Source: an uncultured Opitutales bacterium (GTDB lineage: Bacteria > Verrucomicrobiota > Verrucomicrobiia > Opitutales > Intestinicryptomonadaceae). Taken from it: a stretch of 64,000 nucleotides of DNA. This document shows positions 1 to 64,000 of the stretch, piece after piece; the stretch's first letter is position 1, and every line of letters begins with the position of its first letter. Location: positions 1 to 64,000 of the forward strand of contig CALXLX010000050.1 of NCBI GenBank assembly GCA_944389315.1. Reading direction: 5' to 3'. The translations under genes and the position numbers were made by a program. The notes under the pieces are model-generated. The model did no database searches. It worked only from the letters and a program-made list of their open reading frames with translations, and was not told the origin of the DNA.

Positions 1-764
1 CGGAGGAAATAATAAAGAATTTCTTCGATAAAGACAGCAAATACTATGTTGGCAATTTCAAGCACATAAAGAGAATTGTCGCCGGACATTCATACCATTC
101 AGATTTCAACAAGCAGGTAATAACATCAGTAAGAGAAAAGCTCGCCGGAGAATGTTCAAAATATGGGGTACAATACCAGCAGAGCGAATGGTGCATGCTT
201 AGCTTTGCAACAAAGAAGCATGATGTATTAACTAAAGATTGGCATTCAGATAATTACGCTGATATTCAAATCTCTCTTGCAATGTGTAGGCTCATTTATG
301 CGGACATCGTGATTGGAGGTTCCAATGCATGGGGATATTGGAAGGCGATGGAGATAAATGGCCATAATGCCCTTACCGGGGTGTATCCTAAAGACGGAGA
401 CATAACAAAGGGCGGAGTTGCCCGTCCGAACAAACTCCTGTGGGCGCTGGGCAACTACTCTTTCTTTATTCGTCCGGGATACAAGAGAATTGCGCTGAGC
501 GGAGCGGACGACATCGACAAAGTTGCCGCCTCTGCATATATTTCCCCCGACGGAAAGAGGATTGTGGCGGTATTTGTAAATTCATCGTTTAATGAATATT
601 CAGCAAACATTTCCCTCCCCAAAAGTTTTAAAGACAAAGTAAAAAACATCTCTGCATTTAGAACAGATTCCGCCTCGGATCTTGCTAATCTTAGACTATC
701 AGATAATGACAGTACAACTATTGTACCAAGGTCTATTACAACCTTGGTTTGGGATCTGAAATAA
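1..764 (+). CDS. GH30-family glycoside hydrolase, C-terminal part (5' truncated by window)
   Basis: The reading frame is open from base 3 and continues into the visible C-terminal part, so the gene starts before the window. The segment QSEWCML (bases 183-203) fits the strand that carries the GH30 nucleophile, with Glu at 186-188. The stretch LWALGNYSFFIRPGYKRI is typical of the end of the GH30 barrel, where it passes into the side beta-domain, and the remaining ~90 residues fit that beta-domain. The family includes endo-beta-1,6-galactanases, glucuronoxylanases and glucosylceramidases, and the substrate cannot be told from this fragment. The acid/base Glu and any signal peptide lie outside the window. 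A hairpin terminator follows the stop codon. Neighbouring esterases suggest a role in polysaccharide breakdown. Confidence 0.8.
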   Translation, partial: EEIIKNFFDKDSKYYVGNFKHIKRIVAGHSYHSDFNKQVITSVREKLAGECSKYGVQYQQSEWCMLSFATKKHDVLTKDWHSDNYADIQISLAMCRLIYADIVIGGSNAWGYWKAMEINGHNALTGVYPKDGDITKGGVARPNKLLWALGNYSFFIRPGYKRIALSGADDIDKVAASAYISPDGKRIVAVFVNSSFNEYSANISLPKSFKDKVKNISAFRTDSASDLANLRLSDNDSTTIVPRSITTLVWDLK

Positions 765-791
765 GGAACACTTTCCTCTTAATAAAAATCT

Positions 792-824
792 AAAAGCGCC
801 TGCTGCGAAAGGAGGCGCTTTTTT
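792..824 (+). terminator. Rho-independent terminator after the GH30 gene
   Basis: A 10-bp inverted repeat (AAAAGCGCCT / AGGCGCTTTT) with an 11-base loop is followed by more T. It lies 28 bases after the GH30 stop. The A and T tracts are symmetrical, so it may also serve tlyA, which converges from the other side. Confidence 0.8.
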
Positions 825-882
825 CATTTAATTTATGTAAAAAAGCATATGAATCTAAGCAAAAAATATATAAGAGAATTCT

Positions 883-1674
883 CTAAACGACTGTCTTTTC
901 CAAGCACAACAAAAACTCTTTGTTCCCGTCTCCGCCCAAGATTGGAGAATCTATAAGGCCCAAGACCTTTGCGCCGCGCAAAGATGCGGCAAAATTGCAA
1001 ATTCTATCCGCCGCGGCTACCGCTTTAGATTCATCGCGAACAACGCCCCTGCCCTTCTTCACGGCTTCAACGCCCGCCTCAAACTGCGGCTTCACCAAGA
1101 ACACGGCTCTATGCCCGGGCTTCAACATGTCGAACAGCCCGCCCAGAACCTTTTCAAGCGAGATGAAAGACAAGTCCCCGGCGATGAAGTCGAAAATTCC
1201 GTCCCCATGGGGAGAGGGGAAATCGGACGGATAGCTCTTTATAAAGAAATCTGCGGAAATATCGCGCACGTCCGTCTTTTCTATGTTTTCCGCCCTCGCG
1301 TCTGAGGCAATCTTGGGGTGCAGCTGGCCGGTGCCGACGTCCACGCAAAATACGCGACGTGCCCCCCTGGAAAGCATGCAGTCTGTAAAACCGCCTGTTG
1401 AAGCCCCGGCATCGAGGGCGACCGCGCCGTCAAGGCCGATGGAAAACTCGTCGAGGGCGCGCTCGAGCTTTACCCCCGCGCGCGAAACATACTTCAGCTC
1501 CAGGCAGCAACCCTCTATGCGCAGAAGCGTCCCGTCGGGAATTTTCCTCGAGGGCTTGTCTACCTGTTCGCCCGAGGGCAGAAATACCCGCCCGTCCTCT
1601 ATCAGCACGCGCGCCTTAGAGCGGCTCTCTGCGAGAGAGTTTTTTACAAGATATTCGTCCGCTCGCAAGGACAT
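883..1674 (-). CDS. tlyA: TlyA-family rRNA (cytidine-2'-O)-methyltransferase
   Basis: The 263-residue protein has an N-terminal S4 RNA-binding domain (about residues 1-60, SLRADEYLV..) and a C-terminal FtsJ-type methyltransferase domain. Visible motifs are YVSRAGVKLERAL at the domain junction, the SAM-binding LDAGASTGGFTDC, VDVGTGQLHPKI, DLSFISLEKV and LVKPQFEAG. Length and order match the TlyA/hemolysin A family, which 2'-O-methylates cytidines in 16S and/or 23S rRNA. The older name hemolysin is likely misleading. The gene lies 9 bases downstream of a small membrane-protein gene on the same strand and is probably co-transcribed with it. Confidence 0.92.
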   Translation of the reverse strand: MSLRADEYLVKNSLAESRSKARVLIEDGRVFLPSGEQVDKPSRKIPDGTLLRIEGCCLELKYVSRAGVKLERALDEFSIGLDGAVALDAGASTGGFTDCMLSRGARRVFCVDVGTGQLHPKIASDARAENIEKTDVRDISADFFIKSYPSDFPSPHGDGIFDFIAGDLSFISLEKVLGGLFDMLKPGHRAVFLVKPQFEAGVEAVKKGRGVVRDESKAVAAADRICNFAASLRGAKVLGLIDSPILGGDGNKEFLLCLEKTVV

Positions 1675-1683
1675 GTCAACGGC

Positions 1684-2001
1684 CTACTCGCCCTCCTTAT
1701 TGGGATCTGCCCTAACGGGATTTTTCGGGATGAAAGTTATGTCCATATCCTCCATTTTAACACCCTGCGCCTTGCCGGAAAGCTTCACGGACGCCTTAGC
1801 CATAGACTGAGGCAAATCACCGCCCTGGGTAATGACCAGATGCAAAAGCGCTATAAACGCCAGAATGCCCGTCGCCAATACCACATACCCGACTATAAAG
1901 CGCATTTTCTCCGCGCGTTTTGCCGTGGGGCTCAGCTTCACGCGCCTTCCGAAACGCCCTACGGGCTCCTCCGACGACGGGAACGCCCCGCCCAAGCCCA
2001 T
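1684..2001 (-). CDS. Small single-pass membrane protein of unknown function
   Basis: I do not recognise this protein. From the ATG at 2001 it has 105 residues: a basic N-terminal segment, one strong transmembrane helix (around FIVGYVVLATGILAFIALLHLVI) and a polar C-terminal tail rich in Asp, Lys and Pro. The frame stays open upstream to about 2265, but that part would overlap the start of the divergent esterase gene and has poor composition, so I chose the internal ATG. A GTG at 2046 is another possible start. It directly precedes tlyA on the same strand. The existence of the gene is likely; the start is uncertain. Confidence 0.55.
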   Translation of the reverse strand: MGLGGAFPSSEEPVGRFGRRVKLSPTAKRAEKMRFIVGYVVLATGILAFIALLHLVITQGGDLPQSMAKASVKLSGKAQGVKMEDMDITFIPKNPVRADPNKEGE

Positions 2002-2208
2002 GGCCGCCTTGCTCTTGCGCCTGATTTTGCCTTCGTCTATAATCACGGCAAGGATTAAACATTTTTTTGCCCCCTCCGCGCAAGCAAAACTTTTACGTTT
2101 GACGAGGCAAGCATCGCCGATAGTCTTTTCAGACAATTTACGCTTGGGCAACCCGGAGTTTTCGGGTTTTCCAATGGTTAAAATACATAAAAACACGATA
2201 TACGTTTT

Positions 2209-3765
2209 ATGAAGAAACTGTTTTTTATCGCGACGCTGCTTGCGCTCTACACAAATATTACCCATGCGGATATAACCATGCCGAAGATATTTTCAGACGG
2301 CATGGTATTGCAACAGACCTATCCCGCGGCCGTATGGGGAAAATCCTCGCCAAACGCAGAAATAGAGGTAGCGTTCTCCGGAAGGAAGCAAAAGACGAAG
2401 GCCGACGCCAACGGAGAATGGAAACTGTCTCTAAAACCGCTGAAAGCTTCCGCGACGCCCTCCGAGATGCTCATTTTTGAAAACGGCAAAGAGGCAAAGA
2501 AGATTTCCAACGTGCTCGTGGGAGAGGTTTGGATAGCCGGCGGGCAGAGCAACATGGAGTTCGCGTTGAGCACTATGAAAGACGCGGATAAAATCATCGA
2601 AGAAAACGCGTCAGACAATTTGCGCTTCTTCCTTCAATGGCCCTCAAACACCTTTTCAGATAAGCCGCAGTTCGACAACCCCAAAGGCTCTCAATGGGTG
2701 TCTGCAAAGGATAAGATCGGCTCGCCAAGCGCGGTTGCGTTCTTGTTTGCAAACGGCATAAGGAAGGCCTTCGACATTCCGATGGGAGTTGTGATGACCT
2801 CCATGAGCGGCACGTCGATGTACTCGTGGGTGCCTGAGAAGACGTTCTCCGAAGACCCCCGCATGGAGCACGAGAGGAAAGCATTTGAAAGGCGCAAAGC
2901 CTCATACAATTTTGACAAGGCGCTCGAGAAATGGACGAACGACAAGAAGAATTACGAGGAGAAAGTCGCCAAGGCAAAGGCCGAAGGCAAACCCGCGCCC
3001 AGTGCCCCGTACACCTTCTCCGTGCATTATCCTAGGAAGGACACTCCGGACGGTTTTAGGACGCCGACATGGCTTTACAACGGCAAAGTTGCGCCTGTTG
3101 CGGGATATTCGGCCCGCGGATTCATATGGTACCAGGGCGAGAACGACTCCAACAAGAAGCGGGAGCTTTTCGCGGACCAACTTTCGGCGCTGATAGACTC
3201 GTGGCGTTCCGCCTGGAGAAGGGCCAATATGCCGTTTTTAATTGTGCAGCTCCCCAGCTACACATCGAAAAACTGGCCGGAAATAAGGCTCGCGCAGGCG
3301 CAGGTTGCCAAAGAGGGCAAAAATGTGTTTACGGCGGTGGTATTCGACACCGGAGAGGAGAAGGACGTGCACCCGAAGGACAAGCTTAAAGTCGGCCAGA
3401 GGCTGGCAAACATAGCATTAAAGGAAGTCTACAGGCAAAAGAACGTGCACGCCTTCGGGCCCACTTTCAAGAGCGCGCAATACTCCCGCGGAACGGTCAG
3501 GGTTTCCTTCGATATGGACGGCTCAAGATTTGCAAGGCCCTCCGGAGACATAAAATGCTTCGAGATTTCCCTCGACGGAAAGAACTGGCTGGAGGCAAAT
3601 GCTAAAATAGTGTCCAACGACGCTCTGTCTGTCAGCGGCGGAGGCGGCGGGGAAATAGTCGGGGTTCGCTACGCCCACAAGGACTGGGCAAAACCGCATC
3701 TTAATTTGTTCGACGCAGACGGGTTGCCTACGGCGCCGTTTGAGGACATAAGAGAGGACAAATAA
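2209..3765 (+). CDS. Sialate O-acetylesterase-type (SASA family) esterase, paralogue 1
   Basis: The 518-residue protein has a signal peptide (residues 1-20), an N-terminal beta-sandwich region, and an SGNH/GDSL-like SASA domain. The nucleophile motif GGQSNM has Ser114, WYQGEND is at about 308-313, and the catalytic DVHPKDK carries His388. A Lys/Glu-rich helical insertion at about residues 215-265 separates the blocks. The family removes O-acetyl groups from sialic acids, and related enzymes act on acetylated xylan. This is the first of four tandem paralogues; the next starts 12 bases after the stop, so they are probably one transcript. No clear Shine-Dalgarno precedes the ATG. The exact substrate is unknown. 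Confidence 0.85.
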   Translation: MKKLFFIATLLALYTNITHADITMPKIFSDGMVLQQTYPAAVWGKSSPNAEIEVAFSGRKQKTKADANGEWKLSLKPLKASATPSEMLIFENGKEAKKISNVLVGEVWIAGGQSNMEFALSTMKDADKIIEENASDNLRFFLQWPSNTFSDKPQFDNPKGSQWVSAKDKIGSPSAVAFLFANGIRKAFDIPMGVVMTSMSGTSMYSWVPEKTFSEDPRMEHERKAFERRKASYNFDKALEKWTNDKKNYEEKVAKAKAEGKPAPSAPYTFSVHYPRKDTPDGFRTPTWLYNGKVAPVAGYSARGFIWYQGENDSNKKRELFADQLSALIDSWRSAWRRANMPFLIVQLPSYTSKNWPEIRLAQAQVAKEGKNVFTAVVFDTGEEKDVHPKDKLKVGQRLANIALKEVYRQKNVHAFGPTFKSAQYSRGTVRVSFDMDGSRFARPSGDIKCFEISLDGKNWLEANAKIVSNDALSVSGGGGGEIVGVRYAHKDWAKPHLNLFDADGLPTAPFEDIREDK

Positions 3766-3777
3766 AAAAATCTTTCC

Positions 3778-5349
3778 ATGAAAAAGCTCTCCGCATTCAT
3801 ACTCATACTGGCGTCCGCGGCCGTACTTTGCGCCGAAATAGCAATGCCGAAAATCTTCGGCGACAACATGGTTCTGCAGAGCGGAAAACCCGTAAAGGTT
3901 TGGGGAAAGGCCGACGCCAACTCTAAGGTGAGGGTATCCTACGCGGGCAAAAACGCCGAGGCAAAGGCCTCGGCTGACGGCTTGTGGAGCCTGCACCTGC
4001 CGCCGCTTGCCGCGTCCAAGAAGCCGGAGCAATTCAAGGTATTCGAGAACGGCAAAATCGCCAAGACTTTCTCAAACGTCCTTGCAGGAGAGGTTTGGAT
4101 AGCTGGCGGGCAGAGCAATATGGAATTTACAATCCGCAACAGCACGGATTTTGATGCCTTCAAGAAAAGAATGGCCGCCGAGCCGCAGAAATATTCTCTA
4201 ATAAGGTTCATAAAGCCCAAGAAGTCGAACATAAGCAAGACCAAGCTGTTCGACTTCGACTGCGACGCCGAGTGGACGGACATCGTGTCGAATCCGGATT
4301 TCAGGTTTTCGAGCGCGGTGGCATTTTATTTTGCCGAGAGGCTCGTAAACGAGCTGGACGTTCCGATAGGCCTTGTCATAACGCCGCTGGGGGGCTCGTC
4401 CATGACTGCGTGGGTTCCCGAGGAATTTTTAAAGGGCGAGCCCACCTTTGAGAGGGAGCTTGCCGCCTTCAACGAGAAACTTGCGACTTACGACTATCAA
4501 AAGGCGCTCGAGACATTCAACAGGAGGGTGGCCGAATACGAGGAGTCCGTCAAGGCGGCGAAGGCCGCGGGCAAACCCGAGCCTAAAAAGCCCTACGACC
4601 TTCAGCCCGTATGGACCCCAGACCCTATAACTCCGACGAACATCAGGTTTACGCCGGCGTGGCTGTACAACGCCAAGATTGCGCCCATTGCGGGATATAC
4701 CGCGCGCGGCGTCATCTGGTACCAGGGAGAGGCAAACCTTACGGGGAGGCTCGACGGCACGTTCACAAGCCGCTTCAACCGCCTAATGCAGGCCTGGCGC
4801 GCGGAATGGCAGGACGAAAATCTGCCCTTCATTTTTGCGCAGCTGCCGAGCTTCGGCAGGCAGAGGTCTTGGCCAGAGACGCGCTGGCAGCAGTTTGAGA
4901 GCTTCAAGCAGACGCCCAATTCCCACATAGTAATAACTATAGACACCGGCGAGGAAAACGACATACACCCCAAGCAAAAGACCCCCGTGGCAGACCGTTT
5001 TGCCCGCATAGCTTTGAATAAATACTACGGCAAGAACATAACCGCGTATGGCCCCCTGCCCGTATCTGCAAAATTCGACGCCGATAGCGCCGTGGTAAAG
5101 CTCGACTGCAAGACCGCGCTAAAATGCAGGGGCAATCCCCGCGGATTCGAGGCGCGTTCGGGCGGCAAATGGGTGGAGGCAAAAGCGCAGGTATCCCCCA
5201 AGGGATTCGTTAAAATAAGCTCCACCGACGGCGCAAAAATAGACGCGGTCAGGTACGCATGGTTCGACTGGGCTGTTCCGCAGGTGTGCCTGTTCGACTC
5301 GGAGGATCTGCCCGCGGCGCCTTTCGTATTTTTCAAGAACAACAACTAA
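3778..5349 (+). CDS. Sialate O-acetylesterase-type (SASA family) esterase, paralogue 2
   Basis: This 523-residue paralogue of the preceding gene has a signal peptide ending near residue 19 (VLCA). It keeps the nucleophile block GGQSNMEF (Ser113), WYQGEAN (about 314-320) and the catalytic block DIHPKQK (His397), so it should be active. The charged helical insertion is present and ends in the KAAGKPEPKKP-like linker shared with its neighbours. It lies 12 bases after paralogue 1 and 5 bases before paralogue 3. Secretion to the periplasm or cell surface is expected. Whether the four copies differ in substrate cannot be told by eye. Confidence 0.85.
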   Translation: MKKLSAFILILASAAVLCAEIAMPKIFGDNMVLQSGKPVKVWGKADANSKVRVSYAGKNAEAKASADGLWSLHLPPLAASKKPEQFKVFENGKIAKTFSNVLAGEVWIAGGQSNMEFTIRNSTDFDAFKKRMAAEPQKYSLIRFIKPKKSNISKTKLFDFDCDAEWTDIVSNPDFRFSSAVAFYFAERLVNELDVPIGLVITPLGGSSMTAWVPEEFLKGEPTFERELAAFNEKLATYDYQKALETFNRRVAEYEESVKAAKAAGKPEPKKPYDLQPVWTPDPITPTNIRFTPAWLYNAKIAPIAGYTARGVIWYQGEANLTGRLDGTFTSRFNRLMQAWRAEWQDENLPFIFAQLPSFGRQRSWPETRWQQFESFKQTPNSHIVITIDTGEENDIHPKQKTPVADRFARIALNKYYGKNITAYGPLPVSAKFDADSAVVKLDCKTALKCRGNPRGFEARSGGKWVEAKAQVSPKGFVKISSTDGAKIDAVRYAWFDWAVPQVCLFDSEDLPAAPFVFFKNNN

Positions 5350-5354
5350 AGATT

Positions 5355-6947
5355 ATGACCGCACGAATCTCCCGCAAGTATTTGGTTTTAGCCATTGCAG
5401 CATTGCACCTGGCCTTTGCTTCGGCATGGGCGACAGTGCGCACGCCAAAGATATTCTCCGACAACATGGTTTTGCAGGCTTTTGAGCCCGCAAAGATATG
5501 GGGCAGCGCAGACGCGAACTCCGCGATAAAGGTATCGGCGGGAAATGCGCACGCCGAAACCGTCGCCGATGAAAACGGGCAATGGAGCATTGCAATGCCC
5601 CCTATCAAGGCGGCTAAGACGCCTTTCGAGATACGCATATTTGAGAACGGCAAACTTGCAAAAACCATAAGAAACGTTCTGGCGGGAGAAGTATGGATAG
5701 CGGCGGGGCAGTCTAATATGTGGTGGCACATGAAAAATTCAGAGGGATTTGATCAGGCAAAGAAACGCCTGCCAAACGACATGCTGAGAATATTTGTGCA
5801 GCCGTCTGACGCAGTCGCAAAAGAGCCCCAGAAGGACTCTCCCGAGCAGGCGAAATGGGTGGAAGTATCCGCGGAAAACATCGGAGATTTCGGGGCGGTA
5901 TCCTACTTTTTCGGAGAGTTCCTCTCAGACAAGCTAGGCATGCCCGTGGGCATAGTAGAAACTTCAAGGCCGGGCTCAAGCATGGTGGCCTGGGTGTCCA
6001 GGCAGGACGCCAGAGGCGTCGAGAAGTTTGAAAAACAGACTGCAATATTCGACAAGGCGATGCAAAACTTCGACTACGCCTCCGCCGAAAAAAAGTACAA
6101 GTCCGATCTAACCTCCTTTGAAGAGCGGAAGGCCCGTGCAAAGAGCGAGGGCAAAACGTTTTCGGAAAGCCGTCCGCGCGCCCCGCACAAGATGGCGGGA
6201 AATACGAATATAGGTTCAGCCCCGGCGCTTCTTTACAATGCGAAGATAGCTCCTTTGGCAGGCTATACCGCCCGGGGAATCATCTGGTACCAGGGGGAAG
6301 GCGACAGCCGCAACATAGAAAACCGCTCCTTCGCCAAGAAGTTTGAAAGGCTTATAACCTCGTGGCGCAACGCATGGGGCAAACAGGACATGCCGTTTTT
6401 ATTCGTGCAGCTGACAAGCTACAGCACTACGGCGCAGTGGCCCCAGACGCGCTGGCAGCAATATGAAGTCTCTAAAAAACTCGGCGCGCCCATGGCGGTG
6501 ATAACGGACATAGGCGCGAAGAACGACGTGCACCCGCGGAACAAGAGAACCGTGGGTTCAAGGCTCGCAAATTTGGCGTTTGAAAGCGTGTACAAGATGA
6601 AGCTTGCGCAGCCCGCAAGAGCGCCGGTATTTAAGAATGTCAGGTATGCCGGAGCCTCGGCCGAAGTTGAGTTTGAATGTTTCGGCGGAAGCCTCAAGGC
6701 TAAGGGGGATCCGCGCGGCTTTGAGACTCTGGAAAACGGCAAGTGGACAACCCCTAAAATATCCCTAAAGGGAAACCGCGTTCTGCTTAAGTCCAAGGAC
6801 GGGCAAACCATAGACGCAGTCAGGTGCTTTTGGGAAAACTGGGCGGAGCCCAACCTCTGGCTTTTCGGATCCAACGGACTGCCCGCAATGGGCTGCATAG
6901 ACACTAAAAACCCCGAAGATTTGGAGGCGGAATCCGAAAAAGAATAG
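5355..6947 (+). CDS. Sialate O-acetylesterase-type (SASA family) esterase, paralogue 3
   Basis: From the ATG at 5355 the protein has 530 residues. An upstream in-frame start exists, but it lies inside paralogue 2 and would spoil the signal peptide (MTARISRKYLVLAIAALHLA). The blocks AGQSNM (Ser120), WYQGEGD and DVHPRNK are present. It differs from the other three copies right after the nucleophile block: QSNMWW instead of QSNMEF/QSNMEM, which replaces an acidic residue next to the active site. This may indicate a different substrate. A 201-base gap with no gene follows before paralogue 4, so this copy may end the first transcript. Confidence 0.83.
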   Translation: MTARISRKYLVLAIAALHLAFASAWATVRTPKIFSDNMVLQAFEPAKIWGSADANSAIKVSAGNAHAETVADENGQWSIAMPPIKAAKTPFEIRIFENGKLAKTIRNVLAGEVWIAAGQSNMWWHMKNSEGFDQAKKRLPNDMLRIFVQPSDAVAKEPQKDSPEQAKWVEVSAENIGDFGAVSYFFGEFLSDKLGMPVGIVETSRPGSSMVAWVSRQDARGVEKFEKQTAIFDKAMQNFDYASAEKKYKSDLTSFEERKARAKSEGKTFSESRPRAPHKMAGNTNIGSAPALLYNAKIAPLAGYTARGIIWYQGEGDSRNIENRSFAKKFERLITSWRNAWGKQDMPFLFVQLTSYSTTAQWPQTRWQQYEVSKKLGAPMAVITDIGAKNDVHPRNKRTVGSRLANLAFESVYKMKLAQPARAPVFKNVRYAGASAEVEFECFGGSLKAKGDPRGFETLENGKWTTPKISLKGNRVLLKSKDGQTIDAVRCFWENWAEPNLWLFGSNGLPAMGCIDTKNPEDLEAESEKE

Positions 6948-7148
6948 GCGCCTACCAGACGCCGCACATCTTCAGCCAAGCCGCCGCGCAAATACGCCGG
7001 GCAAGCCGCCCGCCAAGGTTGCGGGGAAAAGCGCGCGCATGCACCCTCGGCAAAAACCGCGAACATAAAACCCGGATAACCTCCATATATATATTCGGCT
7101 CGACAAGTCCGTCTCCGAGGCCTTTTATAAATAATAAAACATAAAACC

Positions 7149-8714
7149 ATGAAAAAGCTAATTGTCTTATCAATAGCGCTGGCGGCCATCGCGATGGCTG
7201 TAAACGCGGAAATTGTCATGCCGAAGATATTTTCGGACAATATGGTCATGCAGAGAAACGCCCCCGTAAAAATCTGGGGAAAAGCAGATCCGAACAGCCG
7301 GGTTGCCGTGGAGATAGGCAACATACGCAGGATAAGCGGAGCGGACAAGGACGGCTTTTGGAGCGTCACCCTGCCCCCGCTTCTGGTATCCGACAAACCG
7401 AGGGAATTGACCATTTATGAGAACGGGAAGCCCGCGCGGGTTATAGAAAACGTGCTCGTCGGCGAGGTATGGGTCTCGGGCGGGCAGAGCAACATGGAGA
7501 TGACACTCGGGGAGTCTAACGAATATGCCGAGGCAAAATCGAGGGCGGGGAAGAACTCCTCCTTCAGGATTTTCGAGCAGGGGCGCATAGATTTTTCCAA
7601 GGAAAGGCGCTGGGACTCGGCACCGCAATCGGGTTGGAGAATCGCCTCAAAGGAGGAGGTTGGCAAGTTCTCGGCCGTTGCGTACCTCTTTGGGGAGAAG
7701 CTTTTAAACGAGCTGAAAATGCCCGTAGGCATAATACAGACTTCCCTCGGCGGCACGAAGATGTGCTGCTGGCTCTCAAGAGAGGATATGAAGGGCGTTG
7801 AGGCCTTTGAAAAACAGATGGAGAATTTCGACTCTCAAATGGAGGGGTTTGAAGGCGAAACCGTAAAGCGCCTGGCCGCCGAATATGCAGCAAAGGTAGC
7901 AAAATACAACGAGGAAAAAGCCGCAGCGAAGGCCGCCGGCAAGCCCTTCAAAAAGCCGGCTCCCGGAAAATTTACGGAATACGGCAACAGGTACACCTTC
8001 CATATAATACCAGAGTACCTCTTTAACGCAAAGGTTGCGCCCCTGGCAGGATACACTGCAAAAGGCTTCATATGGTACCAGGGAGAGAGCGACGCCAACG
8101 CCGTAAACAACGACGATTTCGCAAAGATGTTCGGCCGCCTTATAACTTCGTGGCGCAAATACTGGGGCAACGACGACATGCCGTTTATATTCGTGCAGTT
8201 GACGAGCTATTCTACGCAGAACAAATGGCCGGAGACGAGGCTCCTGCAGGAGAAGACGGCGAAGGAGCTCGACGACGTTTACATGGCTGTGACGATAGAT
8301 CTGGGGGAGGAGAAAAACATACACCCCAAGGACAAGCCCGAGGTTGCCCGCAGAATGGCGATAATCGCCCTGGACAAGGTGTACGGCAAAGACATGGGAG
8401 ACATATCCTTCCCGGCTCTGGAGGAGGTATCTTACAATGGGTCCAAGGCAAAGCTGGAATTTGAGCTTGACGGGAAATTGAAGTTTGAAGGTTCCCCCCG
8501 CGGGTTCGAGACCCTTTCGGAAGGAAAGTGGAGCCAGGCAGACGCCAAGATAAGCGGAGAAAAAACGGTTGAAATATCCTCAAAGGACGGTTCCGCCGTG
8601 GAGGGAGTCCGCTATCTTTGGAAGTGCTGGGCAAAGCCCGACGCATGCCTGTTCGGGGAGAACGGCCTGCCGGCAGCTCCGTTTAGCGACAAGAAAGCCC
8701 TGAATCAGGACTAA
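7149..8714 (+). CDS. Sialate O-acetylesterase-type (SASA family) esterase, paralogue 4
   Basis: This 521-residue protein has a signal peptide (residues 1-20), GGQSNMEM (Ser114), WYQGESD and NIHPKDK (His392). The charged helical insertion is again present with the AAGKPFKKP linker. It is separated from paralogue 3 by 201 bases with an AT-rich end (TTTATAAATAATAAAAC), so it may have its own promoter. A good terminator follows 50 bases after the stop. All catalytic blocks are intact, so it is unlikely to be a decaying copy. Confidence 0.85.
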   Translation: MKKLIVLSIALAAIAMAVNAEIVMPKIFSDNMVMQRNAPVKIWGKADPNSRVAVEIGNIRRISGADKDGFWSVTLPPLLVSDKPRELTIYENGKPARVIENVLVGEVWVSGGQSNMEMTLGESNEYAEAKSRAGKNSSFRIFEQGRIDFSKERRWDSAPQSGWRIASKEEVGKFSAVAYLFGEKLLNELKMPVGIIQTSLGGTKMCCWLSREDMKGVEAFEKQMENFDSQMEGFEGETVKRLAAEYAAKVAKYNEEKAAAKAAGKPFKKPAPGKFTEYGNRYTFHIIPEYLFNAKVAPLAGYTAKGFIWYQGESDANAVNNDDFAKMFGRLITSWRKYWGNDDMPFIFVQLTSYSTQNKWPETRLLQEKTAKELDDVYMAVTIDLGEEKNIHPKDKPEVARRMAIIALDKVYGKDMGDISFPALEEVSYNGSKAKLEFELDGKLKFEGSPRGFETLSEGKWSQADAKISGEKTVEISSKDGSAVEGVRYLWKCWAKPDACLFGENGLPAAPFSDKKALNQD

Positions 8715-8763
8715 AACAGGCCGTACGGGCCACAAACTCCGGATTTTACTCCACGGAGGCAAA

Positions 8764-8796
8764 AGCGCCGACAAATACCGCTGTCGGCGTTTTTTT
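8764..8796 (+). terminator. Rho-independent terminator after the esterase array
   Basis: An 8-bp stem CGCCGACA / TGTCGGCG with an 8-base loop is followed by a run of seven T. It closes the SASA esterase group and separates it from the polysaccharide export genes. Confidence 0.85.
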
Positions 8797-8918
8797 GCGC
8801 TCCTGGCGGCGGCCTTCACGGTCATTATTGTGGCGTCTGGGGCAAAAGAGAGCGAAAATTGAGATGTAAAAAGTTTTATGTTGAAATTTTTCCAAATGGA
8901 CGGTTAGATTGGCTTCTT

Positions 8919-9533
8919 ATGATGAAATACATTTCAATTTGCGCCGCCACTTTTGCGGCGGTTCTTTTTGCGTGCACGCAGACTTTAACCGCCCAAACCA
9001 TGCCCACCCAACAGAATACAAAGACCTCGTTCAAATATAAGCTGAGGCCCTTGGACCTGTTGGAAATACGCGTCTTTCAGGAACCCGATCTGCAGAAGAC
9101 TGTGAGGGTTGCAGCCGACGGCACCATAGATCTTCCGCTGATAGGAAGGCTGGAGGTCAAGGGCCTGACCATACAGGAAGCGCAGGAAAAAATCAGGCAG
9201 CTGTACGATAAAGACTACATCGTCAACCCGCAGGTCAGCGTTTTTATCATGGAGTATTCCCCGCAGCGCGTACACGTAATAGGCCAAGTATATAAGAACG
9301 GCGAGGTGCGCTTTCCGCCCGAGGAGCGCATGACCTTGTCCAAGGCCATAGCCGACGCCGGCGGCCCAACGCGCATAGCGAACAAATCAAGCATAATAAT
9401 CAAGCGCAAGATGCCGGACGGCACCACCGCCACTTTCGAGCAAAACCTCAACAAAATTCTTTCCGACGAAAATACTGTGGATTTCCCTCTTGAAGACGGA
9501 GACACAATAGAAGTTAAGGAATCCATATTCTAA
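8919..9533 (+). CDS. Polysaccharide export protein, Wza-like (Poly_export + SLBB)
   Basis: The protein has a signal peptide (MMKYISICAATFAAVLFAC..AQT), a Poly_export domain (YKLRPLDLLEIRVFQEPDL, RVAADGTIDLPLIG, QVSVFIMEY) and one SLBB repeat (VHVIGQVYKNGEVRFP). It is about 204 residues, shorter than Wza of E. coli (about 380), which has more SLBB repeats and a C-terminal helix. It may form the periplasmic collar of an export channel. The ATG pair at 8919/8922 fits the signal peptide; a longer in-frame start at 8859 does not. The tyrosine autokinase gene follows after 25 bases, the normal partner of this protein. Confidence 0.87.
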   Translation: MMKYISICAATFAAVLFACTQTLTAQTMPTQQNTKTSFKYKLRPLDLLEIRVFQEPDLQKTVRVAADGTIDLPLIGRLEVKGLTIQEAQEKIRQLYDKDYIVNPQVSVFIMEYSPQRVHVIGQVYKNGEVRFPPEERMTLSKAIADAGGPTRIANKSSIIIKRKMPDGTTATFEQNLNKILSDENTVDFPLEDGDTIEVKESIF

Positions 9534-9558
9534 TAAAACACAATTATAATAGCTTCAG

Positions 9559-11964
9559 ATGAGCCAGACATCAGACTCCAAGGACAATTCACTCAGCAAA
9601 GACACCGCGAATAAGGTGTCCGCATCGACAAAGGTTATAAAGAAGAAGAAGGTGGTCTCCTCCGGCTACGGCGGCGGATACGGCGGCGGTTACGGGGGCT
9701 ACGGCGGTGGATACGGCGGCTATGGCGGCGGATACGGCGGTAGCTATGGCGGCGGTTATGGCGGCGGATACGGCGGAAACTACGGCAGCTACGCGCAGTC
9801 CACAATGCCTAACAGAACCTTCAAGGACTATATGATGACTTTGAGGGAGCGCTTCTGGTACATAGTGGTGACGTTTTTCATCATATTTTTGGGCGTATTG
9901 CTGTACACGTACAGGCTGACTCCTATGTTCACTTCGGAGGCGTCGCTGCAGATTTTGCGCGATACGGACAACCCCATAGAGATGAAGGAGCGCGAAACCA
10001 GGAACAACACCATCTCCAATACGGAGGACTTCAACACGCAGGTCAAGATTCTGGATTCGTGGGAGCTTGTAAGGCTCGTGAAGTCGCGCTTGAAGGAGGA
10101 CGAGCAGAAGCGCCTGATGGCCCCCTACCACGACATGTTCACATTCGGCCCGAAGCGCACGATAGAGGAGGTCCTATACGAGAACAAACGCGTGTATCCC
10201 GAGAGGATGTCTTTGATAGTGAAGGTATCCTACACGCATCCCGACAGTTTGATAGCATCGAGAATCGCAAACCTCTTTGCAACCGAATACACTAACTTCA
10301 CCCAGCAGATGAGGGTTCAGAAGGTGTTGGATTCCATAGACGAGCTTAGGATGAAGGTCTCCCAGCAGGACGCCAAGGTCAAGGAGCTCGACAAGAAGCT
10401 TGTCGATTACCGGGACAAGAACGGCGCCGTAAGCCTCGAGCAGATAGACGACATAGACCGCAGAGAGGCCGCGAGGCTCTCCGACATGCTCACGACAGAA
10501 AAAGGCACCCTGGATCTCGTACAGGCCCAGTGGGACGCCGTGAACCAGCTGAAGCGCGAAGGCAAGGACCTTACGCAGCTGCCCTTCATAGCAGATTTGC
10601 CTTCCGTATCGCAGCTTATGGGCACGCGCGCCAACCAGCAGATACTCATAGCAGGCTTGGAGAAGCGCTATAGGGAAAAGCACCCGACCATGCTTGCGGC
10701 AAAGAAGACTCTCGACCAGATAAACAAGGAGTTGTCAGACGCCATAGAGCTTGCCGTCAAGAAGTTAAACTCCAATTACGAGACGGCGAAGGCCTCTTAC
10801 GAGCAGGCGCAAAAGCGCGTCGCGCAGAAGCAGGAGGAGATACTGGATCTCGGCAAAAAGGCGGTTGCCTACAAGGCGATAGAGAGAGACAGGAATGTCG
10901 CAGAGAGCATGCATCTTGAGTTCATATCGCAGTTGAACAAGAATATGGCCAAGGTGAGCATGATTTCCGCCGGAGCGCAAATCATAGACAGAGCCGTGCC
11001 GAGCGGAAGGCCGTCTAGCCCGAATTACATTATAAACATAGGCCTTGGCTTTTTCGCTGCCCTACTCGGCGGCATCGGAATGGCCTTACTCGTGGCATTC
11101 TTGGACGACAGGGCGAAGAGCTCCTACGACATAGAAAACATAATAGGCGTGCCCCTGCTGGGCATAGTTCCCAGGGTGAAGCGCCTAAACTCCACGGAAA
11201 AGGCGCAGATTGCAGCTTCCAATGCGGACAGAACCTCTATGGAGGCATTCAGGGCCCTGCATTCTACAATGAAGGTCAGCGCTGTGGGCAAGAACGCAAA
11301 AGTTCTGTTGTTCACGAGCACGATGCCTTCGGAGGGCAAATCTTTCTGCATAACAAACCTTGCGTTCACGTCGGCTATAAACGGCGAGAAGACGATAATC
11401 ATAGACGCGGACTTCCGCCTGCCGGCGATAGCAAAGACTCTCGGCATAGAATCGGACAAGGGAATGATATCCTTCATGGAGGGCAAATGCTCGTTCGACG
11501 AGGCGCTCCACAAGAATTATTTCCCGAATATGGACGTTCTTTGCTGCGAGCGCCGCGCGGCGAATCCTACCCAGATAATCAACTCCGAAAAGTTCATAAA
11601 GCTTCTCGAGAGCCTGAGGGAGAGCTACGACAAGATATTCATAGACACCCCGCCCATCGGAGCCGTCAGCGACGTAATATCCATGCTGCCTCTGGCGGAC
11701 GGAGTTGTGTATGTAGTGAAGTTCAACAGCATAAAGCGCAAAACCATAAAGGCGTATGTGCGCCGCATAATGGAGTCGAACACTCCGATTGTCGGAGTAA
11801 TAATGAACATGGTCAGCCTCTCCTCCGCATCCTTGTACAGCAGCTCCGGATACTACGACAAGCAGTATAAGGACTACTACACGGAGCCGCCCGCCATAGA
11901 GACCGACGTCCCCGAACAGGAGGACGGCAGCTCCAAAAAGGCAAAAGGCATAGAGGAGCTTTGA
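9559..11964 (+). CDS. Wzc-like polysaccharide co-polymerase with tyrosine autokinase domain and Gly-Tyr-rich N-terminus
   Basis: The 801-residue protein combines a Wzz chain-length domain (first TM about 98-120, second TM about 490-515), a long periplasmic coiled coil (about 250-460) and a C-terminal BY-kinase domain. Walker A is TMPSEGKSF (Lys594), Walker A' is IIIDADFRLP and Walker B is KIFIDTPPIG. The C-terminus carries a tyrosine cluster (LYSSSGYYDKQYKDYY), the usual autophosphorylation tail. Unusually, residues 36-78 are almost only Gly and Tyr (12 Tyr, mostly GGGY units). This tract lies on the cytoplasmic side, before the first helix. The family controls length and export of capsule or exopolysaccharide together with Wza. 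Confidence 0.93.
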   Translation: MSQTSDSKDNSLSKDTANKVSASTKVIKKKKVVSSGYGGGYGGGYGGYGGGYGGYGGGYGGSYGGGYGGGYGGNYGSYAQSTMPNRTFKDYMMTLRERFWYIVVTFFIIFLGVLLYTYRLTPMFTSEASLQILRDTDNPIEMKERETRNNTISNTEDFNTQVKILDSWELVRLVKSRLKEDEQKRLMAPYHDMFTFGPKRTIEEVLYENKRVYPERMSLIVKVSYTHPDSLIASRIANLFATEYTNFTQQMRVQKVLDSIDELRMKVSQQDAKVKELDKKLVDYRDKNGAVSLEQIDDIDRREAARLSDMLTTEKGTLDLVQAQWDAVNQLKREGKDLTQLPFIADLPSVSQLMGTRANQQILIAGLEKRYREKHPTMLAAKKTLDQINKELSDAIELAVKKLNSNYETAKASYEQAQKRVAQKQEEILDLGKKAVAYKAIERDRNVAESMHLEFISQLNKNMAKVSMISAGAQIIDRAVPSGRPSSPNYIINIGLGFFAALLGGIGMALLVAFLDDRAKSSYDIENIIGVPLLGIVPRVKRLNSTEKAQIAASNADRTSMEAFRALHSTMKVSAVGKNAKVLLFTSTMPSEGKSFCITNLAFTSAINGEKTIIIDADFRLPAIAKTLGIESDKGMISFMEGKCSFDEALHKNYFPNMDVLCCERRAANPTQIINSEKFIKLLESLRESYDKIFIDTPPIGAVSDVISMLPLADGVVYVVKFNSIKRKTIKAYVRRIMESNTPIVGVIMNMVSLSSASLYSSSGYYDKQYKDYYTEPPAIETDVPEQEDGSSKKAKGIEEL
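9664..9792 (+). repeat. Gly-Tyr codon repeat in the Wzc-like gene
   Basis: About eleven degenerate units encode GGGY, GGY, GGSY or GGNY. The codons vary (GGC, GGA, GGT, GGG; TAC and TAT), so the DNA repeat is imperfect while the protein pattern is kept. Confidence 0.9.
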
Positions 11965-11994
11965 TTCAAGAAAAGACGACTCGCATAAGTTTGC

Positions 11995-12024
11995 AAAAAG
12001 GCGGCCCATTGGGCCGCCTTTTTT
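11995..12024 (+). terminator. Rho-independent terminator after the Wzc-like gene
   Basis: A strong stem AAAAAGGCGGCCCA / TGGGCCGCCTTTTT with a one-base or larger loop is followed by T. It ends the export operon 30 bases after the stop. Confidence 0.88.
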
Positions 12025-12290
12025 GTCGGGATAAACCGGAATGTTTGATGTGAATAGGGAAAGGTAAAAGGTTGCAGCCGCAAGGGCGGGGGGAAAGCTG
12101 CAAGCAAAATGTGGGACGGGAAAATCCCCCTATAACGCGCGAATTTCGGGACTCTGCTCAGGGGCAAGAAGTGGCGCTGCCCGCGCAATGGTTAGATCTC
12201 TTGCGCGCGGCTGGCTCGGGAAAAGCGGGAGCAAAGGTTTAAAATCTTTGAAATTGCATAATGGGAGTTTTCGCCTAACATGCGCGCACA
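12025..12290. other. Intergenic stretch without a recognisable gene
   Basis: Together with the terminator, about 326 bases separate the kinase gene from the next one. The short open frames have poor composition. I see no RNA gene and no convincing promoter, though the part just before 12291 (TTTAAAATCTTTGAAATTGCATAAT) is AT-rich and may hold the promoter. Confidence 0.5.
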
Positions 12291-13400
12291 ATGAAAAACA
12301 ATGCGAAGAAATTCTCCTTGCTGATGGCTGCTGCATCGGTGTGCATATTGGCACTGTCCACGGCCTGTTCGAGCGTAAAGGCGCCAAAAGACGCCGAAAC
12401 TATGGGGGTAATTTTACCGTTATCGGAGTTGTCTCCCGACTCGGAGACGGCGAACTCCGTAAAGAGGGGAATGATGCTCGCCCAAAAGCGCATAAACACC
12501 GAGGGAGGCATAGGCGGCAAACGCCTCGAGATAATATTCAAGGATGCCGGCAAAGATTATTTTGAGACAGGGCAAACCATAAGGGCCATGGCCGATTCCG
12601 GCATAAAATTTCTCCACTTGGGCTTCACCAACCAGATTATTTTTGAGATGCCGGATTTAAAGGACAGGGAGGATTTGCTCATAAATTATCTGGGCACCTA
12701 CCCTCCGGCCACGGTTTCAAATAAAAATTCGGTGAGGATATTTCTCAACGGCGCGCAAATTGCGTTGCTTATGGCAACCGCTTACGAAAACCCGAGGAAA
12801 GAGGAGGTGCGCGTGGTCATACTAAACAATGCGGACAACTCCTGCAAGAGCTCGGCGGACTATCTGTCGTTTGAAATAAAGGACGAGAAGACAAAAATAT
12901 ACCGGGACATATACTCCCGCGGGGAGAAGAATTTTGAGATATTCGCATCCCAAATCATGCGGCTTAACGCCCCCTATTTTTTCAACTACGGATACGCGCC
13001 AGAAGCAGACAAACTTCTATCCGCGCTGACAAAGGCGGGATACAAGGGAACCTTTGTATCAAACGCCTTGGGCAATGAGTCCGGATTGGCGATAAACGGA
13101 GATATAAAAATATTCTCGGTTAAGACGGATTTCGAGCTCGGGAAAGTCAAGACGAGCGAAAATGCCGAATTTACAAAAGCCTACAAGGCCGAGTATTCCG
13201 CAGAGCCAAATTGGGCGGCGGCGTACGGATACGATTCGGTGGTGCTTTTCGCAAAAGCCATGCGCGAGGCAAATGGCGATACGAAAAAGGCGAGGGAATT
13301 TTTCCTAAATAAAAGTTTTGAATGTGCGGTCGGCAAAATAACGTTCGACTCCATGGCCGACTCCACCTCGGAGCTATCACTCGAAAGGCTAACGAAGTAA
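12291..13400 (+). CDS. Orphan ABC-type substrate-binding lipoprotein (Peripla_BP_6 / LivK-like)
   Basis: The 369-residue protein begins with a lipoprotein signal peptide whose lipobox is LSTAC (Cys at about residue 26). The following fold is that of branched-chain amino acid or amide binding proteins: MGVILPLSELSPDSE, then GMMLAQKRINTEGGIGGKRL, FKDAGKD, and a C-terminal part with NWAAAYGYDSVVLFAKAM. The family binds amino acids, amides or urea. No permease or ATPase gene is near, so it may work with a distant transporter or act as a sensor or envelope factor; LpoA uses a similar fold. comEC begins 6 bases after the stop. Confidence 0.8.
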   Translation: MKNNAKKFSLLMAAASVCILALSTACSSVKAPKDAETMGVILPLSELSPDSETANSVKRGMMLAQKRINTEGGIGGKRLEIIFKDAGKDYFETGQTIRAMADSGIKFLHLGFTNQIIFEMPDLKDREDLLINYLGTYPPATVSNKNSVRIFLNGAQIALLMATAYENPRKEEVRVVILNNADNSCKSSADYLSFEIKDEKTKIYRDIYSRGEKNFEIFASQIMRLNAPYFFNYGYAPEADKLLSALTKAGYKGTFVSNALGNESGLAINGDIKIFSVKTDFELGKVKTSENAEFTKAYKAEYSAEPNWAAAYGYDSVVLFAKAMREANGDTKKAREFFLNKSFECAVGKITFDSMADSTSELSLERLTK

Positions 13401-13406
13401 GCGCTT

Positions 13407-15179
13407 GTGCCTTACCCCTATAAAAGACAGGATAGCACAGCAAGCGTATCCGAGGACGCCGAAGCAGACTTCAAAGCGGCAAATCTGGCGCGCTCCTCGG
13501 CGCCTGCGCTTGTCTTGCTTGCCCCAGCTTGCCTCGGCTTTATTGCGGCAGGAATATTTGAATTTCCCAAAACTGCGCGTGCTGCAGAACTTTTCGCCCT
13601 ACTCTTCTTTTCGGGCATATTTTTAAGCGCGGTGTTTTACCGCGCAAGAACCCGCAGGGCGGCGATAATCAGGGCGTGGACAAAGAAAATTTCTATTTTC
13701 GGGCTGGTGTTTTTTGCGGCGATTATGCGTTTTGGAATGGGCGACAAAACCGCTGGAGGCGCAGATCCGTTTCCGGCGGCCGAAGCCGCGGCAAGACTGA
13801 GAATAATATCAGCCACCCCCACTTCCTACGGCGGCGTATGCGGCAGGGCTGTCATAGAGGACATAGTATTGGACCCCGGCCCGGACTATGGGTGCAATCT
13901 GTCCATAGCCGACTCTGAATGCGAAAGATTCAAAGGGACAAAAGTCTGGTACAATTTCTACAACGACAGAAAGCGCACTCAGAAGATAGCGCTGACCCCG
14001 TCGGAAAGCGTGCAGGCCTTCGGCGCCATTTGCCCGCCTGCTAAGGATAAGGACTCATTTTCAAGATACCTTTACTACAACGGATTCTCCGGAACTTTCT
14101 CCGCATATATAGCAAACTGCAAGGCAGTTTCTCCGCCAGACGGCATGAGGGGTTTTTTCGCGGAGGCGGCCGGATACGTGAACAAAGTGCTCTCTAAATC
14201 GTACTTCAGCTCGAATCCCGAGATTGCAACGGCAAACAAGACCTACAGGGCGATGATACTCGGAGACAAGAGCCTGCTTGGGAGGGAAGCTAAGGATATC
14301 TATTCAAAGACAGGCGTAATGCACATATTCGCCGTAAGCGGCCTGCATATAGCCACCTTCGCCCTGGCGCTGGCTTTCGTGCTGCGGCTGATAAGGATTC
14401 CCTGGAGGTGGAGCCTGCTGGTATGCGCGCCGTGCGTATTTTTCTACGCGGGCATATGCTCGTTTCCGCCGTCGGCAATGCGCGCGGCAGCAATGATAAC
14501 TTTCGTGTGGGGGCTCTGCGCGCTGATGAGAAAGCCAAAAACCTTGGCGGCTCTTGTGCTCTCGGCGCTCGTCTTTCTGTCAATATGGCCAAGGCAGGTC
14601 TTCGACGCCGGATTTGCCCTGTCCTACTGCGCGGTGGCGGCCATAATAATTTACGGGGTTCCGCTGTCGGAATTTCTGTCGGAGAAAATGCGCCCGTTCA
14701 AACTCCTGCCGGAAAGCGCCATGGGGCCGGCGGGCAAGCTTGCCGCAAGGCTTTCGGATACGCTTTGGGGAGGCTTTGCGATAGCATTTGCCGCGTCGTT
14801 TGCGAGCGCCCCGCTGACGCTTTATTTCTTCGGGATATGCGCTCCTTTTGCGGTGTTCTACTCCGTCGTGTATGTCATAGGGGCGTCGTTTTGCGTCTGC
14901 TGCGCGCTTGCGGCTATGCTGATTGCGCCTTTGGCAAAAATACCCAACACCGCGGCGGAATTGGTCTCTCTTGCGCTCGACCGCGCCGCAGAATTTATCA
15001 ACTCCTTAAATCTTTGCGTGGAGGCTGACATAAAATCCTATATAGCAGCTATAGCCGCAGAGGCGGCCTTTCTTGCAACCGCGCAGATTCTCGCCTCAAA
15101 CGGAGCCGGCAAACGGGCATTTTTCATAATTCCGCCCGTCGCGGGAGCCTGCGCTACATTTGCGGCTTGCCTGTTTTAG
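13407..15179 (+). CDS. comEC: ComEC/Rec2-family DNA uptake channel protein
   Basis: The 590-residue polytopic protein has two N-terminal hydrophobic helices, a soluble DUF4131-like part and the Competence domain with the signature HIFAVSGLHIATF (near bases 14323-14361). Some ten transmembrane segments follow. The protein ends after the membrane part, so the C-terminal metallo-beta-lactamase domain found in many ComEC proteins is missing. The start is a GTG at 13407, 6 bases after the preceding stop. The family forms the inner-membrane channel for single-stranded DNA in natural transformation. No other competence gene is in the window. Confidence 0.87.
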   Translation: MPYPYKRQDSTASVSEDAEADFKAANLARSSAPALVLLAPACLGFIAAGIFEFPKTARAAELFALLFFSGIFLSAVFYRARTRRAAIIRAWTKKISIFGLVFFAAIMRFGMGDKTAGGADPFPAAEAAARLRIISATPTSYGGVCGRAVIEDIVLDPGPDYGCNLSIADSECERFKGTKVWYNFYNDRKRTQKIALTPSESVQAFGAICPPAKDKDSFSRYLYYNGFSGTFSAYIANCKAVSPPDGMRGFFAEAAGYVNKVLSKSYFSSNPEIATANKTYRAMILGDKSLLGREAKDIYSKTGVMHIFAVSGLHIATFALALAFVLRLIRIPWRWSLLVCAPCVFFYAGICSFPPSAMRAAAMITFVWGLCALMRKPKTLAALVLSALVFLSIWPRQVFDAGFALSYCAVAAIIIYGVPLSEFLSEKMRPFKLLPESAMGPAGKLAARLSDTLWGGFAIAFAASFASAPLTLYFFGICAPFAVFYSVVYVIGASFCVCCALAAMLIAPLAKIPNTAAELVSLALDRAAEFINSLNLCVEADIKSYIAAIAAEAAFLATAQILASNGAGKRAFFIIPPVAGACATFAACLF

Positions 15180-15228
15180 TTCTTGAAACGAAGGCGCCCA
15201 TTTACTTTAATTTTCAAAATCTATAAAA

Positions 15229-16290
15229 ATGATGGACGTATTTTACGAGAAAGTCTTAAGGCCCATACTTTTCAAGCAGGATCCCGAAACGATGCACGAG
15301 CTTGCTCTGAAAGTATGGAGAATTTCCGCGGCCATACCCCCGCTCAGGGCGGCTATGGAGACGCTTAATCTTGTGCACACGCAAAAGCCCATAAAAGTAT
15401 TCGGGCTGAACTTTCCCAACCAGATAGGGCTTGCTGCCGGATTCGACAAGGACGCAAGATGCTGGAGGGCGGCGGCGGCTTTCGGATTCGGGCATGCAGA
15501 GATAGGGACTATAACGCGCCACAAGCAGTCCGGAAACCCAAAGCCGAGGATATTCCGCTATCCTGAGAGCGAGGCCGTGGTAAACGCCTGCGGATTCCCC
15601 AACGAGGGGGCGGAAGCCATCGCAAAACGCTTGGACAAATGCCCGCCTAAGTCAAAGAGGAAGGTTCCTCTCGGGATAAACATAGGCAAATCCAAGATAA
15701 CGCCTCTCGACGAGGCTGCCGAGGATTATGTCTTCAGCTTCAACACCCTTGCCGACTATGCGGACTTTTTTGTAATCAACGTAAGCAGCCCCAACACGCC
15801 TGAGCTGCGCAGGCTCCAGGGGGCGGACTATCTTCCCGCCCTGCTCGGCGAGATAAGGAAGGCTAATTTGGACAGGGCAAAGAAGCTCGGCGCGCCGAAG
15901 ATTCCGATAGTGCTGAAAATTGCCCCGGATCTTACTTTCAGGGAGATAGACGCAATTCTTTCCATTTTGTTCGAGCTTGAGTTCGACGGAATTTGCGCGA
16001 CAAACACCACCGTTTCGCGCCCGATAGAAGGCATGGAAAGCATAGGCGGCCTGAGCGGCAGGCCGCTTTCGAAGATGTCTTTGGACATTGTCAAATACAT
16101 ATCGAAGGCGACCAACGGCAACCTTCCCATCATAGGGGTCGGGGGCGTGGTCGACGAGGATAGCGCCGGGCGCCTGGCAAATGCCGGGGCTACTCTCATA
16201 CAGGTCTACACCGGAATGATTTACAGGGGGCCGTTCTTCGCCAAGGCTTTGGCAAACGCCCTGAAGTGGCGCTACAGCGACTGGGTATAA
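15229..16290 (+). CDS. pyrD: Dihydroorotate dehydrogenase (quinone), class 2
   Basis: The 353-residue protein has the N-terminal helical extension of class 2 enzymes (FYEKVLRPILFKQDPETMHELALKV), which docks on the inner membrane and takes quinone. FMN-binding segments are GLAAGFDKDARCW, EIGTITRHKQSGNPKPRIFR and NACGFPNEGAE. The catalytic serine is in NVSSPNTPELRRLQ. IGVGGVVDEDSAGRL and TLIQVYTGMIYRGP close the barrel. It oxidises dihydroorotate to orotate in pyrimidine synthesis. efp follows 40 bases later on the same strand. There is no Shine-Dalgarno; the leader is CTATAAAA directly before ATG. Confidence 0.95.
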   Translation: MMDVFYEKVLRPILFKQDPETMHELALKVWRISAAIPPLRAAMETLNLVHTQKPIKVFGLNFPNQIGLAAGFDKDARCWRAAAAFGFGHAEIGTITRHKQSGNPKPRIFRYPESEAVVNACGFPNEGAEAIAKRLDKCPPKSKRKVPLGINIGKSKITPLDEAAEDYVFSFNTLADYADFFVINVSSPNTPELRRLQGADYLPALLGEIRKANLDRAKKLGAPKIPIVLKIAPDLTFREIDAILSILFELEFDGICATNTTVSRPIEGMESIGGLSGRPLSKMSLDIVKYISKATNGNLPIIGVGGVVDEDSAGRLANAGATLIQVYTGMIYRGPFFAKALANALKWRYSDWV

Positions 16291-16330
16291 ACTTTCATCA
16301 TAAGAAACAACAATACGACAAAACAATATT

Positions 16331-16888
16331 ATGGCATCACCCACAGACATAAGAAAAGGCAGGGTAATAATGTACAACGGCACTCCGCATGCGGTAATGA
16401 GCATGCTGCACCGCACGCAGGGCAGGCAGGCGGGGTTCGTTCAGACGACGCTTAGGAATCTCGAGACCGGCACGTCAACCACAACGAAGTTCCGCTCCAC
16501 GGACTCCGTGGAATTTTGCATGACCACGAACAAGCCGCTGGATTTCTCCTATGTTGACGCCGACGGGTACCACTTCATGGATCCGGACACTTTCGACGAC
16601 ATAGTTCTGCCCGAGAGCATCGTTGGCGAGGACAAGCATTGGATAGCCGAGGGGCACTCCTACCCCGTACTTTTTGTGGACGACAAGCCCGTATCGATAG
16701 AGCTTCCCAACACCATAGAGATGAAGGTTGCCGAGTCTGCCGAGGGCGTAAGGGGAGACACCTCCAGCGCGCCGATGAAGCCCGCCACTTTGGAAAACGG
16801 CGTAATCATACAGGTGCCGCTTTTCATAAAGGCAGGCGACGTAGTCAGGATACGCACTGAGGACGAAACTTATTTAGGCAGGGCATAG
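16331..16888 (+). CDS. efp: Translation elongation factor P
   Basis: The 185-residue protein shows the three-domain EF-P pattern, with IRKGRVIMYNGTPHAV at the start, TKFRSTDSVE at the end of domain I, and GVIIQVPLFIKAGDVVRIRTEDETYLGRA at the C-terminus. EF-P helps ribosomes stalled at proline stretches. The loop that carries the modified residue reads HRTQGRQAGF, so the E. coli-type lysine is absent and Arg32 takes the tip, as in the Pseudomonas form. Nine of its eleven Ile codons are ATA and six of ten Arg codons are AGG, which is odd for a highly expressed gene. argA follows closely. Confidence 0.95.
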   Translation: MASPTDIRKGRVIMYNGTPHAVMSMLHRTQGRQAGFVQTTLRNLETGTSTTTKFRSTDSVEFCMTTNKPLDFSYVDADGYHFMDPDTFDDIVLPESIVGEDKHWIAEGHSYPVLFVDDKPVSIELPNTIEMKVAESAEGVRGDTSSAPMKPATLENGVIIQVPLFIKAGDVVRIRTEDETYLGRA

Positions 16889-16905
16889 GCGCTTTGCCTA
16901 CCGAT

Positions 16906-18267
16906 ATGAGCCAGAACCCGACGTCTTTGGACACTTCTCCGGCGGGCAAGATTCCCCTGCTTAAGGCTTCGGACTTGCGCGCGATATTGGAGTATGTGCC
17001 TCTATACAGGAATCAGACTTTCGTAATAGCCATAGACGGAAGCGTCATAGAGTGCGACAATTTCTCCGATGTAATAACGGACATCGCCGTACTCAGGTCC
17101 CTGAACATCAGCGTTGCGCTGGTCCACGGCATAGGCAAGCAGCTCAAGGACGCGGGGGCTAAGGCAGGCGTAAAGCTCAGCGACGTTTACGGGAACAATC
17201 CCGTCGACGACGCCACTTTTGCCCTTGCGCACGACATATCCGCGCAGGTTCTGCAGACCGTGCGCGACGCGTTTGCCGCGCACGATTTAAACTGCGTGAC
17301 AACAAATGCCATACGGGCCACTGAGGTTGGGATAATTTCCGGGGTTGACTATATGAACGCCGGCCGCACTGAAAAGATAGATTTCCCGTCCATAAAGGAG
17401 CTGTTAAAGCTGGGAATGATACCGGTGTTTTCTCCCATAGCCACGGGGAGGGACGGCAGGATATTCAGGATAAATTCCGACCTTTTGGCGGCGGAGCTGG
17501 CGTCGGGGCTGCACGCCTCAAAGCTCATATATCTCACGGAGACCAGCGGGCTTTCGATAGACGACGGCAGGCCTGTGGCCATACCTGTAGACAAGCTTCA
17601 GGAGATGATAGCCACAAACCGCGACAGGATAGATCCGAGGGTGTTTTCAAAGGCAAACTGCGCCGCGAAGATTCTGGATCCGTCTAAGACTCCGCGGGCG
17701 CACATTCTCGACGGAAGGCGTTTTGCGTGCCTGCTGACGGAGCTTTTCGATAAGGTCGGCTGCGGCACCATGATATATTGCGACGAGTACCAAAAGATAC
17801 GCCCCGCCACCATGGACGACGCCCGCACTATATGGAACATATCCCAGGTTTCCTCCAAGGAGCAAAACCTTGTGGACAGAACTCTCGAGTATATAGAGAG
17901 CACTATAGGCCGCTATTTTGTCTACGAGGTTGACGGAAGCATAATAGGCTTTGTAAGCCTGCTCGATTTGGGCGACGGAAACGCCGAGCTCGCAAGCCTG
18001 CACGTTCAGGAATTTTACCGCAACAACGGTGTGGGCACTAAGCTCGTCGATTTTGTCGTAATGAAGGCGAAGCAATCCGGATACAAGCGCCTTTTTACGC
18101 TCAGCACAAAAAGCGCGCCCTTCTTCAAGGCCGTATGCGGTTTCGCAGAGGTTCCAAGTTCAGCACTGCCGCCCAAAAGGCTTGAGAAGTACGAGCAGTC
18201 GAAGAGAAACTCAAGGGTGTTTCTCAAGAACCTCCGTGAAGAGCCCGGCGCAGGCGATATGCAGTAA
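16906..18267 (+). CDS. argA: Amino-acid N-acetyltransferase (N-acetylglutamate synthase)
   Basis: The protein (about 453 residues from the ATG at 16906) has an amino acid kinase-like domain (VALVHGIGKQL, the early part of the fold) and a C-terminal GNAT domain with the acetyl-CoA signature EFYRNNGVGTKLVDFVVM. This order is that of bacterial ArgA, which acetylates glutamate in the first step of arginine synthesis and is inhibited by arginine through the kinase-like domain. A TTG at 16894 is in frame, but the ATG is the better start. It lies 17 bases after efp. No other arginine synthesis gene is nearby. Confidence 0.9.
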   Translation: MSQNPTSLDTSPAGKIPLLKASDLRAILEYVPLYRNQTFVIAIDGSVIECDNFSDVITDIAVLRSLNISVALVHGIGKQLKDAGAKAGVKLSDVYGNNPVDDATFALAHDISAQVLQTVRDAFAAHDLNCVTTNAIRATEVGIISGVDYMNAGRTEKIDFPSIKELLKLGMIPVFSPIATGRDGRIFRINSDLLAAELASGLHASKLIYLTETSGLSIDDGRPVAIPVDKLQEMIATNRDRIDPRVFSKANCAAKILDPSKTPRAHILDGRRFACLLTELFDKVGCGTMIYCDEYQKIRPATMDDARTIWNISQVSSKEQNLVDRTLEYIESTIGRYFVYEVDGSIIGFVSLLDLGDGNAELASLHVQEFYRNNGVGTKLVDFVVMKAKQSGYKRLFTLSTKSAPFFKAVCGFAEVPSSALPPKRLEKYEQSKRNSRVFLKNLREEPGAGDMQ

Positions 18268-18306
18268 TTTCTGCGGGAATAGTTTTCCCATATATTTCAT
18301 GCGCTC

Positions 18307-18312
18307 AGGAGG
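18307..18312 (+). promoter_or_regulatory. Shine-Dalgarno AGGAGG before the TTG start of the esterase
   Basis: A perfect AGGAGG lies six bases before TTG 18319. Few genes here have such a site, so it decides in favour of the TTG start. Confidence 0.5.
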
Positions 18313-18318
18313 AAAGGC

Positions 18319-19194
18319 TTGAATTGGAGCGCCCGGCCGCATATTTATAATGGAATGAAGCTTGCCTATAAAATTGCCTCTTTTGCTGCATTATGGTGTT
18401 GTTTTTCGGCATTGCTGCTTGCTGAGGAATCTTTTAAGCTATTTAAGGATTTGAGCTATGTCTCCTCCGGAGACGGTTACCGCATGGAGCGCTGCCTTTT
18501 GGATATATATGCGCCAAAGGACAGGAAAAATTACAGCGTATTTGTGTGGTTTCATGGGGGAGGCATCTCGTCTGGTGAAAAGCATCTGTTTCCTAAAGAC
18601 TTTCCGGGAAAAGGCATAGGGGTAGTTGCGGTCAATTACAGGCTTTCCCCAAAAATAAAAGCCAACGAAGCCATATGGGACGCTGCCGAAGCGGTGGCGT
18701 GGGTGCTCGATAATATTGAGAAATTCGGAGGGAATCCAAATTGTGTTTTTATAGGCGGACATTCCGCCGGGGCTTATTTGGCGGGCATGGTAGGATTTGA
18801 CCCACGATATCTGGCGAAATTTGGCCGCAAGAATACAGACATAGCCGGGATGTGCCTAATCAGCGGCCAGATGACTACCCATTTCCAAGTTAAGAGGGAT
18901 TTGAAATATCCCGGAAGCCAATTCCGGCCCGTCATAGACAAATATGCCGTTTTAAATTTTGTGGAAAACGACATTTCCCCGCTTTTGATAGTGACCGGAG
19001 ACGACGAGCTTGAATGGCCGTGCAGAGTGGCTGAAAATAGGCTTCTGATAGCAAGCGTAAGGAAGATTGCAAAGAGCCCTCTGGCGCGCATGTTTGTTTT
19101 GGGAGGCTACGGGCACGACTGCGCAAAGCCGAGCGAAGGGCTCATTTTCAATTTTATATCCGATTGCCTAAAGCAGCATAAACCCGAAAAATAG
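18319..19194 (+). CDS. Secreted alpha/beta hydrolase (esterase/lipase, BD-FAE-like)
   Basis: The protein has the oxyanion-hole motif WFHGGGISSGEK, the nucleophile elbow GGHSAGAYLAG, a likely acid at GDDELEWP and a likely His at GGYGHDCAK. The pattern matches the carboxylesterase group that contains feruloyl esterase-like BD-FAE enzymes. A signal peptide is seen from MKLAYKIASFAALWCCFSALLLAEE. Two starts are possible. A TTG at 18319 has a rare clear AGGAGG six bases before it and adds 12 residues; an ATG at 18355 gives a standard signal peptide. I list the TTG because of its ribosome site, with doubt. No operon partner is evident. Confidence 0.75.
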   Translation: MNWSARPHIYNGMKLAYKIASFAALWCCFSALLLAEESFKLFKDLSYVSSGDGYRMERCLLDIYAPKDRKNYSVFVWFHGGGISSGEKHLFPKDFPGKGIGVVAVNYRLSPKIKANEAIWDAAEAVAWVLDNIEKFGGNPNCVFIGGHSAGAYLAGMVGFDPRYLAKFGRKNTDIAGMCLISGQMTTHFQVKRDLKYPGSQFRPVIDKYAVLNFVENDISPLLIVTGDDELEWPCRVAENRLLIASVRKIAKSPLARMFVLGGYGHDCAKPSEGLIFNFISDCLKQHKPEK

Positions 19195-19393
19195 AAAAGG
19201 CTCATGCCGGGCTGCTTTTCGCATGCCGGGTTGTCACATACGCGCCTTGCGGCTCAACTATAAGCGGGAAAATTTCCAGCATGGCGGCAAGAGCTTAGAC
19301 ATACCCGGAATAATTGCGCTGGTTGCAAATACACACCGCCCTTGATACCCTCAATTGCATATGTTCATAATTTGGGCCAAATGAGCCAAATAA

Positions 19394-20302
19394 TTAACAT
19401 ATAAGCTTAAGGGCGCAGTCCACGGCGCTTTTTAGGCTCGAATATGAGGCTATTGACTTGCCCGCTATGTCAAAGCCCGTGCCGTGGTCGGGAGAGGTTC
19501 TTATATGCCTAAGCCCCAAGGAGACATTGACGGCCTTGTCGAACTCCAGAGCCTTAAGCGGAGCGAGCCCCTGGTCGTGGTACATCGATACGATAGAGTC
19601 AAACTCCCCCCTGAGGGCGCGCATAAAGACGGTGTCGGGCGGAAGCGCATGGGATAAATTCGGATATTTTTCCCTGAGCGAGTCAACCCACGGGTCTATC
19701 AAATCCCTCTCCTCAAACCCCATTATGCCGCCCTCGCCCGCATGCGGATTTACCCCGCAAACCGCTATGCGCGGATTCCCTATCCCCCTCATCTTGCGGG
19801 CGAGAAAACACGCGCTTTCCACCGCCGCCGAAAAATTCTCAAAATTTATCGACGAGGAAACCTCCGAAAGCGGTATGTGCCATGTGACGAGGGAAAGCAA
19901 GAGCTTCTCCCCCGCAAAACTCATAACCGCCCGGCCCCCCCAGCGGGACTCGAAAAATTCCGTCTGCCCGGGGAAATTGAAGCCTACCGTCCGCATGTTG
20001 GCCTTGCTGACAGGAGCCGTCACCACTGCGGAATACAAACCTTTCTTACAACCGTCGGCGGCCTTCTCCAGGGCTTCAAAAGCCGCGCGTGCCCCATCTT
20101 GGGAAGGCCGACCGGGTTCAACTTTCAAAGAGGCCGGCCCAACCTCCGCGCTCTCGAAAGCCGACGGAAGCCTGCCGGTCAAAAACCTCGGGGCAATTAC
20201 GCAGATTTCGTCCGCATAAGACGGATTCTCGCGCGCAAACGCCTCTATAATTTCCGGGCCTACCCCGCTCGGATCCCCCACGGTAAGGGCTATTTTATTC
20301 AT
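19394..20302 (-). CDS. pdxA: 4-hydroxythreonine-4-phosphate dehydrogenase
   Basis: From the ATG at 20302 the protein has about 302 residues and starts with MNKIALTVGDPSGVGPEII, the PdxA signature. Further motifs are GLYSAVVTAPVSK, FPGQTEFF, the metal-site regions VCGVNPHAGEGGIMG and MYHDQGLAPLKAL, and the C-terminal SPDHGTGFDIAGK. The enzyme oxidises 4-phosphohydroxythreonine in the DXP-dependent pyridoxal phosphate pathway. Its start overlaps the lpxA stop (ATGA), so it is translationally coupled. A longer in-frame N-terminus exists but would lie in lpxA and is rejected. Confidence 0.93.
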   Translation of the reverse strand: MNKIALTVGDPSGVGPEIIEAFARENPSYADEICVIAPRFLTGRLPSAFESAEVGPASLKVEPGRPSQDGARAAFEALEKAADGCKKGLYSAVVTAPVSKANMRTVGFNFPGQTEFFESRWGGRAVMSFAGEKLLLSLVTWHIPLSEVSSSINFENFSAAVESACFLARKMRGIGNPRIAVCGVNPHAGEGGIMGFEERDLIDPWVDSLREKYPNLSHALPPDTVFMRALRGEFDSIVSMYHDQGLAPLKALEFDKAVNVSLGLRHIRTSPDHGTGFDIAGKSIASYSSLKSAVDCALKLIC

Positions 20303-21105
20303 GGTTTTGATATGGCTATTTCGTAAGGCTTTACATACCTTCTGCCCGCTATGAAGAAGTCCAAAAAGCGCTCGGCCTCGGGGCATTTTGCAATGCCGTT
20401 TTCGCGGGCGAGAACGGCGCGCTTGACATAGTTGAGGCAATCTCCATTTCGGCAGACGTAGGAAAAAGTCTCCTTCAAATTGGCAATCGCCTGGCGCGGC
20501 ACCCCGCGCCTGTTCAGGCCGACAAGATTCAACCCCTTAAACGAATTGCGCCAAATTGCGTTGACAAAAGGAGGGACATCGTCGGACATGGCGGATGCCC
20601 CGCCAACCATCACGCCCTCTCCCACCCTTATGCGCTGGTGCAGCATGACTCCGCCGCTTATAAAACAGTCCGGCCCAACCTCGACAAAGCCGCCGAGCGC
20701 GCTGAAGGGCGCTATTATCACCCTGTCGCCCACGACGCAATCGTGCCCTACATGGGAATTGGCCATAAAGAAGCAATTTCTGCCTATCAGAGTCGATGCG
20801 TTTTCAACCGTCGCCCTGTGTATGGTGGACCCCTCCCTTATTACGCTGCCGGAGCATATGCGGGCATAAGACGGGGTTGACTCGTCGAAATGTATGTCCT
20901 GCGGCAGGCCAGATATCGTGCAAAAGCCGTGTATCTTCACGCCGCTTTCAAGCACGGCTCCTCGCAATATGTGCGCGTGCGGAAATATCTGGCAATCGGG
21001 GCCTATCTCCACGCCGTCCTCTATGTATGCGTACGCACCTATGCGCGCGCTTTCGGAAATTTTCGCGCCGCCGGAAACGACGGCAGTGGGGTGTATGTTG
21101 CTCAT
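20299..21105 (-). CDS. lpxA: Acyl-ACP--UDP-N-acetylglucosamine O-acyltransferase
   Basis: The 268-residue protein is a left-handed beta-helix of hexapeptide repeats (IHPTAVVSGGAKI, ARIGAYAYIEDGVEIGPD) with the LpxA segment NSHVGHDC, in which His121 matches the catalytic His125 of E. coli. The C-terminal helical part includes NLVGLNRRGVPRQAI. It makes the first acylation of lipid A and so shows that the cell has an LPS-type outer membrane. The stop overlaps the pdxA start, and a large membrane protein gene lies 14 bases upstream on the same strand. Confidence 0.93.
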   Translation of the reverse strand: MSNIHPTAVVSGGAKISESARIGAYAYIEDGVEIGPDCQIFPHAHILRGAVLESGVKIHGFCTISGLPQDIHFDESTPSYARICSGSVIREGSTIHRATVENASTLIGRNCFFMANSHVGHDCVVGDRVIIAPFSALGGFVEVGPDCFISGGVMLHQRIRVGEGVMVGGASAMSDDVPPFVNAIWRNSFKGLNLVGLNRRGVPRQAIANLKETFSYVCRNGDCLNYVKRAVLARENGIAKCPEAERFLDFFIAGRRYVKPYEIAISKP

Positions 21106-21119
21106 TTGCGGAACCTAAA

Positions 21120-22805
21120 TTATTGGCGTTTCTGCACAGTGTCCGCGGCCGCCGCGGCGCGCGAGCACTCCATAATCAGCTTGCGCCTGTAGGAGCGCAC
21201 GTTGATTATCTTCAGTATTGCCGTAAAGAGTATGCCGAAGAGCGTGGACATGTAAGCCGTCATAAGGCTCGCCTCGACTATGCCCAAGGAGAGCATCACC
21301 AAAGACAACACCGTGCCCCACAATCCGACGTAAAGACCCATGTCGAAAAGCTCGGACTCGTTGCCGAGCAATTCCAGCTTCACCTTTGCAGACACCCCGC
21401 TCCTCCTTATCGAGGAAATTTTAATAAGCCCTATTACATATATGATGAACTGGAGCAGGAAAAATATCACCAGCACCATTATATTGGTGGAATCCATCTC
21501 GAATTTCATACCTTCGTCCTTTACAGTATTTACTATTTTACTCAATGAAAAAACGGGAGCCTGAACGGCCTTCGGAGCAACGTCGGCCTTGAACATGACC
21601 GGCTCGAGGAACGCAAAGACCACTATCGCAAAAAGAGTGCCCTCGAAAAGCCCCCTCATCAGCGATAGCGGCGAGAACCACTTCGGAGTATCCCTGCGCG
21701 GAACCGCAAGATTCAGCAAACCGCGCACAATAAGATAGCCGGCGAGTATGCACAAGAGGGTCTTTACTACCAAGAATAATTGCGGATTACGCGCGCAGGC
21801 GGAATCCAACGCGCTGCCGAAAACAGGCAGGCCCAAGTGCTTCAAGGCGCGAGACAAGGCCGAAGGCCTGTAAAGCGGCTTGTCTAGCTCAAAGAGCAAA
21901 TCCAGCGCGCCCTCCCCCCTGCAGAGAGCGTATGAGAACGCCTTTCTGTACTTTTCCGGCCGCCCGCGCAGATAATCGGCCGCGGCGGAAGGATTTCCGC
22001 AGAGGAATACATACGCAATCAATGCGCGGGCGTCCGCCTCGGAGGGGGACTGCTGCACTATGAGCGCGAAATCGTACAGGCTCTCAGTAGAATCAAACTG
22101 CGACACCAGCAGACCAAGCTCCACCCAATCGAGACGCTTTGAGAAACTCAGTATAGACATTCCGAAGCGCTCGAAAGGCTCCGTATCGGAATCCTCCGCC
22201 CGGGATATAAGGTCTGAAATAGACCTGACCAGTGCGGGAGTGGCAAACCCCGACTGGGTCAGCAAGGCGCTTGTCAATATCGCCGAACTCAGCGGCGCGC
22301 CGGCCGCCGACGATACAGGGGGAAATATCGACGGATTCATGTCGCGCAGCGCTATGATGCGCCTGACCGTTTCAAAATCGCTCTGCGCGAGGAACTCGTA
22401 GAGTTTCTTGCGGTGCTCGGTAAGGGCGAGTATCTCGTAAAAGCAGGACTGTTTCGGAGCCGACGGATCAACCCCCAAGGTTGAGTAAAACGCCTCGAAG
22501 AAAGGTTCGTCGCCCCCGGCGGCGCGCATTTTCGGGTTCTTTTTAAAAGACTTTTCAGCCGCGCTGAATGTTTCGTCCGAAAGATCTGTTGCCGAAGCCA
22601 AAAACATGGCAACGGAGGGCTTTGAAGTGTCGAGATAGGCCTTCACGACTTTCGCGGGGGAATCCTTAAAATTTCCCGCGGCGTCCAGAAGAGCGCAATC
22701 CGTCCCGAAGAAGTACACTGGCAGGCTCAAGGCCGCACAAAAAAACGCAACCCCCGCCGCTATGCGCGCAATCTGAAAAAGAATATGCCCTACTACTCTA
22801 CCCAT
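21120..22805 (-). CDS. Membrane protein with a large soluble region and TolQ/MotA-like C-terminal segment
   Basis: I do not recognise the whole 561-residue protein. It has a first TM at about 8-30, a soluble helical region of about 300 residues, further TMs near 345-365, 385-405 and 440-465, and two close helices at about 487-535. The last block, GLYVGLWGTVLSLVMLSLGI.. then SLMTAYMSTLFGILFTAIL, resembles the TM2-TM3 pair of ExbB/TolQ/MotA (G-x-x-GTVxG..; A-x-x-T-x-x-G). No ExbD/TolR gene is adjacent. It lies just before lpxA-pdxA and is likely in the same transcript, so an envelope role is plausible. The assignment to the TolQ/MotA fold is by eye. Confidence 0.6.
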   Translation of the reverse strand: MGRVVGHILFQIARIAAGVAFFCAALSLPVYFFGTDCALLDAAGNFKDSPAKVVKAYLDTSKPSVAMFLASATDLSDETFSAAEKSFKKNPKMRAAGGDEPFFEAFYSTLGVDPSAPKQSCFYEILALTEHRKKLYEFLAQSDFETVRRIIALRDMNPSIFPPVSSAAGAPLSSAILTSALLTQSGFATPALVRSISDLISRAEDSDTEPFERFGMSILSFSKRLDWVELGLLVSQFDSTESLYDFALIVQQSPSEADARALIAYVFLCGNPSAAADYLRGRPEKYRKAFSYALCRGEGALDLLFELDKPLYRPSALSRALKHLGLPVFGSALDSACARNPQLFLVVKTLLCILAGYLIVRGLLNLAVPRRDTPKWFSPLSLMRGLFEGTLFAIVVFAFLEPVMFKADVAPKAVQAPVFSLSKIVNTVKDEGMKFEMDSTNIMVLVIFFLLQFIIYVIGLIKISSIRRSGVSAKVKLELLGNESELFDMGLYVGLWGTVLSLVMLSLGIVEASLMTAYMSTLFGILFTAILKIINVRSYRRKLIMECSRAAAAADTVQKRQ

Positions 22806-22921
22806 CTTTTACATGAGAATATGACTTCTCATAAGCCTCCAGTCAAGAACGTATAAAGCCAGAATATTCTTGCATTCGGCAGACGGCAGATGATATTTTT
22901 AGACAACAAACCGCAACGACT

Positions 22922-23269
22922 ATGGAAGAAAAAACCCTGTTTCAGAAAATAGCCGACGGAGAAATCCCGTCTAAGATAATATATCGCGACGAGTTGTGCT
23001 TTGCCATATACGACATAAATCCGCAGGCCCCAAAACACATACTGCTCGTGCCTCTTAAGCCCATCAAACGGCTCTCAGAGGCCACCGCGCCGGAAGACGC
23101 GGAGATACTCGCGCACATGATGATCACCGTGCCGAAGATAGCCAGGCAGGAGGGCCTTACGGACGGCTTCAGAGTCGTGATAAACAACGGGCTCATCGCC
23201 GGGGAAACCGTGCCGCACATGCATATACACATACTCGGCGGGCGCCCCATGCATTGGCCTCCGGGCTGA
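22922..23269 (+). CDS. HIT-family nucleotide-binding hydrolase (Hint-like)
   Basis: The 115-residue protein has the histidine triad motif VPHMHIHILGGR near the C-terminus, and the N-terminal CFAIYDINPQAPKHILLVP is typical of Hint/HinT. The family hydrolyses adenosine phosphoramidates and related AMP conjugates. Length is normal. The acyl-ACP thioesterase gene starts 27 bases later on the same strand. Confidence 0.92.
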   Translation: MEEKTLFQKIADGEIPSKIIYRDELCFAIYDINPQAPKHILLVPLKPIKRLSEATAPEDAEILAHMMITVPKIARQEGLTDGFRVVINNGLIAGETVPHMHIHILGGRPMHWPPG

Positions 23270-23296
23270 TTTACGGGGAGAAATGCCGTTGTAGAC

Positions 23297-24040
23297 ATGG
23301 GTAAATATTCGCAGCTCGCGAAGGTGTCCACGCGCGACGCAAATTGGCGCGCGCACTTAAAACTCCCTTCGCTTTTGGCCTTTCTGCAGGAGGCCGCGAC
23401 GGAAAATGCCGACTTGTTGGGGGTCGGCAGAAAGGATATTTTGCCTCTGGGCCTGGGCTGGGCGCTGACGAGAATGCATCTTAAAATATTCAGGGTTCCC
23501 GCATGGCAGGATACCCTGGAGATACGCACATGGCCTTCCGGCAGAACCAAGATAGCAGCCGAGAGGGAGTTTGAGGTGGCGGACCTAACCTCCGGCGAAA
23601 CCGCCGTATTGGGGCGCACCCAATGGGTATTGATAAATCTGCATACAAGGAGGCTCGAGCGCATAAGCGCCGTAAAGAACTGGGACGCCGCCTCGTTCAG
23701 CGAAAAGGCGTTTGACGAGCCTATATTCACAAAGATATCCCCCTGCGAGAAGGCGCAGTATTCGGCGAGATGCACCGTCCGCAAGGATGACATAGACATA
23801 AATTTGCACGTCAACAATGCCGTGTACCTCACCTGGGCGATGGAGGCCGTGCCAAACGAATATCTTAGCGAAGGCCACGTTCCCGCGGAGCTTAAGATGC
23901 ATTTTATAAAGGAGGTTTCGCAGGGCAACCCCATATTGTCAGAGTGCAGTTTCGACGGCGCGGAGTCCAGACATTCCATAAGGAGGGCAGACACAGGGGA
24001 GGAATGCGCCAGGGTAAATATATGTTGGACTTGCGACTGA
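23297..24040 (+). CDS. Acyl-ACP thioesterase (FatA/FatB-like)
   Basis: The 247-residue protein has two hotdog domains, of which the first contains LKLPSLLAFLQEAATENADLLG and ALTRMHLKIFRVPAWQDTLEI. The second holds the catalytic-type segment DIDINLHVNNAVYLTW, with the Asn-x-His pattern of bacterial and plant acyl-ACP thioesterases (PF01643). It releases fatty acids from acyl carrier protein. Its place in a four-gene run with a HIT protein, an unknown membrane protein and gmk does not tell more about its use. Confidence 0.88.
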   Translation: MGKYSQLAKVSTRDANWRAHLKLPSLLAFLQEAATENADLLGVGRKDILPLGLGWALTRMHLKIFRVPAWQDTLEIRTWPSGRTKIAAEREFEVADLTSGETAVLGRTQWVLINLHTRRLERISAVKNWDAASFSEKAFDEPIFTKISPCEKAQYSARCTVRKDDIDINLHVNNAVYLTWAMEAVPNEYLSEGHVPAELKMHFIKEVSQGNPILSECSFDGAESRHSIRRADTGEECARVNICWTCD

Positions 24041-24062
24041 TTTTGATGCAAAAAGTCTGCTT

Positions 24063-24599
24063 ATGAATTTATATATTTCCACATATCTGCTTGCGCTTGT
24101 ATATCTGCTTGCGGGTTTGCCGTTTTTATTCCCGGGGGAGAAGTCGAGAAAATTTGTGGCGGACTTTCTAAGGGGGCGCAGATGGGCCCTTTTTCTGACG
24201 CTCACGGCAACCGCATGGTTCGTGTATATTTTAAGCCAGCTCGGCGAGGCGGATTTCGGAGACTACAAACTGTGGCTGATACTGCTTTTCGGCGGGGCGG
24301 GACTATTGTCCATAAAGTTTTTGGACGATTTTTTAAGCGTCAGGGCGCTTTGCGTAATACTGCTTTTGGCATGCAGGGCGTTTATAGATTCGGCTTTCAT
24401 GCAGGAGCCCGAGGCTCGCAAGATAATGGTTGCCGGGGCGTATTTTCTGGTTGTGGCGTGCATGTATTTCGGGTGCCTGCCCTACCGCGCGAGGGACCTT
24501 TCGGAATGGCTGTATGCAAACCCGAATCGGGCGCGGGTTTTCGGGGCGATTGCCGCCATATTCGGGATAGTGTGCATCTTTGCTACAATAAGCTACTGA
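24063..24599 (+). CDS. Polytopic membrane protein of unknown function
   Basis: I do not recognise this 178-residue protein. It has about five transmembrane helices (YLLALVYLLAGLPFLFP, WALFLTLTATAWFVYILS, LWLILLFGGAGLLSI, VILLLACRAFIDSAF, MVAGAYFLVVACMYFGCLPY, VFGAIAAIFGIVCIF) and short loops. No known motif is seen. It lies 22 bases after the thioesterase and 4 bases before gmk on the same strand, so it is likely expressed with them. Confidence 0.72.
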   Translation: MNLYISTYLLALVYLLAGLPFLFPGEKSRKFVADFLRGRRWALFLTLTATAWFVYILSQLGEADFGDYKLWLILLFGGAGLLSIKFLDDFLSVRALCVILLLACRAFIDSAFMQEPEARKIMVAGAYFLVVACMYFGCLPYRARDLSEWLYANPNRARVFGAIAAIFGIVCIFATISY

Positions 24600-24603
24600 G
24601 GCC

Positions 24604-25185
24604 ATGCAAAAGCTCATAATAGTATCGGGCCCCGCGGGGAGCGGGAAGAACACGGTATGCGAGAGGCTGATGGAAAATTTCCCGTCGGTCGGGCGCATAG
24701 TAACGTCGACAAGCCGCGCACCGCGCGGGGCGGAACAGAACGGGGTGGACTACAACTTTTTCTCGCGCCAGGAGTTTGAAGACCTCATTTCAAAAAACGC
24801 CTTCTACGAATACGCCCTGGTGCACGGCAACTACTACGGCACTTTAAAACGCACTCTCGACGAAGGCTTTAAAAGCGGCAAGGACCTCGTGCTTATAATA
24901 GACGTGCAGGGCGCGCATACATGGACAGGACGCATTGCAAGCGAGAATCCAGACCTGAAGGAAAGAATGGTCTCCGTATTCATAATGCCGCCGAGCATAG
25001 ACGAGCTTAAGAAGCGCCTGCACACGCGCGGCACAGAGGACGAAGCCCAGATAGCCCGCAGGATGGAAACCGCCATAAGCGAGATGAAGCGCGCAGGCGA
25101 GTTCGACTTCGTTATAAATTCCAAAACCAAGGACGAAGACTACGCGGCCTTGAGGGAAATATACTTGAAGGTGAAGGCTCTTTAA
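24604..25185 (+). CDS. gmk: Guanylate kinase
   Basis: The 193-residue protein has the P-loop GPAGSGKNTV (residues about 9-18), the GMP-binding region TSTSRAPRGAEQNGVDY and HGNYYGTL, and the motif LVLIIDVQGA. The lid region MPPSIDELKKRLHTRGTE and C-terminal FDFVINSK are typical. The residue after the P-loop Lys is Asn instead of the more common Gly, Ser or Thr; I take this as a family variant. It converts GMP to GDP. It ends the HIT-thioesterase-membrane protein-gmk run. Confidence 0.95.
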   Translation: MQKLIIVSGPAGSGKNTVCERLMENFPSVGRIVTSTSRAPRGAEQNGVDYNFFSRQEFEDLISKNAFYEYALVHGNYYGTLKRTLDEGFKSGKDLVLIIDVQGAHTWTGRIASENPDLKERMVSVFIMPPSIDELKKRLHTRGTEDEAQIARRMETAISEMKRAGEFDFVINSKTKDEDYAALREIYLKVKAL

Positions 25186-25239
25186 GTGGGGCCGCCCATA
25201 TGGGCTCTTTCGTAAAAGCCGGAAGAGCAGACAAGCCCG

Positions 25240-25989
25240 TTATAATTTAACGGCCCTTATCCTGAGCCTGACGTAGTCGGCATACCATTTCCCGCAGCGG
25301 AATAAATCTTTTTCAGATGCGGAAACAACGTCGCGTATAATCGAGCTTTTGACATCTTCGCCGATTCCCTCAAAGGGGCGCTTTATAAACATTTCCAGCC
25401 ATTTGCCAAGGCCCCCTTCTCCAAGGGGCGTGGGCCTGTCGAACAAATTGGCGTAACGCACCTGAAAGCCGTATTTTTCCAACATGGGGACATACTCGCC
25501 TATTGATGGGAAGAAAAACGGCATCTTGTAATGCAGGTTTCTCCTCTCGAAAGCCTCGGAAAGACGCGCGTGGATTTTTGCGTTGTTGCCAAAGCCGCCA
25601 AATTCGCAGACAAGCTCCCCTCCGCTTTTCAAAATACCGGCCGTGCAAAGCAGCAACGCGGGCTGGCGAGTGCGGTCTATCCAGTGGAACACGGCGTTGG
25701 AAAAGGCAAGGTCGAATTTCTTTTCGCTGTGGAAGTCGGATATGTCCGCAAGGATAAACTCCAATTCCGGATGGCGGCTGCGCGCAAGAGAGATGAATTC
25801 CGGAGAGGAATCTACGCCTACAACCTTAAAGCCAGCATCCGCCAGAAGCCGTGTAAGGGTGCCGGCGCCGCACCCCAAGTCAACCGCGCATCCGCCCTTT
25901 GCGGATACCAGATTTAAAAGATCCTCCCCGTATTTCGGAACGAAACCGAAGCTTGAATCGTACCCTTTTGCGTCCCAAGTCGCGTCCAT
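25240..25989 (-). CDS. Class I SAM-dependent methyltransferase (Tam-like)
   Basis: The 249-residue protein has the SAM motif I VDLGCGAGTLTRLL, motif II VVGVDSSPEFI, and DLAFSNAVFHWI with the conserved HW, as in trans-aconitate methyltransferases and relatives. The N-terminus starts with MDATWDAKGYDSSFGFVPKYGEDLL. The substrate is not known; many small-molecule methyltransferases share this arrangement. It lies 22 bases after the M24 peptidase gene on the same strand. Confidence 0.83.
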   Translation of the reverse strand: MDATWDAKGYDSSFGFVPKYGEDLLNLVSAKGGCAVDLGCGAGTLTRLLADAGFKVVGVDSSPEFISLARSRHPELEFILADISDFHSEKKFDLAFSNAVFHWIDRTRQPALLLCTAGILKSGGELVCEFGGFGNNAKIHARLSEAFERRNLHYKMPFFFPSIGEYVPMLEKYGFQVRYANLFDRPTPLGEGGLGKWLEMFIKRPFEGIGEDVKSSIIRDVVSASEKDLFRCGKWYADYVRLRIRAVKL

Positions 25990-26010
25990 AATTTCAACAA
26001 TACATATGAG

Positions 26011-27120
26011 TTAGGCTATGACCCAATCGTAATTGTATTTCGAGAGTTTCTTTGCGCCGTCTTTGCAAACAAGGACGCAATCCTCAATTCTGCAGCCGCC
26101 CAAGCCCCTGTAATAAAGGCCAGGCTCCACCGTCACTACGGAGTTCTCCTTCAAGACGTTGTCGGCCAACCCGAGGCGGGGAGCCTCGTGGATATCAAGC
26201 CCCACCCCGTGCCCCGTACCGTGGAAGAAGCCGCCCCAGGCGCCGTCTTTAAACTCCGTAAAATAGCCTTTCGATTCAAAATACGAGCACACCCCGCCGT
26301 GGACCGAACTTGCAACCACGCCCGCCTTGACGGCCCTTATCGCGTTTTTCTGGGCCTGGAGAACGGTTTTTACAAGCCTCTCCTGAGCGGAGTTTGGCCT
26401 TCCCTTAAGAAATGTTCTGGTCATGTCGCCGTAGTATCCGCTGCTCTTGAGCCGGGGGAAGATGTCGGCAACTATCAGGCTGTTGGGCTTTATGTCGCCG
26501 TAGCCCTCGCAATGCGGGTCGCACGCCTGGTCGCCGCAGGCGAGTATGGTGCGCTTTATTTCCGCGTCCATTGAAAGGGCAACCTTTTCGAGCTCGTACT
26601 TTGCAATCTGGCTCGTGAGCGCGGCCCCGCGCCATACGAGCCTGCCAGAGGAAATCTTCGATTCGGCAAGGATGTCGGCAAGGGCCTTGTAGCACGCCGC
26701 GGCTGCGGCGTTTGCCCTGGATACCAGGCGCGCCTCCTCCGGGCTTTTTACCTCGCGGGACGGAAATATGGGTTCCGAGGCAACCTCTATATCCAAACCT
26801 TTTGAGCGCAACCGCTCCAGCTGCAAAGAGGGGAAATCCGCAGGAACCCTGAAACAGGACAGTTTCAAAGACTTAAAAAGAGCGGCGGCGGTGTCGGCGT
26901 CGGAGAGGGTAAAATATTTCTTCGAAATTTCGGCGGCGTCAAAACATTCGTCGAAGTCCGACTCCCTGCGCAGCCTGCCTATCTCAAGGGGATGCACGAG
27001 CGCGCATTTTTTGCCCCTGCGGGTAAATGCGAAAAACGCGTCTGGCACAAAGGTCTTTGCAAAATATAACATGTCCGCAGAGGAATCCGCAGAGGCGTAT
27101 AGAAGTGTCTCCCTTTTCAT
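26011..27120 (-). CDS. M24-family metallopeptidase (Xaa-Pro aminopeptidase-like)
   Basis: The 369-residue protein has an N-terminal creatinase-like domain and a C-terminal pita-bread domain. Metal ligands are all visible: Asp in VADIFPR, Asp in GDMTRTF, His in HGTGHGVGLDIHE, Glu in VTVEPGLYY and Glu in CRIEDCV. It is expected to cleave the bond before proline (Xaa-Pro) or act as a dipeptidase. Length fits PepQ/PepP relatives. The methyltransferase gene follows on the same strand. Confidence 0.88.
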   Translation of the reverse strand: MKRETLLYASADSSADMLYFAKTFVPDAFFAFTRRGKKCALVHPLEIGRLRRESDFDECFDAAEISKKYFTLSDADTAAALFKSLKLSCFRVPADFPSLQLERLRSKGLDIEVASEPIFPSREVKSPEEARLVSRANAAAAACYKALADILAESKISSGRLVWRGAALTSQIAKYELEKVALSMDAEIKRTILACGDQACDPHCEGYGDIKPNSLIVADIFPRLKSSGYYGDMTRTFLKGRPNSAQERLVKTVLQAQKNAIRAVKAGVVASSVHGGVCSYFESKGYFTEFKDGAWGGFFHGTGHGVGLDIHEAPRLGLADNVLKENSVVTVEPGLYYRGLGGCRIEDCVLVCKDGAKKLSKYNYDWVIA

Positions 27121-27166
27121 GACGAAAATGATTGCCTAAAGCCGGCGCTTGTACAGAGTAAAAATC

Positions 27167-27661
27167 ATGAAATTTGCATTTCGCGCCGCGCTTGCAATGG
27201 TGGTGGTTATGTGCGCGTCACTGTTTCAGGCATGCTCAGATTCCCCGTCCAAGAAGAATACGGAGGGTTTCGACACCTATTTTTACATGGAAATAGGCGG
27301 AAAGCCGTTCCGCGCGCGCCTGGCAATGTCCGACTCTGAAAAGGCGCGCGGATTGATGGGCGTAAAAAGCCTGGGGGAAAACGACGGCATGATATTTGTT
27401 TACGACGCCCCGCAGAAAATGTCGTTCTGGATGAAAAACACCCTGATAGGGCTAGATCTGGCGTATTTGGATTCTGACGGGAAAATTCTCGAGATAAAAA
27501 GGCTGTATCCGCGCAGCCTGGATCCGGTGGAGTCTGCGTCGGACAAGATATACTACTGCATAGAGATGAACAGCGGCTGGTTTGCAAAAAACGGCATCAA
27601 AGCTGGCGACAGGCTAAACCTTGACGCGCTCGGAAAGGCGGTCGAAAAAAGGCGCCCGTGA
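27167..27661 (+). CDS. DUF192-family lipoprotein
   Basis: From ATG 27167 the 164-residue protein has a lipoprotein signal (MKFAFRAALAMVVVMCASLF-QAC). The DUF192 fold then shows RARLAMSDSEKARGLMG, GMIFVYDAPQKMSFWMKNT and LDLAYLDSDGKI. A TTG at 27149 is also in frame but less likely. The function of this small envelope-linked family is unknown. The next gene overlaps its stop (GTGA). Confidence 0.88.
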   Translation: MKFAFRAALAMVVVMCASLFQACSDSPSKKNTEGFDTYFYMEIGGKPFRARLAMSDSEKARGLMGVKSLGENDGMIFVYDAPQKMSFWMKNTLIGLDLAYLDSDGKILEIKRLYPRSLDPVESASDKIYYCIEMNSGWFAKNGIKAGDRLNLDALGKAVEKRRP

Positions 27662-27945
27662 ACTCCCGCAAGACAAAGCTTTCAAAGGCCCAAAAAGCGG
27701 CCATATACCTGACCGCGTTTTTCGTGGGAATCTCGGCGTTTCTCGGGGCGTATTCGTTCTTTTCCTCAACGCTCACGGATGAGCAGAAGGCTGAGAAAAT
27801 CAGCCTTAAGGAAAAGACGGGCCTTGTGCGCTTAAAGGCTTATGCAGACGGTGCCTCCGTCGGCGGGCTATGCTTTGCGCTTTGCGCCGGATTGATGTTC
27901 TTCAACGCTTTGAGGGCTGAGGCAAAGAGAAAAAATGACAGATAG
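27658..27945 (+). CDS. Small two-helix membrane protein of unknown function
   Basis: I do not recognise this 95-residue protein. It has two predicted transmembrane helices (about AIYLTAFFVGISAFLGAYSF and SVGGLCFALCAGLMFFNAL) and charged ends. The GTG start overlaps the DUF192 stop by four bases, and its end overlaps the mnmE start by 11 bases. This tight coupling supports it as a real gene. Confidence 0.7.
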   Translation: MNSRKTKLSKAQKAAIYLTAFFVGISAFLGAYSFFSSTLTDEQKAEKISLKEKTGLVRLKAYADGASVGGLCFALCAGLMFFNALRAEAKRKNDR

Positions 27946-29302
27946 ACAGGAAGAGACGATAGTTGCGCTTTCCACCCCCTCTGCGGAATCAGCCGTTGCG
28001 CTGATTAGGCTCAGCGGGAATAAATGCTTTGGGCTCGCCTCGAAGTGCTTCGGCAAAGACGCCAAAGAATTAAAGGCGAGAAAGGCCTGCTACGGAAGGT
28101 ACGCGTCAGCCAAAGGGGACCTTCTCGACGATGTGATATTCACTCTATACAAGGCCCCCCATTCGTACACGGGCGAGGACATGCTGGAAATATCCTGCCA
28201 CGGCAACCCTTTTATAATACAGAATATAATAGACGACCTCATCTTGCGCGGGGCGCGCGCGGCCGAGGGCGGGGAGTTTACGCGCAGGGCGTTTTGCAAC
28301 GACAAGATGGACCTGTCCCAGGCCGAGGCTGTGGGGCTGCTGATAGGCGCAAGAAGCGCCCGCGCCCTCAAGGCAGCGCAAATGCAGCTCGACGGCGAGC
28401 TGGGCAAGCGCATAGGCGCCTTCAGCCAAAGGCTTTTGGACGTCTGCGCCCTGCTCGAGGCATATATAGACTTTCCCGAGGAGGAAATAGAGCAGCAAAG
28501 CGCCGAGGAAATTGCCCAAAGGCTTGAAAAACTATCGGCGGAAATAAAAAGCCTGGCAAAGACTTCAAAATATTCGGCTTTAGTGCACGGGGGCATAAAC
28601 ATAGTCATAGCAGGCGCGCCCAATGCGGGGAAGTCGTCCCTGCTAAACGCGCTGCTCGGCTCGGACAGGGCCATAGTCGACAGCCGCGCCGGCACAACCC
28701 GGGACTATATACGCGAACAGGCGGTGTTCGGGCCGCACCGCGTGAACCTTACGGATACCGCAGGCCTCAGGGACGCTTCGGACTCCATAGAATCCCGCGG
28801 GGTTGAAAAGGCGGAGGAAAAGATAAAAAAAGCCGACCTGCTTTTCTTTACGCTCGACGCCTCCTGCCCCCCCCCCGCCCTGCCTGAATGGATCACGAAG
28901 AACTTCGGCCCCGAAAATTCCATTCTGGTCTTGAACAAATCCGACCTGCCGTCGAACCCGCTCGCGGAGAGTTTCATGCCCAAGTGGCGCAGAGTGAGGA
29001 TATCGTGCCTGAACGAAGACGGCATAGACGCCCTAAAGGAAGAAGCCATAAGCCTCATAGACTCCCACCACCTGGGGGCGGCCGCGGACGACATATTAGT
29101 CAGCGCGCGCCACGCGCGCATTCTCGACGAATCCGCCGCGCTGATAGATTCGGCAAAGGAGGCCATGAGGAACGGCAGCCCCATAGAGCTGGCCTCTTCG
29201 GATTTGCGCGAGGCGCTGGAGGCGCTAGGCCGCATAGTCGGAAAGTTGGACTGCGAAAACATACTTGACAAAATTTTCTCCAACTTTTGCATTGGGAAAT
29301 AA
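27935..29302 (+). CDS. mnmE: tRNA uridine-34 modification GTPase MnmE
   Basis: The 455-residue protein has the N-terminal folate-binding domain (TIVALSTPSAESAVALIRLSG), a helical domain and an inserted G domain. G motifs are GAPNAGKSSLLNALLG (G1), DTAGLRD (G3) and LNKSD (G4). The C-terminal FCIGK is the family signature, with the Cys needed for modification. With MnmG it makes cmnm5U34 in tRNAs. It overlaps the small membrane protein gene and ends a three-gene run. Confidence 0.96.
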   Translation: MTDRQEETIVALSTPSAESAVALIRLSGNKCFGLASKCFGKDAKELKARKACYGRYASAKGDLLDDVIFTLYKAPHSYTGEDMLEISCHGNPFIIQNIIDDLILRGARAAEGGEFTRRAFCNDKMDLSQAEAVGLLIGARSARALKAAQMQLDGELGKRIGAFSQRLLDVCALLEAYIDFPEEEIEQQSAEEIAQRLEKLSAEIKSLAKTSKYSALVHGGINIVIAGAPNAGKSSLLNALLGSDRAIVDSRAGTTRDYIREQAVFGPHRVNLTDTAGLRDASDSIESRGVEKAEEKIKKADLLFFTLDASCPPPALPEWITKNFGPENSILVLNKSDLPSNPLAESFMPKWRRVRISCLNEDGIDALKEEAISLIDSHHLGAAADDILVSARHARILDESAALIDSAKEAMRNGSPIELASSDLREALEALGRIVGKLDCENILDKIFSNFCIGK

Positions 29303-29347
29303 TAACGCTGTCGGGGGAAGACGGCTGTTTTTTTATGTTTTCTGAAT

Positions 29348-30187
29348 ATGTGGTACTATGTAAATGAAGGCAAGAAGATCGGTCCGATGCCGGATTTCGA
29401 CATAAGCAGGTGCTACAACGAAGGCCTCGTAAATGACGAAACGAAAGTCTGGATAAAAGGCCAGAAAGGCTGGCTCGCCTTGAAGGATTCCTCCCTTTTC
29501 TTAAAGCTTTCCGCCAATAGGTATTCTGAATCAAACCGCAGAATAACAACTGCGACAATGTTTTTCAGACCCATGCTGGCGGCGTTTGCTATAGCCAACC
29601 TATCCACCGTAGGGTTTAATTTTCTGCTGCTCAGGCACCTCGACAAAATTATAAACGGCCGCTTCGAGTCTGCGCTCCAGGGCGAGATAGCCGCAAATGT
29701 CCTGAAGAACACAAATACGCTTATATCCCTCATTCTTTTCCTGCTGTTTTTAGTCTTACTGAGGACAGGTTTTAAGTGGATATACGCCGCGGCGTTAAAC
29801 GCGCGCGCTATGGACAGGTCGCTGACCATTTCCCCCTCATTTTCGGCGTGGAGTTTCTTCATACCGTTTATAAACCTGATAGCGCCCTTCAAGGCGTTAA
29901 AAGACATATACAAGACCTCACTGAAGGCGATAGGCTTGAAGATGTCTTCATACGGCTACGCGTTCGTGCTAAATTGGTGGTTTCTGAACCTGTATGCGCT
30001 GGTTATGGTATTCTTCAACGATTATATGGTCGAAAAACTCGGCGGGGACGTTTTTAGAATGAGGATATACCTGTCTTGCTACACTTCCGTCTGCATAGCC
30101 CTTGTATGTTTAGTGTGGATACTCCTTATAAGCGCAATATCCTCAAGGCAGATGAGATATTTCGGCAAAGGCAGGGAGCGCCTGTAG
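29348..30187 (+). CDS. GYF_2 and DUF4328 membrane protein
   Basis: The 279-residue protein opens with a GYF_2 domain (MWYYVNEGKKIGPMPDF, KVWIKGQKGWLAL) and continues with a polytopic DUF4328 part of about six transmembrane helices (AFAIANLSTVGFNFLL, LISLILFLLFLVLL, SFFIPFINLIAPFKAL). GYF domains bind proline-rich peptides in eukaryotes; in bacterial membrane proteins their role is unknown. There is no obvious operon partner. Confidence 0.85.
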   Translation: MWYYVNEGKKIGPMPDFDISRCYNEGLVNDETKVWIKGQKGWLALKDSSLFLKLSANRYSESNRRITTATMFFRPMLAAFAIANLSTVGFNFLLLRHLDKIINGRFESALQGEIAANVLKNTNTLISLILFLLFLVLLRTGFKWIYAAALNARAMDRSLTISPSFSAWSFFIPFINLIAPFKALKDIYKTSLKAIGLKMSSYGYAFVLNWWFLNLYALVMVFFNDYMVEKLGGDVFRMRIYLSCYTSVCIALVCLVWILLISAISSRQMRYFGKGRERL

Positions 30188-30257
30188 CAAAACGGCCGGC
30201 GATGCGCCCCCTCCAAATCGGGCCGAAGGCCTACGGGAAAGATACAAACAAACGCCG

Positions 30258-31352
30258 TCAGTTTGAACGCAAAACCTCAGCGGAAGGAAATTTCAAATCG
30301 GTATAAACCGCGCTGTGGTCGCTCGCCGAAAGGTCTATGCCGTAGACTATCGGCGCGGAGGCCCATGCCTTCGCGGAAGAATTGGCTATGAAGAAGTCGT
30401 AAACGTAATTTACCGATTTGCGCTTCCAAAAGTACGAGTAGGGCCTGCCGCGGGAATCTCCCTGAACTATGTAGGAAAATTCGGACTCCCTTAAAACGTC
30501 GGAAATATGCTTTTCAAATGGCTCGTCGTTAAAATCTCCCGCCACCACGGCGGGACGGCCAGACACCTTCGCGCGGACATACTTAAGCAGCCGCGAGAGT
30601 TCCGCGCTTCTATACGCGTTGAACAGCCCGTCGGCCTTCTTGGCGCCGAATTTGCTCTTTAAATGCAAAGTGCCCGCAAACCAAAATTCCCCCGGAGCGT
30701 CCGGGCGCGCAAACCCCACGAGCAACACCCCCCTCGGAGAGCTTTTCAACTCCGAGCCCACCGCAAAGTCCATACCCCCCGAGGCGTAAACTTCGGCAAT
30801 TTTAATCTTCGAGGCTATGCCCAAATGCCTGCTGTTATCTGCCCCCGAGGACAAAGTGTAGTAGGAGTAGTCTAGCCCCTCCTTGGAAAGCGCGTCGAGA
30901 AGCTCCTCCATATACTCGTATGAACCCATCTCCTGAAGCAAGAGCACGTCAGCGTCTATATCCAGGAGTATCTTTCTTATGGCGCGCTTTTCCGAAGCGG
31001 GTTTTGGATACTCCGAGCGCCACACCCCGCCGACATGCCTGTTTGAAACAAAATAATTCTTCACATTGAAGGAGCATACCCTTACCGCTCCGGCGGGCTT
31101 TGCCGAAGCGGACTTCCGCCTTTCCGCGGTAGAATTCCCCGCCTCGCCCAGCCTCTTTGCAAAGGCCGGATCCTTGCCAGGGGCGCGCACCCTTACCTGG
31201 TGGGGTTCCTCGAGTATGGAAAACGAGTCTAAAATCCCGTACCGGGCGTCGTACCAGAACAGAGCAAGGAAAAACAAAGCCCAAAAGAGGGCGAAAATCC
31301 CCCTTCTTTTGGACATCTTTACAAGGCCGCGTATCTTGCGCGCTTTAGACAT
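30258..31352 (-). CDS. Endonuclease/exonuclease/phosphatase-family protein, membrane-anchored
   Basis: The 364-residue protein has an N-terminal transmembrane helix (IFALFWALFFLALFWYDARY) and an EEP domain with the motifs VRVCSFNVKNYF, VLLLQEMGSYEYME, GDFNDEPFEKH and SDHSAVYTDL. These are the Asn, Glu, Asp and His groups of the active site. Substrates in this family range from DNA to phosphate esters and sphingomyelin, so the target is unknown. Its ATG directly abuts the ribE stop, so it is co-transcribed with ribE. Confidence 0.85.
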   Translation of the reverse strand: MSKARKIRGLVKMSKRRGIFALFWALFFLALFWYDARYGILDSFSILEEPHQVRVRAPGKDPAFAKRLGEAGNSTAERRKSASAKPAGAVRVCSFNVKNYFVSNRHVGGVWRSEYPKPASEKRAIRKILLDIDADVLLLQEMGSYEYMEELLDALSKEGLDYSYYTLSSGADNSRHLGIASKIKIAEVYASGGMDFAVGSELKSSPRGVLLVGFARPDAPGEFWFAGTLHLKSKFGAKKADGLFNAYRSAELSRLLKYVRAKVSGRPAVVAGDFNDEPFEKHISDVLRESEFSYIVQGDSRGRPYSYFWKRKSVNYVYDFFIANSSAKAWASAPIVYGIDLSASDHSAVYTDLKFPSAEVLRSN

Positions 31353-31991
31353 TTAATCCTTGGGCTGGTAGGGGCTGTCGTCGCGCCGTCCGAGCGCGAT
31401 TTTCTCCACATACTTTGCGAGCAAATCGAACTCGAGGTTCACGAACTTGCCTACGAAGCACTCCGACAGGTTGGTGACTTTCAGCGTATGCGGTATAAGC
31501 CATACGGCGAGGGAGTCTTCATGCGCCTCCGCTATGGTAAGCGAAATCCCGTCTATGGCGATGGACCCCTTGTAAACTACATACTTGATGAATTCGCGCG
31601 GCACGGAGACCCTAAGGTAGTAGTTCTTGCCGCGCTTTTCAAACGCCATGACAGACGACTTGAAATCAACATGCCCCGATACAAAATGCCCGCCGAGCCT
31701 GTCGCCCGCGGCGAGCGGACGCTCCAAATTTACAAGCGCCCCGTTTTTAAGGCCGTCGAAACTCGTAAGGCGGACGGTCTCGTCCAGGAGGTCGAAAGAC
31801 AGCTTTATCTCGTCGTCAGACAGGCGCTGCGCCCCTACAAGCGTAAGGCAGCAGCCGTTGTTGGCGAGGGAATCGCCCTTTTTTAGCCCGGCGGCGATAG
31901 AATTAGGCGCGGCAACCTCCAACAGCCACGAATCTTTCCCCTCCGCAAAATTCAAAACCCTTCCTGTAGACTCTACTATTCCAGTAAACAT
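31353..31991 (-). CDS. ribE: Riboflavin synthase, alpha chain
   Basis: The 212-residue protein starts with the diagnostic MFTGIVESTGRV and consists of two similar lumazine-binding barrels. The first has SLANNGCCLTLV, and the second has SIAIDGISLTIAE. GGHFVSGHVD is also typical. It dismutates 6,7-dimethyl-8-ribityllumazine into riboflavin. No other rib genes are near and no FMN riboswitch is seen upstream. It is divergent from argS. Confidence 0.95.
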   Translation of the reverse strand: MFTGIVESTGRVLNFAEGKDSWLLEVAAPNSIAAGLKKGDSLANNGCCLTLVGAQRLSDDEIKLSFDLLDETVRLTSFDGLKNGALVNLERPLAAGDRLGGHFVSGHVDFKSSVMAFEKRGKNYYLRVSVPREFIKYVVYKGSIAIDGISLTIAEAHEDSLAVWLIPHTLKVTNLSECFVGKFVNLEFDLLAKYVEKIALGRRDDSPYQPKD

Positions 31992-32104
31992 AAGCTTATA
32001 TAAATGTCGGTTTATAAAAAAGTCGTATAAAAACTATGTCCGCGGCCCCTCCTCGTCAAGAAGTATCGGGACTATCCAATGGCCAATTAGGCGCAAAAAG
32101 CGTC

Positions 32105-32133
32105 TTGCAAAGGGCGCGGGTTGTCCGTATGTT
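32105..32133 (+). promoter_or_regulatory. Candidate sigma-70 promoter of argS
   Basis: TTGCAA (32105-32110) and TATGTT (32128-32133) are 17 bases apart. The start would be about 15 bases before the argS ATG, leaving a very short leader. Confidence 0.35.
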
Positions 32134-32154
32134 CCGCCTAAAAATTTTTATATT

Positions 32155-33921
32155 ATGGATATTTGGTTTCACCCAGCGAAAGAATTGGAAAGGCTACTCG
32201 AGAAAGCCGCGGCAACCCTGCCCGGTTTCGACGGAACCTTCGACGCGAAACTGCGCCCGGCCGACCCGCGCTTCGGGGATTTTCAGGCAAACGGGGTATT
32301 GGCTCTCGCAAAGAGCAAAAAGGCAAACCCGCGCGCGCTCGGGGAAAAGCTCGTAGAGGCGCTGCGCGCGGACAGGGATTTTGACGAAAGCCTCGTGCAA
32401 GTCTCGATAGCCGGGCCTGGCTTCATAAACTTCGCCCTCACGCCGAAATTTCTGCACGCGTGGCTTCTGAAATTCAGCGGGGCCAAGGAACTGGAAAAAG
32501 CCGCGTCGAAATTCTACGACGGCAAGAAAATTGTGATAGACTACCCCTCGCCCAACACCGCAAAGCAGATGCATGTAGGGCATCTAAGGCCCATGGTCAT
32601 AGGCGAGGCTATAAACAGGCTAGTTAGGTTCTGCGGCGGAGACGTAATCTGCGACAACCATATCGGCGATTGGGGCACGAACTTCGGGATACTCATTTAC
32701 GGCATAAAGAGCCAGAAATACGATCTCGACGCCGAGCATGAAAACCCGCTGGAGGACTTGGAGAGAATGTACAAGGCCGGCAGCGCCGAGGTGAAGAACT
32801 CCGCCGAGGCGGCTGACAAGGCGCGCGAGGAGCTGGTAAAGCTCCAGAACGGGGATCCGGAGAATACCGCTTTGTGGCGCAAGATAACGGAGATTAGCAA
32901 GGTAGAATTCGACAAGATATACAAGATAATGTCTCTTACGTGCGACGTCACGCTCGGAGAGTCGTTCTACAGGGACAAAGTCGGCAGGATTTACGACGAG
33001 CTTACCTCTTGCGGCATGGCAGAGGAGGACCAGGGCGCCCTTGTCGTATTCTTCCGGGACGACGAGCGCTTCAAGAACCAGCCCTTCATAATAAGGAAGA
33101 AGGACGGCGCCTCTAACTACGCCTCCACGGACTTGGCCACAGTTTTGTACCGCACGGAGCACTTCGGCGCAAAGGAGATTATATATGTCACCGACGGCAG
33201 GCAGCAGGACCATTTCAAGCAGCTGTTTATGACGGTGGGCAAATGGTTTGGAGCCAAGGGCTATCCCCTGCCCGACTTAAGGCACGTATGGTTCGGCACC
33301 ATACTCGGGCCGGACGGCAAGGCAATCAAGACAAAGAGCGGGGAACCCATACGCCTGCGCGAGCTGATAAACGAAGCCGTATCGAGGGCCAAGAAGATAG
33401 TTTTGGAAAAGTCTCCCGAAACCCCTGCCGACGAAGCCCAGGCGATAGCCGAAACTGTCGGCATAGCGGCCCTGAAATACGCGGACCTTTCGCAAAACAG
33501 AACCGGGGACTACCTGTTCTCTTGGGACAAGCTGCTTGCTTTCGACGGCAACACCGCCCCATATCTGCTCTACGCCGCCGCGCGCATACACTCCATTTTC
33601 AGAAAAGCATCTGTGCCCTTGGATACGGATTTTTCGAGCGAGGCATCCGCCCCCGAGACCGAGCAGGAGCTTGCGCTGGCAAAGAAGCTCGTTGCGCTGC
33701 CCTCCGTCTTTGAAATGACTCTGGCGGAGCTGCGGCCGCACTATCTGTGCACATACCTGTACGAGCTAGCGGGGCTGTTCTCGAGCTTCTACAACGCCAA
33801 CAAGGTTATTGTAGACGACGCTGCCGTAAGGGCGCGCAGGCTCATGCTCTGCGCGCGCACTCTCGGGGTGCTCGAGACCGGCCTGAGGCTTCTGTCCATA
33901 GAACCCCTAAAGAAGATGTAG
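32155..33921 (+). CDS. argS: Arginyl-tRNA synthetase
   Basis: From ATG 32155 the protein has 588 residues. The start MDIWFHPAKELERLL begins the Arg-tRNA synthetase N-terminal domain, which recognises the D-loop, and includes GFINFALTPKFLHAWL. The class I HIGH motif appears as PSPNTAKQMHVGHLRP. LLAFDGNTAPYLLYAAARIHSIFRKA and the C-terminal anticodon-binding domain follow. An open frame continues upstream against ribE but has no domain support, so I reject it. The cobalamin adenosyltransferase gene begins two bases after the stop. Confidence 0.96.
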   Translation: MDIWFHPAKELERLLEKAAATLPGFDGTFDAKLRPADPRFGDFQANGVLALAKSKKANPRALGEKLVEALRADRDFDESLVQVSIAGPGFINFALTPKFLHAWLLKFSGAKELEKAASKFYDGKKIVIDYPSPNTAKQMHVGHLRPMVIGEAINRLVRFCGGDVICDNHIGDWGTNFGILIYGIKSQKYDLDAEHENPLEDLERMYKAGSAEVKNSAEAADKAREELVKLQNGDPENTALWRKITEISKVEFDKIYKIMSLTCDVTLGESFYRDKVGRIYDELTSCGMAEEDQGALVVFFRDDERFKNQPFIIRKKDGASNYASTDLATVLYRTEHFGAKEIIYVTDGRQQDHFKQLFMTVGKWFGAKGYPLPDLRHVWFGTILGPDGKAIKTKSGEPIRLRELINEAVSRAKKIVLEKSPETPADEAQAIAETVGIAALKYADLSQNRTGDYLFSWDKLLAFDGNTAPYLLYAAARIHSIFRKASVPLDTDFSSEASAPETEQELALAKKLVALPSVFEMTLAELRPHYLCTYLYELAGLFSSFYNANKVIVDDAAVRARRLMLCARTLGVLETGLRLLSIEPLKKM

Positions 33922-33923
33922 CC

Positions 33924-34445
33924 ATGAGAATCAGCACTAAGACCGGAGATTTGGGCACCACAAGCCTCATGTTCGGCAGACGTGTTTCAAAAGCCTGCGA
34001 AAGAACCCAGGCCTACGGGGCTGTGGACGAATTTTCAGCTACCATAGGGCTTGCGAGGTCCTTCAACCAGGATTCCGATTTGGACAAGCTGCTTGAGACC
34101 GTGCAGCTGGCCCTGGTCAAGGCCATGACGGAACTGGCAACCGACAAGGAGGATTTCAGCAAGCTGGAGGAAAGATCCATACCCCTGCTTGAAGATTCCG
34201 ACCTGAAGTTCTTAGAGGGCAACATAGAGTCCATCGAAAAAGAGGGGGTGTCATTCAAGGGCTGGATACAGCCGTGCGCAAGCCCGTGTTCGGCGGCGCT
34301 GTCGCTGGCAAGGGCGCAAACCAGACGGGCGGAAAGGTGCGTGGTGGCGCTTAAGGACGCGGGCATGCTTGCAAGGGACATGCCCCTTGTCTATTTAAAC
34401 AGGCTCTCGGACCTTCTCTGGCTCATAAGCGCAAAGCTCGGGTAG
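33924..34445 (+). CDS. ATP:cob(I)alamin adenosyltransferase (PduO type)
   Basis: From ATG 33924 the protein has 173 residues. The N-terminal motif STKTGDLGTTSLMFGRRV and the segment AYGAVDEFSATIGLAR fit the ATP site. The motifs QTRRAERCVVAL and VYLNRLSDLLWLI near the end are diagnostic of PduO-type enzymes. It makes adenosylcobalamin, so the cell likely has B12-dependent enzymes or B12 salvage. It begins two bases after argS, so the two are co-transcribed. Confidence 0.9.
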   Translation: MRISTKTGDLGTTSLMFGRRVSKACERTQAYGAVDEFSATIGLARSFNQDSDLDKLLETVQLALVKAMTELATDKEDFSKLEERSIPLLEDSDLKFLEGNIESIEKEGVSFKGWIQPCASPCSAALSLARAQTRRAERCVVALKDAGMLARDMPLVYLNRLSDLLWLISAKLG

Positions 34446-34572
34446 AGCTTTTTATTGCAGCAAGGCTGCATTAGAGCCCGGACTATGGCATCTCCCTATG
34501 GCCAAATGCAAATAGGAGAATAATAGACTGCATAGACCGCCTGATAAAAAATATTCTTAACAGTGCGCAAAT

Positions 34573-34607
34573 AAAAAACGGAGCGTTTTGCCGTGCTCCG
34601 TTTTTTA
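34573..34607. terminator. Bidirectional Rho-independent terminator
   Basis: A 12-bp stem AAAAAACGGAGC / GCTCCGTTTTTT with a 10-base loop lies between the adenosyltransferase gene and the converging EamA-like gene. The symmetrical A and T tracts allow use from both sides. Confidence 0.85.
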
Positions 34608-34639
34608 TTATATTGCGGGGAAAAAAGCTTTTTCGGCCC

Positions 34640-35068
34640 TCAGAGCGCAACGAAAATAGCCCCCATGGCAATCATCAATATGCCCACAGCCGACGTAAGA
34701 GATATGCTCTCGCCCAGGAATAGAACCGCAATGACGCTTGCAAAAACCACGCTGAGCTTGTCTATGGGCATCACCTGGGATACTTTTCCGTCTTTGAGGG
34801 CGAGGAAGTAAAACAGCCAGGAAAGAGCGCCGGCAATTCCGCTTAGAACCACAAACAAGACGCCCCTGCCGTTGGAAAATATGGAGGAAAACGCCCCCGT
34901 TCCCCCGCGGGCAAGCACGACGCAAAATAAAAACAGCGCCATTATAACCGCACGCACGGCGGTTGCCGCATTTGCATCCATATCGCGAAGCCCAACCTTT
35001 CCGAAAACTCCTACAAGAGCGGCCATTATCGCGGAAAGGAGAGCATAGAATAACCATGAGTGCATCAT
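34640..35068 (-). CDS. Single-domain EamA/DMT-family membrane transporter
   Basis: The 142-residue protein has one EamA unit with about five helices: LFYALLSAIMAALVGVFGKVG, TAVRAVIMALFLFCVVL, GIAGALSWLFYFLALKDG, VMPIDKLSVVFASVIAVLFLGE and SAVGILMIAMGAIF. Two-unit members have ten helices, so this one probably acts as a dimer. The substrate is unknown. Confidence 0.88.
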   Translation of the reverse strand: MMHSWLFYALLSAIMAALVGVFGKVGLRDMDANAATAVRAVIMALFLFCVVLARGGTGAFSSIFSNGRGVLFVVLSGIAGALSWLFYFLALKDGKVSQVMPIDKLSVVFASVIAVLFLGESISLTSAVGILMIAMGAIFVAL

Positions 35069-35214
35069 GGGTAAAATTTTCTAAAAAACACCGGCCTGCT
35101 CAAGCCTATTTAGCGCGTTTATTCAAGATATTTTTTGCTGGCGCCGCAAAAGCAAAAACGGGGCATTTAAAAATGCGAATATGAAAAATTTGCTTGCCTG
35201 GCGGCGCAAAGGAT

Positions 35215-36279
35215 ATGCAATCACATACTTTATTTATGCATATATTCAGATATTTCTCGTTTTCGGCTCTGGTGACCTTCTTGGGGTTTGCTTTTGCGGG
35301 TTACTGGGCGCATAGATCCGGGTCGAGCATATCGGCGGCCATGGAGGCGGTTCTGTTCCTCGGCGCCCTTGAAGTGGCTTTGTCCTTCGACAACGCAATA
35401 GTAAACGCCAAGCGCCTGGAAAAGATGTCTGAGAAATGGCGCGTGCGCTTCCTGACATGGGGAATACTCATAGCGGTTTTCGGAACAAGATTTCTCTTTC
35501 CCATACTGCTGGTTTGCATTTTTGCCCATACGCCAATATCAACGGTGCTCGATTGGGTTCTAAACGACACTGCAAAATACGAGGAATGCCTGCACATGAT
35601 ACACGCGCCTCTGGTAAGCTTCGGCGGGGCGTTCTTGTTCATGCTGTTTTTCCACTATTTTCTAAATCCCACAAAAGACGCCCAAACTTTCTGGATAAGA
35701 CCGCTTGAAAGAAAGCTGTCGACCCTCGGCAGGGTGAGGTTTTTGCCAGGAACTCTGACCTGCCTGGCGGTGGCAGCAGAGACGGCTTTCGTGGAAGCGC
35801 AGATGCGAGAGGAGGTTTTCCTTTCGGGAATAGCCGGGGTGGCCTGCTATGCGCTTATAAACTTTTTTGTAGGGGCGGCGGAGAATTCCGGAGGAAAGGT
35901 CGGGGCGGGTTTTGCCGCGTTTGCGTACCTTGAACTGATAGACACGTCTTTTTCGCTCGACGGCGTTCTTGGCGCCTTTGCGATAACTAAGGACGTTATT
36001 ATAATGTCAACAGGCCTTGCCATAGGCGCGATGTTCGTGCGCTCCTTTACCGTTTACATGGTTGAGCGGCGCACTCTCAAAAGTTTCGCCCACCTTGAAA
36101 GCGGCGCGCATTGGGCCGTGGGAGCCCTTGCAACGACCATGTTCATAAGCGCGAGCGCCGAAATACCCGAGGCAATCGCGGGGCTTAGCGCCATGGTTAT
36201 AATACTCTCCTCGCTGGCGACTTCCATGCTCAAAAAAAGGCGCGATGCCAAGCTGAAAAAGACCCGGAGCGCCCTTTAA
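35215..36279 (+). CDS. DUF475/TerC-like integral membrane protein
   Basis: From ATG 35215 (with AAAGGA before it) the protein has 354 residues and about eight to nine helices. The family signature is FLGALEVALSFDNAIVNAKRL, and a second acidic block is AYLELIDTSFSLDGVLGAFAIT. Acidic residues in such membrane motifs suggest metal handling, as proposed for TerC proteins, but this is not shown here. An in-frame TTG at 35194 is the alternative start. The DUF486 gene follows 24 bases later. Confidence 0.85.
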   Translation: MQSHTLFMHIFRYFSFSALVTFLGFAFAGYWAHRSGSSISAAMEAVLFLGALEVALSFDNAIVNAKRLEKMSEKWRVRFLTWGILIAVFGTRFLFPILLVCIFAHTPISTVLDWVLNDTAKYEECLHMIHAPLVSFGGAFLFMLFFHYFLNPTKDAQTFWIRPLERKLSTLGRVRFLPGTLTCLAVAAETAFVEAQMREEVFLSGIAGVACYALINFFVGAAENSGGKVGAGFAAFAYLELIDTSFSLDGVLGAFAITKDVIIMSTGLAIGAMFVRSFTVYMVERRTLKSFAHLESGAHWAVGALATTMFISASAEIPEAIAGLSAMVIILSSLATSMLKKRRDAKLKKTRSAL

Positions 36280-36303
36280 ACCCATTTAAAAAACAATACC
36301 GCT

Positions 36304-36642
36304 GTGAAATATATCCTTCCAACCCTATTGCTCCTGATAGCGAACTGTTTTATGATGTTCGCCTGGTACGGACATCTGAAATTCAAGGACGCGGCCCTTT
36401 GGATAGTAATTCCCGCAAGCTGGGCGGTGGCGTTTTTCGAGTACTGCTTTCAGGTTCCCGCAAACCGCATAGGAAACAAATATCTGTCCGTTGCCGAGCT
36501 TAAAACCATGCAGGAGACCATAACCCTCCTTGTGTTCTTGGTTTTTTCCGCCCTCTATCTGAAAGAGGAAATCAAGTGGAACCATATCGCGGGTTTCGCG
36601 CTTATGATATTGGCGGTATTTGTGGTGTTTAAAAAGTGGTAA
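36304..36642 (+). CDS. DUF486-family small membrane protein
   Basis: The 112-residue protein has four helices typical of DUF486/DMT proteins, with CFMMFAWYGHLKF, PASWAVAFFEYCFQVPANRIG and YLSVAELKTMQE. It starts with GTG. The family is predicted to be a small multidrug-like transporter with unknown substrate. It probably shares a transcript with the DUF475 gene. Confidence 0.9.
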   Translation: MKYILPTLLLLIANCFMMFAWYGHLKFKDAALWIVIPASWAVAFFEYCFQVPANRIGNKYLSVAELKTMQETITLLVFLVFSALYLKEEIKWNHIAGFALMILAVFVVFKKW

Positions 36643-36664
36643 AGCCACAAAAAGCCACAAAAAG
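36641..36664 (+). repeat. Short 10-bp direct repeat
   Basis: AAAGCCACAA occurs twice in tandem and is followed by a third partial AAAGC. It directly follows the DUF486 stop and lies about 40 bases before the rhamnosidase start. No function is apparent. Confidence 0.6.
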
Positions 36665-36700
36665 CTTGCCCCGCAAAGATTTTATTAAAATAATTCCTCC

Positions 36701-39070
36701 ATGGAAAATTTCAGGAGGATTATTTTTGGCGCAGGCATGTTTTTTTCATTATGCGCCGCATTTTTTAGTTCAACGGCAAGCGCCGCGCTCGAAACTTACG
36801 GGGAAATTCCCGATTCGGTAAAAAAGGCAAACTGGATATTTGCGAGCAATCCGGAGGACGATCCGTACAACCTCTATACGTTGTACGCAAAGACATTCAC
36901 GCTGCCGTCGGCCCCAAAGACCGCAAAGCTGCTCATAAGCGCGGACCAGGCGTACAGGCTTTACATAAACGGCCAATACGTATCAAGCGGCCCCGCGCGC
37001 GGCTACCAGATATCGCAGCCTTGCGACATCTTCGACGCGGCAAAGTACCTCAAGGAGGGCAAGAACAGGATAGCCGTAAGGGTGTACAGCCCGGGCAAAA
37101 GCTCTTTCGGGTACAGGACAGAGGGCCAGGCCGGAGCGCTCCTATTCTGCCTTGAGGCGGACGGCAAGCCCGTTGTCGTATCGAACAGATCCTGGAAAGC
37201 CAGACGGCAAAGCGGGGTTGCGCGCGATACAGTGCCCTTCTCCATTCAAATTACGGGCGCGCAGGAGCAGGTTGACCTGCGCGAGGAAAGCCAAGACTGG
37301 TTCGCGGAGAATTTCGACGACTCCAAATGGAAGGGCATATACTCCACATACGTCTATAACGCCATGCCATATTACAATCTCGAGCCCCGCGGCACAAAGA
37401 TGCTGAAGGAGGACGAGGTATTAGGCGCAAAGCTTATTGCGGAAGCGTCGGGGGTATCTAAGAACACCGGCAGGTTTGTCAGGAACATATCAGCCCTGCT
37501 GCTCGACGAGGGGGTGGAACATTCCCCCGCCTCCGGAGACCTCGATTCCGCCAAGGTCGGGGCCATTCCGGAAGGAAAATTCAAAAGCTACATATTCGAT
37601 TTCGGACAAACCGTTGTGGGCATGCCCATACTCGACATAAAAGGCGCCAAGGGCGGGGAAATAGTGGACATTCAATTCTCCGAAAGGGCAAAGAACCTCA
37701 CGCCAAGCATAGAGACTTTCACCCACAGCAAAATATCGCTCGCAGACCGCCTGATATGCGCTCAGGGAGACAACTTCTGGCAGTTCTTCCACTCCATGGG
37801 CTTCAGATACGCGATAGTCAGGGTAAGGGAGAGTTCATCGGACAACCTGCAGGTCGCCCTGAAGCTGCGCAGGGCCTCCTACCCGCTCGACGGGGCTGGA
37901 AACTTCTCGTGCTCCAACGACTACGTCAACAAGCTCTGGATGGCTTGCCGCAACGGCCAGAGGGTATGCGCTCTCGACGCATATGTTGATACGCCCTGGC
38001 GCGAGCAGGCCATGTGGTGGGGAGACGCGCGCGTGCAAAGCTGGAATACCTTTATGTTAGAGAACGACGCCTCGCTGCTAAGGCGCGGCATACGCATAAT
38101 GACGGGGCAGAAAGTTCCCAACGGGCTGCTTTACGGGCACGCGCCGACCATCGCCCACTCCTGCATTCTGCCGGACTTCAACCTTGTCTGGATACTTACC
38201 CTGTGGGACTATTACTGGCAGACTGGCGACATATCCGCCTTCAAGGAGCACAAGGACACGGCCGACGGCATACTCGCATATTTCGACACCATGACCGACC
38301 CAAAGAGCGGCCTTGTCAAATACGACCCGCGCTACTGGCTGTTCCTCGACTGGACGAAAATACAGAAGGAGGGCCAGCCCACGGTTCTAAACCTGTGGCT
38401 GCTGCACGCCTTGGACAGGCTCTCCGACATGGCGGAGGCCGCAGGCATGCCCGGGGAGTCCAAGCGCTACAAAGATAAGGCCGACAAGCTCAGGGCGGCG
38501 GCGCAAAAGCACCTTGTAAATTCGGAATCTCTGGTGGTAGACGGCTTGGACAACAACGGAGCCGCCAGCAAGGAGACTTCCATACACGCGCAAGTCCTCG
38601 GAAAGCTTTGCAATTTGAAGTTCGACTTTGAAAAGGCCAAGCGCGATATAATAATGCCCTATTTGAAGGGTGAGGTAAAGCCGAACGACCCGTCATCCTA
38701 CTGGGCTGTGTACGTGCTCGAGCTGATGATAAAGGAGGGGCATGAGAAGGAGTGCTACGAATTTATAAAGTCGCGCTGGAGCGAGATGGCCGAATACGGA
38801 AGCACATTTGAAAATTTCAAGAACAGTCCGTCGCTTTCGCACGCATGGAGCGCGCATCCGCTGTTCCTGATTCCCAAGATACTGCTTGGCGTAAGGCAGG
38901 AGGCTCCGGGGTGGAGCAAAGTCAGCGCAAAGCCAAATTTCTTCGAGAAGTCGGCAAGCGCGAAATATCCGACCCCGCGCGGGGTGATAAAGGCCAGCTA
39001 CTCCGCGGGGGCCGACGGCAAGCCTGAATACAAGCTCGATTTGCCCGACGGAGTGGAATTAGTCAAGTAG
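36701..39070 (+). CDS. GH78-type alpha-L-rhamnosidase (related) protein
   Basis: The 789-residue protein has a signal peptide (residues 1-28), an N-terminal carbohydrate-binding-like beta domain (AKLLISADQAYRLYINGQYV), a second beta domain, an (alpha/alpha)6 catalytic domain and a C-terminal beta domain. Signatures are YVDTPWREQAMWWGDARVQ, with acidic residues in the position of the GH78 active site, and SLSHAWSAHPLFLIPKILLGV. The family removes terminal rhamnose from plant or bacterial glycans. The form DTPWREQ is a variant of the classical DCPQRDE, so the substrate may differ. A strong terminator follows. Confidence 0.85.
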   Translation: MENFRRIIFGAGMFFSLCAAFFSSTASAALETYGEIPDSVKKANWIFASNPEDDPYNLYTLYAKTFTLPSAPKTAKLLISADQAYRLYINGQYVSSGPARGYQISQPCDIFDAAKYLKEGKNRIAVRVYSPGKSSFGYRTEGQAGALLFCLEADGKPVVVSNRSWKARRQSGVARDTVPFSIQITGAQEQVDLREESQDWFAENFDDSKWKGIYSTYVYNAMPYYNLEPRGTKMLKEDEVLGAKLIAEASGVSKNTGRFVRNISALLLDEGVEHSPASGDLDSAKVGAIPEGKFKSYIFDFGQTVVGMPILDIKGAKGGEIVDIQFSERAKNLTPSIETFTHSKISLADRLICAQGDNFWQFFHSMGFRYAIVRVRESSSDNLQVALKLRRASYPLDGAGNFSCSNDYVNKLWMACRNGQRVCALDAYVDTPWREQAMWWGDARVQSWNTFMLENDASLLRRGIRIMTGQKVPNGLLYGHAPTIAHSCILPDFNLVWILTLWDYYWQTGDISAFKEHKDTADGILAYFDTMTDPKSGLVKYDPRYWLFLDWTKIQKEGQPTVLNLWLLHALDRLSDMAEAAGMPGESKRYKDKADKLRAAAQKHLVNSESLVVDGLDNNGAASKETSIHAQVLGKLCNLKFDFEKAKRDIIMPYLKGEVKPNDPSSYWAVYVLELMIKEGHEKECYEFIKSRWSEMAEYGSTFENFKNSPSLSHAWSAHPLFLIPKILLGVRQEAPGWSKVSAKPNFFEKSASAKYPTPRGVIKASYSAGADGKPEYKLDLPDGVELVK

Positions 39071-39086
39071 CCACAGAAAATACGCC

Positions 39087-39120
39087 AAAAAAACCTGCAG
39101 TAAAGCTGCAGGTTTTTTTT
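39087..39120. terminator. Rho-independent terminator after the rhamnosidase
   Basis: A perfect 14-bp stem AAAAAAACCTGCAG / CTGCAGGTTTTTTT with a four-base loop. It lies between convergent genes and can work on both strands. Confidence 0.88.
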
Positions 39121-39185
39121 TGCGGCGCGGCAGATTACTTCAATGCGGGCGCGGGAAAGAGCCTCCGAAAATCATGGAGGGAGGT

Positions 39186-40595
39186 TCAGTTGTATAAATC
39201 CCGTCTGCGGGCGAGAGGCGATATGAAAACCACCACAAGGAATACGAACGCCAACATGGTGGAAGATATTCTTAGGGGCATATCTACCAGTCCGTGAAAG
39301 AGAATTCCCAGGACGCCTACCCCCGCAATCAGATTTGCATTGTTCAGGCGGGCGCGCAGCTTCCATGCGCGCAGGACAGCCGCGAGCAGGGCGCACACTA
39401 TAAGCGACGTGCCCACTATGCCGAATTCCACAAGGAATCCGAGAAAATCGCAATGGGCCTTGAATGCCGCCGACGGTTTTTGATCGAGTGAATTCTGTTT
39501 TGAGACCATCTTCGGCACGGTGTAATACGGATAACCGCCCGCTCCCACGCCCCAGACGGGATATTCGCAAAACACGTCGAAGGCAACTTTGTTTATGGCG
39601 ACCCTGGAAAGCGCAGAGCCCATGGTATCGCGCTTTAAGAAGCGCGCCTCGGCGTCTGATACGCCCCCTCCTGGGGAGAAGAAAATCAAGGCAGCCAGGG
39701 CTATGGAGGCAAAGGATACCGCCCCCAGAAACGCAACGCTCGCGACAAACGAAAACCTTGCATAGAAGAACCTGAACACCTCTACCACGAAAATGCCAGC
39801 TAATATAAGCAGCATCGAAGCAATCCCTCCCTTGCTGGAGGACACCACAACCGCAGCCATGTTCAAAACTGCGCAAAGAGCCAGCGCGGAATAAGAAAAA
39901 CAACGGTACAGGCGTGAGCTTTTAAAAATGTTTTTAACGGAGACAAAAAGCACGGCCGAGGAAACCAGCGCGGCGTTAAAGAACGCCGCGGAAACGTTCA
40001 CGAGGAAGAAAGTTCCGAAGAATACGCCGTTTGCCTCGTAAGTCCAATATATGGCTGGCGCGCCAAGCTTCTTCTGGACTATGGCAAAGGCGGCCATGGC
40101 CGACGAGCTCAATACAAACACCGCCAAAGCGGCCAACACGCAGACTCTTTTTGAAAACACCGCATACGCGGCCGCAGAGAACATAAGCAACATGAGAGCC
40201 TGGGCGAAAAAGTTGCAAGCCCCTCCCCTGTCGAAGGAGTTTTCCACGCAGGAAGGCAGATAGGGAATGTGCTTTACAAATTCCAAAGAAGAGTATCCGT
40301 CCGCCTGTATAAAACGCGCTGACGGATTAGAAATCTGGACGAGAAGCAACACCAGGAACAGCGCACCAAACCAGAATCCGGAGAAGGCGAACGGGTTTCT
40401 AACCCCCCCTATCCCCGCGGCGCGCGGGAAAGCGACGGCAAACACCGCGCATGAGAACGCCGCGCATGATACAAGAAGCATGAAAAGAAGGGTCGGCCTG
40501 GTCGAGCCGGACAGAATCCATGCGGAGGAGCCTAAAAGCAGGCATATGAACGCCGCCGACAATGTTCTGAAATTCAAAGCCGAAAAGATTCTCAT
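39186..40595 (-). CDS. O-antigen ligase/polymerase-family membrane protein
   Basis: From ATG 40595 the protein has 469 residues and about 12 helices. The large periplasmic loop contains CEYPVWGVGAGGYPYY and SAAFKAHCDFLGFLVEFGIVG, then HGLVDMPL; these are typical of the Wzy_C/WaaL family. A TTG at 40649 in frame is a less likely start. It may join the polysaccharide to lipid A core or polymerise repeat units. It is divergent from the FucNAc genes with about 160 bases between starts, so both may be controlled together. Confidence 0.85.
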   Translation of the reverse strand: MRIFSALNFRTLSAAFICLLLGSSAWILSGSTRPTLLFMLLVSCAAFSCAVFAVAFPRAAGIGGVRNPFAFSGFWFGALFLVLLLVQISNPSARFIQADGYSSLEFVKHIPYLPSCVENSFDRGGACNFFAQALMLLMFSAAAYAVFSKRVCVLAALAVFVLSSSAMAAFAIVQKKLGAPAIYWTYEANGVFFGTFFLVNVSAAFFNAALVSSAVLFVSVKNIFKSSRLYRCFSYSALALCAVLNMAAVVVSSSKGGIASMLLILAGIFVVEVFRFFYARFSFVASVAFLGAVSFASIALAALIFFSPGGGVSDAEARFLKRDTMGSALSRVAINKVAFDVFCEYPVWGVGAGGYPYYTVPKMVSKQNSLDQKPSAAFKAHCDFLGFLVEFGIVGTSLIVCALLAAVLRAWKLRARLNNANLIAGVGVLGILFHGLVDMPLRISSTMLAFVFLVVVFISPLARRRDLYN

Positions 40596-40754
40596 TTGGC
40601 GGATACTGAACAAAAAATCCGGCCTTTTCAAACAATAAAGCGCCCCCAAAGACGAATCCCTGCGGAAAACGCAGCAAAACGGCGTTCTGAAAAATCTTTG
40701 ACTTTTTCATATTTTTAGAAGATGATTTTAGTACTTTTAACAATTTTCAATCCA

Positions 40755-41783
40755 ATGTTTATTTTTAAGGGTAAAACACTTCTGATAACAGGAGGCACGG
40801 GTTCATTCGGAGACGCCGTACTGAAGAGATTTTTGAATACGGACATAGGCGAGATAAGGGTATTTTCGCGCGACGAAAAAAAGCAGGACGACATGCGCAA
40901 GCAATACGCCAATCCCAAGCTGAAGTTCTACATAGGCGACGTGCGCGACATTTCTTCCGTGCGCTCGGCCATGGACGAGGTCGACTTCGTATTCCACGCG
41001 GCGGCTCTCAAGCAGGTTCCCTCCTGCGAGTTCTTCCCGATGGAGGCTGTAAAGACCAACGTCATAGGCACAGACAATGTCCTATCCGCGGCAATAGACG
41101 AAGGAGTAAAGAAGGTGATATGCCTTTCCACCGACAAGGCAGCCTACCCCGTCAACGCCATGGGCATATCCAAGGCCATGATGGAAAAGGTATTTGTGGC
41201 GCGCTCCCGCACCAGCGCAAATACGATGATCTGCGGCACGCGCTACGGCAATGTCATGTGCTCGAGGGGCTCTGTGATACCGCTTTTTGTGGAGCAGATA
41301 AAGGCCGGGGAGCGCATCACCGTCACGGAGCCGTCTATGACGCGCTACATAATGAGCCTGGAGGAGGCTGTGGAGCTTGTCATATTCGCCTTTGAAAACG
41401 GCAACCCGGGAGACATAATGGTCCAGAAGGCGCCGGCCTGCACGATAGAGAATTTGGGCAGGGCCGTATGCGAAATTTTCGGGGTGGAATACAATCCGAA
41501 AATAATAGGCGTGCGCCACGGCGAGAAGCTATACGAGACCCTCCTAACGCGGGAGGAGTATGTGCGCGCGATGGATATGGGAAATTTCTTCAGGATCCCG
41601 ACGGATTCTCGCGACTTAAATTACGACAAGTATTTTGAAAAGGGTAACGAGAACTTCTCGTCCATGGAGGAGTACAACTCGAACAATACGCAGCAGCTCG
41701 GCGTTCCGGAAATAAAGGAGAAGCTTCTGGAGCTAAACTACATACAAGACGAGCTTGCAAAATGGAAGAGCGCCGCAAAGTGA
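40755..41783 (+). CDS. fnlA: UDP-GlcNAc 4,6-dehydratase/5-epimerase (FnlA/CapE-type)
   Basis: From ATG 40755 the protein has 342 residues. The NAD(P)-binding motif is ITGGTGSFGDAV, followed by FSRDEKKQDDMR, FVFHAAALKQVPSCEFFP and CLSTDKAAYPVNAMGISKAMMEK. The active-site pair is M-G-I-S-K rather than Tyr-xxx-Lys, which I recall as normal for the CapE group. It starts UDP-L-FucNAc synthesis from UDP-GlcNAc. It overlaps the next gene by 22 bases. The symbol follows E. coli usage; capE is the S. aureus name. Confidence 0.92.
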   Translation: MFIFKGKTLLITGGTGSFGDAVLKRFLNTDIGEIRVFSRDEKKQDDMRKQYANPKLKFYIGDVRDISSVRSAMDEVDFVFHAAALKQVPSCEFFPMEAVKTNVIGTDNVLSAAIDEGVKKVICLSTDKAAYPVNAMGISKAMMEKVFVARSRTSANTMICGTRYGNVMCSRGSVIPLFVEQIKAGERITVTEPSMTRYIMSLEEAVELVIFAFENGNPGDIMVQKAPACTIENLGRAVCEIFGVEYNPKIIGVRHGEKLYETLLTREEYVRAMDMGNFFRIPTDSRDLNYDKYFEKGNENFSSMEEYNSNNTQQLGVPEIKEKLLELNYIQDELAKWKSAAK

Positions 41784-42892
41784 AGATTCTTGTGACCGGG
41801 GCAGGCGGGTTTGTCGGGAAAAACCTGCTTTGCAGGCTGAAGAATTCGGGATACGCAAATGTTGTAGCCTTTGATTTGGACACCCCGAAAGAGGTTTTGG
41901 ATTCCGCCGTCAGGGACTGCGGTTTCGTATTTCATCTTGCGGGGGTGAACAGGCCGAAGGACGCCGCGGAATTTATGGAGGGCAACTACGGCTTTACGAC
42001 GGAGCTTCTCGGCAAGCTTGCGGGCGCAGGCAACAAGGCTCCGGTGCTTATAACTTCCTCCATACAGGCCGCATTGGACAACCCGTACGGCAAGAGCAAG
42101 AAGGCAGCCGAGGACTATATTTTTGAATACGGCAAAAAGACGGGCGCAAAAGTGCTTGTTTACAGGCTGCCAAACGTATTCGGCAAGTGGTGCAGGCCCA
42201 ACTACAACAGCGCAATAGCCACTTTCTGCCACAACATCGCCAGGGGAGAGCCGATAAGGATAAACGACCCCAACACCGACATGCACGTCGTGTACATAGA
42301 CGACCTGCTCGACGCCCTCATGGAGGCTCTCGCAGGCAGAGAGACGGTTGAGGACGGCTTCTGCGTAGTTCCCGTCACGCACCGCGCGAAGCTCGGCTAC
42401 ATAGCAGACACCATAAGAAGTTTCAAGGCCTCGCGGGACAATCTGGAAGTTCCGTACACAAAGCCTGGCTCCCTGGAGACTAAGCTGTACAGCACATACC
42501 TAAGTTATCTGCCCGAGGCGGAGTTTTCATATCCGCTAAAAATGCACATAGACGCGCGCGGAAGCTTTACGGAGTTTCTACGCACGCCGGAGCGCGGGCA
42601 GGTATCGGTGAACATCACAAAAAGCGGCGTGACAAAAGGAAACCACTGGCACGACTCCAAGAACGAGAAGTTTCTTGTGGTGTCAGGAAAGGCGTCGATA
42701 AAATTTAAGAAGTTTGGGTCTGACGACGTGTTCGAGTATATCGTAAGTTCGGACAAGCTCGAGGTTGTCGACATACCTACGGGATATGCGCACAACATAA
42801 CAAACATAGGATCCGGGGATTTGGTAACCGTAATGTGGGCCAACGAGGCCTTCTCTCCCGAAAAGCCGGACACATACGCGGAAAACGTTTGA
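41762..42892 (+). CDS. fnlB: UDP-sugar reductase with C-terminal cupin (FnlB/CapF-type)
   Basis: The 376-residue protein has an N-terminal SDR domain (KILVTGAGGFVGKNL, FVFHLAGVNRPKD, NPYGKSKKAAEDY) and a C-terminal cupin domain with the metal-binding GNHWHDSKNEKFLVVSG. This fusion is typical of CapF, which works on the CapE product and uses NADPH to form the 6-deoxy-talose sugar. The ATG at 41762 lies inside fnlA; a GTG at 41780 that overlaps the fnlA stop would also give a proper family N-terminus. Confidence 0.92.
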   Translation: MEERRKVKILVTGAGGFVGKNLLCRLKNSGYANVVAFDLDTPKEVLDSAVRDCGFVFHLAGVNRPKDAAEFMEGNYGFTTELLGKLAGAGNKAPVLITSSIQAALDNPYGKSKKAAEDYIFEYGKKTGAKVLVYRLPNVFGKWCRPNYNSAIATFCHNIARGEPIRINDPNTDMHVVYIDDLLDALMEALAGRETVEDGFCVVPVTHRAKLGYIADTIRSFKASRDNLEVPYTKPGSLETKLYSTYLSYLPEAEFSYPLKMHIDARGSFTEFLRTPERGQVSVNITKSGVTKGNHWHDSKNEKFLVVSGKASIKFKKFGSDDVFEYIVSSDKLEVVDIPTGYAHNITNIGSGDLVTVMWANEAFSPEKPDTYAENV

Positions 42893-42950
42893 CCGTTTCT
42901 CGCGGCAGAAAACGGCATAGATATTTTCCCACAAAGCCACGGAAGGAAAC

Positions 42951-44081
42951 ATGCAGATGGAAAAGCTAAAGGTTATGACTATCATAGGGACGCGTCCCGA
43001 GATAATAAGGTTGTCGGAATGCATAAAGGCCTGCGACAGGTATTTTAACCATGTACTTGTGCATACGGGGCAAAATTGGGACTACTCGTTAAACGAGGTA
43101 TTTTTCAAGGATTTGGGCTTGAGGCAGCCGGACTATTATCTCGACAGCGTGGGCAAGACTCTCGGAGAGACTATGGGCAACATCATAACAAAGTCCTACG
43201 AGGTTCTCTCGAAGGAAAAGCCCGACGCCATTTTGATATTGGGGGACACAAACTCCGCGCTATCGGCGATATCGGCCAAGCGCCTAAAGATACCCATTTT
43301 CCATATGGAGGCGGGCAACCGCTGTTTCGACCAGAATGTGCCCGAGGAGATAAACCGCAGAATCGTCGACCACATTTCCGACGTCAACCTGCCCTACACC
43401 GAGCATTCCCGCCGCTATCTGCTTTCAGAGGGAATACGCAAGGAGCACATATTTGTGACTGGCTCGCCCATGAGGGAGGTTCTGCTTGCTCACGAAAGAA
43501 AGATTTCCTCGAGCAAAGTTCTTACAAAGCTGGGGCTTTCCAAGGGCAAATACATACTGGTTTCCGCCCACAGGGAGGAAAACATCGACAACGAGAAGAA
43601 CTTTATGTCTTTGATGGGGGCGATAAACAATATTGCAGAGCGCTACAAGATGCCTGTGGTCTATTCGACCCACCCGCGCAGCAGAAAGTTCATAGAGGCC
43701 AGAAATTTCAAATTCCACAAGCTTGTCAGAAATCTCGAGCCCTTCGGGTTTCTCGACTACAACAAGCTTCAGCAGAACGCCTTCTGCGTGCTTTCCGACA
43801 GCGGCACCCTATCCGAGGAAAGCGCGATGCTCGGGTTTGCGGGAGTGCTTCTTAGAACCTCCACGGAGCGCCCGGAAGTTCTCGACAAGGGCACGGTGGT
43901 TATAGGCGGCATAACCGGAAAAGACGTAGAGCAGGCGATAGATCTGGCCGTGGCAATGCGCAAGAACAAGGAGAAGACCCTGCTTGCGCCCGATTATCAG
44001 GATGACAACGTCTCCGTGAAAGTCGTAAAAATCATACAGAGCTATACGAAGATAATAAACAAGTTTGTCTGGGGCAAATAG
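42951..44081 (+). CDS. fnlC: UDP-HexNAc 2-epimerase (FnlC/CapG, WecB-like)
   Basis: The 376-residue protein has the epimerase motifs TIIGTRPEIIRLSECI, LVHTGQNWD, LGDTNSALSA, FHMEAGNRCFDQNVPEEINRRI, VSAHREENID and SDSGTLSEESAMLG. It belongs to the non-hydrolysing UDP-GlcNAc 2-epimerase group. With fnlA and fnlB in this order it should complete UDP-N-acetyl-L-fucosamine. A GGAAGGA lies before the start, one of the few clear ribosome sites in the window. A strong hairpin ends the operon. Confidence 0.92.
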   Translation: MQMEKLKVMTIIGTRPEIIRLSECIKACDRYFNHVLVHTGQNWDYSLNEVFFKDLGLRQPDYYLDSVGKTLGETMGNIITKSYEVLSKEKPDAILILGDTNSALSAISAKRLKIPIFHMEAGNRCFDQNVPEEINRRIVDHISDVNLPYTEHSRRYLLSEGIRKEHIFVTGSPMREVLLAHERKISSSKVLTKLGLSKGKYILVSAHREENIDNEKNFMSLMGAINNIAERYKMPVVYSTHPRSRKFIEARNFKFHKLVRNLEPFGFLDYNKLQQNAFCVLSDSGTLSEESAMLGFAGVLLRTSTERPEVLDKGTVVIGGITGKDVEQAIDLAVAMRKNKEKTLLAPDYQDDNVSVKVVKIIQSYTKIINKFVWGK

Positions 44082-44135
44082 CCCGCTGGCACAGTCGCCG
44101 CCGGTGCAGGGAAAATCCCCGGCATGCCATGCGGC

Positions 44136-44170
44136 AAAAAGCGCGCGCAAGAAATTGCGCGCGCTTTTTG
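44136..44170. terminator. Strong bidirectional terminator between fnlC and GH43
   Basis: A perfect 15-bp stem AAAAAGCGCGCGCAA / TTGCGCGCGCTTTTT with a four-base loop lies between two convergent genes. It can end transcripts from both sides. Confidence 0.9.
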
Positions 44171-44209
44171 TCTTTAAGAAGTGTTTAAAAATATGCAGCC
44201 TGCATGGGA

Positions 44210-45379
44210 TTACTTGTCGAAGAACGACAAATCCCATTCGTCGCGCCAGCGCAGCACCAAACGGCCGTCTTCAAACTCGACCGGAAGGAAAATATAACGG
44301 CCGTCTATGGCGTTTTTCGGACGCCAGCTGTCGGCCACAAATATAAAAGCGTCTTTCTTGCCCGCCACGGGAATTACATATGTGCTCTGCCCGCCGAATG
44401 TTGTTCTCATCTGCTCCGGAGTGCCCTCCACCGGGTTTCCAAGGCTCTTCCATGGCCCGTATATGCTATCCGAAACATAACTGCGCGCGGAGTTTGGCGC
44501 CCAGCCCGTGCAAAACGAGGCGAACAAATAATACTTACCGCCCTTCTTAAAGACTGCGGGCGCCTCGTTCCAATCGGAACAGCGCACGCGCGCGAAACGC
44601 CCGGTGAAGTTCTGGTAGTCGTCGGTAAGCTCGTGTATCTGAAGGGTTGCGTTTTCCTCGCTCGAGCAAATCAGATAGGCTTTTGCGTCGTCATCGACAA
44701 AAAGCGTCATGTCGCGCGCCATCTGGCCCTTGCCGCGCATGTCCCGCACAAAGGCAAACCCCCTGCCCTTTAGCATCTTGTAATTGTTGTTGGCCAAAAC
44801 CTTATCTATCTGGGCATCGTCGAAGCTTTTGTCTATGCTCGCGCAGTCGGCGACTTCTCCGTCTGTGGGCATGCGCCCCTTTTGTGGACGGAAACTGCCG
44901 ACATAAGCATAGGGCCCCGCGGGCTTGTCGGCAACGGCAAGCGCGCAGCGGGCGGTAGTATAATTGGGCTTGCCGTCGGCGCTCCTAAATTCGAGGTGAA
45001 ACCACATCACGTACTTGCCCGTCTTAGCGTTGTAGATTACCTTGGGGCGCTCCAATATGCACCCTTTTACTATCTCGCTCGACTCGTCGTCCGAAACGGC
45101 GAGGGCTATGCCTTCGTCCTTCCAGTTGTATAAATCGGTTGACGAATAGCAGTGCACCCCGACATTTGCGAGATTGCCGCCCGCCCCCTCCGTCTTGTGC
45201 TCTCCAAACCAATAATAGACGCCGTCCTTATGCAGAAATCCGCCTCCGTGGGCGTTTATGTGCACGCCATTATTGTCGGGCATAATCTGCCCTGGCTTAA
45301 AACTCTTAAACTCCCCCGCCGCTGCGGATAAAATACCCGCGGCAAAAGCCATAACCGCAATCGCAATGAATTTTTCCAT
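44210..45379 (-). CDS. GH43-family glycoside hydrolase (galactan-type)
   Basis: From ATG 45379 the protein has 389 residues with a signal peptide (MEKFIAIAVMAFAAGILSAAAG). The five-bladed propeller starts with NNGVHINAHGGGFLHKDGVYYWFGEHK, the typical opening of the GH43 group that includes exo-beta-1,3-galactanases, and continues with LERPKVIYNAKTGKYVMWFH, SRDMTLF-like and WNEAPAVFKKGGKYYLFAS. The activity (galactanase, arabinofuranosidase or other) is inferred from this resemblance. A TTG at 45385 is less likely as start. Confidence 0.88.
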   Translation of the reverse strand: MEKFIAIAVMAFAAGILSAAAGEFKSFKPGQIMPDNNGVHINAHGGGFLHKDGVYYWFGEHKTEGAGGNLANVGVHCYSSTDLYNWKDEGIALAVSDDESSEIVKGCILERPKVIYNAKTGKYVMWFHLEFRSADGKPNYTTARCALAVADKPAGPYAYVGSFRPQKGRMPTDGEVADCASIDKSFDDAQIDKVLANNNYKMLKGRGFAFVRDMRGKGQMARDMTLFVDDDAKAYLICSSEENATLQIHELTDDYQNFTGRFARVRCSDWNEAPAVFKKGGKYYLFASFCTGWAPNSARSYVSDSIYGPWKSLGNPVEGTPEQMRTTFGGQSTYVIPVAGKKDAFIFVADSWRPKNAIDGRYIFLPVEFEDGRLVLRWRDEWDLSFFDK

Positions 45380-45507
45380 GCGCAACCGATTAAACCAAAA
45401 TACGCATCATTCAAGCAAATAACATAAACATAAAAATAAATTGCATGCACAATACGAATTTTCTTGCATAGATTTTCAAAAGCTTTTGACTGCGTATCTT
45501 CAAATCA

Positions 45508-45596
45508 GGAGAGGTGGCAGAGTGGCCGAATGCGCTGGTTTGCTAAACCGGTGTAGGGGTAAAACCCTACCACGGGTTCGAATCCCGTCTTCTCCG
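45508..45596 (+). tRNA. tRNA-Ser(GCT)
   Basis: The gene folds into a type II tRNA. The acceptor stem GGAGAGG pairs with CTTCTCC, the anticodon loop TTGCTAA has GCT at 45542-45544, and the long variable arm has the stem GTAGGG / CCCTAC. The T arm is ACGGG-TTCGAAT-CCCGT. CCA is not encoded. It reads AGC and AGT. Confidence 0.95.
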
Positions 45597-45614
45597 CGGT
45601 TTGAAAAAAAATAT

Positions 45615-45644
45615 GCGGCGGGTCTTTCTGGCCCGCCGTTTTTT
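45615..45644 (+). terminator. Terminator after tRNA-Ser
   Basis: The stem CGGCGGG / CCCGCCG is followed by six T, about 20 bases after the tRNA. Confidence 0.8.
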
Positions 45645-45802
45645 GCGCCTTCTTCTGGTTGTCCCGCACCCCAAACGCAGCGATGACCGCGCATGAGCGC
45701 TTCCAAGCCCCTATGTCTATACCCCAATTTGCCGTGCAACGCTAAAACGGCATCCTTAAAGCGGATTTCCCCCCGGCAATTTTTCATGTTCGCAGAGCAA
45801 AG

Positions 45803-45829
45803 AAAAAGGGGGTTCGTGCCCCCTTTTTT
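45803..45829. terminator. Terminator downstream of the CE15 gene
   Basis: A 10-bp stem AAAAAGGGGG / CCCCCTTTTT with a six-base loop lies 37 bases after the stop of the minus-strand CE15 gene and works as a terminator for it; the symmetry allows both directions. Confidence 0.8.
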
Positions 45830-45865
45830 CCCGAATGCAATATGAACTATGGGTGGAATATTTCG

Positions 45866-47209
45866 TCATTCGTTAAAGAAATGTTTCTTTGCGAACTTTA
45901 TAAAATAGCTCCAATCCTCAAAGGTTAAATCATGCTTGCCCTCGCGTATATGGTACCCCGTGTCGCCGCAGAAAGGCACCGTCTCATTGGCCATGGTCGG
46001 CAGCTCCTTTGCGCCGAAAAGCTCATACACTGGATTTGCCGCAACAAGCGCGCTTAGCTGGCCTTTGGGATCGGCCCAGCGGTCGGCCTTGGCGCTTTCG
46101 ACATATACCGGCCGCGGAGCCATAAGTGCAAGGAGCTGGTGTTGGTCTATGGGCATCTTGTCCTCGGCGAAGGCGTATTTCTTAAGCTCGTCGGAGAACC
46201 AATGCCCGAACGACTCGGTTATGCTCGATACGTTCTCGCCGTAATTCCTGCGTGAAAGCTTTGCACCCATGCAGCCCGAACCGTTGGATATCGCCATCGC
46301 AAAACGGGTGTCGAGCGCGCCTGTAACAAGCGCGGTCTTGCCGTGGCGCGAATGCCCCACAACGGCAACACGCCTGCTGTCAAGAGAAACATCGGTTTCT
46401 ATGTAATCCATCACGCGGCTTATAGCCCAGCTCCACACGGCTATTGCGGTGCGCTTGTGCGGATGAACCGCATCGGAAAAGATCCTGCTTATATTCTTTG
46501 AATTGATGGAAGCATCGGACGTATCGGGGAAGGCTTCGCAATAGCAGAAGGTAAGATACGCAAACCCGGCGTCGAGCATGGCCTCTATCGGGTGCCTGCT
46601 TTTGCGCACGCCACGCGCGTCGGCCGACGGAGTGTGCCCCCTAAACTTATAGCCTCCAACCTCGCCGTCCCTTATCCAAAACGCATCAACCAGTATCGCA
46701 GGATCGTCGGCGACGGTATGGTTGCCGTAGTAATTCATGTTGACAAATGCCGGAGAGGGCTTTTCTGCCCCCTTGGGAACGTACATCAACACCCCGAAAG
46801 ATAATTCCTCGCCGGTGTCCCCCTTGACGTAAATTCTAATTTGCTTCCTGACTGCCTTTCCGCCGAAAGCCTCCCCGCTTTCGACCACTTCGAAATGCAT
46901 TCCATATGGGCGCGGGGGGCGCGGGCTATAGAAGTTTTCAACCTCATCGAGCACAGCCGGCCTGACCTTCTCCAGCCATTCCAAAGCGTTTGTAGCCCTA
47001 AAACCGCTGTGCGGATTGACAAGCGGATCCGGCAAAACATACGGGGCAACCTTAGCTTCGTCATAATTTATCCTGTGCCTTTCGAGCTTCAATTCCCAGG
47101 AGGTTTTCTTGGGTTTTGGAACCTCATTGGGCGTGTTTTGAGCCCATAAGACCGAAAGAGTTAGAGAGCCTGCCAGCAGCAAAATTGCGATTTTAATCAT
47201 GTTGTGCAT
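45866..47209 (-). CDS. CE15-family glucuronoyl esterase-like hydrolase
   Basis: The 447-residue protein has a signal peptide (to about LSVLWAQ) and an alpha/beta hydrolase fold. The nucleophile elbow is VVGHSRHGKTALVTGALD, which fits the G-x-S-R-x-G-K motif of CE15. Further family blocks are NGSGCMGAKLSRRNYGE and the C-terminal His in GYHIREGKHDLTFEDW. CE15 enzymes cut the ester bond between lignin and glucuronoxylan. A general acetylxylan esterase role cannot be excluded. No partner gene is on the same strand. Confidence 0.85.
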   Translation of the reverse strand: MHNMIKIAILLLAGSLTLSVLWAQNTPNEVPKPKKTSWELKLERHRINYDEAKVAPYVLPDPLVNPHSGFRATNALEWLEKVRPAVLDEVENFYSPRPPRPYGMHFEVVESGEAFGGKAVRKQIRIYVKGDTGEELSFGVLMYVPKGAEKPSPAFVNMNYYGNHTVADDPAILVDAFWIRDGEVGGYKFRGHTPSADARGVRKSRHPIEAMLDAGFAYLTFCYCEAFPDTSDASINSKNISRIFSDAVHPHKRTAIAVWSWAISRVMDYIETDVSLDSRRVAVVGHSRHGKTALVTGALDTRFAMAISNGSGCMGAKLSRRNYGENVSSITESFGHWFSDELKKYAFAEDKMPIDQHQLLALMAPRPVYVESAKADRWADPKGQLSALVAANPVYELFGAKELPTMANETVPFCGDTGYHIREGKHDLTFEDWSYFIKFAKKHFFNE

Positions 47210-47439
47210 ATCCGTAAAACAATTATCTCAAACGATTGAATAAATATTTTATAAAATTTTCAAGACAAAAATTTTTACGCAAAAAATATGAATGAGAGCT
47301 TTAATCTTGTTGACTTATTGCGAATAAAAATATGGGCTTTCCGAATTCAAAACGACCGTAGCATATAAAATGTTTGCGCAATGCGTTTTGGCAGGGGGAA
47401 TGTCCCTTTGATGCAATAAAATAAATAATAGGAAATAAT

Positions 47440-48027
47440 ATGGAAATATTCGTGGGCAATCTGCCCTTCGATATTACGGAGCAAGAGGTATCAGATGCCT
47501 TTGCCCAACACGGAGCCGTCTCAAAAATAAAAATGCTCACAGACAGGGAAACCGGAAGATTCCGCGGAATAGCCTTTGTCACGATGGACGACGACGCCCA
47601 AGCAAAAGCCGCAATAGAGGCTCTAAACGAGAAGGATCTCGGCGGGCGTCCCATGCGCGTAAGCCAGAGCCGCGGGAGGGACGAAAGGCCGCCCCGTTTC
47701 AGCGGTTTTTCGGGCGAGCGCAAATTCGGAAGCGGAGAGCGCAGGTTTGGCGGCGGACGCAGATTCGGCGGAGAGCGCAGGTTTTCCAACGACCGCGGAG
47801 ACGCAGACTCCGAGCGCACTTTCAACCAGGAGCGCGGCGAAAATAGGCCTCACGGCAACCGCAGATCTGACTTCGACCGCAGGGAGCGCAGATTCCACAA
47901 CGACCGCAAATATTCCGACGGCCCGCGCAGATTCGGGTACGGCAGGGATGAAAACTTCGGGCAAAACCGCAGGTTTAGACCTCAGGACGACAGGGAAAAC
48001 AACTTCGGGGAAGATTTCTCGGAATAA
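47440..48027 (+). CDS. RRM-domain RNA-binding protein with Arg/Gly/Phe-rich C-terminal tail
   Basis: The 195-residue protein starts with one RRM (residues 1-80): RNP2 is IFVGNL and RNP1 is RFRGIAFVTM. The remaining ~115 residues form a low-complexity tail with repeated RRFGGGRRFGGERRF-like units, Arg, Gly, Asn and Asp. Short RRM proteins with glycine-rich tails occur in cyanobacteria and other phyla, often in cold response. The tail here is long and strongly charged. A T-rich hairpin terminator follows. The AGGA before the ATG (ATAGGAAATAATATG) is a weak ribosome site. Confidence 0.9.
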   Translation: MEIFVGNLPFDITEQEVSDAFAQHGAVSKIKMLTDRETGRFRGIAFVTMDDDAQAKAAIEALNEKDLGGRPMRVSQSRGRDERPPRFSGFSGERKFGSGERRFGGGRRFGGERRFSNDRGDADSERTFNQERGENRPHGNRRSDFDRRERRFHNDRKYSDGPRRFGYGRDENFGQNRRFRPQDDRENNFGEDFSE

Positions 48028-48049
48028 ATTTTTGCCCGCTAAAATAAAA

Positions 48050-48084
48050 AGACGGACCTTTTGAAAGAAAGGTCCGTTTTTTTT
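48050..48084 (+). terminator. Terminator after the RRM gene
   Basis: The 10-bp stem ACGGACCTTT / AAAGGTCCGT with a six-base loop is followed by eight T. Confidence 0.88.
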
Positions 48085-48263
48085 ACATCTCTTACGGGCG
48101 CGGGCTTATTTCAGAAATTTCCATGAAAAACCCTGCAATATAAAAATCTGGGTAGATGCATCGGAGAGAAAAACCGCGCCATGGCCTAAAAAAACATGCA
48201 TTGGCGCCGTAAAGATGCACACACTCCCCGCCGCAAACGGCGCAAAGGCCGGAGCAATGCCTC

Positions 48264-48827
48264 TCAATGCTTGGGGATATTCGGCTTAAGGCCTGCCGAG
48301 TCAACATTGGCACCTTGTGGAAGGGATTTAGCGTCAAAACGCCCCCAATATTGGTTTTGGCCGAACCCGAAAAGCTCGCCCCTTACAACAAGGCAGTCCT
48401 TCTCCGAATCGTACCAGGCCTTGCAGTTGTAAACGCTGCCGGAGTCCGGATCTATAACGCTGCCGGAATCGTATATTTTCCCGTTGAATTTCAAGCCCCA
48501 GATGAAGTCGAACTCGCAAAGTTTGGGATTCCCGCGTATGCCCTTTGAGCGCTGGGCGCAGTTTTCAGTAGTATCGGTAAGTTTCCCGTCGTCGTCATAT
48601 ACGGCCACCATTCTGCAGTAGTAGACCTCGTCTGCAGCGTAGCATATTATGACGCTCTCGGTTTTGCCGGTGTCGGAGTCTGCGATGCGCCAATACCCGC
48701 CTATTCCCCCCGCGGACTTAGGCTCGGGACGCTCCGTAAAGATGTCGCGAAAAAAATACATTCCCCCTGCGACACAGGCGGCAAAGGCTATTGTCAGTGC
48801 GGCTATTTTTATCGGAGACATGGACAT
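48264..48827 (-). CDS. DUF2147-family protein
   Basis: The 187-residue protein has an N-terminal signal or anchor helix (IKIAALTIAFAACVAGGMYFF) and a DUF2147-like domain with GYWRIADSDTGKTESVIICY, YCRMVAVYDDDGKL, GKIYDSGSVIDPDSGSVYNCKAW and LVVRGELFGFGQNQYWGRF. Length and pattern agree with this small exported family. Its function is unknown. Confidence 0.8.
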   Translation of the reverse strand: MSMSPIKIAALTIAFAACVAGGMYFFRDIFTERPEPKSAGGIGGYWRIADSDTGKTESVIICYAADEVYYCRMVAVYDDDGKLTDTTENCAQRSKGIRGNPKLCEFDFIWGLKFNGKIYDSGSVIDPDSGSVYNCKAWYDSEKDCLVVRGELFGFGQNQYWGRFDAKSLPQGANVDSAGLKPNIPKH

Positions 48828-49030
48828 AGAGATAATCTACGGATATAAACGGGCAAGGATTAAATTTAAAATCGGAATATTACTCCCCCGAATCCGGCAA
48901 TAACGGCGGAGCCGGAAATATTTTGCGGCCAACGCAGATATGCATGCCAAGACGCGCCGCATGCCGCTTAAGAAAAAATGCGGATAAAATATGCTCGCAT
49001 ATGCGCGGAAAAATTGTTGTAGTTGCAAGC

Positions 49031-50221
49031 ATGTCGAAAGTAGGAACTGTTTATAAAAAAGGAGCGGCAAAAGCCATGCTCCTGGGAAGCGGAGAACTCG
49101 GCCGCGAAGTCGTAATAGAGCTCAAGCGTCTCGGAGTCGAGGTTGTGGCGGTTGACAAATACGCGAACGCCCCGGCTATGCAGGTTGCGGACAGAAGCTA
49201 TGTCGTATCCATGCTCGACGCCGAAAAGCTTGAAAAAATCATAACGGACGAAAATCCCGGCTACATCGTACCCGAAGTGGAGGCCATAGCCACGGGGAAG
49301 CTTCTCGAGCTGCAAAAGCGCGGTTTCAATGTAATTCCTACGGCGGAGGCGGTTAACTTTACCATGAACCGCCAGAACATACGCACTCTTGCTGCTGAAA
49401 AGCTCGGCATGAAAACCTCTCCCTACCTGTTTGCCGACGACTTTGAAAGCTTTAAGGAGGCGGTCGGCAAGATAGGCCTGCCCTGCGTTGTAAAGCCGAT
49501 AATGAGCTCTTCGGGGCACGGGCAAAGCCTCGTAAAAACTCCCGACGACATCAAGAAAGCGTGGGACTATTCCCAAAGCGGAGGGCGCGCGGGCGCTGGG
49601 AGAGATATCGTCGAGGGTTTTGTGGATTTCGACTACGAGATAACCCTGCTGACAGTGCGCCACAGCGCAGGAACCGCATTTTGCGAGCCCGTAGGCCACA
49701 AGCAGATAGACGGAGACTACCGCGAAAGCTGGCAGCCGGCCGCCATGACAAGCCAGGCGAAAGAAAAGGCGAAGGAATACGCAAAAAAGATAACGGATGC
49801 GCTTGGCGGATACGGAATCTTCGGGGTGGAGCTGTTTATAAAGGGGGACGAGGTAATATTCAGCGAGGTATCCCCTCGCCCGCACGATACGGGCATGGTT
49901 ACGCTAATATCGCAGAATTTGTCGGAGTTTGCCCTGCACGCACGCGCGATACTCGGCATACCGATACCGGCGATACGTTTTTACGGGCCTGCGGCCAGCC
50001 GTGCTGTCGTTGTTGAGGGCGACTACAAGAACCTGCAGTACGGAAACCTCGACAAGGTGCTCTCCAGGCCCGATACGGACATGAGAATTTTCTCAAAGCC
50101 GGAAACGGGCGGCCACAGGCGCATGGCGGTTTTGCTCGCGCGGGCGGACAGCGTTGAAAACGCCCGCAAAATAACAAAAGAAATGCTCGACGATCTCGAA
50201 TTGTCCGAAGGCGAAATTTAG
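49031..50221 (+). CDS. purT: Formate-dependent phosphoribosylglycinamide formyltransferase
   Basis: From ATG 49031 the protein has 396 residues, the usual length. It shows an ATP-grasp fold with [20 protein letters not shown] at the start, then ALVVPEVEAI-like, [18 protein letters not shown] and the metal site [27 protein letters not shown]. It forms formyl-GAR from formate and ATP in purine synthesis, and the use of formate fits an anaerobe. A longer in-frame start is rejected. A terminator follows. Confidence 0.95.
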
Positions 50222-50240
50222 CGGGCATATATGGGATATA

Positions 50241-50275
50241 AAAAACGCGCCTATTTGAATGGGCGCGTTTTTTTT
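50241..50275. terminator. Terminator between purT and the HdeD-like gene
   Basis: An 11-bp stem AAAAACGCGCC / GGCGCGTTTTT with a ten-base loop lies 20 bases after purT and 27 before the converging HdeD-like gene. Confidence 0.87.
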
Positions 50276-50301
50276 GCGCAGTATAATAATAAGTAAAACG
50301 C

Positions 50302-50802
50302 CTATTGCGCTCTGGGGCTAAAAGCCATTGACAGGCCCGTAAAGAGCAAGTCTATGCCAACGAGCGTTCCTATAAACCACATTCCCGCTGAGGGGTTTAG
50401 CAAAACGAGCACTCCGAGGACGAGCGTCACTATGCCGTTTAGCAGGCTCATGCCCTTAAACACGCGGGGAGCCGCTTTCATTTTTGAAAGCCACATCAGG
50501 ACCAAAAGCCCCTCGAATATGAATATGAAACCAAGCGCCGTCATTAGGGCCGCAGCCCCCTGGACGGGATTGGCTACTATAAATACGCCGCCGGCAGCAT
50601 ACAAAACACCCAAAAGCGCGTAGAAAGCCTTGCCGCGGAAATCCCTCTGCCCCGGCATAAGCATAAAGGTAAAAATTGCGCCGGCAAATAGGCCAAGCCC
50701 CACCATAATCTCCACCCACAAGGTTGAAAATGCGGGGTACAATATGCAAAAGAACCCCAATATCGCAAATAGGATTCCGTAAATTAAGTTTGAATTTTTC
50801 AT
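50302..50802 (-). CDS. HdeD-family membrane protein (DUF308)
   Basis: The 166-residue protein has six helices in a two-fold pattern: ILFAILGFFCILYPAFS, VEIMVGLGLFAGAIFTFML, ALLGVLYAAGGVFIVANPVQG, ALGFIFIFEGLLVLMWL, NGIVTLVLGVLVLLNPSAG and IGTLVGIDLLFTGLSMA. The N-P-x-x-G turns are typical of HdeD/DUF308. In E. coli HdeD is linked to acid resistance; the role here is unknown. Confidence 0.88.
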   Translation of the reverse strand: MKNSNLIYGILFAILGFFCILYPAFSTLWVEIMVGLGLFAGAIFTFMLMPGQRDFRGKAFYALLGVLYAAGGVFIVANPVQGAAALMTALGFIFIFEGLLVLMWLSKMKAAPRVFKGMSLLNGIVTLVLGVLVLLNPSAGMWFIGTLVGIDLLFTGLSMAFSPRAQ

Positions 50803-50901
50803 GAAGCGTAGATCCGTTTATTTTTATATCGGAAAAGTCGGAAAGTTCATTACCGATAAATTTGTTTGCGTAGGGCGCAGGCTAAGTTAGAGTGCCGATA
50901 A

Positions 50902-52299
50902 GTGAAAACCCTATACTACGATTGTTTTGCGGGCATCAGCGGAGATATGAATCTCGGCGCGATGATAGATTTGGGCTTGGACGCGGAAATTCTCAAGCGG
51001 GAATTGGATAAACTCGGCCTGGCAGGCTGGCGTATAGAAACCCATAAGGACTCCCGCGCAGGCATATGCGGGACTCGCTTGAAAGTTGTCTTGGAAGGCC
51101 GGGAGCATTGCGGGCAAACCCAAGGCCTTTGCGCCCACGGCCACGATAGCGCAGCGCCGCGGCACTCCGATGCCAAAGCGGATAAGGAAGCCTCCCCGCA
51201 CAGCCATGGAGCCGAGCTAAATTGCCATGAACACCATCACGGGCATCACCACGAATGCCAAGGGCACGAGGCAAAACATTCCCACCACGAGCACAGGGCC
51301 TATTCGGATATAAAGCTAATTATAGAAAAGAGCGCCTTGAATGATAAGGTTAAAGCGGACGCCTTAAAAATATTCGACATTCTCGCAAGAGCCGAGGCTA
51401 AGGTGCACGGGGTGCCCGTGGACGATGTTTGTTTTCACGAGGTCGGCGCGCTCGACTCCATAATAGACATAGCGGGAGCCGCAATATGCCTCGATCTGCT
51501 CGGAGTAGAACGGGTTGCGTATTCATGCGCGGTTGAGCTGGGGGGCGGAAGGGTAAAATGCGCCCACGGCCTCATGCCTGTTCCCGCCCCGGCAACAGCT
51601 TTGCTCGCCGAGAATTTCGACTCCACGGCAGGCGCGGCCGACCACGAATGCACAACCCCCACCGGGGCTGCAATCATAGCCGCCCTTGCCGAAAAGGAAT
51701 CTCCTGGACGCGAGCAAAGAATCATAGCCTGCGGAGTGGGCATAGGGGAAAGAAACTGCGAAAAGCTCCCCAATGTGCTGAGAGTGCGCCTTGCGGAAAC
51801 CCCGGGCTTGCCCAGCTCCGCAAAGGGGGAAATAGAGAGGGAAAATCTTTGCCAGATATGCGCAAATATAGACGACTCCACCCCCGAAGCCCTATCCTAT
51901 GCGCTTGACGAACTTTTAAGGCTCGGCGCCTTGGACGCCTGGCTTGAGGGCATAGTCATGAAAAAATCGCGCATGGCCACAAAGATATGCGCCCTCTGCC
52001 GCCCCGAGGATGCCGAAAAAATGGAGGACGCCATATTTTTAAACACGCCCACAATAGGGCTCAGGCGCATTTCTGTAAGCCGCAGGGCGCTTAAGAGAAG
52101 TTCTGTAGGCATAGAGACAAAATACGGCACGGTTAGAGTCAAGGTGTGCAAATTTAACGGGACGGAGAAGATAAAGGCGGAATTTGACGACTGTCTGGAA
52201 ATAGCCAGGCGCAACGGAATTTCCGTTGGAGAGGCGGCGAAAGAGGCTGAGTATGAATACCGTAAAAGTCGCAAAGTTAAAGAGGATCTTGAGGGCTAA
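50902..52299 (+). CDS. larC: Nickel-pincer cofactor nickel insertase LarC
   Basis: The 465-residue protein starts with the family motif YYDCFAGISGDMNLGAMIDLG and has VCFHEVGALDSIIDIAGAA and TTPTGAAIIAALA. A His-rich segment at residues 69-131 holds 18 His and should bind nickel. The C-terminal domain follows in the same frame, unlike L. plantarum larC, which needs a frameshift. LarC inserts Ni into the pyridinium dithiocarboxylate cofactor of lactate racemase. The start is GTG. The next gene overlaps its end by 47 bases. Confidence 0.92.
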   Translation: MKTLYYDCFAGISGDMNLGAMIDLGLDAEILKRELDKLGLAGWRIETHKDSRAGICGTRLKVVLEGREHCGQTQGLCAHGHDSAAPRHSDAKADKEASPHSHGAELNCHEHHHGHHHECQGHEAKHSHHEHRAYSDIKLIIEKSALNDKVKADALKIFDILARAEAKVHGVPVDDVCFHEVGALDSIIDIAGAAICLDLLGVERVAYSCAVELGGGRVKCAHGLMPVPAPATALLAENFDSTAGAADHECTTPTGAAIIAALAEKESPGREQRIIACGVGIGERNCEKLPNVLRVRLAETPGLPSSAKGEIERENLCQICANIDDSTPEALSYALDELLRLGALDAWLEGIVMKKSRMATKICALCRPEDAEKMEDAIFLNTPTIGLRRISVSRRALKRSSVGIETKYGTVRVKVCKFNGTEKIKAEFDDCLEIARRNGISVGEAAKEAEYEYRKSRKVKEDLEG

Positions 52300-53053
52300 G
52301 AAGCGGGTTGCGATAGCGCTTTCCGGAGGCTTGGACAGCTGCGTATTGCTCGAATTTTGCGCAAGAGAGCTCGGGCCTGAGAACTGTCTGGCCCTGTGCG
52401 CGCAGACCCCCTACTCTATCAAAGAGGAGATTCTCTCGGCGCGGAAGTTGTGCGGAAAACTCGGAGTTGAGTGCATAACGGAAAAATTTTCCCTCCCGGA
52501 AGTTCTAAAGGACAACCCTCCGAACCGCTGCTATCTATGCAAGGCTATGATATTTAAGAGGCTTAAGGACAGGGCCGCAGAACGCGGGTTTGCCGTCTTA
52601 TGCGACGGGTCCAATGTATCGGATTTGTCGGACTACCGCCCCGGGAGGAAGGCGGCTGAAGAACTCGGCATAAAAAGCCCCCTCGAGGAGGCGGGCCTTG
52701 AAAAAAGCGATATACGCGCCCTCGCCTCGGAGCTTAAAAATTGCGCAAAATTTGCGTCGAAAAGGGCGAATTCCTGCATGCTTACGCGCTTTCCCTTCGG
52801 GGACAGGATATCCCCGGACAAATTGAGGCGCGCGGAAAGAGCGGAAGCGTTTTTAAAAGAATTGGGACTCCGCGGCCCACGGGTGCGCGTGCACGGCAAT
52901 CTGGCGAGAATAGAGCTGGCTGACGAAGATTTTGAATTGTTCGTAGAAAAACGCCTCTTTAAAATCGCCGCGAAAGGATTGGGAGATTTGGGATACTCCT
53001 TTTGCGCGCTCGATTTGGGAGGATATAGGAAGGGAAGTTTCAACAATGTCTAA
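52253..53053 (+). CDS. larE: Pyridinium cofactor sulfur transferase LarE
   Basis: From ATG 52253 the protein has 266 residues. The PP-loop is ALSGGLDSCVLLEF. Cysteines at 93 and 96 (NRCYLCKAMIF) and 175 (KRANSCMLTRF) form the set of three that, as I recall, marks the iron-sulfur form of LarE, which moves sulfur catalytically. The L. plantarum enzyme instead gives up its single Cys176. The protein adds sulfur to the nicotinate-derived cofactor precursor. It overlaps larC and larB (by 8 bases), so the three are co-translated. Confidence 0.9.
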   Translation: MNTVKVAKLKRILRAKKRVAIALSGGLDSCVLLEFCARELGPENCLALCAQTPYSIKEEILSARKLCGKLGVECITEKFSLPEVLKDNPPNRCYLCKAMIFKRLKDRAAERGFAVLCDGSNVSDLSDYRPGRKAAEELGIKSPLEEAGLEKSDIRALASELKNCAKFASKRANSCMLTRFPFGDRISPDKLRRAERAEAFLKELGLRGPRVRVHGNLARIELADEDFELFVEKRLFKIAAKGLGDLGYSFCALDLGGYRKGSFNNV

Positions 53054-53804
53054 AAAAGCAAACACTCTTGCGGAGGCCGCCGACAAATTCAAGCGGGGGA
53101 AGATGTCTGCCAGGGAATTCGAGAAGTTCATGGCAAGAAACGCCACGCTGAATCTGGGGCATACGCTAGTGGACAATCTACGGCTGGCGAGGACGGGAGC
53201 GGCTGAGGTCATATACGGGGCGGGCAAGACGGACCCTCAGATTCTGCAGATAGCAAAGTCTATGAGGGAGCGCGGGCAGCGCGTCTTGGCAACGAGGCTC
53301 TCCGACTCTGCGATGGACTCCATTAAAAGCAATTTTCCCGAGGCGCAAATATGCAAAATAGGCAGAATCGCCTCCATAGGCGGAAACGCGAAGCGCATTT
53401 CAAGGAGTAAAATAGCCATAGTAAGCGCTGGCACGTCGGACATGCCCGTCGCAGAGGAAGCGCGCTTTACGGCCGAATTTCTCGGCAGCCGCACCGAAAG
53501 CTTCTTCGACTGCGGCGTGGCGGGGCTGCACAGGCTGCTCGAAAGGCTCGAGGACATCTCAAAGGCGAGGGTTGTAATAGCGGTTGCGGGCATGGAGGGA
53601 GCTCTGGCGACGGTCCTTGCCGGGCTGATAGACAAACCTCTCATAGCAGTCCCCACAAGCGTGGGATACGGGGCCAGCTTCAAGGGCATGGCGGCCCTGC
53701 TTGCGATGATGAACTCCTGCGCGAACGGAGTCAGCGTGGTGAACATAGACAACGGATTCGGCGCCGGATACAATGCCCATCTTATAAACACCTTGCCAAG
53801 ATAG
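53046..53804 (+). CDS. larB: Nickel-pincer cofactor carboxylase/hydrolase LarB
   Basis: The 252-residue protein has a PurE-like fold with EVIYGAGKTDPQI, IVSAGTSDMPVAEEA, VVIAVAGMEGALATVLAGLIDKPLIAVPTS-type blocks, SVGYGASFKGMAALLAMMNSC and GVSVVNIDNGFGAGYNAHLI. LarB carboxylates nicotinic acid adenine dinucleotide and cuts its phosphoanhydride. It is the first step of the cofactor pathway and the last gene in this order (larC-larE-larB). It overlaps larE by 8 bases. The transporter gene begins 10 bases later. Confidence 0.93.
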   Translation: MSKKANTLAEAADKFKRGKMSAREFEKFMARNATLNLGHTLVDNLRLARTGAAEVIYGAGKTDPQILQIAKSMRERGQRVLATRLSDSAMDSIKSNFPEAQICKIGRIASIGGNAKRISRSKIAIVSAGTSDMPVAEEARFTAEFLGSRTESFFDCGVAGLHRLLERLEDISKARVVIAVAGMEGALATVLAGLIDKPLIAVPTSVGYGASFKGMAALLAMMNSCANGVSVVNIDNGFGAGYNAHLINTLPR

Positions 53805-53814
53805 GATAGCCGAT

Positions 53815-54501
53815 ATGCCAGAAGACACCTTGTCAGCCCTGCTTATTGCAGCCGTATCCATAGGGGTTCTCCACACCGTCGCCGAACCGCAGCATTACCT
53901 GCCCTTTGCGGCTCTTTCAAAAAGCAACGGGTGGAGCTTTTCAAGAACTTTGTCGTGCGCGTTTCTGTGCGGCATGGGCCATGTGATATCCTCGGTTGCG
54001 GTGGGGGCGGCGGGCCTTGCGCTCGGCGCGGGGCTCGGAGCGGTGGAAGCGGCTGACATAGCAAGGGGGCAAATCGTAAAATGGATGTTCCTGTCCTTCG
54101 CGATAGCCTATACCCTATACGGTTTTAAGACGGCATTCCGCAGAAAGATACACATGCACCCTGACGGTTCCCTGCATCCCGACGAATCTTGCTGCGCGCA
54201 CAAACATTCAGGGGCCTCATCGACCGCGTTTTGGACGCTTTTTTTGATTTTCGCCCTCGGCCCGTGCGAGGTGCTGATTCCGCTAGTGATACCGCCGGCG
54301 GCAAATTCCGACTGGGCGGGGGTATTCCTTGTAGTCACGGCGTTCTCCGCCGCGTCCGTACTGACTATGCTCTGCGCGGTGTCGGCGCTCCTATGGGGGA
54401 TGAAACTTCTGCCCGCCAACGCCGATTTCTCGCGGTTTACGGGGTTGTTCACCGGCTTTGTCCTCCTATTTTGCTCCATTTGGCTGTTTATCGAAGGCTG
54501 A
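53815..54501 (+). CDS. Putative nickel transporter (NicO/RcnA-like membrane protein)
   Basis: The 228-residue protein has about six helices. The first carries VLHTVAEPQHYLPF with His20 and His27, close to the HTxxxPDH pattern of NiCoT/NicO-type transporters, and GMGHVISS adds His56. A cytoplasmic loop is rich in His and Cys (H113, H115, H121, C126, C127, H129, H131). Its position 10 bases after larB supports a role in supplying nickel for the lar cofactor. Cobalt or zinc export cannot be excluded, and the match to the family is by eye. Confidence 0.7.
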   Translation: MPEDTLSALLIAAVSIGVLHTVAEPQHYLPFAALSKSNGWSFSRTLSCAFLCGMGHVISSVAVGAAGLALGAGLGAVEAADIARGQIVKWMFLSFAIAYTLYGFKTAFRRKIHMHPDGSLHPDESCCAHKHSGASSTAFWTLFLIFALGPCEVLIPLVIPPAANSDWAGVFLVVTAFSAASVLTMLCAVSALLWGMKLLPANADFSRFTGLFTGFVLLFCSIWLFIEG

Positions 54502-54570
54502 ATGAATGCCGGTACGTTTTTCGATAAAAACGCCCCACATGGCCGCGACGGCGCAGGAGTTGGCAAGCTC

Positions 54571-56241
54571 CTACGAGCAGAAGAACAATATCAGCATCTG
54601 GGCGGTCAAAACCCGCATAAACATGGAGAGCGGATATACCGTAGCGTAGCTGACCGCGGGGGCGTCGTTTGCTGCAACTGCGTTTGAATACGCAAGAGCC
54701 GGAGGATTGGTACTGGCGCCGGAGAGCATTCCGCATATGGAAAAATAATCCATCTTGAAAACTCCCCTGGCGACTGCGCCCGCAGCCAGCATGGGCAGCA
54801 TTGTTATAAGCGCCCCGTAGGCAATCCAAACATAGCCGCCGCCGAGGAGAGTCGAGAAGAAATTCGCCCCCGCGCCGAGCCCCACCGACGCCAAGAACAG
54901 CGATATACCCATCTCCCGAAGCATCAGGTTTGCGCTTAGCGTGGTGTATGTCACCATGTTTATCCTGTACCCGAAACGCCCTATGAGTATGGCAACCACC
55001 AAAGGCCCCCCCGCGAGCCCCAGCTTTACGGGCTGCGGTATGCCAGGGAACGCAAAAGGCACGCTGCCGAGAAGCACCCCAAGAAATATTCCGAAAAATA
55101 TGGGGATAAGGTTCGGCTCGCGAAGGCGCTTCATGGAGTTCCCGAGCAGTTTCTCGACGCCCTCCACGGCGTCCGCGCTTCCCACTACGGTGACGCCGTC
55201 ACCCATTTGGAGCTTCAGCCCTGGATGCGCCACAAGGTCTATTCCCGCGCGGTTTACCCTGGTAATGTTGTACGCCCCGCCGCCGAAAAGCCCCAATTTG
55301 CCGAGGCTTTTTCCATTTAGATTCGGGCGGGTTATGAGTATGCGGCGAGAAACCAGTTTAGTGTCGAGCTTGCGCCATTCCATCTCGACGGGCCTGCCTA
55401 TGAACGCGCCGACAAAAGCCTCGTCCTTGGACTCGAGAACCACAAGAACGCTGTCTCCGCTGCGAAGGGCACTTGAAGCCGTCGGAATTTCCACGGAGGA
55501 ATCGGCGCGGAGTATCCTTGATATGACGAGGTGCCGCTTTGAAAGCTCGGCTATCTTGGAAATCTCCATTCCGAAAAGCGCCGGATTTTCAACCCTGAAA
55601 GTAAGGCGCTTGGCGCTGCTGCCCGCCCCCTCCCGCGAATGTAAAATAGCGCGCTCGGAATCGAGATTTATGCGGAATATCCTTCGCAGCAACATCATGG
55701 AGGCTATCGCCCCCAAGACGCCGAGGGGATAGGCGACGGCATATCCGAGCGAGATGAGGTCCGCCCCCTCGCCTTTCATGTCGGCATAAGTCTGCTGGGC
55801 GGCGCCCAATCCGGGAGTGTTTGTGACTGCGCCGGAAAGTATGCCCACTACGGTGGGCATGTCCAGTGAAGTCGCAAAATATATGCCGACCGCCAAGGCC
55901 ACGCCAAAAAGAATCATGAAAAGCGCGATGGCGTTGAGCCTTACCCCGCCCTCCTTGAACGATGAGAAAAATCCTGGCCCGACCTGGAGGCCTATGGAAT
56001 ATACGAAAAATATCAGGCCTATCTCCCTGGCAAAATGCAGGCAGTGGGAATCCGCATTAAGCCCCATATGGCTTAGGAATATTCCCACAAAGAGTATCCA
56101 TGTGGAGCCTATGGACACCCCCTTAATCTTTATTTTTCCCAATGCTATGCCGAGCGCTATGACAAGTGAAAGCGCCAAAACGCTGCCCGCCACCGAAGAT
56201 TCGGCAAAAATATCCCTCAGCCACTGCATAAGATTTTCCAT
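54571..56241 (-). CDS. AspT/YidE-family putative transporter with two RCK_C domains
   Basis: The 556-residue protein has two Asp-Al_Ex membrane halves (about residues 20-185 and 375-555) that flank two TrkA_C/RCK_C domains (about 205-370). Typical motifs are GIALGKIKIKGVSIGS, TNTPGLGAAQQTYAD, LREMGISLFLASVGLGAG and GMLSGASTNPPALAYSN. Relatives include the aspartate:alanine exchanger AspT and the uncharacterised YidE and YbjL. The substrate is unknown. It converges on the nickel transporter gene and is divergent from macA. Confidence 0.9.
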   Translation of the reverse strand: MENLMQWLRDIFAESSVAGSVLALSLVIALGIALGKIKIKGVSIGSTWILFVGIFLSHMGLNADSHCLHFAREIGLIFFVYSIGLQVGPGFFSSFKEGGVRLNAIALFMILFGVALAVGIYFATSLDMPTVVGILSGAVTNTPGLGAAQQTYADMKGEGADLISLGYAVAYPLGVLGAIASMMLLRRIFRINLDSERAILHSREGAGSSAKRLTFRVENPALFGMEISKIAELSKRHLVISRILRADSSVEIPTASSALRSGDSVLVVLESKDEAFVGAFIGRPVEMEWRKLDTKLVSRRILITRPNLNGKSLGKLGLFGGGAYNITRVNRAGIDLVAHPGLKLQMGDGVTVVGSADAVEGVEKLLGNSMKRLREPNLIPIFFGIFLGVLLGSVPFAFPGIPQPVKLGLAGGPLVVAILIGRFGYRINMVTYTTLSANLMLREMGISLFLASVGLGAGANFFSTLLGGGYVWIAYGALITMLPMLAAGAVARGVFKMDYFSICGMLSGASTNPPALAYSNAVAANDAPAVSYATVYPLSMFMRVLTAQMLILFFCS

Positions 56242-56402
56242 CTATTTAAAAAGGCGCCTGCGCCGCATAATAACCGTATTAACAAGAGGCAACCTACGTC
56301 CTGGAATAGGCAATTTCAAATACAGACGTTTAAAAGACTTTGCAATAAATGCAAGCTCTGTTTGACAAAATGAAAAATTTTCTTGAAACTAAAGGGGTTT
56401 TG

Positions 56403-56426
56403 CGAATTCTACCATTGTTGAATTCG
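56403..56426. promoter_or_regulatory. Inverted repeat, candidate operator in the macA upstream region
   Basis: CGAATTC, ten bases, then GAATTCG. Each arm has the palindrome GAATTC, so it is also a direct repeat with a 16-base period. The right arm overlaps the -35 of the candidate promoter, so it fits a repressor site. Confidence 0.45.
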
Positions 56427-56447
56427 TTGTTTTTTATGGGGGATAAT
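56418..56447 (+). promoter_or_regulatory. Candidate promoter of the macA operon
   Basis: TTGAAT (56418-56423) and GATAAT (56442-56447) are 18 bases apart. Transcription would begin only a few bases before the ATG at 56459. Confidence 0.45.
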
Positions 56448-56458
56448 ATTTGTAAAAG

Positions 56459-57742
56459 ATGAAAAATTCAGGAAAAACAAAGAAAATCCTGTTTGTCGTT
56501 GCGGTGCTCGCATGCGCCGCAGCGGGGGCGTACTTCTACTTTTCGAACAGGGGTGCAAACTTCTCCTTCGATGTAGAGGAGCCGCAAACGCGGGAAATAG
56601 CGCTGAATATAGACGCAACCGGCACGGTTGAACCGGAGGACCTTGTTGAGGTCACGGCCAGAGTGTCGGGAGAGATAATGAGCTTTGGAAAGGACGTGGA
56701 CGGGAACACCATAGACTACGGTTCCCGCGTCAGAAAGGGAGACCTTCTCGCCCTGATAGACGACGAAATACCAAAATCCAACCTCACCGAGTCTTCCGCG
56801 CAGCTTAAGCAGAAGGAATCCTCCCTGGCGCAGGCCCAGGCAAATCTTGTGCTCAGCCAGGCCAAGTTCAACCAGGCCAAGCGCGATTGGACCAGGGCCG
56901 AAAAGCTCGGCAAGGGCGAGGCGCTCTCCCAGGCCTCGTACGACGAGTACCTGTCGCAGTACGAGATAACCATGGCAGACGTGGAGGTCTCTAAAGCGGC
57001 AATAAAGCAGGCCGAGGCCGCAATAGAGGGCGCAAAGGCGGACTTGAAAATACAGCAGAGGAATCTTGAATACTGCCTGATAACCTCTCCGGTTGACGGG
57101 GTTATAATAGACAGGGTTGTGGATATAGGCCAGACGGTCGTCTCCAACATGAGCGCAAGCTCGCTGTTTCTGATAGCAAAAGACCTAAGCAGAATGCAGG
57201 TGTGGGCGAGCGTCAACGAGGCGGACATAGGGAACATAAGAAAGGGCCAGAAGGTGACCTTTACGGTCGACGCTTTTCCCGGGGAGACCTTCTACGGCGA
57301 AGTGGAAAAGATAAGGCTCAACGCCACTATGTCGCAGAATGTAGTCACATATATAGTGGAGGTTACCACGGACAATTCCTCAGGCAGGCTGCTGCCCTAC
57401 CTTACGGCGAATTTGAAATTTGAGGTGGAAAAGCTCAAGGACGCCGTATGCGTGCCGATTTCCGCCCTGAGGCTGATAGTGGACGACAAGTACATATCCT
57501 CCGACGCTTCCGAGGAGGCCATCACCGCCAACGCAAAGGTGTGGACCCCCGCTCCGGACGGTCTTGCCATGCCCATTCCTGTGACTGTTCTTGTCACGGA
57601 CGGCGAGTATGCGGCTATAAAGAATTTGGACGGTTCAAAATTCTCAAGACCCGTAATTACGGCCATAACCGAGATAAAGGACGACAGCGGCAAGGCGGTA
57701 AACCCGTTCATGCCAAAGCCGCGCGCGCGCAAGAAGAAGTAG
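56459..57742 (+). CDS. macA: MacA-like periplasmic adaptor of an efflux system
   Basis: The 427-residue protein has an N-terminal anchor helix (ILFVVAVLACAAAGAYFYF), a lipoyl/beta-barrel part (EPQTREIALNIDATGTVEPEDLVEV, RKGDLLALIDDE) and a coiled-coil hairpin (about residues 105-190). The second half of the lipoyl domain is ITSPVDGVIIDRVVDIGQTV. Adaptors of this type link an inner-membrane ABC pump to a TolC-like channel; here the ATPase, permease and channel genes follow in order. Substrates may be macrolides, peptides or lipids. Confidence 0.9.
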   Translation: MKNSGKTKKILFVVAVLACAAAGAYFYFSNRGANFSFDVEEPQTREIALNIDATGTVEPEDLVEVTARVSGEIMSFGKDVDGNTIDYGSRVRKGDLLALIDDEIPKSNLTESSAQLKQKESSLAQAQANLVLSQAKFNQAKRDWTRAEKLGKGEALSQASYDEYLSQYEITMADVEVSKAAIKQAEAAIEGAKADLKIQQRNLEYCLITSPVDGVIIDRVVDIGQTVVSNMSASSLFLIAKDLSRMQVWASVNEADIGNIRKGQKVTFTVDAFPGETFYGEVEKIRLNATMSQNVVTYIVEVTTDNSSGRLLPYLTANLKFEVEKLKDAVCVPISALRLIVDDKYISSDASEEAITANAKVWTPAPDGLAMPIPVTVLVTDGEYAAIKNLDGSKFSRPVITAITEIKDDSGKAVNPFMPKPRARKKK

Positions 57743-57788
57743 GAAATACGCATCTTAGCGGAAAACACGCGTAAAAGAGGCCTCCAAC

Positions 57789-58490
57789 ATGAGTCTGATT
57801 TCTTTAAAAAACATAACAAAGACCTACAAGGTGGGCAATATACTCCTGCCCGTGCTCAAGGGCATAACTCTTGACGTCGAGAAGGGAGAGATGCTTGCGC
57901 TCACCGGGGCGAGCGGTTCGGGGAAGTCCACGCTTATGAACATACTCGGCTGTCTGGACAGGCCCTCCGGAGGGGAGTACTGGATAGACGGCATAGAGGC
58001 CTCAAAGCTCGACAACGACGGCCGCGCAGATTTGCGCAACAAGAAGATAGGCTTCGTATTTCAAAACTTCAATCTTCTGCCGAGGACAAGCGCGCTTGAA
58101 AACGTCATAATGCCCTTGGGCTACACTGCAGCGCACATGTCAGAGAAGGAAATGCTCGAGGCTGGAAGGACGGTACTTGAGAGGGTCGGCTTGAAGGACA
58201 GAATGGAGCACGAGCCGTCGCAGTTGTCCGGAGGCCAGCAGCAAAGGGTGGCCATAGCCAGGGCTTTGGTCAACCACCCGCAGATACTCTTTGCCGACGA
58301 GCCCACCGGGAACCTCGACACGAAGATGAGCGAGGAAATTTTGGACATATTCGACCAGATAAACGAGAACGAAGGCGTTACGATAGTGCTTGTCACGCAC
58401 GAGCCAGACATAGCCGCCCGCGCAAAGCGCGTGATAAAGATGAGGGACGGCAATATAGAGACCGACGTTTCAAAAGACTCCACAATATAG
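57789..58490 (+). CDS. MacB/LolD-type ABC transporter ATPase
   Basis: The 233-residue protein has Walker A GASGSGKST, Q-loop VFQNFNLLPR, signature LSGGQQQRVAIARAL and Walker B ILFADEPTGNLD. It belongs to the MacB/LolD/FtsE group. The permease is a separate gene 4 bases later, whereas E. coli MacB has both domains in one chain. It supplies energy to the efflux or lipoprotein-type system formed with the neighbours. Confidence 0.95.
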   Translation: MSLISLKNITKTYKVGNILLPVLKGITLDVEKGEMLALTGASGSGKSTLMNILGCLDRPSGGEYWIDGIEASKLDNDGRADLRNKKIGFVFQNFNLLPRTSALENVIMPLGYTAAHMSEKEMLEAGRTVLERVGLKDRMEHEPSQLSGGQQQRVAIARALVNHPQILFADEPTGNLDTKMSEEILDIFDQINENEGVTIVLVTHEPDIAARAKRVIKMRDGNIETDVSKDSTI

Positions 58491-58494
58491 CCAG

Positions 58495-59838
58495 ATGAAC
58501 ATATTTAGAATAATAAAATCGGCGATAAAGGCCATATTGAGGAATCCGACGCGCACGTTCCTGACGACGCTGGGCATAGTCATAGGCACGGCCTCGGTGA
58601 TAGCGCTTATGGAGGTTGGAAGCGGCGCGCAGGAGACGCTGGAAAAGAACATTTCTGCGATGGGCGTGACCACCATAAACATACGCCCCGGGACGGTGAC
58701 TACGGGAGGGGTGAAATCCGGAACCCGCGCAAACCTGACAGCCCAGGACGCCGAGGCCATACGCAACGAATGTCCGCACGTAGTGGCCGTCTCGCCCGTA
58801 GTTTCCGCGAGGGGACAGATAATCTACGCGGGGAAGAACTGGTCGCCCTATTTCATAACCGGCATAGACGAGGACTACATGCGCATATCCAACTGGCATG
58901 TAGAGAAGGGTTCGGAAATAGACGCATCAAGAATAAGGCGCGGCGCGAAAGTATGCCTGATAGGCTCCACAATAGTAAGGGAGCTTTTCGGCAGCGAAAA
59001 TCCCATAGGGAAGGACCTGCGCATACAAAATGTAGTATTCAAGATTATCGGGACGCTGAAGTCCAAGGGCGCAAACATGTTCGGCATGGACCAGGACGAC
59101 TGCGTTTTCGCCCCGTGGACGACGGTTAAAAGCAGGCTTAAGGGCGCGGGGCAAAGCTCGTTGAGCTCCGTAAGCTCGTCGAGCGTAAACACGTCATCGT
59201 CAGACGGCATATACACGACAGGGGTGAGCTTCTATCCGGAGATAAAGAATGCCGACAGGATTCCGCCAGTAAGGTTCGTGAATGTAGACAGCATAAGCGC
59301 CTCTGCCGACAGCCTTGAAAACGTTCCCAAAGCGGTGGAGGAAATAACAAGAGTGCTGCGCCGCACGCACAGAATAGCAAAGGACGCCGACAACGACTTT
59401 AACATACGCACGATGTCCGAGATGTCGGACTTCTTCACCTCTCAGACGAAAACCATAACAAATCTGCTGCTCTGCGTGGCGCTGATATCGCTTTTGGTCG
59501 GCGGCATAGGAATAATGAACATAATGCTTGTGTCCGTGACGGAGCGCACGAGGGAGATAGGCCTTAGGATGGCGGTCGGGGCGAAGAAATCGGACATACT
59601 CAGGCAGTTTTTGATAGAGTCCGTGGTAATGTGCCTGATGGGTGGAATCATAGGCATGCTGCTCGGGCACGGGGCGTCTTTGCTGCTGGCAAAACTCATG
59701 AACTGGCCAAGCGCAATATCCTACCTTGCAATAGTAATATCCGTGGGGGTCTCCGCGGTCATAGGCATAGTATTCGGGTACTACCCGGCGTGGAAGGCCG
59801 CCAGACTCGACCCGATAGAAGCTTTGAGATATGAATAG
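58495..59838 (+). CDS. MacB-type ABC transporter permease
   Basis: The 447-residue protein has the N-terminal helix of the MacB periplasmic core domain (AILRNPTRTFLTTLGIVIGTASVIAL), a large periplasmic region and a C-terminal FtsX domain with three helices, including GGIGIMNIMLVSVTERTREIGLRMAVGAKKSDI. This is the membrane part of a type VII (mechanotransmission) ABC transporter. It overlaps the outer-membrane factor gene by eight bases. Confidence 0.94.
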   Translation: MNIFRIIKSAIKAILRNPTRTFLTTLGIVIGTASVIALMEVGSGAQETLEKNISAMGVTTINIRPGTVTTGGVKSGTRANLTAQDAEAIRNECPHVVAVSPVVSARGQIIYAGKNWSPYFITGIDEDYMRISNWHVEKGSEIDASRIRRGAKVCLIGSTIVRELFGSENPIGKDLRIQNVVFKIIGTLKSKGANMFGMDQDDCVFAPWTTVKSRLKGAGQSSLSSVSSSSVNTSSSDGIYTTGVSFYPEIKNADRIPPVRFVNVDSISASADSLENVPKAVEEITRVLRRTHRIAKDADNDFNIRTMSEMSDFFTSQTKTITNLLLCVALISLLVGGIGIMNIMLVSVTERTREIGLRMAVGAKKSDILRQFLIESVVMCLMGGIIGMLLGHGASLLLAKLMNWPSAISYLAIVISVGVSAVIGIVFGYYPAWKAARLDPIEALRYE

Positions 59839-61375
59839 ACATTCACTCGCAACAATTTCGGCCTTGGCCGTGGCGCTGCTTTGCGGCTGCGCCGTAGGTC
59901 CGGACTACGAACGCCCGAACTTTGAAATCGACAACAACTGGTCAAAGAAGGGTCTCGACAAGGAGTCCCAAAACGTGGCCGACTGGTGGAAGATTTTCGG
60001 GGACGAGCAGCTCAACAGCCTTGTGGCACGGGCGCTGGAGAACAACTATTCCATAGCCACGGCCAGAGCGCGAATCCAACAGGCGAGAGCCACTCTCGGG
60101 GTATCCACAAGCGGTTTGTTCCCCACGCTCGACGGCTCGGGCAGCTATACGGAGTCCGGCAGGTTGGCGAGCGGGTACGGCAGGAGCGCATACAATATAG
60201 GCGCGAAGGCAAGCTGGGAGATAGACGTATTCGGCGGAACGCGCAGGGATATAGAGTCCAAAGCGGCAGACTACGCCTCGAGCCTGGCAAACGAGGCGGC
60301 CGCGCGCATAGCGGTTGCCGCCGAGGTTGCGAAGAACTATATGAACTACCGCTGCGTGCAGGAGGAGCTTGTCATAACGCAGAGGAATTTGGAAACCCAG
60401 AAGCGCACGCTGGAAGTGACGTCGCGCAAGCACAAAAACGGCTTTGTCTCCGAGTACGACGTCAGAAGGTCGGAGGCGCAGGTTGGATCCACCGCGGCGG
60501 AAATTCCCGCTTTGCAGAGGGAGCTCAACCAGACGCGCTACGCGATAGAATATCTTTTGGGCCTGCAGACGGGGGCTCTTGAGGAAGAGCTCAAGGATTT
60601 CAAACCGCTTCCCATGATAGAGGATTTCACACCGGAAGCGTCTGTGCCCGCCTCGCTGCTCAAGCGCCGTCCGGACGTAATATCCGCGGAGTTCGCCCTT
60701 AAGAGCGCCGTCGCAAGAATAGGGGCGGCCCGGGCAGACTACTATCCGCGCTTCTTCATAAGCGGAAACATTTACTACGACGCGGGGAATACCGCCTCCA
60801 TGTTCAATGCAAATACGGGGAATTGGTCGGCTGGGCCGTCGGTCTCGTGGAATATATTTAGCGCGGGCAAGACATACTACAATGTAAAATATGCGGAATC
60901 GGCCGCGCGCGAAGCCGGTCTGGCATGGGAAAGCACCGTGTTAAACGCCATCAAAGAGGTGGAGGACGCAATGACCGCCCTCGGTCGCGAGCGCGAGCGC
61001 ATGAAGTTGTTGGAGTCCGTTGTGGAGAGCAACAAGCGGGCCCTCGAACTTTCTAAAGAGCTCGAGGAGAACGGAGAAATAGAATTTCTCGACCTGCTCG
61101 AGACGCAGCGCACTCTGCTTTCTTCAGAGCAAAACTGCGCAATAAGCAGGATGAATTTCGTCTCCTACATAACAGACTTTTATCTGGCTCTCGGCGGAGG
61201 CTGGAACAGCGAGGAATATTTCCAAGACGCTCCCGACGACAACGTCCAAGAGGGCGCAAAGAAGGCTCCAGCACTCGAGGCAAAGCCGGATGCTCTTCCC
61301 ATGTGCGATATAGAGCCCTACGATAAGGACAATCTGCGCCCAGACGCAAAACTTGCCGCGCAGGATGAAAAATAA
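59831..61375 (+). CDS. NodT/TolC-type outer-membrane efflux lipoprotein
   Basis: The 514-residue protein starts with a lipoprotein signal (lipobox LLCGC, Cys20) followed by AVGPDYERPNFE, as in NodT-type channels. Two OEP repeats show SRIQQARATLGVSTSGLFPTLDGSG-like and LLKRRPDVISAEFALKSAVARIGAARADYYP. It forms the outer-membrane channel for the MacA-ABC system. The C-terminal tail of about 50 residues is acidic and has no known motif. A terminator follows 20 bases later. Confidence 0.93.
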   Translation: MNRHSLATISALAVALLCGCAVGPDYERPNFEIDNNWSKKGLDKESQNVADWWKIFGDEQLNSLVARALENNYSIATARARIQQARATLGVSTSGLFPTLDGSGSYTESGRLASGYGRSAYNIGAKASWEIDVFGGTRRDIESKAADYASSLANEAAARIAVAAEVAKNYMNYRCVQEELVITQRNLETQKRTLEVTSRKHKNGFVSEYDVRRSEAQVGSTAAEIPALQRELNQTRYAIEYLLGLQTGALEEELKDFKPLPMIEDFTPEASVPASLLKRRPDVISAEFALKSAVARIGAARADYYPRFFISGNIYYDAGNTASMFNANTGNWSAGPSVSWNIFSAGKTYYNVKYAESAAREAGLAWESTVLNAIKEVEDAMTALGRERERMKLLESVVESNKRALELSKELEENGEIEFLDLLETQRTLLSSEQNCAISRMNFVSYITDFYLALGGGWNSEEYFQDAPDDNVQEGAKKAPALEAKPDALPMCDIEPYDKDNLRPDAKLAAQDEK

Positions 61376-61396
61376 AAGCCCCCTACCCACTTTTTC

Positions 61397-61428
61397 AAAA
61401 CGCGCACTTTTTCCAGTGCGCGTTTTTT
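61397..61428 (+). terminator. Terminator of the macA operon
   Basis: A 12-bp stem AAAACGCGCACT / AGTGCGCGTTTT with a six-base loop is followed by T. Confidence 0.87.
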
Positions 61429-61429
61429 T

Positions 61430-61755
61430 GCCGCTAACGGGAAAGGTAAAATACGCAAATGCTTTTTGCAGAAGGTAAGAGCTCCATATCCTCCTATCCG
61501 CGAAGCGAGGCGGCTAAAAGGTGCAAATCCGGCGGTTTTCTTGTTTTCAAGGAGTAAATTCCGAAATGCTTAATTGCCAGGGACAGATATTTTTTGCCTT
61601 AACCCCTCAAAATCATCCCGCGATGCAGGCTGCAAAAGGCAAATTTGCGGCATTTGCTTAGGCTAAAAGAAAGCCTGGTCATCATCGCGCTTGTAAACCG
61701 CAAAAAATCCCCGCCCTTTAGGCGGAAGAAAAATTTTTAGAGAAAAAGATAAAAA
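61430..61755. other. Intergenic stretch with small hairpins, no clear gene
   Basis: About 330 bases hold no convincing gene. A 32-codon open frame at 61459-61557 has no support. Two short hairpins are visible: AGGCT / AGCCT at 61660-61676 and CCGCC / GGCGG at 61711-61725. A structured RNA cannot be ruled out, but I recognise none. Confidence 0.4.
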
Positions 61756-61759
61756 ATAG

Positions 61760-61793
61760 TTGACTTAAGAAAAATAAAAGTATTATAGTACTA
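61760..61793 (+). promoter_or_regulatory. Candidate promoter and palindrome upstream of the Rrf2-rubrerythrin pair
   Basis: TTGACT (61760-61765) is followed by TATTAT (61781-61786, 15-base spacer) or TATAGT (61784-61789, 18-base spacer). The 8-bp palindrome TAGTACTA (61786-61793) overlaps the -10 region and could be an Rrf2 binding site. Confidence 0.45.
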
Positions 61794-61870
61794 CTATTCT
61801 TTTATATGAAAAATCGCGCGGCCCCACTCCGCGGGAAAAGTATAGAAGATGCAAACGGGATAAAGGAAAG

Positions 61871-62293
61871 ATGGCCTGCAGAATACTCAACATATCCACC
61901 GGAGCCGCCATAGCAATGCATGCGGTACGCCTGCTTGCGGACGCCCGGGAGCCCATAGGGGCGGCGGAGATGTCGAAAAGGCTCGGGGTATCCAAAAACC
62001 ATCTTTCAAAGATAATGAGCAGGCTTGCGGCCTCGGGGATAGTCTCCTCGGAGAAGGGCCCGAGCGGGGGATTTTTCCTTTCGGAGGCGCAGGGAGGGAA
62101 AAGTTTCATGGAGGTTTTTACGGCCATAGACGGGTCTTTGCCCATATGCGACTGCATGTTTGAAACCCCTAACTGCGACAAGAGAAACTGCATATTCGGC
62201 GATCTGATAAAAAAGACCTACGCCGAATTTGAAAAGACGCTATCCCGGACGAAAATTTCTCCACAAAATAAACAAAAACAGAAGGTAAAATAA
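61871..62293 (+). CDS. Rrf2-family transcriptional regulator with cysteine cluster
   Basis: The 140-residue protein has an N-terminal winged helix-turn-helix ([26 protein letters not shown], then [10 protein letters not shown]). Four Cys occur at 93, 95, 102 and 107 ([17 protein letters not shown]), in the place where IscR and NsrR bind an iron-sulfur cluster. It likely senses oxygen, NO or iron-sulfur state. The rubrerythrin gene begins two bases after the stop, so it is probably the target. A palindrome in the promoter suggests self-control. Confidence 0.92.
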
Positions 62294-62295
62294 TC

Positions 62296-62841
62296 ATGAA
62301 AAAAACAGTATGCAGCGTGTGCGGTTATGTCTTTGAGGGCGAAGTTCCGGATTTCTGCCCCCAGTGCAAGGCTCCGAAATCTAAATTCATCGTAAAGGAC
62401 GACGGCGGCGAGCTGACTTTTGCCGACGAGCACAGGATAGGCGTTGCCAAGGGGCTCGACGCGGAGGTTGTCGAGGGTCTGAGGGCTCACTTTACGGGCG
62501 AATGCACGGAGGTTGGCATGTATCTGGCGATGAGCCGCCAGGCGGACCGCGAGGGATATCCTGAGGTTGCCGAGGCCTACAAGCGCATAGCCTTCGAGGA
62601 GGCCGAGCACGCGGCGAAATTCGCCGAGCTTCTCGGCGAGTGCGTGTCGGAAAGCACGAAGGAAAACCTCGAGAAGCGCGTAGCCGCCGAGCACGGAGCC
62701 ACCGAGGGCAAGCTTGCCATCGCAAAGCGCGCAAAACAGCTCGGATACGACGCCATTCATGACACCGTCCACGAGATGTGCAAGGACGAGGCGCGCCACG
62801 GCAAGGCATTCCAGGGCCTCTTGAAGCGCTACTTCGCATAA
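62296..62841 (+). CDS. Rubrerythrin with N-terminal rubredoxin domain (reverse rubrerythrin)
   Basis: The 181-residue protein has a rubredoxin-like iron site at the N-terminus (Cys6, 9, 21, 24) and a four-helix diiron domain after it, the reverse of the classical order. Diiron ligands lie in [11 protein letters not shown]-like [27 protein letters not shown] and [10 protein letters not shown]. Such proteins, as known in Clostridium, reduce hydrogen peroxide with electrons from NADH via a reductase. The leader has AAGG before the ATG. It is the protective enzyme controlled with the Rrf2 gene. Confidence 0.93.
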
Positions 62842-62873
62842 CAGATAAAAAATCTATTTTATTGTCGGAAAAC

Positions 62874-62911
62874 GGCCCCCGCGCGGCGCATTGCCCGCAG
62901 GGGCTTTTTTT
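62874..62911 (+). terminator. Terminator after the rubrerythrin gene
   Basis: GCCCC pairs with GGGGC, with extra pairs inside, and is followed by seven T. Confidence 0.65.
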
Positions 62912-63015
62912 GGCCCACAGACAGGCTTTTATACGGTTGACAAAAGCGGACGGCGGTTAAAAATTTTTTGGCAGTTGCTACAAAGTTCGTTTTTGGAGAC
63001 TATCCGAAACAAGAA
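62912..63015. other. Intergenic stretch with a possible promoter
   Basis: TTGACA at 62937-62942 is followed 15 bases later by TAAAAA (62958-62963). The -35 is perfect but the -10 is weak. Confidence 0.35.
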
Positions 63016-63135
63016 ATGCCAGAAACAGACAATATAATGGGCCCGACGACACTCTTTGCCATACTTTCACTATTTGCGGCAATTTCCCCGCCGCCTTATG
63101 GGCTTTCCGCCGAAAATATCAAGGCAGGAAAATGA
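63016..63135 (+). CDS. Possible 39-residue exported peptide
   Basis: A short frame from ATG 63016 encodes 39 residues with a hydrophobic stretch (TTLFAILSLFAAIS) that resembles a signal peptide ending near SA. It has no Shine-Dalgarno and no known relatives that I recall. It lies between a candidate promoter and the lipoprotein gene. It may be a chance frame. Confidence 0.22.
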   Translation: MPETDNIMGPTTLFAILSLFAAISPPPYGLSAENIKAGK

Positions 63136-63218
63136 AAGGCGCCTCTCTTTAAGGAAAACCGTTCCAGGACAGAGGAAATTTAAGCAAAAGAATGTCTTAA
63201 GGATACATAAAGGAGAAT

Positions 63219-64000
63219 ATGTTAGTCAGAGAAAATAGGATGCAGATGTTTTTCAAGGCGGCAATTTTTAGCGCAGCCGGGGTGGCGGTATTGGCGGGTT
63301 GCTCTACCCATCTCGACAAAACCGCTCCCGCGCGAACCGCATGGGAAATGGGAGAAGCCGATGCCGCCCAAGCGGCACTTAAGCCTTTTGTATGGAAATA
63401 CGAAAATACGGACGACGAAGTAATATGGCGGCTCGAATACGGAGCCGCCGCACACGCAAGCGGAGACGTAAAGAAGAGCGCGGAATCCTTCGAGGCGGCC
63501 GAGAAGAAGATGTCTTTTTTAGAGAATAATACAGACGCGGTAATCGCCGACGAGGCCGACGCCATACTGGCAAATAAGAGCCAGCTGCCGTACCGCGGGC
63601 GCAATTACGACAGGATAATGATGTCGGCCTACCAGGCTCTAAATTATATGGAACTCGGAGACTTCCGCCGCGCGGAGACGAGCCTGAAGCGCATGGAAGA
63701 CTACCAGCAGAATGCAAAGAGCACCAATTTAAAAAACATAGAGAGGGCACAAAAGGCGCTATCCGCCGCGCAGAAGAAAAGCCAAAGCGCCTCCTACGAC
63801 GTCTCAAAAACCCTTTCAGACGCCGGGGTGGAAAACGCGTTAAAATCCGTATACGGAGACGACTTTTCCGCAAAAGAGCGCGGGCGGCGCCCTTCTGGCG
63901 ACTATGTAAACCCTTTTGCATACTGGCTTTCAGGAATATATTTTTCCACCCGTCCGGAGGATTCCTCCGGCAAGGAGAAGGCGGCTGATTTCTTCAGGTT
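63219..64000 (+). CDS. TPR-like lipoprotein of COG3014 type (3' end outside window)
   Basis: From ATG 63219 (after a clear AAAGGAG) the frame stays open to the end of the window, giving at least 260 residues. It has a lipoprotein signal with the lipobox LAGC, then helical repeats like EYGAAAHASGDVKKSAESFEAA and NYMELGDFRRAETSLKRM. The segment LPYRGRNYDRIMMSAYQALNYM resembles COG3014 proteins, of unknown function and sometimes placed with the penicillin-binding protein activator LpoB. The stop lies beyond base 64000. Confidence 0.75.
   Translation, partial: MLVRENRMQMFFKAAIFSAAGVAVLAGCSTHLDKTAPARTAWEMGEADAAQAALKPFVWKYENTDDEVIWRLEYGAAAHASGDVKKSAESFEAAEKKMSFLENNTDAVIADEADAILANKSQLPYRGRNYDRIMMSAYQALNYMELGDFRRAETSLKRMEDYQQNAKSTNLKNIERAQKALSAAQKKSQSASYDVSKTLSDAGVENALKSVYGDDFSAKERGRRPSGDYVNPFAYWLSGIYFSTRPEDSSGKEKAADFFR

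Follow-up and report, generated by a model that had tools for sequence, protein, structure and literature searches.

The window (the whole stretch of 64,000 nucleotides analyzed here, from an uncultured Opitutales bacterium) carries a gene for a Wzc-like tyrosine kinase, present as a single copy in the 2.27 Mb draft assembly and directly preceded by a gene for an outer-membrane export protein. The pair and the features of the kinase are as follows.

8859–9533, + strand: OPX (Wza-like) outer-membrane polysaccharide export protein (Pfam Poly_export 2e-24, SLBB), adjoining the kinase on its 5' side
9559–11964, + strand: Wzc-like BY-kinase / PCP-2a polysaccharide co-polymerase, 801 aa (Pfam Wzz and AAA_31 above cut-off)
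9631–9651, + strand: Lys patch KVIKKKK (aa 25–31), just N-terminal of the tract, window's family only
9664–9792, + strand: Gly-Tyr-rich tract (aa 36–78) with 12 Tyr, predicted disordered (AlphaFold pLDDT about 20–25 over residues 1–80)
9811–9852, + strand: juxtamembrane helix NRTFKDYMMTLRER (aa 85–98; model helix 88–97), kept across orthologues
9853–9918, + strand: TM1 (aa 99–120; model helix 99–120, hydropathy)
11023–11100, + strand: TM2 (aa 489–514; model helix 489–514)
11314–11343, + strand: Walker A TSTMPSEGKS (aa 586–595), BY-kinase type
11395–11418, + strand: Walker A' IIIDADFR (aa 613–620), BY-kinase type
11635–11655, + strand: Walker B IFIDTPP (aa 693–699), BY-kinase type
11836–11880, + strand: C-terminal cluster of six Tyr (Y760, Y765, Y766, Y770, Y773, Y774), the usual BY-kinase autophosphorylation tail

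A preliminary description of this DNA had recognized a Wzc-like tyrosine kinase. This identity was borne out by Pfam, by NCBIfam TIGR01007 (133.6 bits, cut-off 108), by a PDB search that returned Wzc (7nhr, 2.3e-33) and by the Walker A, A' and B motifs, which no orthologue with an intact gene lacks. The Pfam Wzz match begins at residue 90, and the domain lies between the two TM helices (99–120 and 489–514) of a low-confidence model; GNVR also matches the periplasmic domain, at 21.6 bits and thus under its cut-off of 27.7. The ExxRxxR oligomerization motif reads EAFRALH (aa 562–568, window positions 11242–11262), with the last Arg replaced by His. This terminal Arg was not found at its place in the orthologues and is present in 14 of the 19 kinases examined outside the order. 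Judged by its sequence features, the protein is a member of the BY-kinase family in everything except this last residue of the motif.

The same description had placed a Gly-Tyr-rich tract with 12 Tyr at residues 36–78, on the cytoplasmic side ahead of the first membrane helix, and had set it apart from a C-terminal cluster of six Tyr. The position is exact, 12 of the 43 residues are Tyr, the tract precedes TM1 (its side being assigned by homology), and the cluster (Y760–Y774) is separate. The tract itself, GYGGGYGGGYGGYGGGYGGYGGGYGGSYGGGYGGGYGGNYGSY, further comprises 28 Gly, 2 Ser and 1 Asn. An AlphaFold run from six sequences was of low confidence (pLDDT 60.6, pTM 0.32) and supports only disorder and helix positions; in this model, residues 1–87 are predicted to be disordered, and the juxtamembrane helix (88–97), about 10 residues from the tract, is followed by TM1. 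In the Lys patch, K29 and K31 are invariant in an alignment of six sequences of the window's family, and no such patch was seen in the N-termini of orthologues from other families. Tyr residues of the window's tract are spaced much more evenly than in shuffled sequences (variance 0.20 versus a mean of 8.4, none of 500 shuffles being as low), with no Tyr-x-Tyr (spacing 2) among them. The tract thus combines predicted disorder, Tyr 'stickers' with Gly/Ser spacers, and even spacing.

For comparison, 54 relatives were searched together with 388 genomes from the phylum. With the regions fetched, this gave 70 orthologues; a further 20 kinases are paralogues within the order, and 19 belong outside it. 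The preliminary description had proposed to look for similar N-terminal tracts in BY-kinases. Of the 70 orthologues, 69 carry one, located after the start of the protein and before the juxtamembrane helix; they span 16 families of a single order (Opitutales). The OPX gene lies immediately 5' of the kinase in 69 of 70 as well. The sole tract-less orthologue (L074; G156 C6:285400–289100, in a 1.7 Mb genome) is a gene broken by frameshifts: its tract is partly out of frame (AVVTAMVAVIMATVAATAAATAAV), a Gly-Tyr reading is visible in another frame, and the chain breaks off near query residue 482, reflecting either decay or an assembly error. The median of the maximum number of Tyr per 30 N-terminal residues is 8 in orthologues, 2 in paralogues (5 of the 20 had no automatically scored N-terminus) and 1 outside the order. 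At the other end, the median per 25 C-terminal residues is 8 in all three sets alike.

A phylogenetic tree built without the tract columns places the 68 tract-bearing rows of the order, from 16 families, in one clade (SH-aLRT 100). The paralogues (L079–L098) form a separate clade, are 25–30% identical and have ordinary linkers at the same position instead of a Gly-Tyr N-terminus, although they share the architecture, a similar juxtamembrane helix and 6–9 C-terminal Tyr per 25 residues. Since these paralogues do without the tract while having the same C-terminal cluster, kinase action does not depend on it. Beyond the order, related kinases of the phylum lack the tract, with one exception. This lone carrier outside the order (L099; G368 C53) belongs to a different order of the same class; it is a BY-kinase with 27% identity and has a Gly-Tyr N-terminus (HTNSGYGGYGYGYTGAYGYN) at aa 21–42. 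It stands apart from the order's clade, and two changes are therefore needed on the tree; its tract represents either a separate origin or old inheritance, the sample being one genome of its order. Plasmid-borne BY-kinases showed no such tract in the four with a clean N-terminus and two with longer extensions, plasmid matches in general beginning after the tract position. Neither of two kinase-less Wzz proteins of the order has one. We also considered a class-wide Gly-Tyr pattern and dropped it: apart from L099, what matched outside the order was a secretin-like ORF, small proteins that appear to carry signal peptides, and the like. Two of the small Gly-Tyr-rich proteins with apparent signal peptides (L122 and L126) come from other families of the class and are unrelated to the kinases.

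Across the orthologues, tract length varies from 6 to 59 residues and Tyr number from 3 to 18; the order of residues varies and the sequences are unalignable between families. Such variation, together with the imperfect tandem array in the DNA, is what one would expect of a passive spacer or a by-product of replication slippage, that is, of a tolerated low-complexity linker whose exact residues are immaterial. However, such a linker should drift toward Ser, Ala, Asp, Phe, His and Cys, whereas the pooled tracts (2,124 residues) are 50% Gly and 31% Tyr throughout the 16 families, with 653 Tyr, 13 His and no Phe, Cys or Trp. Codons for Phe, His and Cys are one base away from those for Tyr. Outside the tracts, Phe outnumbers Tyr in these proteins, the latter making up 42% of Tyr plus Phe. 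The spacing is also biased. Tyr residues are mostly 2–4 residues apart (modal spacing 3), and they are more even than in shuffled sequences in 64 of 66 tracts, 31 of them at P<=0.05; these tests are not independent, as the sequences are related and the tract limits were set by a scoring rule, and the evenness may stem in part from shared ancestry and tract delimiting. The preliminary description had named variable length without conservation in relatives as something that would refute its reading. The length does vary, yet the tract is kept in nearly all orthologues with a constant composition. As read from the sequences, this pattern is the mark of selection on residue composition and spacing rather than on the exact sequence.

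Selection had originally been argued from synonymous codon variation. Selection at the protein level stands, by virtue of the comparative data on which the case rests; the codon argument itself turned out to be weak. Codons of the tract are indeed mixed (Gly GGA/GGC/GGG/GGT 5/18/1/4; Tyr TAC/TAT 9/3), which counts against a passive slippage product, as do the ordinary linkers of the paralogues. Nevertheless, imperfect tandem arrays with 12-, 21- and 33-base units (74–80% matches) remain, and the longest internal repeat of 20 nt is within the range of random synonymous coding (P 0.11). Codon variation alone therefore shows no more than that slippage did not produce the array recently. Slippage as the whole story is ruled out by the order-wide composition of the tract, and we consider the passive explanation in general very improbable. 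The spread over an entire order in one clade, the fixed composition, and the absence in paralogues, outside kinases (one excepted) and the few plasmid kinases sampled, all of them groups that keep the C-terminal cluster, make the tract a maintained trait and not a slippage accident. Because the corresponding kinase bears such a tail across the whole order, the tract is very probably functional.

As its possible function, the preliminary description had named a further phosphorylation target or a self-association region, of which either may apply. Both are best considered against E. coli Wzc. There, the cytoplasmic helix alpha1 (residues 17–30) comes before TM1. It lies against alpha23, where the Tyr tail has its root, and passes tail phosphorylation on to the membrane (PMC8285477, PMC11986026). 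The Tyr tail enters the active site of the neighboring subunit, and phosphorylation causes alpha23 to unwind from alpha1, which turns the membrane part and finally splits the octamer (PMC8285477, PMC11986026). The tail ratchet uses Tyr-x-Tyr spacing, and for control it is the extent of phosphorylation that matters and not any single Tyr (PMC11986026). By its position, we propose the juxtamembrane helix of the window's kinase (aa 85–98) as the likely equivalent of alpha1 (PMC8285477).

The tract might accordingly be mainly a kinase substrate, phosphorylated by the neighboring subunit; the negative charge added at alpha1 would then push the octamer toward disassembly or bring in a partner, with no self-association involved. 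The strict preference for Tyr over Phe (653:0) fits such a second phospho-tail, as do its link to active-type kinases (Walker motifs are intact, and the kinase-less Wzz proteins lack it), its location about 10 residues from the helix that touches the known phospho-tail root (PMC8285477) and the control by extent in E. coli (PMC11986026). Yet the modal spacing is 3 rather than the ratchet's 2, and although spacing 2 is common in other orthologues (152 of 584 intervals), its absence from the window's tract weakens the simple view of a second copy of the C-terminal tail. Even spacing is unnecessary for a substrate. Moreover, no trade-off with the number of C-terminal Tyr was found: a raw rank correlation of -0.56 vanished under phylogenetic contrasts (r -0.16, P 0.26). 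On balance, we regard a purely phosphorylated tail as rather doubtful.

Alternatively, the tail could only cluster octamers or bind a partner (Wzy, Wzx, the initiating transferase or the cytoskeleton), kinase activity being irrelevant. Gly spacers, even Tyr and predicted disorder fit sticker-and-spacer sequences, and stickers consisting of Tyr only are known from Gly-Tyr low-complexity segments, that of FUS among them, which also speaks for this alternative. FUS-type segments share with the tract the short flexible spacers between Tyr, the lack of Phe and the predicted disorder; the window's tract, known here from sequence, is far shorter and is fused to a membrane-anchored bacterial tyrosine kinase. 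However, no homotypic partner was seen: the only other GGYGGYGG site in the assembly is a chance match in a TolC-like ORF, and we discarded this route to partners, the pattern being strict and looser Gly-Tyr proteins falling outside it. In addition, a Tyr-rich tail so close to a ring of tyrosine kinases would hardly escape phosphorylation. A tail that acts solely by unmodified contacts thus seems unlikely to us.

Our favored reading, to which we assign a probability of only about 0.4, is a sticker tail open to modification by the kinase. It draws on the tract with its order-wide conservation and composition bias, the intact kinase motifs, the upstream OPX gene and the LMW phosphatase genes. 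A disordered tail of stickers that the kinase ring can reach is the best reading because the tract lies beside the putative equivalent of alpha1, the relay of tail phosphorylation in E. coli Wzc. On this view, the Wzc-type BY-kinase would have a disordered 'second tail', attached at the putative alpha1. Before phosphorylation, an octamer would have about eight tails (about 96 Tyr) arranged around its kinase ring. Weak, multivalent contacts between Tyr residues would link these tails to one another, to neighboring octamers or to partner proteins and would help to keep the export assembly together. We infer that the tails can reach the active sites, each other and adjacent octamers, in which case the kinase would most likely phosphorylate some tract Tyr. 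Phosphorylation would loosen the tail contacts during octamer disassembly, and the tail would be reset by an LMW phosphatase. The octamer, the sticker contacts, their modification and the presumed effect on polysaccharide export are all inferred, and the data favor neither tract phosphorylation nor condensation over the other. Against the combined reading stand the missing Tyr-x-Tyr in the window's tract and the lack of an N/C-terminal trade-off once relatedness is allowed for; against a sticker array in particular stand orthologues with as few as 3–5 Tyr.

Export of capsule and exopolysaccharide is controlled mainly by Wzc-type kinases, for which current models invoke, to our knowledge, the C-terminal Tyr tail only. 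We found no report of an order-wide N-terminal Gly-Tyr tail in the open-access literature. A second Tyr-rich tail on the phosphorylation-relaying helix, kept throughout an order, would add an input to the export switch and offer a compact test of whether bacterial tyrosine phosphorylation controls sticker-type assembly. Going further, one might envisage a class of two-tailed BY-kinases in which the tail clusters export octamers and kinase phosphorylation dissolves the clusters, amounting to a membrane condensate controlled by tyrosine phosphorylation; we consider this improbable.

The closest parallels differ at the N-terminus. Vibrio cholerae VpsO/VpsU is likewise a BY-kinase with a 6-Tyr C-terminal tail and an LMW phosphatase controlling exopolysaccharide, but the 'N-terminal extension' described there is a segment after TM2 and not a Tyr-rich tail before TM1 (PMC7485978). 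E. coli Wzc (PCP-2a, PDB 7NHR series) shares with the window's protein the Wzz periplasmic domain between two TM helices, the Walker A/A'/B motifs, the C-terminal Tyr cluster, a Wza-type gene upstream and an LMW-PTP encoded in the genome. Its N-terminus is short, with alpha1 starting at residue 17 (PMC8285477), whereas in the window's protein about 85 residues, half of them the Gly-Tyr tract, precede the putative alpha1. Unlike in E. coli, the genes for the initiating transferase (PF02397) and the LMW phosphatase reside on other contigs of the same genome (C16:4062 and C43:30044). LMW-PTP (PF01451) is present in 21 of 23 genomes; CpsB/CapC phosphatase is absent from all 23 and was dropped as a candidate partner of the kinase. 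Among the flanking ORFs scanned (2209–19194), none was recognized as a polysaccharide-synthesis gene. Directly upstream of the OPX-kinase pair (2209–8714, + strand), four genes for SASA-family (PF03629) sialic-acid-type acetylesterases lie in a row.
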